Shown piece by piece: positions 1 to 54,192 of a stretch of 54,192 bases of DNA. Source of the stretch: Alkalibacterium sp. (GTDB lineage: Bacteria; Bacillota; Bacilli; Lactobacillales; Carnobacteriaceae_A); the NCBI GenBank assembly GCA_007692455.1, contig RECC01000085.1:1-54192 (forward strand). Reading direction: 5' to 3'. Below the pieces are notes generated by a model. The model did not search any database. It was not told the origin of the DNA and saw only the letters and a program-made list of their open reading frames with translations. Within the stretch, counting starts at the first letter, position 1. Every line of letters starts with the position of its first letter. The translations under genes and the position numbers were made by a program.

Positions 1-1403
1 ACAGCACGGATACCGATGGTGTAGTCATACGTACGGCCGTCACCCATGACACCGACACTCTTGAAGCCGGGCAACACTGTGAAGTACTGCCAGATGTCGC
101 GGTCTAAGCCGGCATTTTTGATTTCTTCTCTTAAAATTGCGTCACTTTCGCGGACGATTTCCAGTTTTTCTTCAGTGATTTCACCGATTACGCGGATTCC
201 CAGACCCGGTCCAGGGAATGGCTGACGCCAGACTAAGGATTCAGGCATATTCAGTTCCAGTCCAAGTTCACGGACTTCATCTTTGAATAAGGTATTCAGC
301 GGTTCAATCAGTTCGAAGGTCATGTCATCAGGCAGTCCGCCCACGTTGTGGTGAGACTTGATGGTCTGAGCAGTTGCTGTGCCACTTTCAATGACGTCAG
401 TATACAAAGTTCCCTGAGCCAGGAAGTCAATCCCGTCCAGTTTCATCGCTTCATCATTAAAGAGGTAGACGAATTCGTTTCCGATGATTTTACGTTTCTG
501 TTCCGGATCGGATACACCGGCTAATTTGTCCAGGAAGCGGTCTTTTGCATCGACTCGGATGACATTCAAGCCGAATTTGCCTTCCAGACTTTCCATCACC
601 TGATCGCCTTCACCTTTACGCAAGAGACCGTGGTCCACAAAGATACAGGTCAGCTGGTCGCCGATGGCTTTGTTTAACAAAACACCTACAACACTTGAAT
701 CGACTCCACCAGACAAGCCTAAAAGAACTTTGCGGTCGCCGACGAGTTCTCTGATTTTTTCAACTTCCATATCGATAAAGTTCTGCATGGTCCAGTTGCC
801 TGAGCATTCGCAGACATTAAAGGCAAAGTTGCGCAGAAGCTGATTGCCGTGTTCAGTATGGCGGACTTCCGGGTGGAACTGCACGCCATGGAAATTCTTT
901 TCAGTGTTTTGAATGGCACTGATTGGGCAGTGGTCGTTTGAAGCGGTCACGGTAAAGCCTTCGGGACTTTTCGTCACATAGTCGCCGTGGCTCATCCAGA
1001 CGTTTTCTTCTTCTGCAAGTGTCGTAAACAAGTCAGCCGTGCGGTCTTGTACGCTGATTTTCGCTTTGCCGTACTCACGGTTCTTGCTTGGCTTCACTTC
1101 GCCGCCCATCATGTAGGTCATCAGCTGCATACCGTAACAGATGCCTAGGATTGGAACGCCCAGTTCAAAAATCTCAGGGTCGATTGAAAATGCCCCGTCG
1201 TCATACACACTCATGGGTCCGCCTGAGAAGATAATCCCTTTGACGTTCATTTCTTTCAGTTCGGCAGCTGTCGTCGTATGCGGCAGCAGTTCAGAATAGA
1301 CGCCGAATTCTCTAATGCGTCGGGTAATCAGCTGATTGTACTGGCTTCCGAAGTCCAGCACGATCAGCTTTTCCAGTTTCGTCGTATCAATAGTAGAAGT
1401 CAC
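1..1403 (-). CDS. guaA: GMP synthase (glutamine-hydrolysing), C-terminus cut by window edge
   Basis: Converts XMP to GMP using ATP and glutamine, the last step of guanine nucleotide synthesis in the cytoplasm. The N-terminal class-I glutamine amidotransferase domain is seen from the nucleophile motif ICYGMQLM. The ATP pyrophosphatase domain shows the PP-loop SGGVDSS, and the part near the edge reads [14 protein letters not shown], typical of the GuaA C-terminal dimerisation domain. About 467 residues are present and roughly 50 are missing to the left. The start is a GTG at 1401-1403 (peptide begins [13 protein letters not shown]), preceded by AAGGTG 8 bases upstream; no ATG fits. It lies 34 bases downstream of guaB on the same strand, so guaB-guaA very probably form one transcript. 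Confidence 0.96.
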
Positions 1404-1437
1404 TCAATTCACACCTTATCTGATTAGTTTAATTTGC

Positions 1438-2922
<1,485 letters not shown>

Positions 2923-2972
2923 TCAATTTCCTCCTCAAAGAATTGGTTAACGGGCTGATAATTTTAAGGATT

Positions 2973-3001
2973 AGTGTATCAAAAGGGTTGGAGAGAAGCA
3001 A
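2973..3001 (-). promoter_or_regulatory. Predicted sigma-A promoter of guaB-guaA
   Basis: On the minus strand a TTGCTT -35 box (2996-3001) and a TACACT -10 box (2973-2978) are separated by exactly 17 bases. They sit about 55 bases upstream of the guaB start. No start-site data are available, so this is a sequence match only. Confidence 0.55.
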
Positions 3002-3328
3002 TCGATATTTTCAAGTCGTTTTCATGATGAGAACACACTAAGATGTTAGTCTAATTTAAGATAAATGAAGAAGGGGCTTCGTCATGGGGATTAAGTCGCT
3101 TTCACGGGCATCTGGAAGATAAATAGGAAAGTAATGCGTAGTTAAATTCTAATTGAATTCTAATGATTAATCAAGACCTATTCTTTATTAATGTTAAGGA
3201 AAACACCTTAAAAATACGAATATTAACGAAGTGCATGTCAATTATATAAGCAAAAGACGAACAATGGGTGGTGGTGCTTGGGAATTAATCAGACTAATAT
3301 TGTTGAAATGAGAGGGTCATATTCACGT
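3002..3328. other. Intergenic region without recognised gene
   Basis: This AT-rich stretch lies between the guaB promoter and the terminator of the ABC importer operon. Minor inverted repeats such as GAAGGGGCTTC occur. I see no convincing coding frame, no riboswitch and no operator. Confidence 0.5.
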
Positions 3329-3371
3329 AAAAAAAACAGCCCAGCCTATCTCAAGGATAGCTGAACTGTTT
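3329..3371 (-). terminator. Rho-independent terminator after the OpuC/EgtU-type operon
   Basis: Read on the minus strand, arms beginning AAACAGTTCAGC and ending GGCTGGGCTGTT pair over about 15 bases with one bulge around a CTTGA loop. A run of eight T follows. It lies about 25 bases past the stop of the fused permease gene. Confidence 0.85.
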
Positions 3372-3397
3372 AAATTATGAAAAGGTTAATATAGCAA

Positions 3398-4918
3398 TTA
3401 TTCGCTGAGCAGGCCTTCTTCAGTTAAGAAGTCACGAGCCACCTCTTCAGCTGGTCGGTCTTCAAAAGCAACCTGGTAGTTCATTTCACGCATCTGATCG
3501 TCTGTAATGCGTCCATCCAGCACGGATAGAATCTCCTCAATTTCAGGATACTCTTCAATCAATGATGTCATCATTAAAGGTGCACCCTGATAAGGAGGGA
3601 ATAAACTCTCATCATCTTCCAGAACAACCAAGTTGTTCTCAGCTATATCAGCGTCCGTACTGTAGGCATCAATCAGGTTCACATCGCCACGTTCGATGGC
3701 TGCATAGCGGAGTTGAGGTTCCATCGTAGTGACACTAGCAAAGGAAATGCCATACATGCTTTGGATACCAGGATATCCGTCATCTCGGTCATTGAACTCG
3801 ATGGTAAAGCCAGCGCTCACCAGATCGGTGACGTCTGCCAAATCGGAAATAGTTTCCAGACCGTGTTCTTCAGCAAAATCAGGTGCAACGGCAAGAGCAT
3901 AAGTGTTGTTGAAAGCCATTGGATCCAGCATGGTCATGTTGTACTCTTCCTGAAGCTGGTCGCGTGCCTCGATGAACACATCTTCTTCGCTCGTTCCCGG
4001 TTCAGGGATGGTATCAAAGAAGTTAGTCAGCACAGTTCCAGTAAACTCAGTATAAATATCCACTTCGCCAGAACGGAGGGCATTAAAGACAAAGGTAGTA
4101 CGCCCGAAGTTCGGCTCAACCCTTGCGGTCAGATCACTCTGATCTTCAATCAGGAGTTTATAGACATTCATCAGTATTTCCGGTTCGGGTCCTATTTTTC
4201 CGGCAATGACCAGGTCATCATCTTCTGCAAATAGCATAGGAACCGTTAATAATCCTGTGATGACAACTAGACCGGTACTCAGGATAATCACTGTTTTCTT
4301 AAATGAGGTCTTCTGCAAATAGCGCAGCAATTGGTCAAACAAAATAGCCAACAGGGCAGCTGGGACAGCTCCTAGTATAATCAGGTTATTGTTTCCGCGG
4401 TCAATTCCTAGAAGAATCAGACTACCCAACCCGCCGGCACCAATTAAAGCGGCAACCGTTGCGGTACCAATAATCAGTACCATCGCGGTACGGATACCAG
4501 CCATGATGACTGGCAAGGCTAAAGGAAGCTGAACTTTTCGTAGCTTGCGCCAGCGGTCCATTCCCATGGCATCAGCCGCTTCATTCAGCGAGGGGTCAAT
4601 GCCGGTTAAGCCAGTGTAGGTGTTTCTTAATATTGGCAGCAGCGCATAGATAATCAAAGCCGTAATAGCCGGTACGGTTCCGATACCGACAATTGGAATC
4701 AGTAGACCGAGAATCGCCAAAGACGGAATCGTCTGAAAAATAGCAGTGACTTGAATAATCGGCTCAGCCAATTTTTTGCGTTCCATCAGAAAAATACCCA
4801 GTGGAACAGCAATCAGGACGGCAATGAATAATGAGATAAATGAAAGCTGCATGTGTTCAATCAGCGCTGTCCATAAGTCTCCGCTTCGAGCTTGTAATGT
4901 TTCGATTAATGCTCCCAT
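3398..4918 (-). CDS. ABC importer, fused permease and substrate-binding domain (OpuC/BilE/EgtU type)
   Basis: Membrane component of an osmoprotectant-family importer with its binding domain fused to the C-terminus. Residues about 20-215 form a BPD-type permease with several membrane helices and the EAA-like loop NEAADAMGMDRWRKLRKVQLP. After a further helix near 210-230, residues about 235-506 form a type-II periplasmic binding domain. That domain opens with GKIGPEPEIL rather than the GSKNFTEQ motif I recall for OpuBC/OpuCC. The fused layout and length resemble Listeria BilEB and pneumococcal EgtU, where the ligand of EgtU is ergothioneine. Glycine betaine, carnitine, choline or ergothioneine are all possible here; sequence alone does not decide. 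The ATG overlaps the stop of the ATPase gene by one base (TAATG), implying translational coupling. Confidence 0.88.
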   Translation of the reverse strand: MGALIETLQARSGDLWTALIEHMQLSFISLFIAVLIAVPLGIFLMERKKLAEPIIQVTAIFQTIPSLAILGLLIPIVGIGTVPAITALIIYALLPILRNTYTGLTGIDPSLNEAADAMGMDRWRKLRKVQLPLALPVIMAGIRTAMVLIIGTATVAALIGAGGLGSLILLGIDRGNNNLIILGAVPAALLAILFDQLLRYLQKTSFKKTVIILSTGLVVITGLLTVPMLFAEDDDLVIAGKIGPEPEILMNVYKLLIEDQSDLTARVEPNFGRTTFVFNALRSGEVDIYTEFTGTVLTNFFDTIPEPGTSEEDVFIEARDQLQEEYNMTMLDPMAFNNTYALAVAPDFAEEHGLETISDLADVTDLVSAGFTIEFNDRDDGYPGIQSMYGISFASVTTMEPQLRYAAIERGDVNLIDAYSTDADIAENNLVVLEDDESLFPPYQGAPLMMTSLIEEYPEIEEILSVLDGRITDDQMREMNYQVAFEDRPAEEVARDFLTEEGLLSE

Positions 4919-5883
4919 TAGACTGAGACCTCCTTCGTATCAGACAGGTTACTTGCAAGGTACTGCACCAGCTGATCTCGAGTAATAATTTTTTCCTGAT
5001 CAGCCGTGTCTGTCACTTTAACAGAAGGGTGCTTCGACAGGGTCAGAATCAAATCATCAATTGTTGTTGAAGCATCAACACTTGCGGTAAAGACGGTTGT
5101 TTCTGTTGTGTAAAATTCATGGTCCAGTAAATGCTGAACGGTTTTTTCTTCCTGGTAGTGAGGCAGACCGGTTTGAAGAAATTCTCTTACAAAATCATTA
5201 GCCGGACGCTTGAGGATTTCCTCTGCTGTTCCAACCTGTTCGATTTTGCCTTCGTTCATCACACAAATTCGGTCGCCTAGATTGATGGCTTCCTGCATAT
5301 CATGTGTGACAAAGACGACTGTCTTTTTCAGTTTATGCTGTAAAGTGACAACGTCCTGCTGCAAGTGGCTGCGGGTAATCGGGTCGAGAGCACTGAACGG
5401 TTCATCCATCAGAATAACTTCGGGGTCAGCTGCCAAAGCACGAATAACACCTATTCGCTGCTGCTCACCGCCAGACAGTTCAGATACTTTACGGTCCCGG
5501 TACTGTTCCGGGTCAAGGTTAACACTTTCAAGCAGTTCAGTTACACGGTTGTGCATGTCTTCTTTGGACCACTTTTTCATTTCAGGCACAATTACAATAT
5601 TTTCTTCCACAGTCATGTTTGGAAATAGAGCAATCTGCTGAAGAACATAGCCGATGTTCCAGCGCAGTTCCTGAAGGTTGTAGTCACTGATGCGTTTGCC
5701 GTCAATCAAAATGGTTCCTTTAGTCAGCTCAATCAACTGGTTGATCATTTTTAGCGTGGTTGTTTTCCCGCTCCCACTGGGGCCAATTAACACAAAAAAT
5801 TCCCCTTCTTCTATCTCAAGTGAGAAGTCGGAAACAACGGGTGTACCATTATACTTTTTTGTTACTTTATCAAATCGTATCAT
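4918..5883 (-). CDS. ABC transporter ATPase (OpuCA/EgtUA type)
   Basis: Energises the fused permease/binding protein encoded immediately downstream. The ABC domain covers about residues 1-240: Walker A GPSGSGKTT, signature LSGGEQQR, Walker B VILMDEPFSALD, and the switch His in VTHDMQEA. A short CBS-like tail of about 75 residues follows, which is less than the two CBS repeats of longer OpuCA proteins. The start is set at the ATG of MIRFDKVTKK because GGGGAGG lies seven bases upstream; an upstream in-frame ATG at 5958 would add an implausible 25-residue leader and has no ribosome site. Confidence 0.93.
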   Translation of the reverse strand: MIRFDKVTKKYNGTPVVSDFSLEIEEGEFFVLIGPSGSGKTTTLKMINQLIELTKGTILIDGKRISDYNLQELRWNIGYVLQQIALFPNMTVEENIVIVPEMKKWSKEDMHNRVTELLESVNLDPEQYRDRKVSELSGGEQQRIGVIRALAADPEVILMDEPFSALDPITRSHLQQDVVTLQHKLKKTVVFVTHDMQEAINLGDRICVMNEGKIEQVGTAEEILKRPANDFVREFLQTGLPHYQEEKTVQHLLDHEFYTTETTVFTASVDASTTIDDLILTLSKHPSVKVTDTADQEKIITRDQLVQYLASNLSDTKEVSV

Positions 5884-5912
5884 AGCCGTTCCTCCCCATA
5901 TTCTATTCAACA

Positions 5913-5918
5913 AGTATA
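5913..5918 (-). promoter_or_regulatory. Predicted extended -10 promoter of the OpuC/EgtU-type operon
   Basis: On the minus strand TGTTATACT reads as an extended -10 (TG-N-TATACT), about 30 bases before the ATPase start. There is no good -35 box: TTACAG lies 19 bases upstream. Confidence 0.4.
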
Positions 5919-6038
5919 ACAAAGTCGTTACAAAATACTGTAATAATATACTCAGCAAGTTGAGCGAACAGGCAATAAAGCTTATAGCACTAGTCTTTAG
6001 ACCATTTCAATTCATATGATTGCCAACCGATTTAGTGT

Positions 6039-6075
6039 AAAAAACCATTCAACTCCGGTAAGAAGATGAATGGCT
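6039..6075 (-). terminator. Terminator after the disulfide reductase gene
   Basis: On the minus strand CCATTCA and TGAATGG form the outer stem. TCTTC and GGAGT extend it with one T-T mismatch around a TTACC loop, and six T follow. It lies 15 bases past the reductase stop. Confidence 0.85.
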
Positions 6076-6089
6076 GTTGCTAGTTAAAG

Positions 6090-7430
6090 TTAATTATAAA
6101 GAGAAGAAAGGTCGCTTCCGATCGAAGGATAGGCAAACATGATAGTCGACAGTTCTTCTGCACTTATTTTGCGGTTAATCAGAAAGCTAAAATAATTAAT
6201 TAACTGGTCGGCTTCGTTGTTTACGCAAGAAGCACCCACCAACAGACCGGTTTCTTTCTCGGTCACGACTGTCACTTTGCTGACCGGCTCGTTCGACCGG
6301 CTATAGCTGAACCACTTGCTGGTATCGATAGTGGAAACATCGTAGCTTTGGGAATTGTTCTCTGCTTCTGCTGAAGTTACCCCAATTTGAGCCAGCTTCG
6401 GTGTGGTGAAAACAATAGTCGGGATGGTTGGGTACACAATTGGCTGGTCTGTTTTATCAGTCAGGTAGTCCAGTAGATAACTTGCTTCAAAACTTGAGAC
6501 AGGGGTCAGTTTGGGTTCTTTTTTGGAAAGTACATCTCCTAGTGCGAAAATGGAGGGATTGCTTGAGCGAAGATTATGGTCAACTTGAATTCCTTTTTTA
6601 TCATACTCAACACCAGCCTGCTCAAGGTTCAGCGTGTCGGCGTTTGGTATGCGTCCAGTTGTGCCGAAGACTAAATCAGTGGTCAAGTCAAAATCGCCGT
6701 CGTCCATCATTCGGTAGCCCGCGTCCGTTTTTTCGATACGGGACAAATTGGTATTCAAATGGAAGGTGACGCCTTTGTCTTTCAATGTGTTCATAACCTC
6801 TTCAACAAATTCATTATCGTAGGCTTTTAAAGGCGTATCGTTATGCTGGATAATATGGACATCTGCTCCTGCAGCATTGGCAATGGTTGCCAGCTCAAAT
6901 GAGATATAACCACCACCTACAAAGGTTATTGAATCAGGCAAGTCCTGAAGTGAAAGGAAATCATCACTAGTGAGAAAGTGCTCGCTTCCGGGGATATTTA
7001 AGAGAAAGGGGCGAGCACCCGTTGCGATGATAAACTGATTGGCTTTAACAATTGACTCGCCGATTTTAACGGCTTGATGACTAGTGAATTTTGCTGTTCC
7101 GGTAAAGGTGACGACCCCAGAATCATCCAGACTTTTTCTGCTTTGTTCCGGAACAGGGTCCGTAAAGGTCTTTTTGAACGCCATCAGGTCAGACCAATTG
7201 ACCTTTACAGCCTGCTTGACACCCTTTCCTTTCAGCTGATTAACTTTGTCCTGGGCTTCCACTGCGGAAATCATAACTTTTTTAGGGTCACAGCCTCTAT
7301 TGGGGCAGGTTCCTCCCCATAAATCTTCCTCAATAATAGCTACTTTATTTTTTTCAGCAGCCAGACCTGAGGCAATACTTTTTCCTGCCACGCCACTTCC
7401 TATCACAACGATATCAAAAAACTCAGTCAT
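6090..7430 (-). CDS. Class-I pyridine nucleotide-disulfide oxidoreductase (glutathione-reductase-like)
   Basis: A 446-residue FAD- and NAD(P)H-dependent flavoprotein. The first Rossmann motif GSGVAGKS is at the N-terminus, and the redox-active pair sits in GGTCPNRGCDPKK, spaced as in glutathione reductase and lipoamide dehydrogenase. A second nucleotide motif VGGGYISFE and the FAD motif FALGDV follow, then a dimerisation domain. The C-terminal His-Glu dyad of the classical enzymes (HPTxxE) is absent: this part reads FAYPSIGSDLSSL. The substrate may therefore differ from glutathione or lipoamide. It lies downstream of its own leader and is separated by a terminator from the ABC importer; a link with thiol uptake is only a possibility. 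The ribosome site is AAGGAAG. Confidence 0.88.
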   Translation of the reverse strand: MTEFFDIVVIGSGVAGKSIASGLAAEKNKVAIIEEDLWGGTCPNRGCDPKKVMISAVEAQDKVNQLKGKGVKQAVKVNWSDLMAFKKTFTDPVPEQSRKSLDDSGVVTFTGTAKFTSHQAVKIGESIVKANQFIIATGARPFLLNIPGSEHFLTSDDFLSLQDLPDSITFVGGGYISFELATIANAAGADVHIIQHNDTPLKAYDNEFVEEVMNTLKDKGVTFHLNTNLSRIEKTDAGYRMMDDGDFDLTTDLVFGTTGRIPNADTLNLEQAGVEYDKKGIQVDHNLRSSNPSIFALGDVLSKKEPKLTPVSSFEASYLLDYLTDKTDQPIVYPTIPTIVFTTPKLAQIGVTSAEAENNSQSYDVSTIDTSKWFSYSRSNEPVSKVTVVTEKETGLLVGASCVNNEADQLINYFSFLINRKISAEELSTIMFAYPSIGSDLSSLYN

Positions 7431-7584
7431 ATTATGTTCTTCCTTTCTCTTGGAGTCATTCCTGTTAATGGACTAATCTTTTAACTCTGAGCACAGTCAA
7501 TTACTTAGTAAAAGAGTATCACTTATGATAGACATTTACATAGTTGGAAGCCTTATCTGAAGGGGCTTTAATTAAGCAGGGCAG

Positions 7585-7613
7585 TTGTGATAGGATAGTA
7601 AAAATAATATTTA
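7585..7613 (+). promoter_or_regulatory. Predicted promoter of the GNAT gene
   Basis: TTGTGA (7585-7590) and TATTTA (7608-7613) with a 17-base spacer lie about 80 bases upstream of the acetyltransferase start. The -10 match is modest. Confidence 0.35.
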
Positions 7614-7691
7614 AATGATACAGGGGGCAGAAGCAGAGTTGTTCTTGGGAAGACCAATTAGCGATTAGTCACTATTAAATGGGGGATTGAA

Positions 7692-8165
7692 ATGGTAAAG
7701 CTAAGAAGAATAGAAGAAAGAGACAACCAGATAATCGGGGAGATTGTGCAGCAATCGCTAAAAGAAGAAGGACTGGATATACCGGGTACGGCTTATTTTG
7801 ATCCGTATTTGTTTTCCTTATTTGATTATTATGAGAAAGAAAACCGAGAGTACTGGGTGCTGGAAAAAGACGGAGAAGTCATCGGGGGCATTGGGGTAGG
7901 GCCTTTTGACGAAGAAAAAGGGATTGGGGAAATTCAGAAACTCTACATTGTAAAAGCAGAACGTGGTCAGGGCTATGCGCACAAATTAGTGAACAGGGCT
8001 TTGGAATTTGGAAAAGAGCGATATGACGCTCTGTATATTGAAACCTTTGCCTCTCTGTCCGATGCAAATCATCTGTATCGTCAGTACGGTTTTGAAAAGC
8101 TTGAGGAACCACTTGCAGGAACAGAACACAGTGCCTGTGACACCTGGCTTCTGCTGGAGTTTTAA
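7692..8165 (+). CDS. GNAT-family N-acetyltransferase
   Basis: A 157-residue stand-alone GNAT domain that should transfer an acetyl group from acetyl-CoA to an amine; the substrate is unknown. The core beta-strand and acetyl-CoA loop are seen as EIQKLYIVKAERGQGYAHKLV, matching the family pattern V-x-x-x-x-R-G-x-G-x-A/G. The preceding strand carries YWVLEKDGEVIGGIGV. The C-terminal LYRQYGFEKL motif is also typical. It is a monocistronic gene with its own upstream promoter-like sequence and GGGGG ribosome site, divergent from the disulfide reductase. Confidence 0.9.
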   Translation: MVKLRRIEERDNQIIGEIVQQSLKEEGLDIPGTAYFDPYLFSLFDYYEKENREYWVLEKDGEVIGGIGVGPFDEEKGIGEIQKLYIVKAERGQGYAHKLVNRALEFGKERYDALYIETFASLSDANHLYRQYGFEKLEEPLAGTEHSACDTWLLLEF

Positions 8166-8178
8166 TCATAAATAAGGC

Positions 8179-8220
8179 AAGGGGCGGGTGCTGCATTAGA
8201 AAATGCTTACGTACACGCCC
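8179..8220 (+). terminator. Possible terminator after the GNAT gene
   Basis: An outer GGGCG/CGCCC stem encloses an inner GCATT-AGAA-AATGC hairpin, followed only by TTTATTA. The weak T-run makes this a low-confidence terminator. Confidence 0.4.
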
Positions 8221-8238
8221 TTTATTATCGACCTATGC

Positions 8239-8244
8239 TATGAT
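8239..8244 (+). promoter_or_regulatory. Possible extended -10 box before the M24-like gene
   Basis: The sequence TGCTATGAT fits an extended -10 element about 60 bases upstream of the M24-like start. I find no matching -35 hexamer, so the call is weak. Confidence 0.3.
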
Positions 8245-8304
8245 TGAGTTAATTACAGTTAGTGAAAGAAACGAACTCACATATAGAAAAGGAAGAGGAT
8301 AAGG

Positions 8305-9672
8305 ATGACGGTGGAAGTAAAAGAAGTAAAAGCACCTGAATTTGATCACCCGAACAGTAAAGTGATGCTGACGGATGAGACGATGCAGGAGCGTCTGGAT
8401 AAGGTGCTTAAAGGAATGAGAGCGAGCGGCTTATCGTCGCTGGTTATTTATGCGGACAAGGAGCATGGCAGTAATTTTGAATACCTCGTCGGCTTTATTC
8501 CCCGTTTTGAAGAAGCGCTGCTTGTTGTGAATGCCGATGGATTGACTACACTGATTCTCGGAAATGAAAATTTTAATAAGGTGAAGCATGCACGCATCCA
8601 GGCAAGAGGGAGAAAATGTTCGCTGTTTTCACTGCCTAATCAGCCGATGGGGAACGTGAGTGAACTCTCAGCAGTTCTGAAAGAAATAGAACTGGATAAC
8701 TCTCAGTCAGTCGGAGTAGTGGGCTGGAAACTGATCCCGGAAATGACTCGCCAGTTTGACGTGCCGCAGTTTATTGTCAGTGCTCTGGAAGAAAGAGCTG
8801 GAAAAGACAAGCTGGTCAATGCGACGGAACTTTTTATCGGGCCGGAAAAAGGTGTTCGCGTCACAAACAATGCCAATGAATTGGCGCATTATGAATACGG
8901 AGCATCGCTGGCATCCGATGCCGTACTGGAAGCGATGGATGCACTCAAGCCGGGCGTAAGTGAATTGGAGATAGGTGACTGCCTTCAGAAGAACGGTCAG
9001 TACCCTAACGTTGTGACTATCGGCGCATTTGGTGAACGTTTTGAAAAAGGAAACCTTTACCCGACGATTAACAGGTTGGAAAAGGGAGACAAGGTTGCCT
9101 TGACTGTGTCCTATAAAGGTGGCCTGTCCAGTCGATCGGGCTATGCGGTCGAGAGTCTGCAGGAACTGGAAGCTGCTGACGCGGGTTACTTTGAAGAGGT
9201 CATGCTGCCATACTTTTCGGCTTACCATTTCTGGCTGACCCATTTAAAAATTGGCATAAAGGGTGGCGACTTTTATGATAGTTTCAATGCCTTTTATCCT
9301 CAGAAAACCTATGGCTGGGGACTTTGTCCGGGTCATTTGACTGCTGACGAAGAATGGCTGTCGTCTCCTTTTTACAAAGGGTCAGAAGCTGTGGTGAAGT
9401 CGGGCATGATTTTCCAGGTCGACTTCATTCCTTCTCAAAAAGGTCATAATGGGGTATCGGCTGAAAGCACAGTTGCTGTGGCGGATGCTGATTTGCGCAA
9501 GGCTATTGAACAGACCTATCCTGAACTTTGGAGCCGCATAGTGAGAAGACGGGCATATCTGCACAACGAGTTAAACATTCATCTGCCGGAAGAACTTCTA
9601 CCGCTAGCCAGTACACTCGGTTACTATAGACCTTTTCTTTTAAACGACCGCTATGCTTTAGCTCTAAAATAG
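8305..9672 (+). CDS. M24 (Xaa-Pro peptidase/creatinase-fold) family protein with degraded metal site
   Basis: 455 residues. The N-terminal half (about 25-170) resembles the creatinase/prolidase N-domain, and the C-terminal half (about 190-430) follows the pita-bread M24 fold. Active M24 peptidases bind two metals through Asp, Asp, His, Glu and Glu. Here the first Asp region reads VALTVSYKGGLSSRSGYAV without either expected Asp. The His is kept in PGHL, the penultimate ligand is Asp (FQVDFIP) and the last Glu is kept (SAEST). A peptidase is therefore doubtful; a metal-free creatinase-like hydrolase or a binding protein is possible. It is monocistronic, with ribosome site AGGAAGAGGATAAGG and a strong terminator downstream. 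Confidence 0.72.
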   Translation: MTVEVKEVKAPEFDHPNSKVMLTDETMQERLDKVLKGMRASGLSSLVIYADKEHGSNFEYLVGFIPRFEEALLVVNADGLTTLILGNENFNKVKHARIQARGRKCSLFSLPNQPMGNVSELSAVLKEIELDNSQSVGVVGWKLIPEMTRQFDVPQFIVSALEERAGKDKLVNATELFIGPEKGVRVTNNANELAHYEYGASLASDAVLEAMDALKPGVSELEIGDCLQKNGQYPNVVTIGAFGERFEKGNLYPTINRLEKGDKVALTVSYKGGLSSRSGYAVESLQELEAADAGYFEEVMLPYFSAYHFWLTHLKIGIKGGDFYDSFNAFYPQKTYGWGLCPGHLTADEEWLSSPFYKGSEAVVKSGMIFQVDFIPSQKGHNGVSAESTVAVADADLRKAIEQTYPELWSRIVRRRAYLHNELNIHLPEELLPLASTLGYYRPFLLNDRYALALK

Positions 9673-9703
9673 TCATAATGCCATCAGAATGGACAAAAAT
9701 GAG

Positions 9704-9740
9704 AGACGATTTGCCAACTCCAGGCTAATCGTCTTTTTTA
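9704..9740 (+). terminator. Terminator after the M24-like gene
   Basis: A perfect eight-base stem AGACGATT/AATCGTCT with a 15-base loop is followed by six T. Confidence 0.9.
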
Positions 9741-9974
9741 TATGAATAGGTGGTGCTCGCGCCAGCGTGAACGATTAAATCCGATTGAGTCGCCCTCTAA
9801 TAGGTAAGAGAGACTTCTTTCGATTGTCGAAAATAGCTTCAACAACAGTCAGTTATGAAGAAAATATGAAGATTGGCTTAAATGAGAAAAAAATGATAAA
9901 TATCCTTTTTTTATAATATACGTGTGATAGACTTATTAAAATAATACAAATTTTACATATGAGGGACCGATTGA

Positions 9975-11168
9975 ATGAGTAAGCAGGTAATGAATGAAAC
10001 CTTTAAGTATATGTGGCGGAACAAGAAGAACCGCTTGATCATGCTGATAGCATTTGGCGGCATGCTGTTATACAGCGTGTTCATCCTCCCAAACGTTCAG
10101 GGAATAAATGAAGTAGATGTGCAGCAGCTGGAAAGAGAGCTGGCGTCGAATCAGCAGACATTTGAAGACCGGCTGGAAACGGGTCAGACGATTTCTTCCT
10201 TGTTTACAGGGACAAGTGCCTATGAAGTGGCGCGAAATGAGTACGTCAATCAGCGCGATTTGCTGTCGGCTATCCGCACAGGTGATGCCAGACGCTACCT
10301 ACAGATACCTTACCGCCCGTCCGGTGAAAGTGGACCTGAAGAGGACGACGGCATGAGTGTCTTGTTTTTAGGACGTCAAAGAGAGAGTGACTATCAGGCC
10401 CATAAAAATGCAGTCTACATAAATGAAGTTGACCCGTTAAGTTTTCACCATATTCACGAGCGGACGAGTCTGCAGCAGCTGCACTTGTTTCTGATTGGCT
10501 GGGGTCCCTATGCCCTGATTTTTCTGCTGCTCTTTATGATTAGTGATGTGGTCACAAAAGATAGAAAACTGACGACGCAGAAAATTGGTGTATCCAAAAA
10601 CTGGTTTGTGTACTTACTAACGCAGTCCATTGCAGCTCTTGGTTTTGTTGTGTTCTTTTTGGCCATCCTGACAGTGACGTTCTTTCTCGTCAACGGGCTG
10701 CTGCACGGGTTTGGATCGGGTGCATTGCCGGCCGGCTTCTTTGAAACTGTTCCGGAAAACGAGCCTTTCCATCAGTCTTTCCAGACCACTATTCCGTTAA
10801 GTGACTTCTTTATCCGGTCCTTGCCGTTTGCGGCCTTGCTGCTTTACGGCTTTACCCGATTAAATACACTGTTCAGCCTTATTCTCAAGCAGGATGTCGT
10901 TGTCCTCATTGCATCGACTTTTACGCTGCTGTTCCCCTTTCTATACTACGGCGAAGAAACGATAGAACTGCTTGGGATTCATTTGAGCTGGTTCCCGCAA
11001 ACGTATTTCCACTTTGGTGAAGCGGTGACCGGATTGGTAGAACAGACGCTCAATCAGACCATCCCGCTTTCGCGAGGCATACTGGTTCTGGGTGTGACCA
11101 TTCTTGTTCTGGAAGTGATGAACTTTGGCCTGTCCAAGCTCATTACAAGACAAAAATTCTTAGCTTAG
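9975..11168 (+). CDS. ABC-2-type permease subunit 1
   Basis: A 397-residue integral membrane protein with one N-terminal helix (about 22-40), a large extracytoplasmic loop of roughly 130 residues, then a block of about five helices from 175 to 390. This is the usual ABC-2 permease layout with a big loop after helix 1, as in some bacteriocin/antibiotic or lipid exporters. It is followed 12 bases later by a second permease of the same length and then by an ATPase, so the two probably form a heterodimeric channel. The substrate is not recognisable. A GAGGGA ribosome site precedes the ATG. I saw no convincing promoter in the 235 bases upstream. Confidence 0.8.
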   Translation: MSKQVMNETFKYMWRNKKNRLIMLIAFGGMLLYSVFILPNVQGINEVDVQQLERELASNQQTFEDRLETGQTISSLFTGTSAYEVARNEYVNQRDLLSAIRTGDARRYLQIPYRPSGESGPEEDDGMSVLFLGRQRESDYQAHKNAVYINEVDPLSFHHIHERTSLQQLHLFLIGWGPYALIFLLLFMISDVVTKDRKLTTQKIGVSKNWFVYLLTQSIAALGFVVFFLAILTVTFFLVNGLLHGFGSGALPAGFFETVPENEPFHQSFQTTIPLSDFFIRSLPFAALLLYGFTRLNTLFSLILKQDVVVLIASTFTLLFPFLYYGEETIELLGIHLSWFPQTYFHFGEAVTGLVEQTLNQTIPLSRGILVLGVTILVLEVMNFGLSKLITRQKFLA

Positions 11169-11180
11169 GAGGCGTGAAAA

Positions 11181-12374
11181 ATGAAAAGTATTATGAAATG
11201 GAACGGCCGACTGCTGCTCCGTGACTGGAAAACACGTCTGCTCTTATTGGGATTATTTGTCTTTCTCGGATCCTTTTCCCTGCTTTACAGACAGCAAAAC
11301 GTGACGCTTCCGGAAACACAGCTGCGGTCAGAATATAGTGATGCGCATCAGATTTTCCGACTCATCCCTGACGCTCATTTTGACGGCGAGCTGGGTCAGG
11401 AAGTTCAGCAAAGGCTCGGACGCAATTCGAGTCTGATTGGCTTGAACCGCTACATATTGACTCAGCGGGAAGGGAATACTGTGGAAGGTCTGGAAGACGT
11501 TGTATCTGATTACTTAAATAACGGCCGGGAGATGGCAGAAAACAACCTCTTCCTGCATGAAGCGACAGATTTTGAATCCTATGATTTACTTCAAGACGTC
11601 TACTTGCCGTCGGTTGAGGAGGTACAACAGCAGCTGGCTTTCTTTGATGCACTGGACGAGTATAATCTGGATATCGAGTGGAACCCTTACGCTTCTGCAC
11701 AGGTGCATCAGCAGCAGCTGGAACTCTTCGTTTCCGTGGTTCTCTTTATCATTATCGCTTTACTTGCCGGCGATCACTTTACAAGGGAACAGCAGAAAAA
11801 CTACAGCGTCACTCAGGGTCTTCCCATCCCGGTTAAATGGCAGTGGCGAACGCGCAGTTTTATGCTGTGGGCCATAATCTGGCTGGTCGCTTTGCTGGGA
11901 CTCTTGACGAGTTACGTTATCTCGCTCTTTTCTGAGACCTCGGGCAGTTTTTTTTATCCGACAGAACTTTATATCAATGATGCGGTGTCTTATATCCCGA
12001 TGTGGCAGTACAGTCTACTGCTTATTGGAATGGGCATGCTGGTCAGTTACCTCTTTCTGCTGATTGTGACCGGTTTGAGCTGGATGATACGAAATGTCTA
12101 CCTCACCCTCTTCATAACCGGAGGACTGGTGCTGTTTTATTCAATCTGGCAGTTTCTCCCACCGTTAACAGGCTGGCAACCATCCTTCTATACGAATCTC
12201 GTTGGGGTTGCAACAGGTGAATCAGCGATTAGTTTTGGCCTGCCGGGCATCGTGTTCTGGCGTCTGCCTCTAATAGCCGGCGCAGTCTGGTTGGTTCTGG
12301 AAGGCATTTTCCACTATGTCTATCAGTTCATTCCGACACAGACACTTGGATTAAAAAGGAGAGAGTCTAAATGA
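11181..12374 (+). CDS. ABC-2-type permease subunit 2
   Basis: A 397-residue partner permease with the same topology as the preceding protein: one helix near residues 18-35, an outer loop to about 185, and five or so helices from 185 to 385. Sequence similarity between the two is weak by eye, so they look like distant paralogues. It starts 12 bases after the upstream stop, behind GGAGGCG. Its TGA overlaps the ATPase ATG by four bases (ATGA), indicating coupled translation of permease and ATPase. Confidence 0.8.
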   Translation: MKSIMKWNGRLLLRDWKTRLLLLGLFVFLGSFSLLYRQQNVTLPETQLRSEYSDAHQIFRLIPDAHFDGELGQEVQQRLGRNSSLIGLNRYILTQREGNTVEGLEDVVSDYLNNGREMAENNLFLHEATDFESYDLLQDVYLPSVEEVQQQLAFFDALDEYNLDIEWNPYASAQVHQQQLELFVSVVLFIIIALLAGDHFTREQQKNYSVTQGLPIPVKWQWRTRSFMLWAIIWLVALLGLLTSYVISLFSETSGSFFYPTELYINDAVSYIPMWQYSLLLIGMGMLVSYLFLLIVTGLSWMIRNVYLTLFITGGLVLFYSIWQFLPPLTGWQPSFYTNLVGVATGESAISFGLPGIVFWRLPLIAGAVWLVLEGIFHYVYQFIPTQTLGLKRRESK

Positions 12375-13315
12375 CATTAACAATTAAAGATCTGACGGTT
12401 GCTTACGGTGACCGTACCATACTGGATAACATTTCTTTTACTTTGAATAACGGTCAGATTATCGGGCTGGTGGCACCCAACGGTACTGGAAAAACGACGC
12501 TGTTCAATGCCATCATGCGCTTTATACCAGTCAAATCGGGTTCCATCGTAATCGATGATAAAGAGTATTCGGCCAGTGACAAAGACGTTCTGGAGCTGCA
12601 TAAACTGATTACCTTTTTCCCGAACCAGGCTGATTTGCACGAGAATTTTTCCGGCACGGAGCATATCGAAATGTATGCGGATATGTGGGCGGGTAAACGC
12701 GACCAGGTTCAGGCGATTATCGATCGTCTCGAAATGAATGATTACGTGGGCCGTAAAGTGAGTTCCTATTCACTTGGCATGCGGCAGCGACTCTGTTTCG
12801 CGATGGTGATTGCAGCTGACACGCCTATTATGTTCATGGATGAAGTCATGAATGGCTTGGATCCTGAGAATGTATCGCTGGTATCAGATATCTTAATCGA
12901 TCTTCGAAAAGAAGGAAAAATAGTCATGGTGGCGTCTCACTTGCTGGACAACCTGGATGAATACGCGGACAAAGTTTTTTTCCTTAAAGACATGGCGCTG
13001 CATTTTGTGTTTGACCATCATGATGAAAAAGAAGATTATTTCAAAGTCATGTGTACACAAAAACAGGCGGCAGTTCTGGAAGATACCGTTCCTCTGCCTG
13101 AAGGGACCATACACCTGGGTAACAGCATGCTGTGTATTCCGCTGCTGCCTTTATCTGAAAAGGAACAGATGGCGCTTTACCAAGTCATTCGTCAGCTGAA
13201 AACAGGTTCATTGAATATAGGGCCTCTTGGAACGGGAGAGTATTATTCCCATCTTTACGGCCTGGAACTTCACTCATATGACAGGGGGCACGATTATGCA
13301 GAGCAGTCTGTCTAA
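12371..13315 (+). CDS. ABC transporter ATPase of the ABC-2 module
   Basis: A 314-residue cytoplasmic ATPase driving the two permeases upstream. Walker A reads APNGTGKTT (about residue 36), signature YSLGMRQR (about 135), Walker B IMFMDEVMNGLDP, and the switch His lies in VASHLLDNL. The N-terminal ABC domain is followed by about 100 residues of unassigned tail. It overlaps the upstream permease by four bases and the downstream lipoprotein by 20 bases. Exporter-type ATPases next to ABC-2 permeases usually serve drug, peptide or lipid efflux; the actual cargo is unknown. Confidence 0.92.
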   Translation: MTLTIKDLTVAYGDRTILDNISFTLNNGQIIGLVAPNGTGKTTLFNAIMRFIPVKSGSIVIDDKEYSASDKDVLELHKLITFFPNQADLHENFSGTEHIEMYADMWAGKRDQVQAIIDRLEMNDYVGRKVSSYSLGMRQRLCFAMVIAADTPIMFMDEVMNGLDPENVSLVSDILIDLRKEGKIVMVASHLLDNLDEYADKVFFLKDMALHFVFDHHDEKEDYFKVMCTQKQAAVLEDTVPLPEGTIHLGNSMLCIPLLPLSEKEQMALYQVIRQLKTGSLNIGPLGTGEYYSHLYGLELHSYDRGHDYAEQSV

Positions 13316-14207
13316 AAAAGGTCTGTTGACCGGACTCCTCTTCGTCAGCCTCCTCGTACTATCGGGGTGTGCAGGCTTTACCGGCATAACAAATCCCAGA
13401 TACGACGGAGAGACGGTCAAACCGAATGAAGAGGCGATTGAAGCCCATCAGAGTGAATCTCGAGTCGATTCGGATATGGAAGACTGGTACAGGCGCTACC
13501 CGTTGAGTGATTCGCTCCGAGAGCCATCTCTGGAATTTATGGACGAAGATACCATCGAACTGACCGAAGAAGAAGTGGTGATCGGGGAAGACATTCCTGC
13601 TGGACGGGTATTTTTACAGGGTGAGCCAAGTGACTTCCGCCCGGATCAGCGTATTTTCCACACCGCAAATGTCAGGTTAACCGACGAAGACGGAGACATC
13701 GTCTTCGAGCAGCATTTTCAGGATGATGTCGGCGTGATGCAGGCAGTCGTGGACCTGAGAGAAGGGCATACCCTCACGATGACGGGTAACGACCCGATTC
13801 TACATGTTTACTATGATGAGGATAGTGTACCGGACTTAGATCAGGCTGAGGGTTCTGAAGAAGCGATTGCATTAATAGCCGGTCACTACGAAGTGGGCAA
13901 TCAGATAGAAGCAGGGACATACACCCTCGCCGGATTCTCAAGCCCGCGCCCATCAGAACTGTATATTTTCTCAGGTACCGAAGAACCTGACATTATTGAC
14001 CTGCATTCCCGTCTATCACAGAATCAGCTGATCAGTGAAGAGGAGAATCAGGCATTGCTGGACAGCGGGCAATTGACTGAAAGTGAATATGAACTAAATG
14101 AACAGGAACGGGAGCGAGTTCGAGCAAATAGGCCGACGCTCACGCTTGAAGAAGGCGATACGCTTTACTTGCCGATGATCAGCCAGCTGTTTTTAGAAAA
14201 AAACTAG
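13296..14207 (+). CDS. Lipoprotein of the ABC-2 operon with two DIPAG-type beta modules
   Basis: A 303-residue exported lipoprotein. The signal peptide MQSSLSKKGLLTG with hydrophobic core ends in the lipobox LSGC (Cys about residue 24). Two related modules follow. One carries VVIGEDIPAGRVFLQG (about 95-110) and the other YEVGNQIEAGTYTLAGF (about 205-221); both end in an L-x-E-G-x-T-L segment. Such VG-x-x-I-x-AG-x-Y modules occur in Gram-positive surface lipoproteins of unknown role. The ATG at 13296 is chosen because AGGGGG lies seven bases upstream; a start further upstream would bury the signal peptide. The 20-base overlap with the ATPase gene ties it to the exporter, perhaps as an accessory or immunity factor. 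Confidence 0.75.
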   Translation: MQSSLSKKGLLTGLLFVSLLVLSGCAGFTGITNPRYDGETVKPNEEAIEAHQSESRVDSDMEDWYRRYPLSDSLREPSLEFMDEDTIELTEEEVVIGEDIPAGRVFLQGEPSDFRPDQRIFHTANVRLTDEDGDIVFEQHFQDDVGVMQAVVDLREGHTLTMTGNDPILHVYYDEDSVPDLDQAEGSEEAIALIAGHYEVGNQIEAGTYTLAGFSSPRPSELYIFSGTEEPDIIDLHSRLSQNQLISEEENQALLDSGQLTESEYELNEQERERVRANRPTLTLEEGDTLYLPMISQLFLEKN

Positions 14208-14219
14208 AAGAGGTGCCTC

Positions 14220-14915
14220 ATGTTTGAATTCTGGATTGAAGCAGAGCGGTTCTATACGTTTATCATGCCTGTGGTCATCATAGCTTATGTTTTTTTAATA
14301 GGGGTCATTATACTCATCTACACTTATGCTGAACGCATCAAGCTGCGTCGGCGCGTGACTGTCATTACGGTATTGACTGCAACACTTTTGGCTTCAGGCT
14401 ATTTTCTGTTCGGCCATTTTCAGTACCGCCAATGGGTCCAGCAAAACGACTTTATTCATCCAGGTATTAGAGAATACAGCTATATACTAGGTATTCGTAC
14501 AGATGAGGACAGAGGACTGGTAAGGGTTTTCCGGCGATCATCAAACATTTACGGTCAGATGAGTGAACTGGACATGTACGAAGCACGAACGGTAGAAGAA
14601 GATTTTCCTTATAATTATCTGGGTTCTCGTGATAGTACCCATTATTTTTCCTTCGGTGAGGACGAGCAGTTTGCTTTTCGTATCCGAGGTGATGTGACCT
14701 GGACTGAAGACAGGCGTGAGCTGGTGGGGACTGAATTCCACCTGACCGATGAGCGTTTCGAAACGATTGGTTTTGTACCTTATTCGGCGCCTATATTTGA
14801 AACGGTCTACCTGCCGGAAGAAGAACAACGAGAACTGGTGAATTTATCAGACTACCAGATTGTGTCTGTCTCAAGGCTGTATGCAGAATGGATTTTTCCA
14901 AATCAGAGCAATTAA
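14220..14915 (+). CDS. Membrane protein of the ABC-2 operon, function unknown
   Basis: 231 residues. Two membrane helices near the N-terminus (about 14-36 and 46-66) are separated by a short Arg/Lys-rich cytoplasmic loop. The remaining 165 residues are hydrophilic and by topology lie outside the cell. No family is recognised. It follows the lipoprotein by 12 bases with an AGAGGTG ribosome site, so it belongs to the same transcript. It could be an accessory subunit of the exporter or a self-protection protein; nothing in the sequence decides. Confidence 0.7.
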   Translation: MFEFWIEAERFYTFIMPVVIIAYVFLIGVIILIYTYAERIKLRRRVTVITVLTATLLASGYFLFGHFQYRQWVQQNDFIHPGIREYSYILGIRTDEDRGLVRVFRRSSNIYGQMSELDMYEARTVEEDFPYNYLGSRDSTHYFSFGEDEQFAFRIRGDVTWTEDRRELVGTEFHLTDERFETIGFVPYSAPIFETVYLPEEEQRELVNLSDYQIVSVSRLYAEWIFPNQSN

Positions 14916-14963
14916 TTTTTAAAAATGACATCTGATAAACACAATACTGTTATCATTAAAGGA

Positions 14964-14992
14964 TTGTATTTTGCTGAAGGGACTTGTAAAAT
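14964..14992 (+). promoter_or_regulatory. Predicted promoter of the small membrane protein gene
   Basis: TTGTAT (14964-14969) and TAAAAT (14987-14992) with a 17-base spacer lie about 35 bases before the start at 15026. Confidence 0.5.
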
Positions 14993-15025
14993 AGAGAAAG
15001 TACTTATTTAGAAGGAGACTCCACT

Positions 15026-15352
15026 ATGGATATGGAAATTTTCACACAATTCAGACTTGTTTTCGGCCTGATTTTAGCTGTTTTACTGGTATTTACGCTG
15101 TTATCCCTTTTACCTAAAAGCCAGAGCACGAGCGTGACATTCTTTTCTGTTTTATCTATTTCGCTGTCACATCTCATTATTGGTACAGCTCTCATTATCG
15201 TAGAAAACACCTTCCTGGAAGACTTTACTTTGGATGGGGACTCGCTGACGTTTTACATGTACCTCGGTATCGTTGGCTTGGCAGTACTGAATCCGATTAT
15301 TTATAAATTGAGAAATAAGAGGCGCCAGCGTTCAACTTATTCATTCAGATAA
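15026..15352 (+). CDS. Small three-helix membrane protein, function unknown
   Basis: A 108-residue hydrophobic protein with three predicted membrane helices (about 10-28, 38-58 and 75-93) and a basic C-terminal tail KLRNKRRQR. No family is recognised. It has a clear GAAGGAG ribosome site, its own promoter-like sequence and a strong terminator, so it seems to be a separate short transcript rather than the last gene of the ABC-2 operon. Confidence 0.65.
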   Translation: MDMEIFTQFRLVFGLILAVLLVFTLLSLLPKSQSTSVTFFSVLSISLSHLIIGTALIIVENTFLEDFTLDGDSLTFYMYLGIVGLAVLNPIIYKLRNKRRQRSTYSFR

Positions 15353-15380
15353 AAACAGCATGCAGAGCCTTAACAGGCAA

Positions 15381-15430
15381 AAAAGAGCATCCGTTGATGT
15401 GGACTACTCCATATCAGCGGATGCTCTTTG
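15381..15430 (+). terminator. Strong hairpin terminator, likely bidirectional
   Basis: GAGCATCCG pairs with CGGATGCTC, and the stem extends inward through TTGAT/ATCAG and GTGGA/TCCAT with wobbles. The plus side is followed by TTTGTG and the minus side by six T. It ends the small membrane protein transcript and may also stop any transcript from the other side. Confidence 0.8.
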
Positions 15431-15733
15431 TGTATTTCAAGATCTTAAAAAGGAAAAAGCAGCCAGCTGCTTTTTATCCTCATAAAGGTCTGGTGGGTGA
15501 TTCGACTGATAGAAAGTAACGAACTCGACTGGATGAGCTAAAAACTTTAGTTCATAAAGCTGAACTTCACTCTCTAGGTGGTTTTTTCGGATAGAGTGGA
15601 GTTTGTTTTTGTATTCAGCGCTGAATTGTATTCTCTGTATAGTTGAGCGGCTGCTCTACATTTAAACTCACGCACAACCTAGTCACAGTCAAGTTCATTC
15701 CAGCGGTTAGTGAAGTTCTTTGTTCTCACAACA
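15431..15733. other. Hairpin-rich intergenic spacer
   Basis: No coding frame is convincing. It contains a ten-base stem AAAAAGCAGC/GCTGCTTTTT with a CA loop (15454-15475), an eleven-base stem AACTTCACTCT/AGAGTGGAGTT followed by TGTTTTT (15563-15609), the perfect palindrome ATTCAGCGCTGAAT (15613-15626) and GAGCGGCTGCTC (15645-15656). The first two could be remnant terminators. Confidence 0.45.
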
Positions 15734-15779
15734 TAAAAAACGTGTGGCCGTTCCTGAGAGGAATCGACTCACACGTTTC
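15734..15779 (-). terminator. Terminator after the subtilase gene
   Basis: On the minus strand the outer stem AAACGTGTG/CACACGTTT encloses an inner TTCC-TCTCA-GGAA hairpin, followed by a run of T. Confidence 0.85.
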
Positions 15780-15804
15780 ATGTGCTATTCATTTATAAGG
15801 ATTT

Positions 15805-18138
15805 TTATGATTTAGGTTTACCACCGAAGAAGTAAAAACCGCCTGCGACAGAACTTAAGATAACCACCGCACCTGCAAATACGAAAGGCAGGTCACCTTC
15901 TGTCGAACCGAAAGCTGAGAGGGAAGTTTCGGACTCATCCGAGTCGTCAACTGCCTGGTCATCACTTTCTTGCTCTTCTTCTTCAACAGAAGAATCGTTA
16001 TCTTCATTATTTTCCGACTCGCTTGTCATAGCTTTTTCCAGTTCACTTGGATTAAAGACGGCAAAGGTTCCAGTCGTAGCAGAGTTTCCTACGACTCCAC
16101 CGTTGGTATAGCGCTCGCCGGCTAGTGCCCAATCTGATAGGGCTTCGTTCCACTCGTACAAGGCATCCTGATTGACCTCTGCATTATCTGTAAAGAAGCG
16201 GTATTCCATATTTTGAGCGAAAGTGGTGTAGACTTGCTCATTCTGTTCGACGGAGAATTCAACGATGCGACTTATTGCCTTGTCAGCGTAATCCATTTCC
16301 GGATCGACGGTTTCAAATGACAGCAGGGCATTGCCCTCCTGAAGATTATCTGAAGGAATAACCCACTCCATATCAATACGGGCAATCAGCAAGGTAATGT
16401 TACGTTCGCGAATACCTGCAACTTGTTCAGCGGTCAGACTAACCCTTTCAAGATGACTCAATGAAGAGTCAAAAGAGATAGCCAGTACACCATCATCAGC
16501 TACAGCTGAAATATCCTGGTCGTCTATTGTCGCTGTGCCGTTGGTATCCGATGGACGAATCCATACGGTACTCTGTTGATCATTGTGGTCCTCTTCATCA
16601 TCTGCGTTATCTTCGTCTGTTTCGTCAGCTGTCTCATCTTCCTCAGAGTCAGCGTCGTCTTCGCGTTCGCTGTCGTCGGTTTCCGATTCATCTTCAGCGG
16701 GGGTTTCACTATCGCTACTGTCTTCGTCGGTTTCTGAGGTTTCTTCTGACTCAGTGTCTTCCGAATCGGTGTCACTTTCGTCATCTTCACCTTCTGTTTC
16801 TTCTTCAGGGTCTTCCTCAGTGTCCTGTTCCTCATCATCTGCCGTGTCTGACTCAGTTTCATCCGAATCGTTACCCTCGTCTTCACCGTTGTCAGATTCA
16901 GTATCGTCTTCTTCCGGCTCTTCTTCGATTATTTGTTCCAGGAAGTGAACGAGACCGTAACCGTAGACATCGTCCCGACCGGCTTCACCCATATCTCTGG
17001 CTTTCGCCTGCATGCGAGCCCGTATTTGAGCAGCAGATTCATTTGGATATTTTTCCATCAGCAGAGCGGCAATTCCCGCTACATGGGGCGTAGCCTGTGA
17101 TGTACCGGACATATTTGAAAAACTGTCGGGTGAAGCGATGCCCAGTCCGAGTATATTTGTTCCCGGAGCAGCAAATTCATTTTCATCTGCAATCATCGAG
17201 TCGTCGGCACGGTAACCATCCCGCGTAACATTCGATACAGCGATTACTTCTTCATAAGCTGCAGGGTAATCAATAATCTTTTTTGAGTCGCTTAAGTTTC
17301 CACTGGCAGCAATAACTAAAATCCCTTGTCTGTCAGCTTCTTTAATCTTATTGTGAATTTCTTCGTCATGACGTGCAAATCCTGAGCTAATGGTAATGAT
17401 ATCAATGTTGTTATCAATTGCCCATTGGATACCGGCTATCAGGCTTCCGGCGTTTGTTCGATTGCCACCTTCTGAATGATAGATTTTAACTCCGAACAAA
17501 TCGACATTCGGCGCAATCCCCTGAGCTGGTGTATGCTGGTCGGCACCGATGATGCTGGCCACATGCGTTCCGTGTCCATCGTGATCATTGGTCCAGTCAT
17601 CAGCTCCTTTGGAATGATTTTCTCCAAAAATACTGTGTCCGCCGGCAAAACTGATATCATTGTGTCCATCGTAAAAACCTGTATCCAGTACGGCTACTCG
17701 TACATCACGTCCTGTGACATCTTCATCCCAGGCATCAAACGTTCCAATCATGTCCTGATTCCAATCATCTGAAGAAATAGCAGGACTGCTGTCTGTCTGA
17801 GTTGTCTTCATTTCCTGGTCATACGTAACCCGCTCAACATTTTCCTGCTGGCTGATGGCCTTAACGGAAGAAGCCGGAACAGACATCGTCTGCAAATTCT
17901 GTATACTGGTCACATTTTTAAAAGCGGGATCCAGCTCGTCTTCGGAAGGGGCTTCACCTTCGTAGCGGACGATTATATCAATGTAGTCATCTGAATGATG
18001 ACGGTCGTGTGCCATGGCGGCTGTCGATGGGAGCAGTGTCCCTAATATCAGTAAAGCAGCGGCTGTACACTTGATTAAAAATACCCATTTCTTAGTCACC
18101 GATAAATTTCTCCTTTTTGATTTAAACGTGTGGTTCAT
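15805..18138 (-). CDS. Secreted subtilisin-like serine protease (S8) with acidic linker and C-terminal membrane segment
   Basis: 777 residues. The signal peptide has a basic start and hydrophobic core and ends near STAAMA-H (about residue 43). A short inhibitor-like propeptide (about 50-110) precedes the S8 catalytic domain (about 128-400). The catalytic triad is Asp152 in VLDTG, His192 in HGTHVA and Ser347 in GTSQATPH; the oxyanion Asn281 is in ASGN. Residues about 404-535 are almost only Asp, Glu, Ser and Thr. A beta-type domain follows (about 540-710), then another acidic stretch and a C-terminal helix ending FFGGKPKS. No LPXTG motif precedes the helix (FGSTEGDLP instead), so it may be held by the membrane segment itself. 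The acidity suggests function in salty or alkaline surroundings. It is monocistronic. Confidence 0.93.
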   Translation of the reverse strand: MNHTFKSKRRNLSVTKKWVFLIKCTAAALLILGTLLPSTAAMAHDRHHSDDYIDIIVRYEGEAPSEDELDPAFKNVTSIQNLQTMSVPASSVKAISQQENVERVTYDQEMKTTQTDSSPAISSDDWNQDMIGTFDAWDEDVTGRDVRVAVLDTGFYDGHNDISFAGGHSIFGENHSKGADDWTNDHDGHGTHVASIIGADQHTPAQGIAPNVDLFGVKIYHSEGGNRTNAGSLIAGIQWAIDNNIDIITISSGFARHDEEIHNKIKEADRQGILVIAASGNLSDSKKIIDYPAAYEEVIAVSNVTRDGYRADDSMIADENEFAAPGTNILGLGIASPDSFSNMSGTSQATPHVAGIAALLMEKYPNESAAQIRARMQAKARDMGEAGRDDVYGYGLVHFLEQIIEEEPEEDDTESDNGEDEGNDSDETESDTADDEEQDTEEDPEEETEGEDDESDTDSEDTESEETSETDEDSSDSETPAEDESETDDSEREDDADSEEDETADETDEDNADDEEDHNDQQSTVWIRPSDTNGTATIDDQDISAVADDGVLAISFDSSLSHLERVSLTAEQVAGIRERNITLLIARIDMEWVIPSDNLQEGNALLSFETVDPEMDYADKAISRIVEFSVEQNEQVYTTFAQNMEYRFFTDNAEVNQDALYEWNEALSDWALAGERYTNGGVVGNSATTGTFAVFNPSELEKAMTSESENNEDNDSSVEEEEQESDDQAVDDSDESETSLSAFGSTEGDLPFVFAGAVVILSSVAGGFYFFGGKPKS

Positions 18139-18266
18139 TTCTGTCTGGATTAGATTAAGTAATTTAAAAACATTTCAAGGTTTTTGGCCTCATTAAAGGT
18201 ATCTTATCACAAGAGAATGAAGAGCTCCGGGTTAAAAGTCTTATAAAATTAATTTATATTAGAGTC

Positions 18267-18296
18267 TTGTCACATTTCGTTAAAATATTATAGAAT
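18267..18296 (+). promoter_or_regulatory. Predicted promoter of the JetD-like gene
   Basis: TTGTCA (18267-18272) and TAGAAT (18291-18296) with an 18-base spacer lie about 60 bases before the start at 18357. Confidence 0.5.
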
Positions 18297-18356
18297 TATA
18301 AGAATAAGTGATAGAATGTAAGGGATATCAGTAGTGTAAAGGGGTGTTTATAGTCA

Positions 18357-19643
18357 ATGACTACTATTGAAGAAGCTGTTTTATATTTTAGAACACAGCC
18401 AGGAATGCCAAGACTATTCAAACTTTTTAGAACAGAATTACTCAAACACCGTAAAGTTAAAGGGACAGCCAAACTTGATTTGTTCAAACCTGAAGAGATG
18501 GAGGCCATCGCGCATTTTTTCCAGGTGACACCGGAATCGCTCGCATCCAAAGGTAGGGTTGACCTGGAAGCATTCGACCGTAAACTGGATACGCCGCCCT
18601 TTAACGGGATCGATTTAACACATCTGCTGGAAGCTTTTTTCGACGAAAAGCTTCTGTCCTTATCTACTAAGGAAGAACGAAAATATTTCCTGAACCAACT
18701 GGAGGATAATTATTCTCTGTTGAAAGACTGGCTGGGATACATCAAACGAAACACGGCAGATACCGACTGGATTCAGCAGCTAATTGAAGACTCGACTCAC
18801 CAATTTGAACAATATGTTCTGTATTTATCAGAAGGCGTGCGTCTATTGCCGGCACGCCCTATACGTCTGTCTGTCTTTAGTCAGATTATTACGCTTGATG
18901 CTGATGCGTTCCATCCATCGAGTGACTTGGGTAAATTGTGGCTTCATGTTCTGGCGGAAACCACACGTCTACATGCCATTGAACCTATCACGCTGCCGGT
19001 GACAAAAAAGGAAACCGATCAACTGCTGGAATCTTTTAACTTGTTCCGCGAAGACATTTCAGACACCGTGACGGTCACTAACTTGTTTGCGGAAACACAG
19101 TCCGGCTACCATCCGATGTGGGAAGCAGCTGTTCATACCCGCAGTGTTCTAACTGTACCATTAAGAGAGGTCATCAAACTGCAGGCAGTGTATCCCGCAC
19201 ATTCCAAGGACATCGTCTGGGTTGTAGACAATCCAGAAGTCTTTACCCGTCTCATGGATGAAGTACCCACACTTCCTATGATTTGCCCGATAGAAAAATG
19301 GTCCTGTGCAATCTGGGAGGTCTTTGACCGTCTGGAAGAAGAAGGCATTGAACTGCGCTTTGTTGGAGACTTCACACCTGAAAGCATTGTAAGAGCTGAA
19401 GAGCTGCTGCTGCAATTTCCATCCAATGCCAAAACATGGCGAATGGAAATTCCGCTTTATTTAAATTCACTTGAAAAGAATGAGAAGTTAACTGAGGACA
19501 AGCTGGCGCTTCTGGACAAGCATCATCTGGACTTTTTAGCCTGTTTGAAAGATGAAATGCGAGAGAAAAAACGTCCTGCCTACTTGATGACCCGCATCGA
19601 AGACCTGGCTGAGGAGCTGAAAAAGCTGTATTCGGACTCCTAA
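18357..19643 (+). CDS. Orphan TIGR02679/DUF2399-family protein (JetD of type III Wadjet-like)
   Basis: 428 residues. The N-terminal part (MPRLFKLFRTELLKHRKVKG) fits the DUF3323-type N-terminal domain. Residues about 285-400 fit DUF2399, the Toprim-like nuclease domain of type III Wadjet JetD: VVDNPEVF, then LPMICP, then LRFVGDFTPESI, then WRM. As I recall the family, active members have V-x-ENP and GDFD-x-x-G, giving Glu and Asp-x-Asp metal ligands. Here these read Asp291 and Asp338-Phe-Thr340, so one ligand is conservatively changed and one is lost. None of the JetA/B/C partner genes (TIGR02677, TIGR02678, TIGR02680 types) are in this window. The TAA is 60 bases before the GH42 gene. No ribosome site is strong (AGGGGTG upstream). 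Confidence 0.75.
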   Translation: MTTIEEAVLYFRTQPGMPRLFKLFRTELLKHRKVKGTAKLDLFKPEEMEAIAHFFQVTPESLASKGRVDLEAFDRKLDTPPFNGIDLTHLLEAFFDEKLLSLSTKEERKYFLNQLEDNYSLLKDWLGYIKRNTADTDWIQQLIEDSTHQFEQYVLYLSEGVRLLPARPIRLSVFSQIITLDADAFHPSSDLGKLWLHVLAETTRLHAIEPITLPVTKKETDQLLESFNLFREDISDTVTVTNLFAETQSGYHPMWEAAVHTRSVLTVPLREVIKLQAVYPAHSKDIVWVVDNPEVFTRLMDEVPTLPMICPIEKWSCAIWEVFDRLEEEGIELRFVGDFTPESIVRAEELLLQFPSNAKTWRMEIPLYLNSLEKNEKLTEDKLALLDKHHLDFLACLKDEMREKKRPAYLMTRIEDLAEELKKLYSDS

Positions 19644-19703
19644 TACAGAAATAAATTAATGACCCAATTAAAACTGATAACAGCACATGAAAGGAAGACA
19701 GTC

Positions 19704-21758
19704 ATGAAAAAAATTAAAGTGACAGATGACAATCGTTTACTTCATGGAGGAGATTACAATCCGGATCAGTGGCTGGATTACCCAGATATACTGAAAGAGG
19801 ATGTTGAACTGATGAAGGCGGCACATACCAATACGTTTTCCATCGGTATTTTTGCCTGGGCAGCCCTGGAACCTGAAGAAGACAAGTACGATTTTGATTG
19901 GCTGGACAAAGTCATCGAGCGCATCCATTCAATTGGAGGACGTTTTATTATGGCTACACCAAGTGGAGCGAGACCAGCCTGGATGTCTCAGCATCACCCT
20001 GAAGTATTGAGAGTCGATGCGTACAGACGAAAACAGCTTCACGGCGCACGGCACAATCACTGTTTTTCTTCTGAGTATTACCGTAAAAAAACGCAGGAGA
20101 TGAATACCAAGCTGGCCGAGCGATACGGTGACCATCCCGCGCTTTTGATGTGGCATATATCGAACGAGTTTGGCGGCGAATGTCACTGTGATAGCTGTCA
20201 GAACAATTTCCGTGAGTGGCTGAAAAATAAATACAATAACGATCTGAAAGAATTGAATCATTCCTGGTGGGGAGCATTCTGGAGTCACACCATTACAGAC
20301 TGGGAACAAATTGAATCCCCTTCACCAATCGGAGAAAACGCTGTTCATGGTATGAACCTGGACTGGCGACGGTTTGTCACGCACCAGACGATTGATTTCT
20401 ATAAAAATGAAATAAAACCCCTTAGAGAACTGACGCCGGATGTGCCGATTACAACAAATTTCATGTCCGATAATCCAGAGTTTGTTCCTTTTACAGCGCT
20501 TGACTACAGTCAGTTTGCCAAAGAAGTCGATGTCATCAGCTGGGACGCCTATGCACCGTGGCATACGGATCAGGAAGACACGGCAACATTAGCTTCACGT
20601 GTCGCCTTTTTAAATGATCACTTCTATTCAATGAAAAATCAGCCGTTTCTGCTGATGGAATCCACACCGAGTCTGGTCAACTGGCATGACGTCAATAAAG
20701 CCAAGCGTCCGGGAATGCATTTCTTGTCTTCGATGCAGATGCTGGCGCACGGCTCAGATAGTATTCTCTACTTCCAGTGGCGCAAGTCCCGTGGTTCATC
20801 CGAAAAATTCCATGGAGCTGTTGTTGACCACGACCGGTCCAAAGATAACCGGGTATTCAAGGAAGTGGCTCAGCTCGGAAAAGCGATGGAAGACCTGTCG
20901 GATTGTGTCGTCGGGTATCAACGCAAGGCAGATGTTGGGATTTTATATGATGTGGAGAGTGACTGGGCACTGAACGATGCTCAGGGATTTGGACTGAAAA
21001 CCAAGAAGTACGGGGAGACCTTGCAGAAGCACTATCAGATGTTTTGGGAAAACAACATTCCTGTCGATGTCATTTCAAAAGAAACAGCTTTTGACCCTTA
21101 CAAGATTCTTCTGATTCCGATGCTTTATATGTTGTCGGAGGAAACAGCAGAAAAAATCAGTGCCTTTGTCAAAAATGGCGGAACAGTCGTGACGACCTAT
21201 ATTACAGGCCTGGTTGATGAAGCTGACTTGACGCATATGGGTGGCTGGCTGAAACCGTTAAAAGAAGTCTTTGGAGTGGAACCGCTGGAAACCGATACCT
21301 ACTATCCAAGCGACAGAAACAGCGTGGTCTATAACGGCAAGGCATACGAAGTCAGAGACTATGCTACAGTATTAAAGCTGCTGGAAGCAGAATCCTTAGG
21401 CAGTTATGAGGAAGACTTTTACAAAGATACTCCTGCACTAACAAAAAATACCTATGAGAAAGGACAGGCCTTTTACATCGGCGCCCGTCTGAACGATGAC
21501 TTCCACCGAGTCTTTTACAACGAACTGATTAAGACGCACGACTTGAAGCCGGCACTGGAGGCCAAGCACAACCGGGGTGTGTCCATTCAGGCAAGAAAAG
21601 CTGAAGGAAAACAAACCATTTTCATCATGAACTTTACAGAAGAAAGTCAGACGTTACTGCTTCTTGAAGAAGTAACAGACTGTCTGACTGATGAAGTGCT
21701 CGGCGGTGCCTTGGAACTGGCACCTTATGAAACGAGAGTTGTCGAGAAAAGAATATGA
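19704..21758 (+). CDS. GH42 beta-galactosidase
   Basis: 684 residues, intracellular (no signal peptide). Hydrolyses beta-galactosides such as lactose or plant-derived galacto-oligosaccharides. The GH42 TIM barrel covers about residues 10-390: the N-terminal GGDYNPDQW motif, acid/base Glu155 in SNEFGG and nucleophile Glu319 in LLMESTPS. The zinc site is complete, with Cys in NHCFS and three Cys in GECHCDSC. The trimerisation (about 395-600) and C-terminal beta domains follow, so the length is normal. The start is placed at the ATG behind AAAGGAAG; an in-frame ATG 45 bases upstream has no ribosome site. A LacI-family regulator follows directly, which may control it. Confidence 0.95.
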   Translation: MKKIKVTDDNRLLHGGDYNPDQWLDYPDILKEDVELMKAAHTNTFSIGIFAWAALEPEEDKYDFDWLDKVIERIHSIGGRFIMATPSGARPAWMSQHHPEVLRVDAYRRKQLHGARHNHCFSSEYYRKKTQEMNTKLAERYGDHPALLMWHISNEFGGECHCDSCQNNFREWLKNKYNNDLKELNHSWWGAFWSHTITDWEQIESPSPIGENAVHGMNLDWRRFVTHQTIDFYKNEIKPLRELTPDVPITTNFMSDNPEFVPFTALDYSQFAKEVDVISWDAYAPWHTDQEDTATLASRVAFLNDHFYSMKNQPFLLMESTPSLVNWHDVNKAKRPGMHFLSSMQMLAHGSDSILYFQWRKSRGSSEKFHGAVVDHDRSKDNRVFKEVAQLGKAMEDLSDCVVGYQRKADVGILYDVESDWALNDAQGFGLKTKKYGETLQKHYQMFWENNIPVDVISKETAFDPYKILLIPMLYMLSEETAEKISAFVKNGGTVVTTYITGLVDEADLTHMGGWLKPLKEVFGVEPLETDTYYPSDRNSVVYNGKAYEVRDYATVLKLLEAESLGSYEEDFYKDTPALTKNTYEKGQAFYIGARLNDDFHRVFYNELIKTHDLKPALEAKHNRGVSIQARKAEGKQTIFIMNFTEESQTLLLLEEVTDCLTDEVLGGALELAPYETRVVEKRI

Positions 21759-21818
21759 TCCGTTGTTCTCGACTAAAATGTTCACAAATTACATCTAAAC
21801 CTGACTGCGGATTATTGG

Positions 21819-21824
21819 TATAAT
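21819..21824 (+). promoter_or_regulatory. Predicted extended -10 promoter of the LacI-family gene
   Basis: TGGTATAAT is a perfect extended -10 box about 50 bases upstream of the regulator start. No -35 hexamer is evident. Confidence 0.5.
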
Positions 21825-21875
21825 GTAAGAAGGTAATAAAAGTGACTACTTTGGGAGGTAGAAAGGGGAAAGCAT

Positions 21876-22835
21876 TTGGTTACATTAAGTGACGTTGCGA
21901 AAAGAGCAAATGTCTCAAAAATGACTGTCTCTCGCGTGATCAATCACCCAGAACAAGTGACGGATGAGTTGAAGCAAATGGTTTATGAAGCCATGCAGGA
22001 TTTAAACTATCGGCCTAATGCCGCTGCAAAGGCTTTGGCCAATAATCGCACACAGATAATCAAGCTCTTGATACTGGAAGAAATGGATACAACTGAACCC
22101 TACTATATGTTTCTGCTGACAGGCATTGCCAATGAATTGGATAAACATGCCTACAGTCTGCAGCTATTGACGCACAGAAATATTCAGATAGGTGAATCCG
22201 ACGGGTACATCGTCTGCGGTATGCGCAGCAAAGATGCCCCATTGATTGAAGAGTTGAACAAACCGACTGTGTTATTTGGTCAGAATGACTTCGGCTTTGA
22301 TTACGTTGACAGCAATAATGAGAGCAGCATGGAACGGGCAACAGCCTATGCCATTGAAAAAGGCTACGAAAAAATCGTCTATATTGGCATTGATGTGGAT
22401 GAGCCCTTTGCTCATTCGAGAGAAAAAGGCTACGCTGCCGTTATGGACAAGCATGGGATGGAAAAATGCGTCTACCGGCTTGAAAACCGTTCGCGTTATT
22501 CCGCCGCATTCATCAGAGAAAATTTTGATGAGTTTCCAAAAAACACCTTGTTTCTCTGTGCCTCGGACCGATTAGGACTGGGTGTCATTCGCGAAATCAA
22601 GGAGAGAGGCTACTCTATTCCTGAAGATTATGGCGTGATTGGCCATGACGGAGTATTCCTTGATCAGATTGCCTATCCGCATCTAACGACACTCAAACAG
22701 TCCATTGCGGAAATGGGCGCTGCCTGTGCACGCATGGTTCTGAAGAAAGTCAATGAAAGTGGCAAATCTCAGGGAAATGAGTTGTTCGAGACTGAACTGA
22801 AAATTGGCGGGACGACCCGAAATGATTCAGACTGA
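21876..22835 (+). CDS. LacI-family transcriptional regulator (MalR-like candidate)
   Basis: 319 residues. The N-terminal LacI helix-turn-helix reads TLSDVAKRANVSKMTVSRVINH with the hinge helix NYRPNAAAKALA. A periplasmic-binding-protein-like sensor domain spans about residues 60-315. The likely start is a TTG at 21876, preceded seven bases upstream by AAAGGGG; no ATG fits the conserved N-terminus. Position next to the GH42 gene suggests a beta-galactoside regulator. It is also the only LacI-type gene in the window, and three LacI-style operators with a central CG (TGNTACCGRTAACA) precede alpha-glucan genes, so it could equally be the MalR of the island. Which is right cannot be told from sequence. 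Confidence 0.9.
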   Translation: MVTLSDVAKRANVSKMTVSRVINHPEQVTDELKQMVYEAMQDLNYRPNAAAKALANNRTQIIKLLILEEMDTTEPYYMFLLTGIANELDKHAYSLQLLTHRNIQIGESDGYIVCGMRSKDAPLIEELNKPTVLFGQNDFGFDYVDSNNESSMERATAYAIEKGYEKIVYIGIDVDEPFAHSREKGYAAVMDKHGMEKCVYRLENRSRYSAAFIRENFDEFPKNTLFLCASDRLGLGVIREIKERGYSIPEDYGVIGHDGVFLDQIAYPHLTTLKQSIAEMGAACARMVLKKVNESGKSQGNELFETELKIGGTTRNDSD

Positions 22836-22867
22836 GGTAGGCTGTGTTTGAAAATAGAGTGACTGAC

Positions 22868-22899
22868 TGGAGTGGACTAATGGTCTGCTCCATTTTTTT
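22868..22899 (+). terminator. Terminator after the LacI-family gene
   Basis: GGAGTGGAC and GTCTGCTCC pair with two wobbles around TAATG, followed by seven T. Confidence 0.8.
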
Positions 22900-22931
22900 G
22901 TTTAAAAGGTGTATAGGACAGATTAATAAGG

Positions 22932-22937
22932 TATAAT
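22932..22937 (+). promoter_or_regulatory. Possible -10 box of the small lipoprotein gene
   Basis: A perfect TATAAT lies about 30 bases upstream of the start, without a clear -35 hexamer. Confidence 0.35.
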
Positions 22938-22970
22938 AAATTATAAAAAAAGCAGAGATGAGTGAACGGA

Positions 22971-23630
22971 ATGAAAAAGATAGTGTCCATTATAGTAATC
23001 GTGCTGGGTATTTTTAGTTTACTGGTGCTGTTCAGTGCCTGCACGGATGAATCAGCTTCGACAGCAGACAGCACCCTCACTATCAGTGAGGGTGATCTAA
23101 CGGAAAGAGAGGAATTTTTGCTCTCAAGTTTGACTGAGCAAAGTTTTATGTATGATTTTGCCATCGAAGGTGGACACGAAGGCCTAGCCCTATACGTTGA
23201 GAAGTTCGTTTATGGGGAACAGGAGGAATATCCGGTCGGTTCAATAATTATAGAAGAAATAGACGAGAGCGGTTCGCTCCTGTTTGCGATTAATCGACCG
23301 GACATAGAATCGGATGAACGGTCCTTTATTTTCGGTGTAGAAAGTGACGGTAACTGGTCTACGGTAACATCTATGGATAGGATGACTATAGAGGAAGATG
23401 AATTAGCTGCAACATTATCGGAAAGTGCCGCGAGTGATGGGAATGACATGACTGTAACAGAGGGAACAGTCATATTGGCCAGTATCATTCATGCCAATGG
23501 AGAAAAAGGCATCAGCACGCTTACACACGAATTTTATGAGGATGTAGAGGGCAACCTCGACGAAATTGAAGCCTATGAAACGGTCTACCTGTTAACGGTC
23601 GAGTTTTTCCACGATGGAGATTTGGACTAG
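22971..23630 (+). CDS. Small acidic lipoprotein, function unknown
   Basis: About 219 residues. The signal peptide MKKIVSIIVIVLG continues to a lipobox-like LFSAC (Cys near residue 26), after which the protein is rich in Glu, Asp, Ser and Thr. No family is recognised. Beta-strand-like alternation and acidic character are all that can be seen. An in-frame GTG at 22962 is an alternative start with an AGAG site five bases upstream; the ATG gives the more usual MKK signal peptide. It is a single-gene unit between two terminators. Confidence 0.65.
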   Translation: MKKIVSIIVIVLGIFSLLVLFSACTDESASTADSTLTISEGDLTEREEFLLSSLTEQSFMYDFAIEGGHEGLALYVEKFVYGEQEEYPVGSIIIEEIDESGSLLFAINRPDIESDERSFIFGVESDGNWSTVTSMDRMTIEEDELAATLSESAASDGNDMTVTEGTVILASIIHANGEKGISTLTHEFYEDVEGNLDEIEAYETVYLLTVEFFHDGDLD

Positions 23631-23745
23631 TTTAGTGTCAGCTGATTGTTATAAATGGACCTCCTTGGCAAGTCAAACTTGATTTATTACTCAATTTTTA
23701 TTAAAGTAAAGTTAGGATAACAAATGATATTAAATAGAATAGCTT

Positions 23746-23802
23746 AAACCTGAGGAAGAGGTCTATCAAACAGTTGAGAGACATCCATCTTCAGGTTTTT
23801 TG
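23746..23802 (+). terminator. Terminator after the small lipoprotein gene
   Basis: AACCTGAGGAAG pairs with CATCTTCAGGTT through a seven-base perfect outer stem, followed by six T. The remainder of the 350-base gap contains the operator and promoter of the neopullulanase operon and no further gene. Confidence 0.75.
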
Positions 23803-23850
23803 TTTTTATTGGAAAGGTGACTGTCCCGGTGCATGTGCTGACTTTTTTTC

Positions 23851-23864
23851 TGTTACCGATAACA
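23851..23864 (+). promoter_or_regulatory. LacI/MalR-type operator upstream of the neopullulanase operon
   Basis: TGTTACCGATAACA has perfect TGTTA/TAACA arms around CCGA. It overlaps the -35 zone of a TATAAT box at 23880-23885, the position expected of a repressor site. Near-identical copies lie at 31074 and 45747. Confidence 0.7.
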
Positions 23865-23879
23865 CTTTAAAATTTCTTG

Positions 23880-23885
23880 TATAAT
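23880..23885 (+). promoter_or_regulatory. -10 box of the neopullulanase/maltose phosphorylase operon
   Basis: A perfect TATAAT lies 15 bases downstream of the operator and about 97 bases before the gene start. The -35 region falls within the operator and is weak. Confidence 0.5.
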
Positions 23886-23908
23886 TTTATGCGCATGCTA
23901 GAATCAAA

Positions 23909-23922
23909 TTGGAACCGCTTCA
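23909..23922 (+). promoter_or_regulatory. Possible cre (CcpA) half-match in the leader
   Basis: TTGGAACCGCTTCA shares TGGAAnCGCTT with the better cre candidate at 35004 but departs from the consensus at several positions on its right side. Low confidence. Confidence 0.25.
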
Positions 23923-23981
23923 TGAAACACACTATTTTATATCATTTAATTAGTATTTTTAAAACCAGAAGGAGTTTTATT

Positions 23982-25856
23982 ATGGACACAGCTGCAATTT
24001 ATCACCGCGCCGAAAGTGAATACGCTTATTTATACGAACGCGGACACTATCACATTCGTATTCGAACGAAAACAAAAGACGTGCAGAGCGTCGAACTCTT
24101 GAGTGGAGATCCTTACTCTCTCGATAGTGAGAAATGGTATATGCATGGCAAGGAAATGAAAAAAGTTGCCTCCACTAATATGCATGATTACTGGATGATA
24201 GATACACACGAACCGACTAAGCGCATGGCTTATGGGTTCAGAGTCATCGGAAAAGACGGTATTGAAATTTTCTATTCAGATCAGGGGGTCTTCCCATTTG
24301 AGGAAACATTCTTGAGTCAAATGAATTTTTATTTCCGTGTACCGTACATTCATGAAATCGATGCCTTCCGTGCACCTAAATGGGCAAGCGAAACAGTCTG
24401 GTATCAGATTTTCCCGGAACGCTTTGCCAACGGCGATCCGTCAAATGATCCGGAAGGGACATTGCCATGGGGAAGCAAGGAAAATCCGTCGCGTGATGAC
24501 TTTTATGGCGGGGACTTACAGGGTGTACTGGACAAGATGGATTATCTGGAAGATCTGGGAATCAACGGTATTTATTTCACACCGATTTTCAAGGCTCATT
24601 CCAATCACAAATATGACACTATAGACTATATGGAAGTCGACCCGGATTTCGGAGATAAGGCGTTATTCAAAGAAGTGGTTGAAGAAGCTCATCGAAGAGG
24701 CATACGGGTAATGATTGATGCCGTTTTCAACCATGTCGGTATTCATTCACCTGAGTGGCAGGATGTCTTGAAGAACCAGGAAAATTCAAAATATAAAGAC
24801 TGGTTTTACATTCATTCCTTCCCAGTTGAAGATGTCGGCCAGATGAGCACAGAAGAGCTGGAAAATGTAGGCCGTGTGAACTATGATACGTTCGCCTTTA
24901 CCGGTCACATGCCAAAACTGAATACAGCAAATCCTGAAGTGCAGGAATACCTGCTGGATATAGCGACATACTGGGTCAAGGAATTTGATATAGATGCTTG
25001 GCGTCTGGACGTTGCCAATGAAGTGGATCACTTTTTCTGGAAACGATTCTTCAAAGAAACAACAGCCATTAAAGAAGACCTTTATATATTAGGTGAAATC
25101 TGGCATTCCTCTCAAAACTGGTTGAATGGAGATGAGTTCCATGCGGTTATGAACTATGCCTTTACTGATACGATTGAAAACTACTTCTTCAAAAAGTTCC
25201 TGTCACCATCACGACTGGTATCCGGACTGAACAGTCAACTGATGCTTTACCGTCAGCAGACAACCGAAGTCATGTTTAACCTTCTGGATTCACATGATAC
25301 ACCGCGCTTGATGACCAAGGCGGGTTACGACAAAAACCTCGTTAAATCGGCTATGGTCTTTCTATATTCTCAGCCGGGTGCGCCATGTATGTACTACGGA
25401 ACAGAAATGGGCATGGACGGAGGAATGGATCCGGACTGCCGTAAGTGCATGATTTGGGATGAAGACAAGCAGGACCATGACATGCTCGATTTCAGTAAAA
25501 AACTAATCAGTTTCCGTAAAGCCTATTCGGACATTCTTGTTTCAGGAGAAACCGAATGGCATGACGTAAGAGACGACGAACAGTTCCTAGGATTCAAGAG
25601 AAAACTGGGGAACAAAGAATTGCTGTTCTTCTTTAATCAGGACGAGGAAGAGGCATTCTTGCCGATGATTCCAAATGGAGCCGAAAAAGTATTCCACTTG
25701 AACGATATTGGAGATAATGGTGAGACTATGCTGACTCAGAATGGATTCTCTATTTACTACTATGAAGATAATGAAGACGAAAGAAAAGAACGCTTGTTGA
25801 AGAAGCGAAACCGCGCAAAAAAACGCAAGGTGCTAATGGAAGCCATAAAAAAGTAA
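23982..25856 (+). CDS. Intracellular neopullulanase / cyclomaltodextrinase / maltogenic amylase (GH13_20)
   Basis: 624 residues, no signal peptide. Cleaves cyclodextrins, pullulan or maltodextrins inside the cell to maltose, panose or glucose. An N-terminal CBM34-type domain (about 1-125), used for dimerisation in this family, precedes the catalytic barrel. Conserved regions: DAVFNHVG, WRLDVANEVD with nucleophile Asp343, GEIWH with acid/base Glu372, and LLDSHDTPR with Asp439. The C-terminus ends in a Lys/Arg-rich tail. The start is the ATG behind AGAAGGAG; an in-frame ATG 105 bases upstream lies within the -10 region and is not credible. It is first of a two-gene unit with maltose phosphorylase, 36 bases apart, under a LacI-type operator. 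Confidence 0.92.
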   Translation: MDTAAIYHRAESEYAYLYERGHYHIRIRTKTKDVQSVELLSGDPYSLDSEKWYMHGKEMKKVASTNMHDYWMIDTHEPTKRMAYGFRVIGKDGIEIFYSDQGVFPFEETFLSQMNFYFRVPYIHEIDAFRAPKWASETVWYQIFPERFANGDPSNDPEGTLPWGSKENPSRDDFYGGDLQGVLDKMDYLEDLGINGIYFTPIFKAHSNHKYDTIDYMEVDPDFGDKALFKEVVEEAHRRGIRVMIDAVFNHVGIHSPEWQDVLKNQENSKYKDWFYIHSFPVEDVGQMSTEELENVGRVNYDTFAFTGHMPKLNTANPEVQEYLLDIATYWVKEFDIDAWRLDVANEVDHFFWKRFFKETTAIKEDLYILGEIWHSSQNWLNGDEFHAVMNYAFTDTIENYFFKKFLSPSRLVSGLNSQLMLYRQQTTEVMFNLLDSHDTPRLMTKAGYDKNLVKSAMVFLYSQPGAPCMYYGTEMGMDGGMDPDCRKCMIWDEDKQDHDMLDFSKKLISFRKAYSDILVSGETEWHDVRDDEQFLGFKRKLGNKELLFFFNQDEEEAFLPMIPNGAEKVFHLNDIGDNGETMLTQNGFSIYYYEDNEDERKERLLKKRNRAKKRKVLMEAIKK

Positions 25857-25892
25857 AACGGAACGGATAAAATTGAGATAGGACGTGTATGT

Positions 25893-28208
25893 ATGGAAAG
25901 AATTGCAAAAGTTGACCCCTGGAAAGTCATTTCCACAGATGTAAAGGACAAAAAGCGTGTACAGGAAAGCCTGACGTCACTCGGAAACGGCTATATGGGA
26001 CTGCGTGGAAATTTTGAAGAAGGGTTCTCTGGTGATACTCATATCGGAACCTATCTGGCAGGTGTCTGGTACCCGGACAAAACGCGAGTAGGCTGGTGGA
26101 AAAATGGCTATCCGGATTATTTTGGAAAAGTAATCAATGCGACGAACTTTATTCCTGTAACTATTCTGGTCAATGGACATCAGATTGACTTGAATACAGA
26201 CGATGTCAGAGACTACCACTTGGAACTGGACATGAAAGAAGGGTTACTCAACCGTTCATTTATCTGGATGAAAGACGGCCTTGAAGTCAAATTCAGTTTT
26301 TCCCGTTTCGTCAGTGTGGCAACTAAAGAACTGGCTGTCGTCAATGTCGCTGCTGAAGTGCTTAGCGGACAGGCAACAATCGAAATGACACCACACCTTG
26401 ATGGGGACGTTGAAAACGAAGACAGCAACTATGACGAAATGTTCTGGATCGAACGAAACCGCGGTCTTAGACCGTATCCGTTCCTGACAACTAAGACGAT
26501 TGAAAATAACTTCGGTACGGATCGTTTCACAGTGACAACGATGATGACCAGTCAGACGGATAATCTGGAAAAGCGCTCCTCAGCTGATTCTGAATTGAAG
26601 GTATCAGAAACCTTCAGTAAAGATGTCTCAGCTGGCGATAAAGTATCGCTGACTAAACTGATTGCCGTAGTAAATAGCCGTGACATTGCAGAAAGTGACC
26701 AAGTCGAAGCTGCGCAGGCTATTTTAGATACCGCAACTGAAACTGGTTTTACCGGCTTGAAGGAAGCACATATCAATGAGTGGGCTACCCGCTGGAACAA
26801 TGCCGATGTAATTATTGAAGGCGATGAAGCCAGTCAGCAAGGTGTTCGTTTCAACATTTTCCATCTGTTCGCAACCTATTACGGTGAAGATCCACGTTTG
26901 AATGTAGGGCCTAAAGGCTTTACGGGCGAAAAATACGGCGGCGCAACCTACTGGGATACCGAATCCTGTATTCTGCCTATGTATCTGTCGATTACGGAAG
27001 AAGACGTATCCAAGCAGCTTCTTGTTTACCGTCATAACCAGCTGGAACAGGCTTATACAAATGCGCAGAAACAGGGACTTGAAGGGGCGCTGTACCCAAT
27101 GGTCACGTTCACTGGTATTGAATGCCATAACGAATGGGAAATTACCTTTGAAGAAATTCACCGTAACGGTGCCATTGCCCATGCAATCTTCAACTACGAA
27201 ACGTACTTTGGAGACGACTCCTATGCAGTGGAAAAAGGACTGGATGTTCTGGTCGGCATTTCCCGTTTCTGGGCAGACCGTGTGCATTACTCCAAACGCA
27301 ATGAAAAATACATGATTCATGGCGTGACGGGTCCGAATGAATATGAAAACAACGTCAACAACAACTGGTACACCAACACAATGGCGGCATGGACGTTACG
27401 CTACACACTTGAAACGCTGGAGAAAGCTTCGGATGAGAAGAAGCAGTCCTTGGCTATCAGCGCAGAAGAGAGTAACAAGTGGGCTGACATAGTTGAGCAC
27501 ATGTACTATCCGAAAGATGAAGAGTCAGGTGTTTTTGTTCAGCATGATACTTTCCTGGACAAAGACCTGCGTCCGGTAGACTCACTGAAACCGGAAGAAC
27601 GTCCAATTAACCAGAACTGGTCATGGGACAAGATTCTACGTTCACCGTTTATCAAACAGGCGGATGTCCTTCAGGGACTCTACTTCCTGGGACATGAGTA
27701 TTCAATGGAAGAAAAAGAGAAAAACTTTGATTTCTATGAGCCGATGACTGTTCATGAATCTTCTCTATCGCCGCTGGTTCACTCTATTCTTGCATCGGAA
27801 CTGGGCAAGAAAGACAAGGCCTTTGAGATGTACGAGCGTACGGCGCGTCTCGATCTGGACAACTACAACAACGATACAGAAGACGGCCTGCACATTACCT
27901 CGATGAGTGGCGGCTGGCTGTCAATTGTTCACGGTTTTGCCGGCATGCGTACCTTGACCGGTGGCTTGTCATTTGCTCCATACTGTCCAACTCAATGGAC
28001 AGGGTATCAGTTCAAGCTGAAATACCGTGGCCGTCTGATAGCTGTTCATGTGACTGCTGATGAAGTGGAATTCTCCCTTCAGGAAGGCGACGCATTGACT
28101 TTCACACTGTACGGAAAAGAAGTCAAGCTGGAAGATACACTGACTTCTACCTTGCATGAAAAAGAAGGTGTACCGGAAGCTACTCTGACCAACGCATTCG
28201 ATAAATAA
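25893..28208 (+). CDS. mapA: Maltose phosphorylase (GH65)
   Basis: 771 residues, cytoplasmic. Splits maltose with inorganic phosphate to glucose and beta-glucose 1-phosphate with inversion. The GH65 N-terminal beta-sandwich opens with SLGNGYMGLRGNFEE, and the (alpha/alpha)6 barrel contains the catalytic general acid Glu483 in TGPNEYENNV, at the place of Glu487 of the Lactobacillus brevis enzyme. The phosphate-site region HITSMSGGW near the C-terminus is intact. Length is typical. Trehalose and kojibiose phosphorylases are relatives, but the operon with a GH13_20 enzyme, the downstream pgmB and the maltose transporters favours maltose. It ends in a strong terminator, so pgmB is a separate unit or is reached by read-through. 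Confidence 0.94.
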   Translation: MERIAKVDPWKVISTDVKDKKRVQESLTSLGNGYMGLRGNFEEGFSGDTHIGTYLAGVWYPDKTRVGWWKNGYPDYFGKVINATNFIPVTILVNGHQIDLNTDDVRDYHLELDMKEGLLNRSFIWMKDGLEVKFSFSRFVSVATKELAVVNVAAEVLSGQATIEMTPHLDGDVENEDSNYDEMFWIERNRGLRPYPFLTTKTIENNFGTDRFTVTTMMTSQTDNLEKRSSADSELKVSETFSKDVSAGDKVSLTKLIAVVNSRDIAESDQVEAAQAILDTATETGFTGLKEAHINEWATRWNNADVIIEGDEASQQGVRFNIFHLFATYYGEDPRLNVGPKGFTGEKYGGATYWDTESCILPMYLSITEEDVSKQLLVYRHNQLEQAYTNAQKQGLEGALYPMVTFTGIECHNEWEITFEEIHRNGAIAHAIFNYETYFGDDSYAVEKGLDVLVGISRFWADRVHYSKRNEKYMIHGVTGPNEYENNVNNNWYTNTMAAWTLRYTLETLEKASDEKKQSLAISAEESNKWADIVEHMYYPKDEESGVFVQHDTFLDKDLRPVDSLKPEERPINQNWSWDKILRSPFIKQADVLQGLYFLGHEYSMEEKEKNFDFYEPMTVHESSLSPLVHSILASELGKKDKAFEMYERTARLDLDNYNNDTEDGLHITSMSGGWLSIVHGFAGMRTLTGGLSFAPYCPTQWTGYQFKLKYRGRLIAVHVTADEVEFSLQEGDALTFTLYGKEVKLEDTLTSTLHEKEGVPEATLTNAFDK

Positions 28209-28218
28209 ACAACAGATG

Positions 28219-28248
28219 AAAGGAGGGGACACGCTCCCCTCCTTTTTA
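28219..28248 (+). terminator. Terminator after maltose phosphorylase
   Basis: A perfect eleven-base stem AAAGGAGGGGA/TCCCCTCCTTT with a CACGC loop is followed by further T residues. Confidence 0.92.
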
Positions 28249-28308
28249 TTGACAATAAGAGCATAACTCAGTTCTGCCTTCTGTTGGTTTGGAAATGAAA
28301 GAGAGGAA

Positions 28309-28332
28309 ACGACACGCCGTCCGGCGCGTCGT
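28309..28332 (+). other. GC-rich hairpin in the mapA-pgmB spacer
   Basis: ACGACACGCCG and CGGCGCGTCGT pair over eleven bases with one A-C mismatch. There is no T-run after it, so it is not a normal terminator. It stands out by base composition from its AT-rich surroundings. Confidence 0.5.
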
Positions 28333-28431
28333 GACCCTATTAAAGACTCTTGTTTAACGGAATTATTTTTAATGTAAGGCTTCATTAGGAGTGTGGCTAT
28401 TTGTGCGTGGACTCAAATTGAGCAATAGTAC

Positions 28432-28735
28432 GAGTGGAGGGGCAAGAATGAAGCTTGCGGGAACCCGGCTGACAGAATCAGCTGAGTCACCGGTCAATGG
28501 CTTTTAGCCTGAGACTGAAAGGTGATAGTGAATTGAGTGACTGGTCAACACAAGGTTCAACCGTTACTCGCAGTTTCTTGTGTAACGAGTCACTGGCCAA
28601 CTGATTGCTGGCCGATAACTCATAGGCGTCAATCTTCTGGGTGACTGGTTAACTGACTGTTGACCCTCAACCCAAAACAAAATTTGCACTGAGTAACTAT
28701 GGAAACGACAAAACAATAAGTATGGAGGAATAAAG
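28432..28735 (+). repeat. Degenerate 52-bp tandem repeat array upstream of pgmB
   Basis: Units begin at 28432, 28484, 28535, 28587, 28639 and 28691, spacings 52, 51, 52, 52 and 52. Each starts with a version of GAGTGACTGGTCAAC: GAGTCACCGGTCAAT at 28484, GAGTGACTGGTCAAC at 28535, GAGTCACTGGCCAAC at 28587, GGGTGACTGGTTAAC at 28639. These four match pairwise at about 12-13 of 15 positions. The outer two are weaker: GAGTGGAGGGGCAAG matches at 10 of 15 and GAGTAACTATGGAAA at 9. Units four and five stay similar for 27 bases (20 identical). Several units also contain a small inverted repeat, e.g. ACACAAG/CTTGTGT at 28548-28583 and GGTTAAC/GTTGACC in unit five. The last unit runs into the pgmB ribosome site. 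Confidence 0.7.
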
Positions 28736-29395
28736 ATGATTAAAGGATTAGTTTTTGATTTAGATGGTGTGATTACAGATACGGCTGAGTACCATTATCT
28801 GGCCTGGAAAAGTCTGGCTGAAAAAATAGGCATTGAGATTGACCGTGAGTTCAACGAGCAACTGAAAGGCATCAGCCGTATGGAGTCGCTTGATTTGATT
28901 TTGAAGCACGGAAACAAGGAAGCGGACTTTACAGAAGCAGAGAAAGAAGAACTGGCTACCCAGAAAAATGAAGAGTACAAAGAATACATCAAGGAAATTA
29001 CGCCAGCCGACCTGCTTCCCGGCATCGACAAGCTGCTCAAAGAAGCCAAAGAAAAAGGCCTGGGCATGACCCTGGCTTCAGCAAGTAAGAACGGTCCGGC
29101 TATCATGAACAGCCTGGAAATCATGGACTTGTTTGACGGAATCGTTGATCCAGCGACTCTTAAAGCAGGTAAACCTGATCCGGAAATCTTTGTTCGTGGA
29201 GCTGAAATGCTTGGTCTGAGACCCGACGAGTGTGTCGGTTTTGAAGATGCAGAAGCGGGTATTGAAGGCATCAACGGAGCCGGAATGTTCTCTGTTGGAG
29301 TCGGTTCAGAAGATGCGATGCAGAAGGCGGATTATGCAGTGACAAGTACAGAAGAATTAAATCTGGATACTATTTTAGCGAAAGCAAGCCAATAG
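28736..29395 (+). CDS. pgmB: Beta-phosphoglucomutase
   Basis: 219 residues, HAD superfamily. Converts the beta-glucose 1-phosphate released by maltose phosphorylase to glucose 6-phosphate through beta-glucose 1,6-bisphosphate. Motif I FDLDGVITDT carries the phosphorylated Asp and the general acid Asp two residues on. The cap domain contains the family-typical LKGISRMESLD substrate loop. Motif II is SASKNG, motif III KAGKPDPEIF and motif IV GFEDAEAGI. Length is normal. The ribosome site ATGGAGGAA is strong. The alpha-glucosidase gene follows 20 bases later, so the two are co-transcribed. No clear promoter is seen; the 52-bp repeat array occupies the upstream region. Confidence 0.96.
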   Translation: MIKGLVFDLDGVITDTAEYHYLAWKSLAEKIGIEIDREFNEQLKGISRMESLDLILKHGNKEADFTEAEKEELATQKNEEYKEYIKEITPADLLPGIDKLLKEAKEKGLGMTLASASKNGPAIMNSLEIMDLFDGIVDPATLKAGKPDPEIFVRGAEMLGLRPDECVGFEDAEAGIEGINGAGMFSVGVGSEDAMQKADYAVTSTEELNLDTILAKASQ

Positions 29396-29415
29396 GAGAG
29401 GAGATTAAACGTATT

Positions 29416-31035
29416 ATGAAGTGGTGGCAGAATGCAGTCATTTATCAGATTTACCCGCGTAGTTTTCAGGACAGTAACGGCGATGGGATTGGAGACATTC
29501 AAGGCATTATCAGTCGACTCGACTATCTGGAAGAACTGGGAGTGGATGCCATATGGCTGAGTCCGGTTTATCAGTCGCCGAACGATGACAACGGCTACGA
29601 TATCAGTGATTACCAGGCTATTCATCCCGAATACGGCACGATGGAAGACATGGATGAACTGATTGAAGAAGCCAAAAAACGGTCCATTCGTATTGTGATG
29701 GACCTGGTCGTAAATCACACGAGTGACGAACACAACTGGTTTGTCGAAGCGAAAAAGGGAAAAGAGAATCCTTACCGGGACTACTATGTCTGGCGGAATT
29801 CAGTCGACGGAAAAGAACCGAATAATTTAGGGTCCACATTCGGCGGATCGGCCTGGGAACTGGATGAAACTAGCGGACAATACTACTTGCATCTGTTCAG
29901 CAAAAAACAGCCCGATTTGAACTGGGAAAACGAGCAGATGCGCTCGGACATTTATGAAATGATGAATTACTGGCTGGACAAAGGTATCGGTGGTTTCCGA
30001 ATGGATGTCATTGATTTAATTGGCAAGAAACCGGATGAGGAGATTACAGCTGACGGACCGAAACTGCATGACTACCTGAAAGAATTGCACGACAACACTC
30101 TAAAAGGACGTGATGTCATGACAGTCGGTGAGACATGGAGTGCGACACCTGAAACGGCTAAACTGTATTCTCATCCTGATCGGAATGAACTCTCAATGGT
30201 ATTCCAGTTTGAACACATGATGCTGGATGAACAGCCTGGAAAGACCAAATGGGATTTAAAGGCGCTTGATTTGCAAGAATGGAAAGAGGTGCTCACAAAA
30301 TGGCAGGTCGAATTAAAAGATGACGGTTGGAACAGTCTGTTTCTGAATAATCACGATACCCCAAGAGCGGTTTCACGCTTTGGAAATGATACAGAATTTC
30401 GTGAAAAGAGTGCCAAGTGTCTCGCTATTGTATCGCATATGATGAAAGGGACCCCCTATATTTTCCAGGGTGAAGAAATTGGTATGACTAATCGAAAGGT
30501 CAAGTCAATTGATGAAGTGGATGATATTGAAAGTATCAATATGTACACTGAACGTCTTGAAGAAGGGTATTCTGAAGAAGAGCTTCTGCATGTGATTAAC
30601 GTCAAAGGAAGAGACAATGCACGGACACCTGTACAGTGGAGCGCCGAGGAACAGGCCGGTTTCACCGAAGGCACACCATGGCTGCCGGTACAACCAAATT
30701 ATAAGGAAATTAACATTGAAGCAGCTCTGAAAAATACGGAGTCAGTCTTTTACACATACCAGCGTCTTATTGAGTTGAGAAAAAACAATCCGATAATGGT
30801 CTGGGGAGATTTTGAACTGCTGATGGCAGATCACCCATCGCTATTTGTATATAAACGCAGTTATGAAGGGGAAACGTGGCTGGTCTGTGCAAATATCAGT
30901 GAGGAACCAGAACGGTTGTTACTAAATGAACTGTCACTTAAATCAGAAATGATTATTTCAAATGCGAAGCGGACAACGGTCACTTCGGACGGGTTAGTTT
31001 TATCACCTTACGAAGCCTTTGTTGTCAAGCTTTAG
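29416..31035 (+). CDS. Oligo-1,6-glucosidase / dextran glucosidase-type alpha-glucosidase (GH13_31)
   Basis: 539 residues, cytoplasmic. Conserved GH13 regions: DLVVNHTSDEH, GFRMDVIDLIG with nucleophile Asp197, VGETW with the acid/base Glu, and NNHDTPR. Asp197 is followed by Val198. In GH13_31 a Val here goes with alpha-1,6 specificity (isomaltose, isomalto-oligosaccharides, panose), whereas Ala or Thr goes with alpha-1,4. This enzyme should therefore remove the branch points left by the other hydrolases. It is translated 20 bases after pgmB behind AGGAGAGGAG, and is followed by an operator and the malE promoter. Confidence 0.92.
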   Translation: MKWWQNAVIYQIYPRSFQDSNGDGIGDIQGIISRLDYLEELGVDAIWLSPVYQSPNDDNGYDISDYQAIHPEYGTMEDMDELIEEAKKRSIRIVMDLVVNHTSDEHNWFVEAKKGKENPYRDYYVWRNSVDGKEPNNLGSTFGGSAWELDETSGQYYLHLFSKKQPDLNWENEQMRSDIYEMMNYWLDKGIGGFRMDVIDLIGKKPDEEITADGPKLHDYLKELHDNTLKGRDVMTVGETWSATPETAKLYSHPDRNELSMVFQFEHMMLDEQPGKTKWDLKALDLQEWKEVLTKWQVELKDDGWNSLFLNNHDTPRAVSRFGNDTEFREKSAKCLAIVSHMMKGTPYIFQGEEIGMTNRKVKSIDEVDDIESINMYTERLEEGYSEEELLHVINVKGRDNARTPVQWSAEEQAGFTEGTPWLPVQPNYKEINIEAALKNTESVFYTYQRLIELRKNNPIMVWGDFELLMADHPSLFVYKRSYEGETWLVCANISEEPERLLLNELSLKSEMIISNAKRTTVTSDGLVLSPYEAFVVKL

Positions 31036-31073
31036 AGTTAGTTTATATAATTATCATAAGAACTGATACAACC

Positions 31074-31087
31074 TGATACCGGTAACA
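31074..31087 (+). promoter_or_regulatory. LacI/MalR-type operator upstream of malE
   Basis: TGATACCGGTAACA, 12-13 of 14 bases identical to the copies at 23851 and 45747. It lies 12 bases upstream of the malE -35 box. Confidence 0.65.
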
Positions 31088-31099
31088 TAAAAAAAACAA

Positions 31100-31128
31100 T
31101 TGAAACATTTGTCAAAACCTTATATAGT
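31100..31128 (+). promoter_or_regulatory. Predicted promoter of malEFG
   Basis: TTGAAA (31100-31105) and TATAGT (31123-31128) with a 17-base spacer, the best-formed promoter in the island. It leaves a leader of about 140 bases before malE, which contains an imperfect palindrome CAAAACGGTACCTTTTG near 31174. Confidence 0.65.
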
Positions 31129-31273
31129 TAGAATGTAATCACTTACAAAAACTTTTTTTAAGCCCTTTCATTCAAAACGGTACCTTTTGTCTGAGAGAGG
31201 CAAAGAAAAAGAAGTGACACCAAATGGTTTCAAATTTTTTAAAAAATAGTAAAAAAAACAGGAGGAATAATAC

Positions 31274-32602
31274 ATGCTTAATTCTAAATTTTGGTATAAA
31301 GGATTGTTACTGCTTTCAACAGCCGGTTTATTAGCTGCTTGTGGAAACGGTGACAACGGAGACACTGATGAAACTGCAACAGACGAGGACACTACAGAAG
31401 AAACTGTAGATGATACAAACGGTGATAACGGTGAATCTGCTGAAGGAAACGACGAAGATACGCCGGAAAAACCCGAAGTACTTACAATGTGGGTTAATGA
31501 TGAAGAAGTACAACTGGATGCTTACACAGAAATCACAGATCGATTTACTGAAGAATATGACATTGAAGTAGAAATTACACCATATGAAATGCTGGAACAG
31601 CTTGACGGTATGAGCCTCGATGGTCCTGCTGGTCAAGGCCCTGACTTATTCTTCCAGCCACATGACCGTATGGGAGATATTCACCTGCAAGGGTTGGCTT
31701 TAGATCTGGACTTAACTGACGATCAATTAGACCGTTTAGGTGAGTACAACGAAGAAGCGGTTCTATCTTTCAGCTATGAAGGTGAACAGTATGGTATTCC
31801 AGCAGTTGTAGAAACATACGCACTGTTTATCAATACTGATATCGTACCAGAAGCTCCTGAAACAATGGACGAACTGATGGATATCGCCCGTGAAGAAACT
31901 ACTGGAGATCAGTATGGTTTCATGATGGATGCAGCTAACCTTTACTTCACCTATCCATTCATAACTGCAGACGGTGGGTACATCTTTGCACAGGACGAGG
32001 ACGGAGTTTATGACACATCAGACATAGGCTTAAACACACCTGAAGCTGTAGAATCAGTAGAAACTATTCAATCATGGTTTGACGAAGGACTTATGCCATC
32101 AGGTACTGACCTGGAAGTTGCTAACAGTCTCTTCCTAGATGGAAATGTAGGGATGATTGTTAATGGTCCTTGGGCAATCTCTGAATACCGTGAAGCACTA
32201 GGTGACAGCCTGGAAGTTGCAGAACTGCCATCTCAAGATGGTGAGCCATTGAACTCATTCTCAGGAAACAAAGGCTGGTTAGTCAACTACTACACAGAAA
32301 ATGACTATTGGGCAACTGAATTAGCTTTATTCATCACTAATGAAGAAAGTTCACAAACTTACTTCGAGATGGCTGGAGAACTGCCTGCGCATACTGCTGT
32401 AGATATTGATGACGAGTTCCTGGCACCTATCTTTGCTCAAACTCAAAATGCACACCCAATGCCGAACATTCCTGAAATGTCACAAGTTTGGGAACCAATG
32501 GGTGACGCACTGAACTTTGTACAACAAGGTGAAGATGTACAGGGCGTATTAGATGAAGCTGTTCAACAAATTGAATCAGAAATTTCAATGATGGGTCAAT
32601 AA
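31274..32602 (+). CDS. malE: Maltose/maltodextrin ABC transporter substrate-binding lipoprotein
   Basis: 442 residues. The signal peptide ends in the lipobox LAAC (Cys about residue 23). A stalk of about 50 residues made almost only of Asp, Glu, Thr, Asn and Gly follows, then the MalE-type binding domain (about 75-440). Within it, GPAGQGPDLFFQPHDRMG is a conserved maltodextrin-binding segment, and VNGPWAISEYR lies in the second lobe. It delivers maltodextrins made by the secreted amylase-pullulanase to MalF/MalG. The ribosome site is AGGAGGAA. A ten-base hairpin follows the stop codon and may limit read-through so that MalE exceeds the permeases. Confidence 0.93.
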   Translation: MLNSKFWYKGLLLLSTAGLLAACGNGDNGDTDETATDEDTTEETVDDTNGDNGESAEGNDEDTPEKPEVLTMWVNDEEVQLDAYTEITDRFTEEYDIEVEITPYEMLEQLDGMSLDGPAGQGPDLFFQPHDRMGDIHLQGLALDLDLTDDQLDRLGEYNEEAVLSFSYEGEQYGIPAVVETYALFINTDIVPEAPETMDELMDIAREETTGDQYGFMMDAANLYFTYPFITADGGYIFAQDEDGVYDTSDIGLNTPEAVESVETIQSWFDEGLMPSGTDLEVANSLFLDGNVGMIVNGPWAISEYREALGDSLEVAELPSQDGEPLNSFSGNKGWLVNYYTENDYWATELALFITNEESSQTYFEMAGELPAHTAVDIDDEFLAPIFAQTQNAHPMPNIPEMSQVWEPMGDALNFVQQGEDVQGVLDEAVQQIESEISMMGQ

Positions 32603-32637
32603 ATTTAAAATCATTGCAAATTCAAACTAATTTGAGT

Positions 32638-32672
32638 AGGAGATTGAGCGATTTGACACTCAATCTCCTTCT
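32638..32672 (+). terminator. Intercistronic hairpin between malE and malF (partial terminator)
   Basis: GGAGATTGAG/CTCAATCTCC is a perfect ten-base stem with a ten-base loop, followed by TTCTTC rather than a full T-run. It most likely attenuates transcription or stabilises the malE message. Confidence 0.65.
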
Positions 32673-32757
32673 TCATATTAGTTATTATTATGAATGAAGC
32701 TTTTATCACATATAGTCTCTATGTGATTGTTTCAGGCCTGATAGAAGGAGAGAGATT

Positions 32758-34074
32758 ATGGCTGATAACGACAACCAAATCAAACCGTCTCAGACAAGAA
32801 CAGAAGATCTGAATCATAGCCCCAAAAAAGCTATGCTCTTATCGATTATTCCTGGTATGGGACAGATTTATAATAAAAGAAAACTGAAAGGAATCGCCAT
32901 TTTCATTATTTTCGCTGCTTTTGCAGTCGTTTCAATTGAATTTGTCGTTTCTGGTTTACAAGGCCTTGTTACCTTGGGTAACGAACCGCGTGTTGATGAT
33001 TCACGTGTGTTCCTAGTTGAAGGTATACTGGCAATGATTTTTGCTATTTTCTATGCTTCACTTTATTGGATTAATTTACAGGATGCAAAAAATGAAGCGC
33101 AAAAAATCAGGGACGGATGGACACCCGGTGGGGTTATTGAAAACTTCAAAAACTCCTGGGATACAGCTTTTCCGTATGTTCTGATTGGACCTGGATTTTT
33201 ACTGCTCATTTTTGTAGTTATTTTACCGCTTTTGTTTATGGGCTTCTTAGCCTTTACAAATTATAACTTGTATAACGCACCGCCTCGTAACCTGCTTCAG
33301 TGGGTAGGCTTTGATAACTTCACTCGCTTACTTACATTGGCAGAGTGGCGTCAAACGTTCATCAGTGTTTTGTCTTGGACATTAACCTGGACATTCGTTG
33401 CAACAACTCTACAGATTGCATTAGGAATGTTCTTGGCTGTCTTAACTAACGACAAACGCTTAAAAGGGAAAAAGCTCATCCGTACTGTCCTGATCTTGCC
33501 TTGGGCAGTTCCGGGATTTGTAACTATTATCATTTTCTCTGCACTGTTCAATGATAACTTTGGGGCAATCAACCTGGATATCATGCAGCCTTTGTTCAAC
33601 ACGACTATCCCGTGGATGACCAATGTCATGTGGAGTCGAATTGCGATTATTGCGATTCAAGTCTGGCTGGGCTTCCCTTACGTCTACGCACTTTTCTCAG
33701 GTGTACTGCAAGGGATTTCAGACGACTGGTATGAAGCTGCCGATATGGACGGGGCCTCACGCTGGCAGAAATTTAGAAATATCACGTTCCCGCATTTGAT
33801 GTTTGCGACAGGACCGTTGTTATTGACTCAATATACATTTAACTTCAACAACTTCAATATCATTTACTTGTTTAATGAAGGTGGACCAGCTGTGCGTGGG
33901 CAAAATGCCGGCGGTACCGACATTCTGATTTCCTGGGTATTCAGTCTGACCTTTACCAATTCACAATTCAGTATGGCCGCTGCTATTTCACTGATTCTGG
34001 GAGTGATTGTCGCAACATTTGCGTTCTTCCAGTTCAGACGATCACGTTCATTTAAAGAGGAGGGGACTATGTAA
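32758..34074 (+). CDS. malF: Maltodextrin ABC transporter permease
   Basis: 438 residues. Two or three extra N-terminal helices (about 25-125), as in Gram-positive MalF proteins, come before the BPD permease domain (about 140-435). The EAA loop reads WYEAADMDGASRWQKFRNITFP and contacts the ATPase. It pairs with MalG. The AGAAGGAGAG ribosome site is strong. The stop overlaps the malG ATG by one base (TAATG). Confidence 0.94.
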   Translation: MADNDNQIKPSQTRTEDLNHSPKKAMLLSIIPGMGQIYNKRKLKGIAIFIIFAAFAVVSIEFVVSGLQGLVTLGNEPRVDDSRVFLVEGILAMIFAIFYASLYWINLQDAKNEAQKIRDGWTPGGVIENFKNSWDTAFPYVLIGPGFLLLIFVVILPLLFMGFLAFTNYNLYNAPPRNLLQWVGFDNFTRLLTLAEWRQTFISVLSWTLTWTFVATTLQIALGMFLAVLTNDKRLKGKKLIRTVLILPWAVPGFVTIIIFSALFNDNFGAINLDIMQPLFNTTIPWMTNVMWSRIAIIAIQVWLGFPYVYALFSGVLQGISDDWYEAADMDGASRWQKFRNITFPHLMFATGPLLLTQYTFNFNNFNIIYLFNEGGPAVRGQNAGGTDILISWVFSLTFTNSQFSMAAAISLILGVIVATFAFFQFRRSRSFKEEGTM

Positions 34075-34952
34075 TGACTGATACTCCAAAGAAAAAGAGT
34101 AAAAAGCAAATGACTCGCAAACAGAGAAGTCGTTTTGAAGTAGGCGTTATTTACTTCATTCTGGCTATTATGTTCATTATCATTGCCTATCCACTCTTCT
34201 GGGCGTTCGCAATGTCCATGAACACGACAAGTAACTTATACAGCGCATCACTGAATCCGGCCGACTGGTCATTTGATAATTTCGTCTGGCTGTTTACGCA
34301 TCCTAGAAGTAATTACTTGATCTGGTACAGAAACACATTATTTGTTTCAGTTGTTGTATCATCTGTCACAACTCTGACGGTAAGTTTTGTAGCTTATGCC
34401 TTTTCACGATACCGTTTCAAGGGGCGTAAAAACGGCTTGTATGCCTTCTTACTCCTGCAGATGTTCCCAGTTCTCATGGCCATGGTTGCCTTGTTCATTC
34501 TATTGAATCTGGTTGGACTGTTGGATAATTTATGGGGACTGATACTGATTTATATCGGTGGAGGTATTCCGATGAATGCCTTCTTAGTTAAAGGATACTT
34601 TGACACCTTACCAAGGTCTTTAGACGAATCTGCTAAAATGGATGGTGCTGGACACTTTAGAATCTTTTTCCAGATTCTTCTGCCACTTGCCAAACCTATT
34701 TTATCCGTTGTGGCATTGTTTAACTTCATGGCACCTTTCATGGACTTTATCCTGCCGCGAATTGTATTAAGAAGTCCGGAGAACTTTACCCTGGCATTAG
34801 GATTGTACAACTTCGTTAATGCCCAGTTCTCAAATAACTTCAGCCGATTTGCTGCCGGTGCAGTATTGATTGCTGTTCCGATAGCAACAGTTTACTTGAT
34901 TTTACAGAAATACCTCATCTCAGGCCTTGCCTCAGGTGCGACAAAAGGATAA
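34074..34952 (+). CDS. malG: Maltodextrin ABC transporter permease
   Basis: 292 residues, six membrane helices. The EAA loop is LDESAKMDGAGHFRIFFQILLP. Translation is coupled to malF by the one-base overlap. No malK/msmX-type ATPase gene lies in the island; in related Firmicutes a shared MsmK/MsmX ATPase encoded elsewhere serves several sugar importers, and that is the likely situation here. The amylase-pullulanase gene follows after a hairpin and 85 bases and could be on the same message. Confidence 0.95.
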   Translation: MTDTPKKKSKKQMTRKQRSRFEVGVIYFILAIMFIIIAYPLFWAFAMSMNTTSNLYSASLNPADWSFDNFVWLFTHPRSNYLIWYRNTLFVSVVVSSVTTLTVSFVAYAFSRYRFKGRKNGLYAFLLLQMFPVLMAMVALFILLNLVGLLDNLWGLILIYIGGGIPMNAFLVKGYFDTLPRSLDESAKMDGAGHFRIFFQILLPLAKPILSVVALFNFMAPFMDFILPRIVLRSPENFTLALGLYNFVNAQFSNNFSRFAAGAVLIAVPIATVYLILQKYLISGLASGATKG

Positions 34953-34963
34953 TAAGAACACTG

Positions 34964-34989
34964 CTCTCCTTACTGTTTAGTGAGGAGAG
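34964..34989 (+). terminator. Intercistronic hairpin between malG and the amylase-pullulanase gene
   Basis: CTCTCCTTACT and AGTGAGGAGAG pair over eleven bases with one T-G wobble and a GTTT loop. Only TATTT follows, so it is a weak terminator or a processing/stability element. Confidence 0.5.
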
Positions 34990-35003
34990 TATTTACCGAC
35001 GAC

Positions 35004-35019
35004 ATGGAAGCGCTTAAAA
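35004..35019 (+). promoter_or_regulatory. Candidate catabolite-responsive element (cre) before the amylase-pullulanase gene
   Basis: ATGGAAGCGCTTAAAA fits the consensus WTGNAARCGNWWWCA except at one position and contains the perfect core AAGCGCTT. It lies 19 bases before the start codon, where bound CcpA could block elongation or entry. Confidence 0.5.
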
Positions 35020-35037
35020 CACAAAAGGAGAGAACAC

Positions 35038-38000
35038 ATGAAAGAAAAATTTCAACCTTTATTTTCTGCTTTTTTAGTTGCTTTATTAGTTATGCAGTCA
35101 CTGGCTCAGCTTTTCCCCGTTTTTCAGACAGTTAGAGCTGAAACGGAGCGGTCACTGCGTGTGCATTTGGAAACCGACTCTATCGATAATGACTTATCTT
35201 TATGGATGTGGGGAGATGTCATCACCCCTTCTGATTCAGTAGCCGATTGGCCAAATGGTTCACCTTTTGTCGAAGAGAACCAGACAGAATTTGGCTTTTA
35301 TCAGGACATTCAGATTACAGAAGATGCTGAAGAAATTGGATTAATTCCCGTATTTTCTGACGGATCTAAATATATTGAAGACAATGTAGAAATAGAGTTA
35401 TTCTCAGAAGTCGAAGAAGTCTGGATTAGAGAAGACGGCTCTGTTTACTACTATGAGCCAATCGATTTTGATTCACCAACTATTCGAGTTCATTACTATG
35501 ATGAAGAAGCAAATTATTCAGATTACGGCGTATGGTACTGGGGAGCCGTTCCCAATCCATCAGATGGATGGCCTACCGGTGCTACTACTTTTTCATCAGA
35601 ACAGGTAGGACCATACGGTGCTTACGTTGATATTCCTGTTAATGAAGGTGCTGAAGGTTTCTCATTTTTAATTCTTAATGTTGAGACAGCTGAGCAGACA
35701 GGGGACCTTGTTTTCGAAGACCTTGCCAATCACCAGCAGATTTTTCTGAAGGCGGGCGTTGAAGAAGTCTTTACCAACCCGTTTTATAGAGCAGATGCAG
35801 TAGAAGAAGGTCCAGATGAAACAGACGGTGAGGGAGACATTTCAGTTACTGCTTCCGTCAATCGTTCTTTCAATTACAACGAACATGGAATTTTAGATGT
35901 AAACATTGAGAACAATTCTGACCTTTCAATTGACCGCATCAGAGCTGATGTGTCATCCATCGGCGGACCAGAGAGTTTAACAGTTTCACCAGAATTAAAC
36001 CGTGTGACTTTGTCAGCTGATCATACGGTAGCACCCGGTACTTATCCGATTACTGTTTCAGTCTGGGATGAGAACAATGGACGCTATAACGCTCAGACAG
36101 AAGTAACGATTGAAGCAAGAAACAAAGCTGAAGGCGAACGTGACTGGGATGAAGAAATTATCTACTTCATGCTGACAGATCGTTTCGCTGACGGAGATCC
36201 GTCAAACAATGACCCTTACGGCTTGAATTATGAAAATGCTGATAACCCTCGTGGAACCTATCAAGGGGGAGATTTTAAAGGGGTTACTCAAAATCTTGCT
36301 TACCTTGATGATTTAGGTGTTTCAACTATCTGGATTACACCGATTGTTGAAAATGTCGGGTATGATGTATCTTACGCGAACCCTGAAGATGGCAGCTATT
36401 ACGGCTACCACGGCTACTGGGCTAAGGATTTTGAAGAATTAAATCCTCACTTGGGAACTTTGGCAGACTTCCATGAACTGATTGATTCTGCAGCCGATCG
36501 CGGAATTAATATCATGGTTGACGTCGTATTGAACCACACTGGATACGGATTACATCCTAATGATGGTGTAGATAACCCGCCGGCAGGATACCCAACTGAT
36601 GAGGATCGTGCCCGTTTTGATGGTATGATCAGAGAAACTGGTGGCAGTAATGATCTGACAATGGAATTGGCAGGCTTGCCTGACTTTATCACAGAAGATC
36701 ATGCAGTCAGAGAGCAATTGGTTGATTGGCAAGCTGACTGGATTACTAAGTCAACTACACCTAACGGGAATGCCATTGCAAGCTACCGTGTCGATACAGT
36801 TAAACACGTAGACGATCCAACTTGGCAGCATTTCAAAAATGAATTAGTTGAAAAAGACCCGGCATTCAAAATGATTGGTGAATCATGGGGCGCAAACTAT
36901 AGAAATGACCATGGTTACTTGAATACTGGTACTATGGACAGCTTACTTGACTTCTCATTCAAAGACTATGCTTCTAATTTTGTGAGAGGAAACCTGACTT
37001 CTGTAAATAATACATTGATTGAGCGAAACCAGGTTCTGACAAGTGATGCAACCTTAGGACAGTTTCTGGGCAGTCATGATGAGGAAGGATTCCTATACAA
37101 TCATAACGATAATGAAGGTCAGCTGAAACTGGCTGCTTCTCTACAAATGACCGCTAAAGGACAGCCTGTCATCTACTACGGTGAAGAATTAGGTCAATCC
37201 GGTGATGACAACTGGCCAGAATATGACAACCGCTATGATTTCGGTTGGGATATGATTGAAGGCAACTCAATTCTTGACCACTACCAGAGAGTGATTGGCT
37301 TTAGAAATGACTTTAGCGAACTGCTTTCCAGAGGGAACCGTTCAGAGTTTCTGACTTCAGAAGATGATGAATGGATAATGGTTGAACGGGCATTGAATGA
37401 CGATTCCGTCTATATGGCATTTAATGTATCCGAAGAAGAACAGACAATTTCAGTAGAAGTGACCGGCGAAGATGTTATCGTGATGGATCACTACTCTGAT
37501 GCTGAATACTCAGCTGTTTCAGTTGATGACAGTCATGTACTGACGTTCACAGTTCCGGCTATGGCTGATGGAGGAACAGCATTGCTTTCCATCGCAAATG
37601 GCAGCTTCATTTCTGAAGAAGTGGATACACCAGATGAGCCAGTAGAAGAAACTGATATTGAAGAAGGATTCTTTCGTTTACATTTTGCAGCGCTTCCGTC
37701 AGATGATATCGAAAATCTGGGACTTTGGATCTGGGAAGATGTGAAATCTCCATCCGAAAACTGGCCAACAGGAGCATTATCCTTTGAACAGGCCGTTGAA
37801 ACAGATTATGGCTACTATATGGATATCGAATTGGCAGATAATGCTGAGAAGATTGGGTTCTTGTTCAATACGCGATCAGGAGCTAACTTATCGGATGACT
37901 ATATTGTTCGTCTGATTTCACCAGAAATGAATCAGGCTTGGATGGACGCCGATTACGCTATCTATCCTTATGAGCCACTGTTCGAAGAAGATATGATTCG

Positions 38001-40791
38001 CATCAACTACAGAAGAAACAATGAAGACTACGATAACTGGGGTCTGTGGACTTGGGGAGACGTAGCTGAAGAGACAACAAACTGGCCAGATGGCGCTCAC
38101 GACAGTGATGGCATCGGACAGTATGGAACATTCTTTAACCTGGACTTAGCTCCAGATGCAGAAGAAATCGGCTTTTTATTCCTGGATAAAGCAGGAAGCG
38201 ACCAGACCACTGATTACGAGTTCTCAGGTTTATCAGAACACAGTCAGTTGTTTATTCGTGAAGGAGATGATACTGTCTATACCAATCCTTATTATGCCAG
38301 CGAAGCCGGCATGAGCAGAGCAGAATTGATTTCAGAGACTCAAATAGAAGTGTTTTTCCATTCGACAGAAGGGTTGTCTGAAGAAGGCATCCGAGATTTA
38401 ATTGAAGTTACTGATTCAGAAGGAAATAGTGTAGAGTTTACGGTTACTATTGATCACGAACGCAATGTGGTTATCTTAGAAGGTGACTTTGCAGTTGAAA
38501 ACGGTCCGTATACAGTCATATTTGACGAAACTGAAGCTGAAGCGCGTATGGGCTGGCGCTTGAAAGATGCCCTATATGCCTACGATGGCGAACTTGGTTT
38601 AGACTTACATGAAGACGGTACAGCTGACCTGAAACTGTGGTCTCCAAGTGCAGATGCAGTCCGTGTCGTATTATACGACAAAGACAATCAGGCTGACATT
38701 GTCAGAGATGACATTGAAATGGAAGCCAAAGATTCCGGAGTTTGGGAAATCGTATTAAATGAAGACACAACTGGTTTAAGCGATGTTACAGGCTACTTCT
38801 ATCACTTCGAAATCGAACGGGATGGAGAATCTGTTATGGCTCTAGATCCTTACGCGCGTTCAATGGCAGCTTGGAACAGCAGCGATCCGGATAATTACAT
38901 CGGAAAAGCAGCAATCGTCAACCCAAGCCATATCGGACCGGAACTGGATTATGCAGAAATTGAAGGCTATGAAAAACGTGAAGATGCGATTATCTATGAA
39001 ATTCATGTCAGAGACTTCACATCAGATCCTTCGATAGAAGAAGAGCTCGATAGTCAATTTGGAACATTCAGTGCATTTGTTGAAAAACTGGATTACATTG
39101 AAAGTCTGGGTGTGACTCACGTTCAGATGCTTCCAGTCATGAGTTACTTCTTCGCAAATGAATTTGAGAATGACGAAAGAATGATGAACTATGCATCAAC
39201 CAATGTAAACTATAACTGGGGCTATGACCCACATAGTTACTTCTCGTTAACTGGAATGTATTCAGAAAATCCTGAAGATCCAGCTAAACGAATAGAAGAA
39301 TTCAAATTACTAATTGACGAAATCCACAACCGTGGCATGGGTGTCATATTAGATGTGGTCTATAATCACACAGCTAGAGTACACATTTTCGAAGATCTAG
39401 AACCAAATTACTACCACTTCATGGATGCAGACGGCACCTCACGAACAAGTTTCGGTGGCGGACGTCTAGGAACCACTCATGAAATGGCACGCCGCATTCT
39501 AGTCGACTCAATCACCTACTGGGTTGAAGAGTATAAAGTTGACGGATTCCGCTTCGACATGATGGGTGACCATGATGCAGAAAGTATCCAGATTGCTTTC
39601 GACGAAGCCAAAGAACTGAATCCGAACATTTTAATGATTGGTGAAGGCTGGCGTACATTTGTTGGAGACGAAGGTTATGAAGATGTTATGCCTGCAGATC
39701 AGGACTGGATGCAGCATACTGAAGCGGTCGGTTCATTCTCAGATGATTTCAGAAATGAACTAAAATCCGGCTTCGGCAGTGAAGGGGAGCCTCGCTTTAT
39801 TACAGGCGGTGCACGTTCCATTCAGCAGATTTATGACAACTTAACAGCAAATCCGCATAACTTTACAGCTACTAACCCTGGCGATGTTGTTCCTTACATT
39901 GCTGCGCATGATAACTTGACCCTGCACGATGTAATCGCTCAGTCAATCCAAAAAGACCCTGAGTATCATCAGCAGGAAATCCATCAGCGCATTCGTTTAG
40001 GGAACTTGATGGTACTGACTGCTCAAGGTACACCGTTCATTCACGCAGGTCAGGAATTCGGACGTACCAAGCAGTTCCGTGATCCGGACTTTATTGAACC
40101 GGTCGCTAATGATTTAGTACCATATAAATCTACATTCATGACCAATGCGGATGGAACACCATTCAAGTACCCGTACTTTATCCATGATTCATATGATTCA
40201 ACTGATGCAATCAATATGTTTGACTGGAATAAAGCAACGAATACAGATGAGTATCCAATCAATACGACAACACAAAGCTTTACTACAGGAATGATTGAAC
40301 TGCGCAGAAGTACCGATGCTTTCCGCAAGGGAACAATGGAAGAAATTGCGGAAATGGTCTCTCTGGTAGATGTACCGGAAATTGAGTCTAATGACCTGGC
40401 AATCGTATACCGCGCAGAAGATTCAAATGGCGATATTTATTATGTCTTTGTCAATGCAGATGATTCAGAGCGAACACTGACTATGGCTACTGACCTGACA
40501 GATGGCTACGTTCTGGTTGACGGATCAAGTGCCGGAACACGAGCTATCAGCGAACCTGAAGGCGTCGATGTTTCCGAAACAAGTGTCACTCTGGCACCCT
40601 TAACTGCTTCAGTCATTGTCCTGACCGACAGAGATATGAATGACGAACCAGATGAAGAAGATGAAGAAGTGACTCACCCAAGTGACAAAGCTCCTGGACG
40701 ACAAGATGGCCATCCGAGAGATAATGCTCCCGGTAAGCAGGACGGTCACCCGAGAGATAATGCACCTGGAAGAAACAGATCCAACCGATAA
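35038..40791 (+). CDS. Secreted bifunctional alpha-amylase / type I pullulanase (amylopullulanase)
   Basis: 1917 residues. The signal peptide is cleaved near VRA (about residue 35). Order: two CBM41-type starch-binding modules (about 40-145 and 148-255), an Ig-like domain (about 265-360), and a GH13 amylase domain (about 362-860; Asp586, Glu615, Asp681, with VDVVLNHTG and GSHDEEG). Two further CBM41-type modules follow (about 875-980 and 985-1088), then a pullulanase N-domain, a CBM48-type domain (about 1183-1290), and a GH13_14 pullulanase domain (about 1300-1780) with the type I signature YNWGYDP and Asp1507, Glu1536, Asp1625. The tail after about residue 1865 has three copies of HPrDnAPGkqDG and ends basic (GRNRSNR), with no LPXTG or SLH motif. 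The two active sites cut alpha-1,4 and alpha-1,6 bonds of starch and pullulan outside the cell and supply MalEFG. The ribosome site is AAAGGAG. Confidence 0.93.
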   Translation: MKEKFQPLFSAFLVALLVMQSLAQLFPVFQTVRAETERSLRVHLETDSIDNDLSLWMWGDVITPSDSVADWPNGSPFVEENQTEFGFYQDIQITEDAEEIGLIPVFSDGSKYIEDNVEIELFSEVEEVWIREDGSVYYYEPIDFDSPTIRVHYYDEEANYSDYGVWYWGAVPNPSDGWPTGATTFSSEQVGPYGAYVDIPVNEGAEGFSFLILNVETAEQTGDLVFEDLANHQQIFLKAGVEEVFTNPFYRADAVEEGPDETDGEGDISVTASVNRSFNYNEHGILDVNIENNSDLSIDRIRADVSSIGGPESLTVSPELNRVTLSADHTVAPGTYPITVSVWDENNGRYNAQTEVTIEARNKAEGERDWDEEIIYFMLTDRFADGDPSNNDPYGLNYENADNPRGTYQGGDFKGVTQNLAYLDDLGVSTIWITPIVENVGYDVSYANPEDGSYYGYHGYWAKDFEELNPHLGTLADFHELIDSAADRGINIMVDVVLNHTGYGLHPNDGVDNPPAGYPTDEDRARFDGMIRETGGSNDLTMELAGLPDFITEDHAVREQLVDWQADWITKSTTPNGNAIASYRVDTVKHVDDPTWQHFKNELVEKDPAFKMIGESWGANYRNDHGYLNTGTMDSLLDFSFKDYASNFVRGNLTSVNNTLIERNQVLTSDATLGQFLGSHDEEGFLYNHNDNEGQLKLAASLQMTAKGQPVIYYGEELGQSGDDNWPEYDNRYDFGWDMIEGNSILDHYQRVIGFRNDFSELLSRGNRSEFLTSEDDEWIMVERALNDDSVYMAFNVSEEEQTISVEVTGEDVIVMDHYSDAEYSAVSVDDSHVLTFTVPAMADGGTALLSIANGSFISEEVDTPDEPVEETDIEEGFFRLHFAALPSDDIENLGLWIWEDVKSPSENWPTGALSFEQAVETDYGYYMDIELADNAEKIGFLFNTRSGANLSDDYIVRLISPEMNQAWMDADYAIYPYEPLFEEDMIRINYRRNNEDYDNWGLWTWGDVAEETTNWPDGAHDSDGIGQYGTFFNLDLAPDAEEIGFLFLDKAGSDQTTDYEFSGLSEHSQLFIREGDDTVYTNPYYASEAGMSRAELISETQIEVFFHSTEGLSEEGIRDLIEVTDSEGNSVEFTVTIDHERNVVILEGDFAVENGPYTVIFDETEAEARMGWRLKDALYAYDGELGLDLHEDGTADLKLWSPSADAVRVVLYDKDNQADIVRDDIEMEAKDSGVWEIVLNEDTTGLSDVTGYFYHFEIERDGESVMALDPYARSMAAWNSSDPDNYIGKAAIVNPSHIGPELDYAEIEGYEKREDAIIYEIHVRDFTSDPSIEEELDSQFGTFSAFVEKLDYIESLGVTHVQMLPVMSYFFANEFENDERMMNYASTNVNYNWGYDPHSYFSLTGMYSENPEDPAKRIEEFKLLIDEIHNRGMGVILDVVYNHTARVHIFEDLEPNYYHFMDADGTSRTSFGGGRLGTTHEMARRILVDSITYWVEEYKVDGFRFDMMGDHDAESIQIAFDEAKELNPNILMIGEGWRTFVGDEGYEDVMPADQDWMQHTEAVGSFSDDFRNELKSGFGSEGEPRFITGGARSIQQIYDNLTANPHNFTATNPGDVVPYIAAHDNLTLHDVIAQSIQKDPEYHQQEIHQRIRLGNLMVLTAQGTPFIHAGQEFGRTKQFRDPDFIEPVANDLVPYKSTFMTNADGTPFKYPYFIHDSYDSTDAINMFDWNKATNTDEYPINTTTQSFTTGMIELRRSTDAFRKGTMEEIAEMVSLVDVPEIESNDLAIVYRAEDSNGDIYYVFVNADDSERTLTMATDLTDGYVLVDGSSAGTRAISEPEGVDVSETSVTLAPLTASVIVLTDRDMNDEPDEEDEEVTHPSDKAPGRQDGHPRDNAPGKQDGHPRDNAPGRNRSNR

Positions 40792-40838
40792 TCTTTGAAA
40801 GGTTAAATTAATTCGAAGATATTAAGCAGCAATTAATC

Positions 40839-40885
40839 GGCACTCCCCTGTCTGGTGTTTAACCACCTGAGGAGAGTGCCTTTTG
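40839..40885 (+). terminator. Terminator after the amylase-pullulanase gene
   Basis: GGCACTCCCCT pairs with AGGAGAGTGCC with one mismatch, with an inner GGTG/CACC step, and is followed by TTTTG. The T-run is short but the stem is strong. Confidence 0.7.
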
Positions 40886-40900
40886 CGTGACGAGATCATG

Positions 40901-40906
40901 TATAAT
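40901..40906 (+). promoter_or_regulatory. Possible -10 box of the intracellular pullulanase gene
   Basis: A perfect TATAAT lies 66 bases before the start; no good -35 hexamer is found at 16-18 bases upstream. Confidence 0.35.
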
Positions 40907-40972
40907 AGACAATGTGTTGATATTAGAAAAAAAGTGGAAATCTAAGATAGTAATAATTAAGGAGAGGATAGC

Positions 40973-43321
40973 ATGAGTAGGAAACAAAATCAGAATTTGA
41001 CGAGTGCAATGCATAAATCTGAAAGTGAAATTGAATTGTTTTTCAAATCCGAAAGCATGGCAGTGAACGGATTGAAAACCGCTTTACTGTTAGAAGATAA
41101 TCAGGGGAATGAGGCAGCAGTTGAAGCACTTGACAGTAATGTCGAAAGAAGAAGCATTCAGCTGACAGGCGATTTCCTTCCTGAAAAAGGACCCTTTTCA
41201 GTTTCTGCCGAAGGTGAGTCGGTTCAGACCATTATGAGCTGGCAGTTGAAAGACAAGTTATTTTCTTATGACGGCGAATTGGGCGCTCAGCTTCATTCAG
41301 ATGGAACGGCAGATTTAAAAGTCTGGTCGCCAAGTGCAGAGCTGGTTTCCGTCCGACTGTATGACAAAACAGACCAGAATAATGTCATAGCTGAAGCTCT
41401 CGAAATGGAGCCACTTGAGTCGGGAGTCTGGCATATAAAGTTGGATGAAGAAAATACAGGTCTTTCAGACTTGACCGGCTATTTCTATCACTTTGTCATC
41501 CAAAGAAACGGCAGTACTGTGCTGACTCTTGACCCGTATGCCAAATCACTGGCTGCCTGGGATAATACTAACCCGGACAACAGAATAGCTAAAGCTGCAC
41601 TGGTTAATATAGAAATTATTGGACCAGAGCTGGACTACGCTCAAATTGAAGGCTATGAGAAAAGGGAAGATGCAGTAATTTACGAAGTACATGTCCGGGA
41701 TTTCACGTCTGATCCGTCCATTTCGGATGAGCTGACCAGTCAGTTTGGAACCTTTACCGCCTTCATTGACAAGCTTGACTATATCAAGAGTCTGGGTGTC
41801 ACGCATATCCAGCTTCTGCCGGTGATGAGCTACTATGTCATCAATGAGTTCAAGAATCATGAGCGACTGCTGCACTTTGCCTCAAATGACACGAACTATA
41901 ATTGGGGCTATGACCCGCAGAGTTATTTTGCACTGACGGGCATGTATTCAGAAGATCCGACTGACCCAGCCAAACGAATCGAAGAATTCAAGCAGCTGGT
42001 CAAGGCCATTCATGATAAGGGAATGGGGGTCACGCTGGATGTAGTCTATAACCATACGAACAAGACGCATATTTTCGAAGATTTGGAACCTCATTATTAC
42101 CACTTCATGGACAGAGACGGGACGGCAAGAGAAAGTTTTGGTGGCGGACGAATGGGGACCACTCATGCGATGGCCCGACGGATACTAGTGGATTCGATTA
42201 CCCACTGGGTCAAAGAATATAAAGTTGACGGTTTCCGTTTTGACATGATGGGAGACCACGATGCAGAATCCATTCAACTTGCCTATGATGCTGCCAGCGA
42301 ATTGAACCCGTCTGTATTGATGATTGGGGAAGGCTGGCGCACCTATGCAGGTGACGAGGGTTATGAAGATATTATGGCTGCAGATCAGGACTGGATTCAG
42401 CACACAGAAGGTGTCGCTTCTTTTTCTGACGACTTCCGAAACGAACTGAAGTCCGGCTTCCTGAATGAAGGGGAACCGAGCTTCTTGACCGGGGGCGCAC
42501 GTTCAATCCAGCGTATCTTCGACAATCTCACAGCGAATCCGCATAACTTCAAGGCGACTAACCCGGGAGATGTGGTACCGTACATCGAAGCACACGATAA
42601 TTTAACAACGCACGATGTCATTGCCGTAGCACTTCAGAAAGATCCGGACTCCAACCAGGAGGAGATTCACAGACGGCTTCGACTCGGAAACCTGCTGTTA
42701 CTGACTGCACAGGGAACTGCTTTTCTACATGCCGGTCAGGAGTATGGCCGCACAAAACAGTTTAGAGACGATTCATTTACTGAACGGGTACCGGATGAGC
42801 AGACCCCGGACCGATCAATTTTTGTCACAGATGCTGGCGGTGAACCTTTTATCTACCCTTATTTTATAGATGACTCTGTCTATGCGACTGATGCAGTCAA
42901 TAAATTTGACTGGAAAAAAGCACTGGATAAAGAGGCTTACCCGATCAATACATTGACTCAGAGCTATACTAAAGGGTTGATTGCATTGAGACGCAGTACG
43001 GATGCCTTCCGTAAAGGAACAATGGAAGAAATTGCAGCTTCTGTATCCTTGCTTGATATACCCGAAATTAGTGAAGAAGATCTGGTCATTGCTTACCGGG
43101 CTGACGATTCGAACGGAGACAGCTATTATGTCTTTGTGAATGCAGACGAGACAGAACGTGTACTGACATTGGACAAGGATTTGACCGACGGCTACGTAAT
43201 AGTTGACTCAGAAACTGCCGGGACTGAAGAAATCAGTCAGCCGATTGGCGTGTCAGTGACCGACAGAACAGTGACATTGGCACCTTTAACTGCCGCTGTG
43301 CTAGTTATTAGAGGTAAATAG
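40973..43321 (+). CDS. Intracellular type I pullulanase (GH13_14), paralogue of the upstream C-terminal half
   Basis: 782 residues without signal peptide, so cytoplasmic debranching of imported dextrins. Order: short N-domain (about 15-95), CBM48-type domain (about 100-200), GH13_14 barrel (about 225-690) with the type I signature YNWGYDP. Nucleophile Asp424 is in GFRFDMMGDHD, acid/base Glu453 in GEGWRT and Asp542 in EAHDNL. From the N-domain onward it aligns without large gaps to residues about 1090-1865 of the secreted enzyme just upstream and is strikingly similar (e.g. YEKREDA, HVRDFTSDPS and RRSTDAFRKGTMEEIA are shared). The four CBM41 modules, the amylase domain and the C-terminal HPRDNAPG tail are missing. 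Own AAGGAGAGG site; a TATAAT box at 40901 may be its promoter. Confidence 0.93.
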   Translation: MSRKQNQNLTSAMHKSESEIELFFKSESMAVNGLKTALLLEDNQGNEAAVEALDSNVERRSIQLTGDFLPEKGPFSVSAEGESVQTIMSWQLKDKLFSYDGELGAQLHSDGTADLKVWSPSAELVSVRLYDKTDQNNVIAEALEMEPLESGVWHIKLDEENTGLSDLTGYFYHFVIQRNGSTVLTLDPYAKSLAAWDNTNPDNRIAKAALVNIEIIGPELDYAQIEGYEKREDAVIYEVHVRDFTSDPSISDELTSQFGTFTAFIDKLDYIKSLGVTHIQLLPVMSYYVINEFKNHERLLHFASNDTNYNWGYDPQSYFALTGMYSEDPTDPAKRIEEFKQLVKAIHDKGMGVTLDVVYNHTNKTHIFEDLEPHYYHFMDRDGTARESFGGGRMGTTHAMARRILVDSITHWVKEYKVDGFRFDMMGDHDAESIQLAYDAASELNPSVLMIGEGWRTYAGDEGYEDIMAADQDWIQHTEGVASFSDDFRNELKSGFLNEGEPSFLTGGARSIQRIFDNLTANPHNFKATNPGDVVPYIEAHDNLTTHDVIAVALQKDPDSNQEEIHRRLRLGNLLLLTAQGTAFLHAGQEYGRTKQFRDDSFTERVPDEQTPDRSIFVTDAGGEPFIYPYFIDDSVYATDAVNKFDWKKALDKEAYPINTLTQSYTKGLIALRRSTDAFRKGTMEEIAASVSLLDIPEISEEDLVIAYRADDSNGDSYYVFVNADETERVLTLDKDLTDGYVIVDSETAGTEEISQPIGVSVTDRTVTLAPLTAAVLVIRGK

Positions 43322-43363
43322 GTAGACGCAACTTCAAGGGATTCAAACAGTGTTAGACGGAGG

Positions 43364-43391
43364 GTTCCTGCGATTAACGCAGGAACTTTTT
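43364..43391 (+). terminator. Terminator after the intracellular pullulanase gene
   Basis: A perfect nine-base stem GTTCCTGCG/CGCAGGAAC with an ATTAA loop is followed by six T. The arm sequence GGTTCCTGC recurs in the terminator at 45553. Confidence 0.9.
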
Positions 43392-43828
43392 CCATTCAAA
43401 AAAGCTTGGATTAAGAGCATGAATCACATCTGACTGCTCAAACCGTTGAGTGAGACCTTAATTAAGTGTCAGAAATATCCAGTGCGGTCAATTCTGGCTG
43501 GCCAGAATTTTCCTCATGAAAGATATGTGCAGCTGTGTGGATTAATAGAGTAGACTCGAGAGACAAAAATAAAGTGAGTCCTCACTATAGTTGGACATAG
43601 TGGAGACTGAGAAGCAGGAAAAGAAACCAGTTAGTACTATTACCTGATATAGTAGTGGCTCAAAAAGAAAAGCACAGTGGGTTACTGCTGTATAAAAGGA
43701 AAGTGTTTGGAGAAGAGTAAGCAGTAAAATATTCAAGCTGGTGACAACCAAATAGTGTAGTATCTAAGCTGAGTGCGCTATACTATATATAACAACAGTA
43801 ATGCTAATTGTGTACAGAATGACTAAGA
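43392..43828. other. Hairpin-rich leader region of the first alpha-1,4-glucosidase gene
   Basis: No convincing gene. Inverted repeats: CTCAA/TTGAG at 43437-43450; ATTCTGGC-TG-GCCAGAAT, perfect, at 43491-43508; an AGTCCTCACTAT/ATAGTGGAGACT stem with one mismatch at 43577-43606; TACTAT/ATAGTA at 43635-43654; and ATAGTGTAG/CTATACTAT around 43752-43786. The last contains a TATACT box at 43779-43784 that is the likely -10 element of the downstream gene. No copy of the TGNTACCGRTAACA operator is present, unlike the paralogous gene at 45862. Confidence 0.5.
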
Positions 43829-43846
43829 ATGTGGAGTGGTTTGAGA

Positions 43847-45511
43847 ATGAAAAACAAATGGTGGAAAGAAGCAGTCGCTTATCAGATTTACCCGCGCAGC
43901 TTCTATGATTCCAATGGGGATGGAATTGGAGACCTGCAGGGTATTATTCAAAAATTGGATTATTTACAAGAATTAGGAATAGACATTATCTGGGTAAACC
44001 CAATTTATCAGTCTCCTAACGACGATAATGGCTATGACATCAGTGATTTTTACGACATTATGGATGAATTCGGGACGATGGCAGATTTTGATGAGCTGCT
44101 TAGAGAAGTACATAATCGCGGAATGAAAATCATAATGGATCTAGTGATTAACCATACATCAGACGAACACGAATGGTTTATTGAGTCCCGTTCATCTAAA
44201 GATAACCCTTACCGCGATTTTTACATCTGGCACCCTGGAAATCCGGACGGTTCTGACATCAACAACTGGGAATCGTTTTTTGGTGGCTCCGTTTGGGAGT
44301 ATGATGAACAGACGAAAGAGTACTACATGCACATCTTTTCGAGAAAACAACCTGATTTAAACTGGGAAAACCCTAAAGTGCGCGAGAGCCTGTACGAAAT
44401 GGTCAATTGGTGGCTGGATAAGGGAATTGACGGCTTTCGAGTGGATGCCATTACCCATATTAAAAAGAAAAAAGGCTTTCCAGACTTGCCTAACCCTCGA
44501 AACAGAAAATACGTTCCTTCGAATCCTGGACATGCCAATCAGCCGGGAATCGATGAATTCTTGTCCGAATTTGTTGATCGAACGATTAAAAACTATGATG
44601 TCATGACCGTCGGAGAAGCCGGCGGCGCTAAGTTTGAAGAGGCAAAACATTGGATTGGAGAAGAAGGCGGATATTTTAATATGATTTTCCAATTCGACCA
44701 TCTTGGGTTGTGGAAAGCAAAAGATGGCAAGCTGGATTTGGAAGATTTAAAAAATGTGATGACTAAATGGCAGAAAGGTCTGGAGGGACAAGGCTGGAAT
44801 GCGCTGTTTATCGAAAATCATGATCAGCCCAGAAGTGTATCGAGCTGGGGAGATGATACTGATTTAAGAAAAACGTCCGCAAAGTCCCTGGCGACTTTCT
44901 ACTTCTTTATGCAGGGGACGCCGTTTATTTATCAGGGTCAGGAAATAGGCATGACGAATGTGCGGTTCAACTCCATTGACGAGTATAACGATACCGGCAT
45001 AATAAACCTTTATGCCCTGGAAACTATGAATGGAACCCCACACGAGGAAGTAATGACCTATATCTGGAAAAATGGTCGAGATAATTCACGTACACCGATG
45101 CAATGGTCAAGTGAACCTCAAGCCGGCTTTACTACTGGAACCCCTTGGTTTAGTGTGAATCCAAATTATCCGGATATTAATGTGGAAGAAGCGGTAAATA
45201 ATCCTGACTCAATATATAACTACTATAAACGAATGATTGAAATGAGAAAAAGTATACCAGCCCTTGTTTATGGCACGTATGAAATGCTTGCTGAAGAGCA
45301 CACTCAAGTTTTTGCGTATCTGCGCCTGTACAAAGGTGAGCGCTATGTTGTAATAGTAAATATGTTCGATGAAGCTGCTGATTTTAAATTGGATGACGGC
45401 TTAGAATGTGAAGAACTGCTGTTGTCTAATTACTCTTCTGTGGATGAACTGAATCCCGTCATGGAGCTGCAGCCATTTGAAGCACGTGTGTACAAGGTTT
45501 CGAAACACTAA
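43847..45511 (+). CDS. Alpha-glucosidase, GH13_31, alpha-1,4 type (copy 1)
   Basis: 554 residues, cytoplasmic. GH13 regions: DLVINHTSDEHEW, GFRVDAITHI with nucleophile Asp200, VGEAGG with the acid/base Glu, and ENHDQPR. The residue after Asp200 is Ala201, which in this subfamily goes with alpha-1,4 specificity (maltose and maltodextrins), in contrast to the Val enzyme at 29416. It is closely similar to the next gene, from which it is separated by a terminator and its own promoter region. Start chosen at MKNKWW because GTGGAG lies ten bases upstream and the paralogue begins at the same place; an in-frame ATG 18 bases earlier has no ribosome site. Confidence 0.92.
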   Translation: MKNKWWKEAVAYQIYPRSFYDSNGDGIGDLQGIIQKLDYLQELGIDIIWVNPIYQSPNDDNGYDISDFYDIMDEFGTMADFDELLREVHNRGMKIIMDLVINHTSDEHEWFIESRSSKDNPYRDFYIWHPGNPDGSDINNWESFFGGSVWEYDEQTKEYYMHIFSRKQPDLNWENPKVRESLYEMVNWWLDKGIDGFRVDAITHIKKKKGFPDLPNPRNRKYVPSNPGHANQPGIDEFLSEFVDRTIKNYDVMTVGEAGGAKFEEAKHWIGEEGGYFNMIFQFDHLGLWKAKDGKLDLEDLKNVMTKWQKGLEGQGWNALFIENHDQPRSVSSWGDDTDLRKTSAKSLATFYFFMQGTPFIYQGQEIGMTNVRFNSIDEYNDTGIINLYALETMNGTPHEEVMTYIWKNGRDNSRTPMQWSSEPQAGFTTGTPWFSVNPNYPDINVEEAVNNPDSIYNYYKRMIEMRKSIPALVYGTYEMLAEEHTQVFAYLRLYKGERYVVIVNMFDEAADFKLDDGLECEELLLSNYSSVDELNPVMELQPFEARVYKVSKH

Positions 45512-45552
45512 GCATTACAGAAACGGCCGAAAAAAAGCTGAGATAGTAATTT

Positions 45553-45592
45553 AAAGAAGGTTCCTGCCTAGAGCGGGAACCTTCTTTAGTTT
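45553..45592 (+). terminator. Terminator after alpha-glucosidase copy 1
   Basis: A perfect twelve-base stem AAAGAAGGTTCC/GGAACCTTCTTT with an eleven-base loop is followed by AGTTT. The remainder of the 350-base gap holds only the operator and promoter of the next operon. Confidence 0.85.
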
Positions 45593-45746
45593 AAGTTCAG
45601 GGGTCTTAAACTGACTATGATTATTTTTTCCGAGCTCGTAAAAACCAAACTCTACACTTCTTTAAAAATTGTGTGATACACCATTTCCTTAATAATTAAA
45701 TAGAACACTTCAGGGTAAAATTAATGCAGTTTTCATTTAATCAAAC

Positions 45747-45760
45747 TGATACCGATAACA
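45747..45760 (+). promoter_or_regulatory. LacI/MalR-type operator of the glucosidase-glk-malT-mapP operon
   Basis: TGATACCGATAACA, identical in 13 of 14 bases to the sites at 23851 and 31074. It lies 34 bases upstream of a TATACT box at 45794. Confidence 0.7.
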
Positions 45761-45793
45761 GTTTTAAAAGTATTGAATCGACGGTCTCCACAC

Positions 45794-45799
45794 TATACT
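45794..45799 (+). promoter_or_regulatory. Predicted -10 box of the glucosidase-glk-malT-mapP operon
   Basis: TATACT with TATTGA 17 bases upstream (or TTGAAT at 15), about 63 bases before the gene start. Confidence 0.4.
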
Positions 45800-45861
45800 A
45801 TTAATTCTGTTGTCATAAATATACATGACAAAGCTGATTAGAATATGGAGTGACGTATACA

Positions 45862-47562
45862 ATGAAAAAACAGTGGTGGAAGAAAGCTGTAGCCTATCAG
45901 ATTTACCCCCGGAGCTTTTATGATTCAAATGGAGACGGTATTGGTGACCTACAGGGGATTATTCAGAAGCTGGATTACTTGAAGGATTTAGGAATCGATG
46001 TCATCTGGGTCAGTCCCATCTATGAATCTCCAAATGATGATAACGGTTACGATATCAGTGATTACCATGGCGTCATGCAGGAATTTGGAACGATGGCAGA
46101 CTTTGATGAACTGCTGTCTGAAGTACATAAACGAGGGATGAGAATCATCATGGATCTCGTCATCAATCACACCTCAGATGAACATGAGTGGTTTATAGAA
46201 TCCCGGTCTTCAAAAGATAATCCATATCGTGATTTTTACATTTGGCATCCTGCTAAACCCGACGGCTCGGCCATCAATAACTGGGAGTCTATTTTTGGTG
46301 GTTCAGTATGGGAGCATGATGAAAAAACGAATGAATACTACATGCATGTTTTCTCAAAAAAACAGCCCGACTTGAACTGGGAAAACCCTGAAGTCCGTGA
46401 GCGCTTGTATGAAATGGTGAACTGGTGGCTGGACAAGGGGATAGACGGTTTTAGAATTGATGCCATTTCCCATATCAAGAAAAAGCATGGCTATCCGAAT
46501 ATGCCTAATCCGCTGAATAAAGAAGTGGTCCCCTCTTTTGACGGCCACATGAATCAACAGGGAATCGACTTGTTTTTATCCGAATTTGCTGATAAGACCA
46601 TTCGTAACTATGATGTGATGACGGTAGGTGAAGCGAACGGTGTGAAAATCAGAGACGCAGACCGTTGGGTTGGCGAAGACAATGGCTATTTCAATATGAT
46701 TTTCCAATTTGAACATCTTGGGCTGTGGGGAGCAAACGGCGATAAACTGGACATCAAAGAACTGAAAGATGTTATGACGCGCTGGCAGAAAGGTCTTGAT
46801 GGACGGGGATGGAATGCACTCTTTATAGAGAATCATGATTTGGCTCGCAGTGTCTCTACCTGGGGTAATGATGCCGACTTGAGAAAGACGTCCGGTAAAG
46901 CGCTGGCGACTTTCTATTTCTTTATGCAAGGAACACCATTCATCTATCAAGGGCAGGAAATCGGCATGACCAATGTACAGTTTGATTCCATTGAGGATTA
47001 TGATGATATCGGCATGATCAATCTCTATCACAATGAGACACAAAACGGAACATCCCATGACGAAATGATGGCATATATTTGGAAAAACGGACGGGATAAT
47101 TCACGGACACCGATGCAGTGGTCAAACGCACCGGAAGCGGGCTTCACGACGGGGACACCATGGTTGGGAGCAAACCCGAACTACCCTGACATCAATGTCC
47201 AACAGGCGCTGAGAGATCCTGACTCTATTTACTACTACTATAAAAAAATGATTCAAATGAGAAAGACGACGCCGGCACTGATTTACGGTCACTATGAACT
47301 GATTGCAAAAGAGCATGAACAGGTCTATGCCTACTTGAGAGCTTTTGAAGGTGTGGAGTATGTCATCATCGTTAATCTGTTTAATCAGACTACGTTGCTT
47401 AATCTAGAGGAAGAATTAGAATTAGGCGAACTGAAGTTATCGAATTATACAGTGGCGGATGAACTGAACCCTGTAATGAAACTGAGACCTTATGAAGCAC
47501 GTGTCTATAAAGTAGCTAAGCAGAAGATATGGCACGATCCGAACTACTATACACTCACGTAA
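45862..47562 (+). CDS. Alpha-glucosidase, GH13_31, alpha-1,4 type (copy 2)
   Basis: 566 residues, cytoplasmic. GH13 regions: DLVINHTSDEHEW, GFRIDAISHI with nucleophile Asp200 and Ala201 (alpha-1,4 type), VGEANG with the acid/base Glu, and ENHDLAR in place of the copy-1 ENHDQPR. A 15-residue C-terminal extension ending WHDPNYYTLT is absent from copy 1. It is first in an operon with a ROK glucokinase (12 bases downstream), the PTS permease and MapP, so the glucose it releases can be phosphorylated by the next gene product. Start at MKKQWW; a GTG twelve bases upstream is an alternative with poorer spacing. Confidence 0.92.
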   Translation: MKKQWWKKAVAYQIYPRSFYDSNGDGIGDLQGIIQKLDYLKDLGIDVIWVSPIYESPNDDNGYDISDYHGVMQEFGTMADFDELLSEVHKRGMRIIMDLVINHTSDEHEWFIESRSSKDNPYRDFYIWHPAKPDGSAINNWESIFGGSVWEHDEKTNEYYMHVFSKKQPDLNWENPEVRERLYEMVNWWLDKGIDGFRIDAISHIKKKHGYPNMPNPLNKEVVPSFDGHMNQQGIDLFLSEFADKTIRNYDVMTVGEANGVKIRDADRWVGEDNGYFNMIFQFEHLGLWGANGDKLDIKELKDVMTRWQKGLDGRGWNALFIENHDLARSVSTWGNDADLRKTSGKALATFYFFMQGTPFIYQGQEIGMTNVQFDSIEDYDDIGMINLYHNETQNGTSHDEMMAYIWKNGRDNSRTPMQWSNAPEAGFTTGTPWLGANPNYPDINVQQALRDPDSIYYYYKKMIQMRKTTPALIYGHYELIAKEHEQVYAYLRAFEGVEYVIIVNLFNQTTLLNLEEELELGELKLSNYTVADELNPVMKLRPYEARVYKVAKQKIWHDPNYYTLT

Positions 47563-47574
47563 AGGAGCAGACGG

Positions 47575-48549
47575 ATGGATAAAATAGCAATCGGTATAGA
47601 CTTAGGCGGCACAACGATTAAATTTGCTTTTGTTAATGAAAAGGGAGAAATAGTTGTGGACTGGTCGACTCGGACACCTACTCACGAAGGTGGGCAGCAC
47701 GTCCTTCCTAAAATATGCTCGTCTATTAAAATGAAAATGAGAGAACATGGACTCTCTACAAGCGATTTTGTAGGAGTCGGCATGGGCTCTCCGGGAGCAG
47801 TTAACCGAGAAAAGGGGACGGTGACGGGGGCATATAATTTGAACTGGAGCGAAACCGTCCGGGTGAGAGAACAGATTGAATCCTCTTTAGGTATTCCGTT
47901 GTTTTTTGATAATGATGCCAATGTTGCGGCGCTGGGGGAACAGTGGATGGGTGCAGCAAAAGATGAGCCGAATGTCGTCTTTCTGACTCTCGGAACAGGT
48001 GTCGGAGGCGGTGTAATCGTTGACGGTCAGCTGGTTCATGGTAGCAAAGATACAGCAGGAGAAATCGGACACATAAAGGTTGAAGAAGACGGCTTTGCCT
48101 GCACCTGCGGTCGAATGGGCTGTCTAGAAACGGTAGCGAGTGCAACAGGTATCGTCAATGTTGCCAGGCAGGAAGCGAAAGACTATATAGAAATTTCACC
48201 CCTAGCACAGGGTATCATGCACGGCCAGACGATTACGGCCAAGTTTGTCTTTGACAATATCAAACTCAAGGATCCATTGGCGGAAGCAGTGCTGACCAGA
48301 GTCGGCAAGTACTTGGGGACAGCCTGTGCCAATATTGCAAATATTCTGAACCCTTCAACGATAGTGATTGGAGGCGGTGTTTCTAAAGCTGGAGATGAGC
48401 TGCTTCGCTTTATCGTTCCGTTTTTTGAACAGACTGCATTCCCGACAATTGCAGCAGACACGGCCATTCGCATTGCCTCGCTGGAAAATACAGCAGGTGT
48501 GCTCGGAGCGGCGTCACTGGTTTTCAAAGAAACACCTTTATCAAAATAG
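47575..48549 (+). CDS. glk: ROK-family glucokinase
   Basis: 324 residues. Phosphorylates the free glucose released by maltose phosphorylase and the alpha-glucosidases. The ATP-binding motif is DLGGTTIKFA, the catalytic Asp is in FFDNDANVAALGE, and the glycine-rich loop is TLGTGVGGG. The ROK zinc site is GH followed by CTCGRMGC. No N-terminal helix-turn-helix is present, so it is a kinase and not a ROK repressor. The ribosome site AAAGGAG overlaps the end of the upstream gene region; the malT gene follows after 41 bases. Confidence 0.93.
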   Translation: MDKIAIGIDLGGTTIKFAFVNEKGEIVVDWSTRTPTHEGGQHVLPKICSSIKMKMREHGLSTSDFVGVGMGSPGAVNREKGTVTGAYNLNWSETVRVREQIESSLGIPLFFDNDANVAALGEQWMGAAKDEPNVVFLTLGTGVGGGVIVDGQLVHGSKDTAGEIGHIKVEEDGFACTCGRMGCLETVASATGIVNVARQEAKDYIEISPLAQGIMHGQTITAKFVFDNIKLKDPLAEAVLTRVGKYLGTACANIANILNPSTIVIGGGVSKAGDELLRFIVPFFEQTAFPTIAADTAIRIASLENTAGVLGAASLVFKETPLSK

Positions 48550-48590
48550 GAATAACAGTCAACTGATAATAAAGTAAACGAGGAGAATAG

Positions 48591-50777
48591 ATGATGAAGA
48601 AGATAATGAATTTTGAATTCTGGCAGAAATTTGGTAAAGCGCTGATGGGTGTGATTGCCGTTATGCCGGCAGCGGGTCTGATGATCAGTATCGGCGGGTC
48701 GATTCCGATGATTAATCCTGATTTGAATGCATTAGTGGCGCTCGGCAGTGTCATTGAGAATATCGGTTGGGCAATTATAGGCAACCTCCACATTCTCTTT
48801 GCGTTGGCCATAGGTGGAAGCTGGGCGAAAGATAAAGCCGGTGGCGCATTTGCAGCCGGAATTGGTTTTATCTTGATCAACCGCATTACCGGAGCGATGT
48901 TTGGTGTTACCGGGGATATGCTTGCAGATGAAACGGCAGTGACCCAGACGTTATTTGGTACAGAAATTCCCGTTGACGGCTACTTCATCTCAGTTTTGGA
49001 AGCGCCAGCACTTAATATGGGTGTATTCGTTGGTATTATCGCCGGTTTTATGGGAGCGATGGCATTTAATAAGTACTATAATTTCCGTAAACTTCCGGAT
49101 GCGCTGTCTTTCTTTAACGGCAAGCGTTTCGTGCCTTTTGTGGTCATTCTCTGGTCTCTTATAGCGGCAGTTGTGCTGTCATTTGTCTGGCCAATCATTC
49201 AGGGTGGCATCAACAGTTTCGGAGTATGGATTGCAGAATCACAAGATACAGCACCCGTGCTCGCGCCCTTCCTCTTTGGGACACTAGAGCGTCTGTTGCT
49301 GCCATTTGGGCTGCATCACATGCTGACTATTCCCATCAACTATACACCGCTGGGTGGAACCTATGAAGTACTCAGTGGGGCTCAGGAAGGTGCACGGGTA
49401 TTTGGGCAGGATCCCCTATGGCTTGCCTGGGCACGAGACTTAGTTAATCTGGATGCAGCAGGAGATACGGGCACATATCAGTATGCGGTGGAAAATTTTG
49501 TTCCGGCTCGATTTAAAGTCGGTCAGATGATTGGCTCATCCGGAATCCTGATGGGACTGGCCTATGCCATGTATAAAAATGTTGACAAAGACAAGCGTAA
49601 ACAGTATAAATCAATGTATTTTTCTGCTGGACTGGCGGTCTTTCTAACGGGTGTAACAGAACCCCTTGAGTTTATGTTCATGTTTGCAGCTATGCCGCTT
49701 TACGCTATCTATGCTGTCATTCAAGGAGCTGCCTTTGCCATGGCGGATATCGTGAACCTCAGAATCCATGCGTTTGGTAATATTGAACTCCTGACCCGTA
49801 CACCTCTGGCTCTTAGAGCGGGACTAGGTTGGGATTTGCTCAACTTTTTGTGGGTAACAGTATTATTTGGTGTAGGGACTTATTTCCTGGCAGATTTTCT
49901 AATTAGTAAATTCAATTACGCCACTCCGGGTCGAAATGGTAATTATGAAGGAGAAGCAAATGGCGCAGAGAGCAGTGCAACTGTAGATGCCTCTCAGCAG
50001 GTTTATGATATTATTCACTTATTGGGTGGAAAAGAAAATATTGAAGATGTCGACGCCTGCATGACTCGACTCCGTATCACTGTTAAAGACACAGATAAAG
50101 TCGGCAGTGAAGTCTATTGGAAGAAAGCTGGAGCAATGGGCCTTGTTCATAAGAATACAGGTGTTCAAGCCATCTATGGACCGAAAGCGGATGTGCTGAA
50201 ATCAGATATTCTGGATGTACTGGAGTCGAATGCCCCCATACCGTCTTCATCTATTGATAAGGATGCAGATGAGGCTGGCGATTCATCAGTCGAAGATAAA
50301 AAAGCCGGCAAAACAGAGTCAGGTAAAGAAACATCAGTCTACTCAGTAGCTGATGGGGATGTGCAGCCCATTACCGAAGCACCGGATGCAGTGTTCTCTC
50401 AAAAAATGATGGGTGACGGTTTTGTCGTTACACCGGAAGAGGACAGAGTTCTTTCTCCAGTAGCCGGTAAAATTACATCAATCTTCCCAACAAAACATGC
50501 TTTAGGCATTGAAACAGATGAAGGTATTGAAGTACTCGTGCACATGGGCATTGATACGGTGGAACTGAAAGGTAAGGGCTTTGAAGTATTTGTGACAGAA
50601 GGACAGACAGTAGCAGCTGGAGACAAGCTGGCTGAAATGGACCGCAAGGCTGTGAAAAAAGCTGGCAAGCAGACATCTATTCTGGTTGTCTTCACGAACC
50701 TGTTAGACACACAGTCATTCACTCTGACCAAAACGGGGAACGGAGAGGCAGCGTCTGCTGTTGGATTAGTCAAGTAA
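48591..50777 (+). CDS. malT: PTS EIICBA permease, maltose (MalT) type
   Basis: 728 residues. It carries an N-terminal EIIC of the glucose superfamily with about ten membrane helices (about 1-440). The EIIB domain (about 460-545) has the phospho-Cys in DVDACMTRLRITV. After a Ser/Lys/Glu-rich linker comes EIIA (about 600-725) with the phospho-His in VLVHMGIDTV. All three phosphorylation domains are intact. Glucose and maltose permeases share this layout. The downstream MapP-like phosphatase and the maltose phosphorylase in the same island favour import of maltose as maltose 6'-phosphate, as described for Enterococcus faecalis MalT. It is translationally close to the next gene (14 bases). Confidence 0.88.
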   Translation: MMKKIMNFEFWQKFGKALMGVIAVMPAAGLMISIGGSIPMINPDLNALVALGSVIENIGWAIIGNLHILFALAIGGSWAKDKAGGAFAAGIGFILINRITGAMFGVTGDMLADETAVTQTLFGTEIPVDGYFISVLEAPALNMGVFVGIIAGFMGAMAFNKYYNFRKLPDALSFFNGKRFVPFVVILWSLIAAVVLSFVWPIIQGGINSFGVWIAESQDTAPVLAPFLFGTLERLLLPFGLHHMLTIPINYTPLGGTYEVLSGAQEGARVFGQDPLWLAWARDLVNLDAAGDTGTYQYAVENFVPARFKVGQMIGSSGILMGLAYAMYKNVDKDKRKQYKSMYFSAGLAVFLTGVTEPLEFMFMFAAMPLYAIYAVIQGAAFAMADIVNLRIHAFGNIELLTRTPLALRAGLGWDLLNFLWVTVLFGVGTYFLADFLISKFNYATPGRNGNYEGEANGAESSATVDASQQVYDIIHLLGGKENIEDVDACMTRLRITVKDTDKVGSEVYWKKAGAMGLVHKNTGVQAIYGPKADVLKSDILDVLESNAPIPSSSIDKDADEAGDSSVEDKKAGKTESGKETSVYSVADGDVQPITEAPDAVFSQKMMGDGFVVTPEEDRVLSPVAGKITSIFPTKHALGIETDEGIEVLVHMGIDTVELKGKGFEVFVTEGQTVAAGDKLAEMDRKAVKKAGKQTSILVVFTNLLDTQSFTLTKTGNGEAASAVGLVK

Positions 50778-50791
50778 AAGGAGACCATAAA

Positions 50792-51643
50792 ATGAAGGTA
50801 TTAACACTGAACACGCACTCCTGGGTCGAAGAACATCCTGAAGAAAAACTGGAACAGCTGGCTGATGAGCTGGCTAAGCAAAAGTATGATATTATCGCTC
50901 TGCAGGAGGTAAACCAGTCCATTGGAGGAGGTGCTGTTGAGACAGACACCTTCATTCCTCCAAAAGAAGAACGGTTTCCTGTCCCGATAACAGAAGATAA
51001 TTTTGCCCATCAGCTGGTTCAAAAGCTTAAAAATAGGGGCGTCACATACTACTGGAGCTGGGCGGCTGTTCATATAAGCTTCAGTCAGTATGATGAAGGC
51101 ATTGCGATTTTATCCAAAGAACCGTTTACTGCCGAAAGTTATCTCGTATCCGATACCCAGGTTTATTCCAATTACTATACGCGTAAAGTGCTGAATGCGC
51201 ATATTGAGCTAGACGGTATTGCCTTTAATGTGTTTTCAGTTCATTTTTCCTGGTGGAAGGATGCTGAGGGAAGTTACCTCTTTAAGGGAGACTGGGAACG
51301 GACTTTGGAAAAACTGAATCCATCGGCTGATGCACATTTGCTGATTATGGGAGACTTCAATAATGATTCTTCTGTGAGAGAAGAAGGCTATGACCTGGTT
51401 AAAAAAACCGCTCCATTCCTGAAGGATGCGTATGAAGCGGCTGAAACACGAATTGGAGAGGCAACCATTACACAGGAAATAGATGGCTGGGAAGGGCATT
51501 TTGACGAGAAAAGAATTGACTATATTTTCGTCGGTGATCAGATTGAAGTACACACATGCCGCGTCGTGTTTGATGGAAACACCGAACCGGTAATCAGTGA
51601 TCACTTCGGTGTTGAAGCCCATCTAAATATTAAAACTTACTAA
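50792..51643 (+). CDS. mapP: Maltose 6'-phosphate phosphatase-like protein (endonuclease/exonuclease/phosphatase fold)
   Basis: 283 residues. EEP-fold metal-dependent phosphatase: LTLNTHSW (Asn), ALQEVN (metal Glu), VFSVHFSWW (catalytic His), GDFNND (Asp and Asn), KRIDYIF and the closing SDHFGVEA (Asp-His). Enterococcus faecalis MapP belongs to this fold and removes phosphate from maltose 6'-phosphate delivered by MalT, so that maltose phosphorylase can use maltose. Location 14 bases after a malT-type permease, in an island with mapA and pgmB, makes the same role very likely here. A DNase or sphingomyelinase function is less likely because no signal peptide is present. The ribosome site is AAAAGGAGA. 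Confidence 0.85.
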   Translation: MKVLTLNTHSWVEEHPEEKLEQLADELAKQKYDIIALQEVNQSIGGGAVETDTFIPPKEERFPVPITEDNFAHQLVQKLKNRGVTYYWSWAAVHISFSQYDEGIAILSKEPFTAESYLVSDTQVYSNYYTRKVLNAHIELDGIAFNVFSVHFSWWKDAEGSYLFKGDWERTLEKLNPSADAHLLIMGDFNNDSSVREEGYDLVKKTAPFLKDAYEAAETRIGEATITQEIDGWEGHFDEKRIDYIFVGDQIEVHTCRVVFDGNTEPVISDHFGVEAHLNIKTY

Positions 51644-51658
51644 AAGTCAGGATATTAC

Positions 51659-51687
51659 GTGACAAATAAAATAAAGCATGCTATATT
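51659..51687 (+). promoter_or_regulatory. Predicted promoter of the amino-acid importer operon
   Basis: GTGACA (51659-51664) and the extended -10 TGCTATATT (TATATT at 51682-51687) are separated by 17 bases. The expected start point near 51694 falls within the left arm of the terminator that follows. Confidence 0.6.
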
Positions 51688-51688
51688 A

Positions 51689-51721
51689 AACACTGGTCAT
51701 ATTTAACGGCCAGTGTTTTTA
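51689..51721 (+). terminator. Terminator of the malT-mapP operon, overlapping the next promoter
   Basis: AACACTGG/CCAGTGTT is a perfect eight-base stem with a 13-base loop and a T-run of about five. It would stop read-through from mapP. Confidence 0.8.
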
Positions 51722-51763
51722 AATGCTAATAAAGTTATAAATGTATGGAAAAGGGGAACCATT

Positions 51764-52660
51764 ATGAAAAAAGGGTTATTTTTTACAAGTATACTTTCAC
51801 TAAGCGGTCTGCTGATTGCCTGCGGAAACGATACAGACACAGCTGATGAGACAGAAATCATGGACGATCAGGCTGAAGAAACGGTTGAAGAGGACGTTCA
51901 GGAAGATTCATCTTGGGCAGATGTGGAAGAAGAAGGCGTACTGACAGTTGGAACATCTGGAACTTATGCCCCAATTACATTCTTTGATGAAAATAATGAA
52001 CTGACAGGCTTTGAAGTGGAACTGGTCAGAGAAATTGGAGAAAAACTGGACCTTGAAGTCGAATTTGAGACGATGGACTTTGACGGCATTCTTCCTTCTC
52101 TGAGAAACGGTCAGATTGATGTTGCTGCCCATGACTTTGCGATAACGGAAGAGCGTCAGGAAACATTTGATTTTGTTGATCCGCATAAATTTTCTTATGG
52201 TTCTATCATTGTAAGAGAAGAAGACCAGGATCGTTTTGAATCTGCCTATGAACTGGAAGGTGTCGATGTAGCTGTCGGCTCACTGACCAGTAATTATGCA
52301 CTATTTGCTGATAATATCGGGGCAAATGGAACGGCTTATGATGGCGGGGTTGAAGCCATTTTAAGAGATGTGATTAACGGTAATCAGGAAGCCTATTTAA
52401 ATGATTACCTTGTTTTAATCAATACACTGAATGAATTCGATGATGACCGACTAGCTATTGCGGAAGACGTTAAATTCCACGCGACCGAAAGTGCCATGGC
52501 AGTACTGCTAGGAAATGAAACACTTCGTGACCGCTTAAGTGAAGCGCTGGCTGAACTGAAAGATGAAGGAGTTGTTTCCGAGCTGTCACTTGAATTCCTA
52601 GGTGCAGATGTCACAGAGCCCGTTGACGAGTCTGAAATTGTCAGTTTAGACGGTGAATAA
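51764..52660 (+). CDS. Amino-acid ABC transporter substrate-binding lipoprotein
   Basis: 298 residues. The signal peptide ends in the lipobox LIAC (Cys about residue 20). After an acidic stalk of about 45 residues comes a SBP_bac_3 domain: LTVGTSGTYAPITFFDENN, GFEVELVREIGEKL, DGILPSLRNGQIDVAA and ITEERQETFDF. This family binds polar amino acids; resemblance in general layout to cystine and glutamine importers is noted but the ligand is not fixed. Start at the ATG behind AAAAGGGG; an in-frame ATG 51 bases earlier lies in the terminator region. A hairpin follows the stop. Confidence 0.9.
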   Translation: MKKGLFFTSILSLSGLLIACGNDTDTADETEIMDDQAEETVEEDVQEDSSWADVEEEGVLTVGTSGTYAPITFFDENNELTGFEVELVREIGEKLDLEVEFETMDFDGILPSLRNGQIDVAAHDFAITEERQETFDFVDPHKFSYGSIIVREEDQDRFESAYELEGVDVAVGSLTSNYALFADNIGANGTAYDGGVEAILRDVINGNQEAYLNDYLVLINTLNEFDDDRLAIAEDVKFHATESAMAVLLGNETLRDRLSEALAELKDEGVVSELSLEFLGADVTEPVDESEIVSLDGE

Positions 52661-52671
52661 AAAATGAACTG

Positions 52672-52709
52672 GAAACATACAGGAAATCACATTTTCTTGT
52701 ATGTTTTCT
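52672..52709 (+). terminator. Intercistronic hairpin between binding protein and permease
   Basis: AAACATACA/TGTATGTTT and GAAA/TTTC pair with one internal mismatch around TCACA, followed by TCTTAATT. It is a partial terminator or message-stability element that would favour the binding protein, as in the malE-malF gap. Confidence 0.6.
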
Positions 52710-52737
52710 TAATTAATGCAAGAGAAAGGACAGACTT

Positions 52738-53436
52738 ATGTTTGACACGTTTAGAGAGATAAGATGGGAGTATTTGTTTGATTTTGAACTGGCAGTCGAC
52801 TCCCTGCCGTTTTTAATGCAAGGACTGCAGAATACGATGATTATTTCGGTTTTCAGTATGTTCTTTGCCTTAGTCTTGGGCATCGTTATCGGTATTGCCC
52901 GGATGTCAAAGTATGCCGTTTTTCATCTGCCGGCCCGTTTGTATATATCCTTTATGCGCGGAACGCCCCTACTGGTATTCGTGTTTATCCTGTACTATGG
53001 TCTGCCTGTTATTGGAGTGGAGTTTACCAATGCGATAGTCGCCGCAATCGTCGGAGTCAGTCTGAATTTTGCGGCCTATAATGCCGAGGTCGTCCGCTCA
53101 GCCATTCTCTCTGTTCCGAGAGGGCAGTGGGAAGCTGCGGCTACTCTTCAGATGGATTATTTCCAGACACTTAGAAAGATTGTCATCCCGCAGGCCACCC
53201 GAATTGCCTTGCCGCCGACATTTAATATTTTTATGGATGTCGTAAAAGGAACGTCACTGGCCTCGGTCATTACGGTACAGGAACTCTTGTATAGCGGAAG
53301 ACTCGTGGCCGGAAGAACTTATGACAGTATGACAATGTACATTACGGTTGCGCTGATTTACTGGATGGTCTGTATCGTCATCGGCTATTTCCAGGATCGA
53401 CTTGAAATCAGATACAATCGATACCTATCCAGTTAG
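52738..53436 (+). CDS. Amino-acid ABC transporter permease (HisM/TcyB type)
   Basis: 232 residues, five membrane helices. The HEQR-family loop reads QWEAAATLQMDYFQTLRKIVIPQATR, which contacts the ATPase, and FMRGTPLLVFVFILYYGLP is the conserved N-terminal family motif. It forms the homodimeric channel for the binding protein upstream. AGAGAAAGGA ribosome site; the ATPase follows after 13 bases. Confidence 0.94.
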   Translation: MFDTFREIRWEYLFDFELAVDSLPFLMQGLQNTMIISVFSMFFALVLGIVIGIARMSKYAVFHLPARLYISFMRGTPLLVFVFILYYGLPVIGVEFTNAIVAAIVGVSLNFAAYNAEVVRSAILSVPRGQWEAAATLQMDYFQTLRKIVIPQATRIALPPTFNIFMDVVKGTSLASVITVQELLYSGRLVAGRTYDSMTMYITVALIYWMVCIVIGYFQDRLEIRYNRYLSS

Positions 53437-53449
53437 GGAGGACTACTGA

Positions 53450-54192
53450 ATGATTACAATTAAAGAATTGAAAAAAAGTTTCGACGATACACCAGTCCTG
53501 AAATCAATCGATCTTCAGGTAAACAAAGGGGAAGTGGTTTGTCTTGTCGGTGCATCCGGTTCAGGGAAGACAACACTGCTGCGCTGCCTGAACCTGCTGG
53601 AAACGCCTGATGAAGGGACCATCAAAATTGGAGACAAGGAAGTATCTTTTGGAGAAAAGGCATTAAGTAAAAAGGACATCAAAGAGATCAGACAATACTC
53701 TGGTATGGTGTTTCAGGGATTTCATTTGTTCCCACATATGACTTTGCTTGAAAATATAACGCAGGCTCCGCTGACTGCTAAACTTCAGGACAAAGACACG
53801 ATAATGGAAGAAGCAAAGGTACTGCTTGAAAAAGTAGGCTTGTCTGAGCATCAGGATAAATTCCCGGATGCCTTATCCGGTGGTCAGCAGCAGCGAGCAG
53901 CAATCGCCCGTGCGCTGATGATGCACCCTGAAGTCATGCTCTTTGATGAACCGACATCTGCACTGGATCCACAACTAGTCAGAGAAGTGCTGAAAGTTAT
54001 TGAAAGTCTGGCTAAAGAAGGCCAGACGATGGTGATAGTGACGCATGAAATGAACTTTGCCCGTCGTATTGCGAACAAGGCGTTTTTCATGGATGACGGC
54101 TATATCGTTGAAGAAGGACCGGCTGAACAAGTCCTGGCAAATCCGAAGGAAGACCGCACACGTGAATTCCTCGCTTTGCTTGAAGATGAGTA
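53450..54192 (+). CDS. Amino-acid ABC transporter ATPase (GlnQ/TcyC type), last base of stop cut off
   Basis: 247 residues, complete except that the window ends after the first two bases (TA) of the presumed stop codon. Walker A GASGSGKTT, Q-loop VFQGFHLFPHMT, signature LSGGQQQR, Walker B VMLFDEPTSALDP and switch His in VTHEMNFARR are all present. It follows the permease by 13 bases behind AGGGAGGA and energises the same importer. Confidence 0.95.
   Translation, partial: MITIKELKKSFDDTPVLKSIDLQVNKGEVVCLVGASGSGKTTLLRCLNLLETPDEGTIKIGDKEVSFGEKALSKKDIKEIRQYSGMVFQGFHLFPHMTLLENITQAPLTAKLQDKDTIMEEAKVLLEKVGLSEHQDKFPDALSGGQQQRAAIARALMMHPEVMLFDEPTSALDPQLVREVLKVIESLAKEGQTMVIVTHEMNFARRIANKAFFMDDGYIVEEGPAEQVLANPKEDRTREFLALLEDE

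Follow-up and report, generated by a model that had tools for sequence, protein, structure and literature searches.

What is the degenerate tandem repeat in the gap between mapA and pgmB of this Alkalibacterium genome, and does it serve the gene that it adjoins? The window, by which we mean the whole stretch of DNA analysed here (54,192 nucleotides, contig RECC01000085.1 of assembly GCA_007692455.1), had been given a preliminary description in which six copies of a 15-base motif, spaced by about 52 bases, were proposed to control pgmB. We find that the array belongs, as a decayed copy, to a family of phased palindrome arrays that is dispersed in Carnobacteriaceae genomes, and that it is not a pgmB device. 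The features of the locus are the following.

25893..28208, + strand: mapA/malP-like gene of a family 65 glycoside hydrolase (maltose phosphorylase type), the upstream gene; open reading frame, NF010380 at 1212 bits.
28219..28250, + strand: likely intrinsic terminator of mapA, stem AAAGGAGGGG/CTCCCCTCCTTT and then TTATT; read from the sequence by eye.
28380..28414, no strand assigned: degenerate half-unit, right arm only (ACTC at 28411-28414), in register; read by eye, matrix score -21 as a whole unit.
28432..28466, no strand assigned: weak palindromic unit 1 (35 bp); matrix score -1.6.
28484..28517, no strand assigned: palindromic unit 2 (34 bp); -8.4 with the 35-bp matrix, yet it starts the best four-unit chain.
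28535..28569, no strand assigned: palindromic unit 3 (35 bp); matrix score 27.8.
28587..28621, no strand assigned: palindromic unit 4 (35 bp); matrix score 16.3.
28639..28673, no strand assigned: palindromic unit 5 (35 bp); matrix score 34.7.
28691..28725, + strand: formerly the sixth copy, not a unit and part of the pgmB leader; matrix score -27.1.
28724-28729, + strand: ribosome site of pgmB, GGAGGA; from the sequence.
28736..29395, + strand: pgmB, beta-phosphoglucomutase; open reading frame, TIGR01990 at 274.5 bits (cut-off 189.4).

A terminator scan reported the mapA stem on the - strand only. Between this stem and the array, at 28310-28331, lies a near-perfect GC-rich hairpin (CGACACGCCG/CGGCGCGTCG) without a T-run, and the pgmB leader contains at 28700-28713 the string TGGAAACGACAAAA, a putative cre-like site. 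A simple scan found no sigma-70-like promoter anywhere in 28150-28780, and the earlier argument that control must therefore lie in the array does not follow. Farther along, after the maltodextrin transporter genes, an open reading frame of 1917 aa (35038-40791) has the look, in translation, of a multi-domain amylase or pullulanase.

The 52-bp period at 28432-28735 is real. Autocorrelation is 0.409 at lag 52, compared to 0.252 +/- 0.028 in dinucleotide shuffles, and 0.38 at lag 104; none of 2000 dinucleotide shuffles of 28432-28735 reached 0.409 at any lag from 20 to 159. Tandem Repeats Finder, originally suggested as a check, left the window array unreported at score 30. With up to three mismatches, the 15-mer GAGTGACTGGTCAAC matches seven times in the window, four times inside the array (shuffle mean 1.04; seven matches in none of 100 shuffles). 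The central four copies had been said to agree at 12-13 of 15 positions, which is true of four of the six pairs, the actual range being 10-13. The repeating unit, however, is not this 15-mer; it is an imperfect palindrome of 34-35 bp, laid out as GAGT, arm, centre, arm and ACTC, after which comes a spacer of 17-18 bp. Using a matrix trained on 13 units from four other arrays of the window genome, we obtained a score of 70.5 for the best four-unit chain, which starts at 28484, against a maximum of -37 over 100 windows shuffled in 2-base blocks. The copies at 28432, 28484, 28535, 28587 and 28639 count as units, the first as a weak one in register, and the one at 28691 is rejected.

A motif search of the window genome revealed further intergenic arrays with the same step. 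A two-unit covariance model, built from 13 unit pairs of five arrays including the one in the window, gave at least 49 matches at E <= 1 in this genome (150 of 689 candidates scored), spread over eight contigs (C41, which is that of the window, C46, C31, C86, C53, C5, C80 and C23). The genome thus holds at least eight arrays, plus two places of another stem type (C59 and C60); single motif matches at C54, C8, C36 and elsewhere resembled chance or coding matches and were set aside. Plain blastn of the window stretch against relatives matched mainly at the start of pgmB. With stricter filters, the covariance model found a match at E <= 0.001 in 7 of 60 relatives, the window genome included. Given that the stems of the relatives' arrays differ in their letters while the ends and the step are the same, we searched by geometry instead, with the pattern GAGT-N26/27-ACTC-N17/18-GAGT-N26-ACTC. 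Of the 395 genomes of the order, 21 carry it, most of them Carnobacteriaceae and one with as many as 163-164 matches per strand; a reversed control pattern is present in 2 of the 395. The positives comprise 11 of the 12 genomes of the window's genus (window genome counted) and two others from its family; a second family contributes seven, and a third a single genome, whose one match may be chance. When a 20-base version was run against 84,980 species, the matches listed were repeated in Alkalibacterium, Pisciglobus, Carnobacterium, Atopococcus and Marinilactibacillus, and also included isolated records in other organisms. The hosts of the family are these five genera of Carnobacteriaceae, and the arms differ between species.

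From the species-wide search we took 118 sequence stretches (L116-L233), 80 of which entered the first counts and the other 38 only the later NERD counts described below. At least ten of them come from unrelated organisms, as isolated records: L139, L153, L162, L163, L166 and L174 were excluded from everything after the first counts, and L186 and L194 also from the final NERD count, in which L199 and L204, likewise from unrelated organisms, were kept. Gene contexts follow from our own ORF calls. Our array detector, which needs GAGT/ACTC-like ends and steps of 49-54 bp, found no array in L159, L186 or L194. The first 80 loci, a few chance loci among them, contain 90 arrays of 3-14 units each; of the 572 units in total, 493 have a length of 34, and the steps are 52 (320) and 51 (122). 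The common unit has 34-35 bp with GAGT/ACTC ends, a variable centre of 6-8 bp and a variable spacer of 17-18 bp, which gives a period of 51-52. Several subfamilies occur per genome, and the major ones end in GAGT...ACTC, usually TGAGT...ACTCA, the units having been chosen partly by GAGT/ACTC. An array with CAGT ends and a GC-rich stem in the same genus (L071 of G006, 19-155) escaped the GAGT pattern, which may thus not capture the whole family. In Pisciglobus arrays (e.g. G025:C42:23471-23764), the spacers are alike across different stem subfamilies, a hint of exchange between subfamilies. Queries with the L067 array against plasmids and with the L167 array against phages and plasmids returned no match; the query taken from the window gave a single match, of 33 bases in Sinorhizobium, which we took as chance. 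A decayed tandem duplication, one of the possibilities first raised for this locus, describes the state of the window copy well and leaves uncovered the period kept in other genera.

Since detection relied on the 51-52 step, we opened the spacer to 5-34 bp and fixed the unit at 34 bp; this pattern does not strictly contain the earlier one, which had allowed a 35-bp first unit. Forward matches numbered 86 in Alkalibacterium kapii (G001), 163 in Pisciglobus (G025) and 18 in Carnobacterium (G103), compared to 85, 163 and 18 with a spacer of 17-18 bp, and all spacers were 17 or 18 (for G103 in every match, for G001 and G025 among the matches listed). GAGT-GAGT distances in 60 loci, themselves chosen by this step, peak at 51, 52 and their multiples, with small peaks at 25, 27, 77 and 181; masking the arrays makes the peaks vanish. 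The spacer keeps its length where its sequence drifts. Across 13 overlapping pairs of orthologous loci, differences amount to 57 of 260 positions in the arms, 35 of 78 in the loop and 91 of 182 in the spacer (p 3e-10, assuming independent positions), and the GAGT/ACTC ends, which are a selection criterion, differ at 0 of 104. Arm divergence among loci averages 3.3 of 20 within A. kapii and 3.8 within A. subtropicum (four arrays). Between the two species, orthologous loci show 3, 7, 4 and 6 differences (two A. kapii arrays being compared at one of the loci) and non-orthologous ones 5.3, which is a weak sign of concerted change.

With respect to genes, 128 non-duplicate arrays (827 units) fall into 44 convergent, 49 co-directional and 10 divergent gaps, with 25 at edges, compared to 46, 210 and 117 array-free gaps of at least 150 bp in the same loci. 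Convergent gaps are therefore enriched (p 1e-10) and divergent gaps depleted (p 4e-6). Most arrays are located 3' of genes, and their neighbours are many unrelated genes. Among the neighbouring features are a NiCo riboswitch (L142:4761-4872) about 210 bp and a TPP riboswitch (L184:5881-5978) about 50 bp from an array. As for the mapA-pgmB gap, in addition to the window genome, 4 of 11 relatives' loci carry an array there (A. subtropicum, A. kapii, Marinilactibacillus piezotolerans and G002), whereas the detector found none in the other seven. The arms of the four differ among themselves at 1-6 of 20 positions, and those of the window differ from theirs at 15-16 of 20. At L021, one partial unit is apparently left in the gap, as read by eye.

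These loci bear on three alternative explanations. An operator or leader array specific to pgmB would account for arrays in the gap of five genomes from two genera, the window's included; it is hardly credible to us, given that the same architecture adjoins many unrelated genes and that the gap lacks an array in 7 of the 11 relatives' loci. Sites of 34 bp with inverted arms and a variable centre also call to mind tyrosine recombinases, whose lox or FRT sites have 13-bp arms and an 8-bp centre, and the single partial unit at L021 could be read as the product of such an enzyme. We consider this very unlikely: A. kapii has 85 pattern matches and two PF00589 proteins, both of about 300 aa, PF00589 is found in all 18 genomes examined, whether or not they carry arrays, and the centre varies inside a single array. 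Finally, the arrays could be selfish or neutral interspersed repeats without a partner, BOX- or MITE-like, that are tolerated downstream of genes and keep their period and ends by descent. Convergent enrichment has been read in this way for pneumococcal BOX, RUP and SPRITE (PMC3049150), and both the unit number of 3 to 14 and the variable presence of an array at the mapA-pgmB gap agree with it. Descent alone, however, sits poorly with spacers other than 17/18 bp being nearly absent when half of the spacer letters differ between orthologues, with arms that change less than loop and spacer, and with the adjacency to NERD genes reported below; we regard partnerless repeats as a rather improbable explanation.

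Palindromes downstream of genes could also act as RNA, and a repeated leader element had been one of the original suggestions. In the broader form of this idea, the units are transcribed hairpins serving as 3' UTR stabilisers, terminator helpers or leader elements. Complementarity between the arms exceeds that of shuffles in two of six subfamilies (606 versus 591.6, 0 of 300 shuffles; 370 versus 358.1, 4 of 300 shuffles) and falls below it in the other four; in the largest subfamily, two arm pairs are unpaired in all 109 distinct units. Complementarity of the centre pairs is depleted in three of eight subfamilies, and the alignment from the window genome shows no excess of stem covariation. 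G-T mismatches outnumber A-C mismatches, with 192 versus 43 in the largest subfamily and 409 versus 248 in all, the orientation of a subfamily being arbitrary, and the RNA fold of 28380-28740 has a z of -2.66; both would suit an RNA. So would the strand polarity of the arrays. One subfamily has a single orientation relative to genes in 12 of 13 co-directional arrays, and permutations reached the transcription score in 6 of 2000. However, orientation tracks GC skew as well, with a score reached in 17 of 2000 (17 of 21 arrays of the Carnobacterium subfamily are oriented one way relative to GC skew, with other subfamilies small or mixed), and the two causes are inseparable, because gene strand and GC skew agree in 58 of 61 loci. 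Rfam returned nothing at gathering score for the arrays of seven loci and weak sub-gathering matches only for the window stretch, and a terminator-like hairpin precedes the array at 62 of 140 gene ends that face one (31 of 140 on the wrong strand); both count against an RNA. Recognition of double-stranded DNA is thus more likely than an RNA hairpin, and a transcribed element is, in our estimate, quite improbable; for the leader at pgmB, Rfam and covariation offer no consistent backing, the excess pairing in two of six subfamilies and the strand polarity notwithstanding. Of the suggestion that a phased protein-binding array controls pgmB, the first half agrees best with the family as a whole, since the 17-18-bp spacing is held, the arms are better conserved than loop and spacer, arm covariation is inconsistent and there is a candidate protein. 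The second half, control of pgmB, is unsupported, owing to the same architecture beside unrelated genes and the array being present in the gap of only 4 of 11 relatives.

The candidate protein emerged from the neighbours of the arrays, four of which match the NERD domain, PF08378. A profile of these four members hit 7 of 237 array-adjacent ORFs and 0 of 1077 others in the first array loci (p 6e-6). Further loci were then fetched by array coordinates, which added cases with and without a nearby array, and the final count comprised 198 array loci with 1663 distinct ORFs of at least 120 aa, 293 of them within 600 bp of an array. It contains 13 NERD relatives, 10 of which are array-adjacent (p 4e-6); as the loci were picked for their arrays and several NERD loci are orthologues of one another (A. 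kapii with A. sp. 20; G083, G137 and G090), the p value overstates independence and the independent cases are fewer than ten. For all of the ten closest relatives (E <= 1e-100), from nine genomes of four genera, there is an array 34-124 bp past the 3' end of the gene: two in Pisciglobus and the others in A. thalassium, A. kapii, A. sp. 20, Carnobacterium G103, G090, G137, G083 and Atopococcus tabaci. Judging by the flanking genes seen, these ten genes occupy at least five different neighbourhoods. The three distant relatives (E 2e-77, 2e-61 and 5e-6) have no array nearby. Distant array-free genes such as those at L327:9896-10822 and L335:575-1480 may provide an outgroup for dating the association. 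The window and the examined loci of its genome contain no NERD relative, and two NERD proteins queried against plasmids gave no match.

PF08378 exceeds its cut-off (22.1 bits) in 7 of 7 members scanned, the other three of the ten being assigned by the four-member profile. D71, Q82, D84, E97 and K99 are invariant in all ten proteins, as are C228, C231, C245 and C248 of a C4 zinc ribbon; the E-x-K that follows D and Q-x-D is, as we take it, reminiscent of PD-(D/E)XK nucleases. An AlphaFold2 model from four sequences has a mean pLDDT of 71.7, its best parts being the zinc ribbon and the three helices that follow. The Foldseek rows were led by nickase BspD6I, an R2 retrotransposon protein and the Can2 nuclease; no row reached E <= 0.001, the TM was about 0.26, and a nuclease fold is therefore suggestive only. 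Sequence search of solved structures gave no good match, and matches in PADLOC and NCBIfam were weak, those to defence proteins covering mainly the NERD part. Few NERD proteins have a known role. Some reportedly have other functions, e.g. SmdA of Staphylococcus aureus (PMC9040797).

In Pisciglobus, one NERD copy is flanked on either side by arrays that belong to a single subfamily, and a second, on the same contig, has a different subfamily downstream; the distance between the two proteins is 0.28 before and 0.47 after the approximate point where the zinc ribbon starts. The distances between arms are correlated with those between proteins (0.77 and 0.73), but both follow kinship, and the arms of Pisciglobus and A. 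sp. 20 are similar (7 of 20) despite distant NERD proteins.

Taken together, we propose that the array family and the NERD protein would form a two-part system resembling REP and RAYT with an unrelated enzyme, in which control of pgmB would not be the job of the array; we give this reading a probability of roughly 0.45. The NERD protein, as the putative partner, would bind the arms as a dimer through its C-terminal zinc ribbon and helical end. Half-site centres alternate at about 21 and 31 bp, which by the helical repeat of DNA is two and three turns and sums to 51-52, so that all sites would lie on one face of the DNA. The nuclease-like domain may nick or cut at the arrays, and repair after cutting could spread, lengthen, shorten and homogenise them, which would explain their dispersal, their variable unit number and the arms changing together within a genome. 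NERD binding, cleavage, the spread of arrays and any benefit to the host are inferred. The stricter version, in which each subfamily has its own paralogue of a NERD zinc-ribbon nuclease that shapes the helically phased arrays genome-wide, and protein and repeats would co-evolve as RAYT and REP do, is, in our view, less likely than not. Strand polarity speaks against the two-part proposal, as it is not expected from a plain symmetric site.

It is also conceivable that the arrays are phased sites for another DNA-binding protein with a chromosomal role, such as topology, insulation or nucleoid organisation at gene ends, and that the NERD gene is merely a frequent neighbour. A spacing that stays fixed while the spacer letters are near-random, loci that recur in different species of two genera and the enrichment in convergent gaps would all be accounted for. 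The association with NERD would then be unexpected, and several subfamilies per genome would require several proteins; we judge such a protein unlikely.

In several respects, the arrays resemble REP and BIME elements, which are described as imperfect palindromes of 20-40 bp in convergent and co-directional intergenic gaps, at times in tandem clusters and associated with a DNA-processing enzyme (PMC2817692; PMC3733652). Palindrome size, intergenic position and the convergent and co-directional bias are shared. In contrast, REP carries a GTAG or CGTC tag at one end and the arrays GAGT/ACTC at both, and the arrays run head-to-tail at a fixed 51-52 bp with NERD, rather than a Y1 transposase, as candidate partner. 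The Y1 transposase domain, PF01797, is missing from six of nine array-bearing genomes tested (G000, which is the window's, G001, G025, G076, G103 and G021); it was found in the array-bearing G005, G010 and G013 and in G026, that is in 4 of 18 genomes in all. The ends and this absence from six array-bearing genomes rule out membership in REP/RAYT. BOX elements (boxA-boxB(n)-boxC) are likewise small intergenic repeats of Lactobacillales with a tandem, copy-variable module and convergent enrichment (PMC3049150); in the arrays inspected by eye, however, no terminal modules were noticed, and many stem sequences share one geometry and a strict phasing. With CRISPR the arrays share a repeat length of about 34 bp, a partial dyad symmetry and regular spacing; CRISPR is excluded because array spacers, at 17-18 bp, are often related copies within an array and the repeats are degenerate and vary; many small arrays per genome are a further difference. 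Titles and abstracts of the literature searched, with few subscription journals covered, contain no description of such arrays nor of NERD proteins with repeats. We file the arrays as a palindromic-repeat-plus-enzyme type for which no earlier description was found.

If this reading is true, geometry is conserved as sequence drifts, with the spacing held to about 1 bp across genera and the arms shifting per species at the same loci. A nuclease-related gene directly before the array in four genera offers a testable partner, and the system would constitute a second, independent solution to the role of REP and RAYT and give NERD proteins a use. What palindromic repeats do at gene ends could then be tested directly. 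Even if selfish, the arrays are conspicuous in cultured and sequenced organisms, and are so without a description in the titles and abstracts searched. In the nearly complete Carnobacterium chromosome G103:C2, all ten array sites matching a 16-base pattern lie within 1 Mb (124852-1080254 of 2625711), with a density that rises towards 1.08 Mb and with dnaA at 2.58 Mb.
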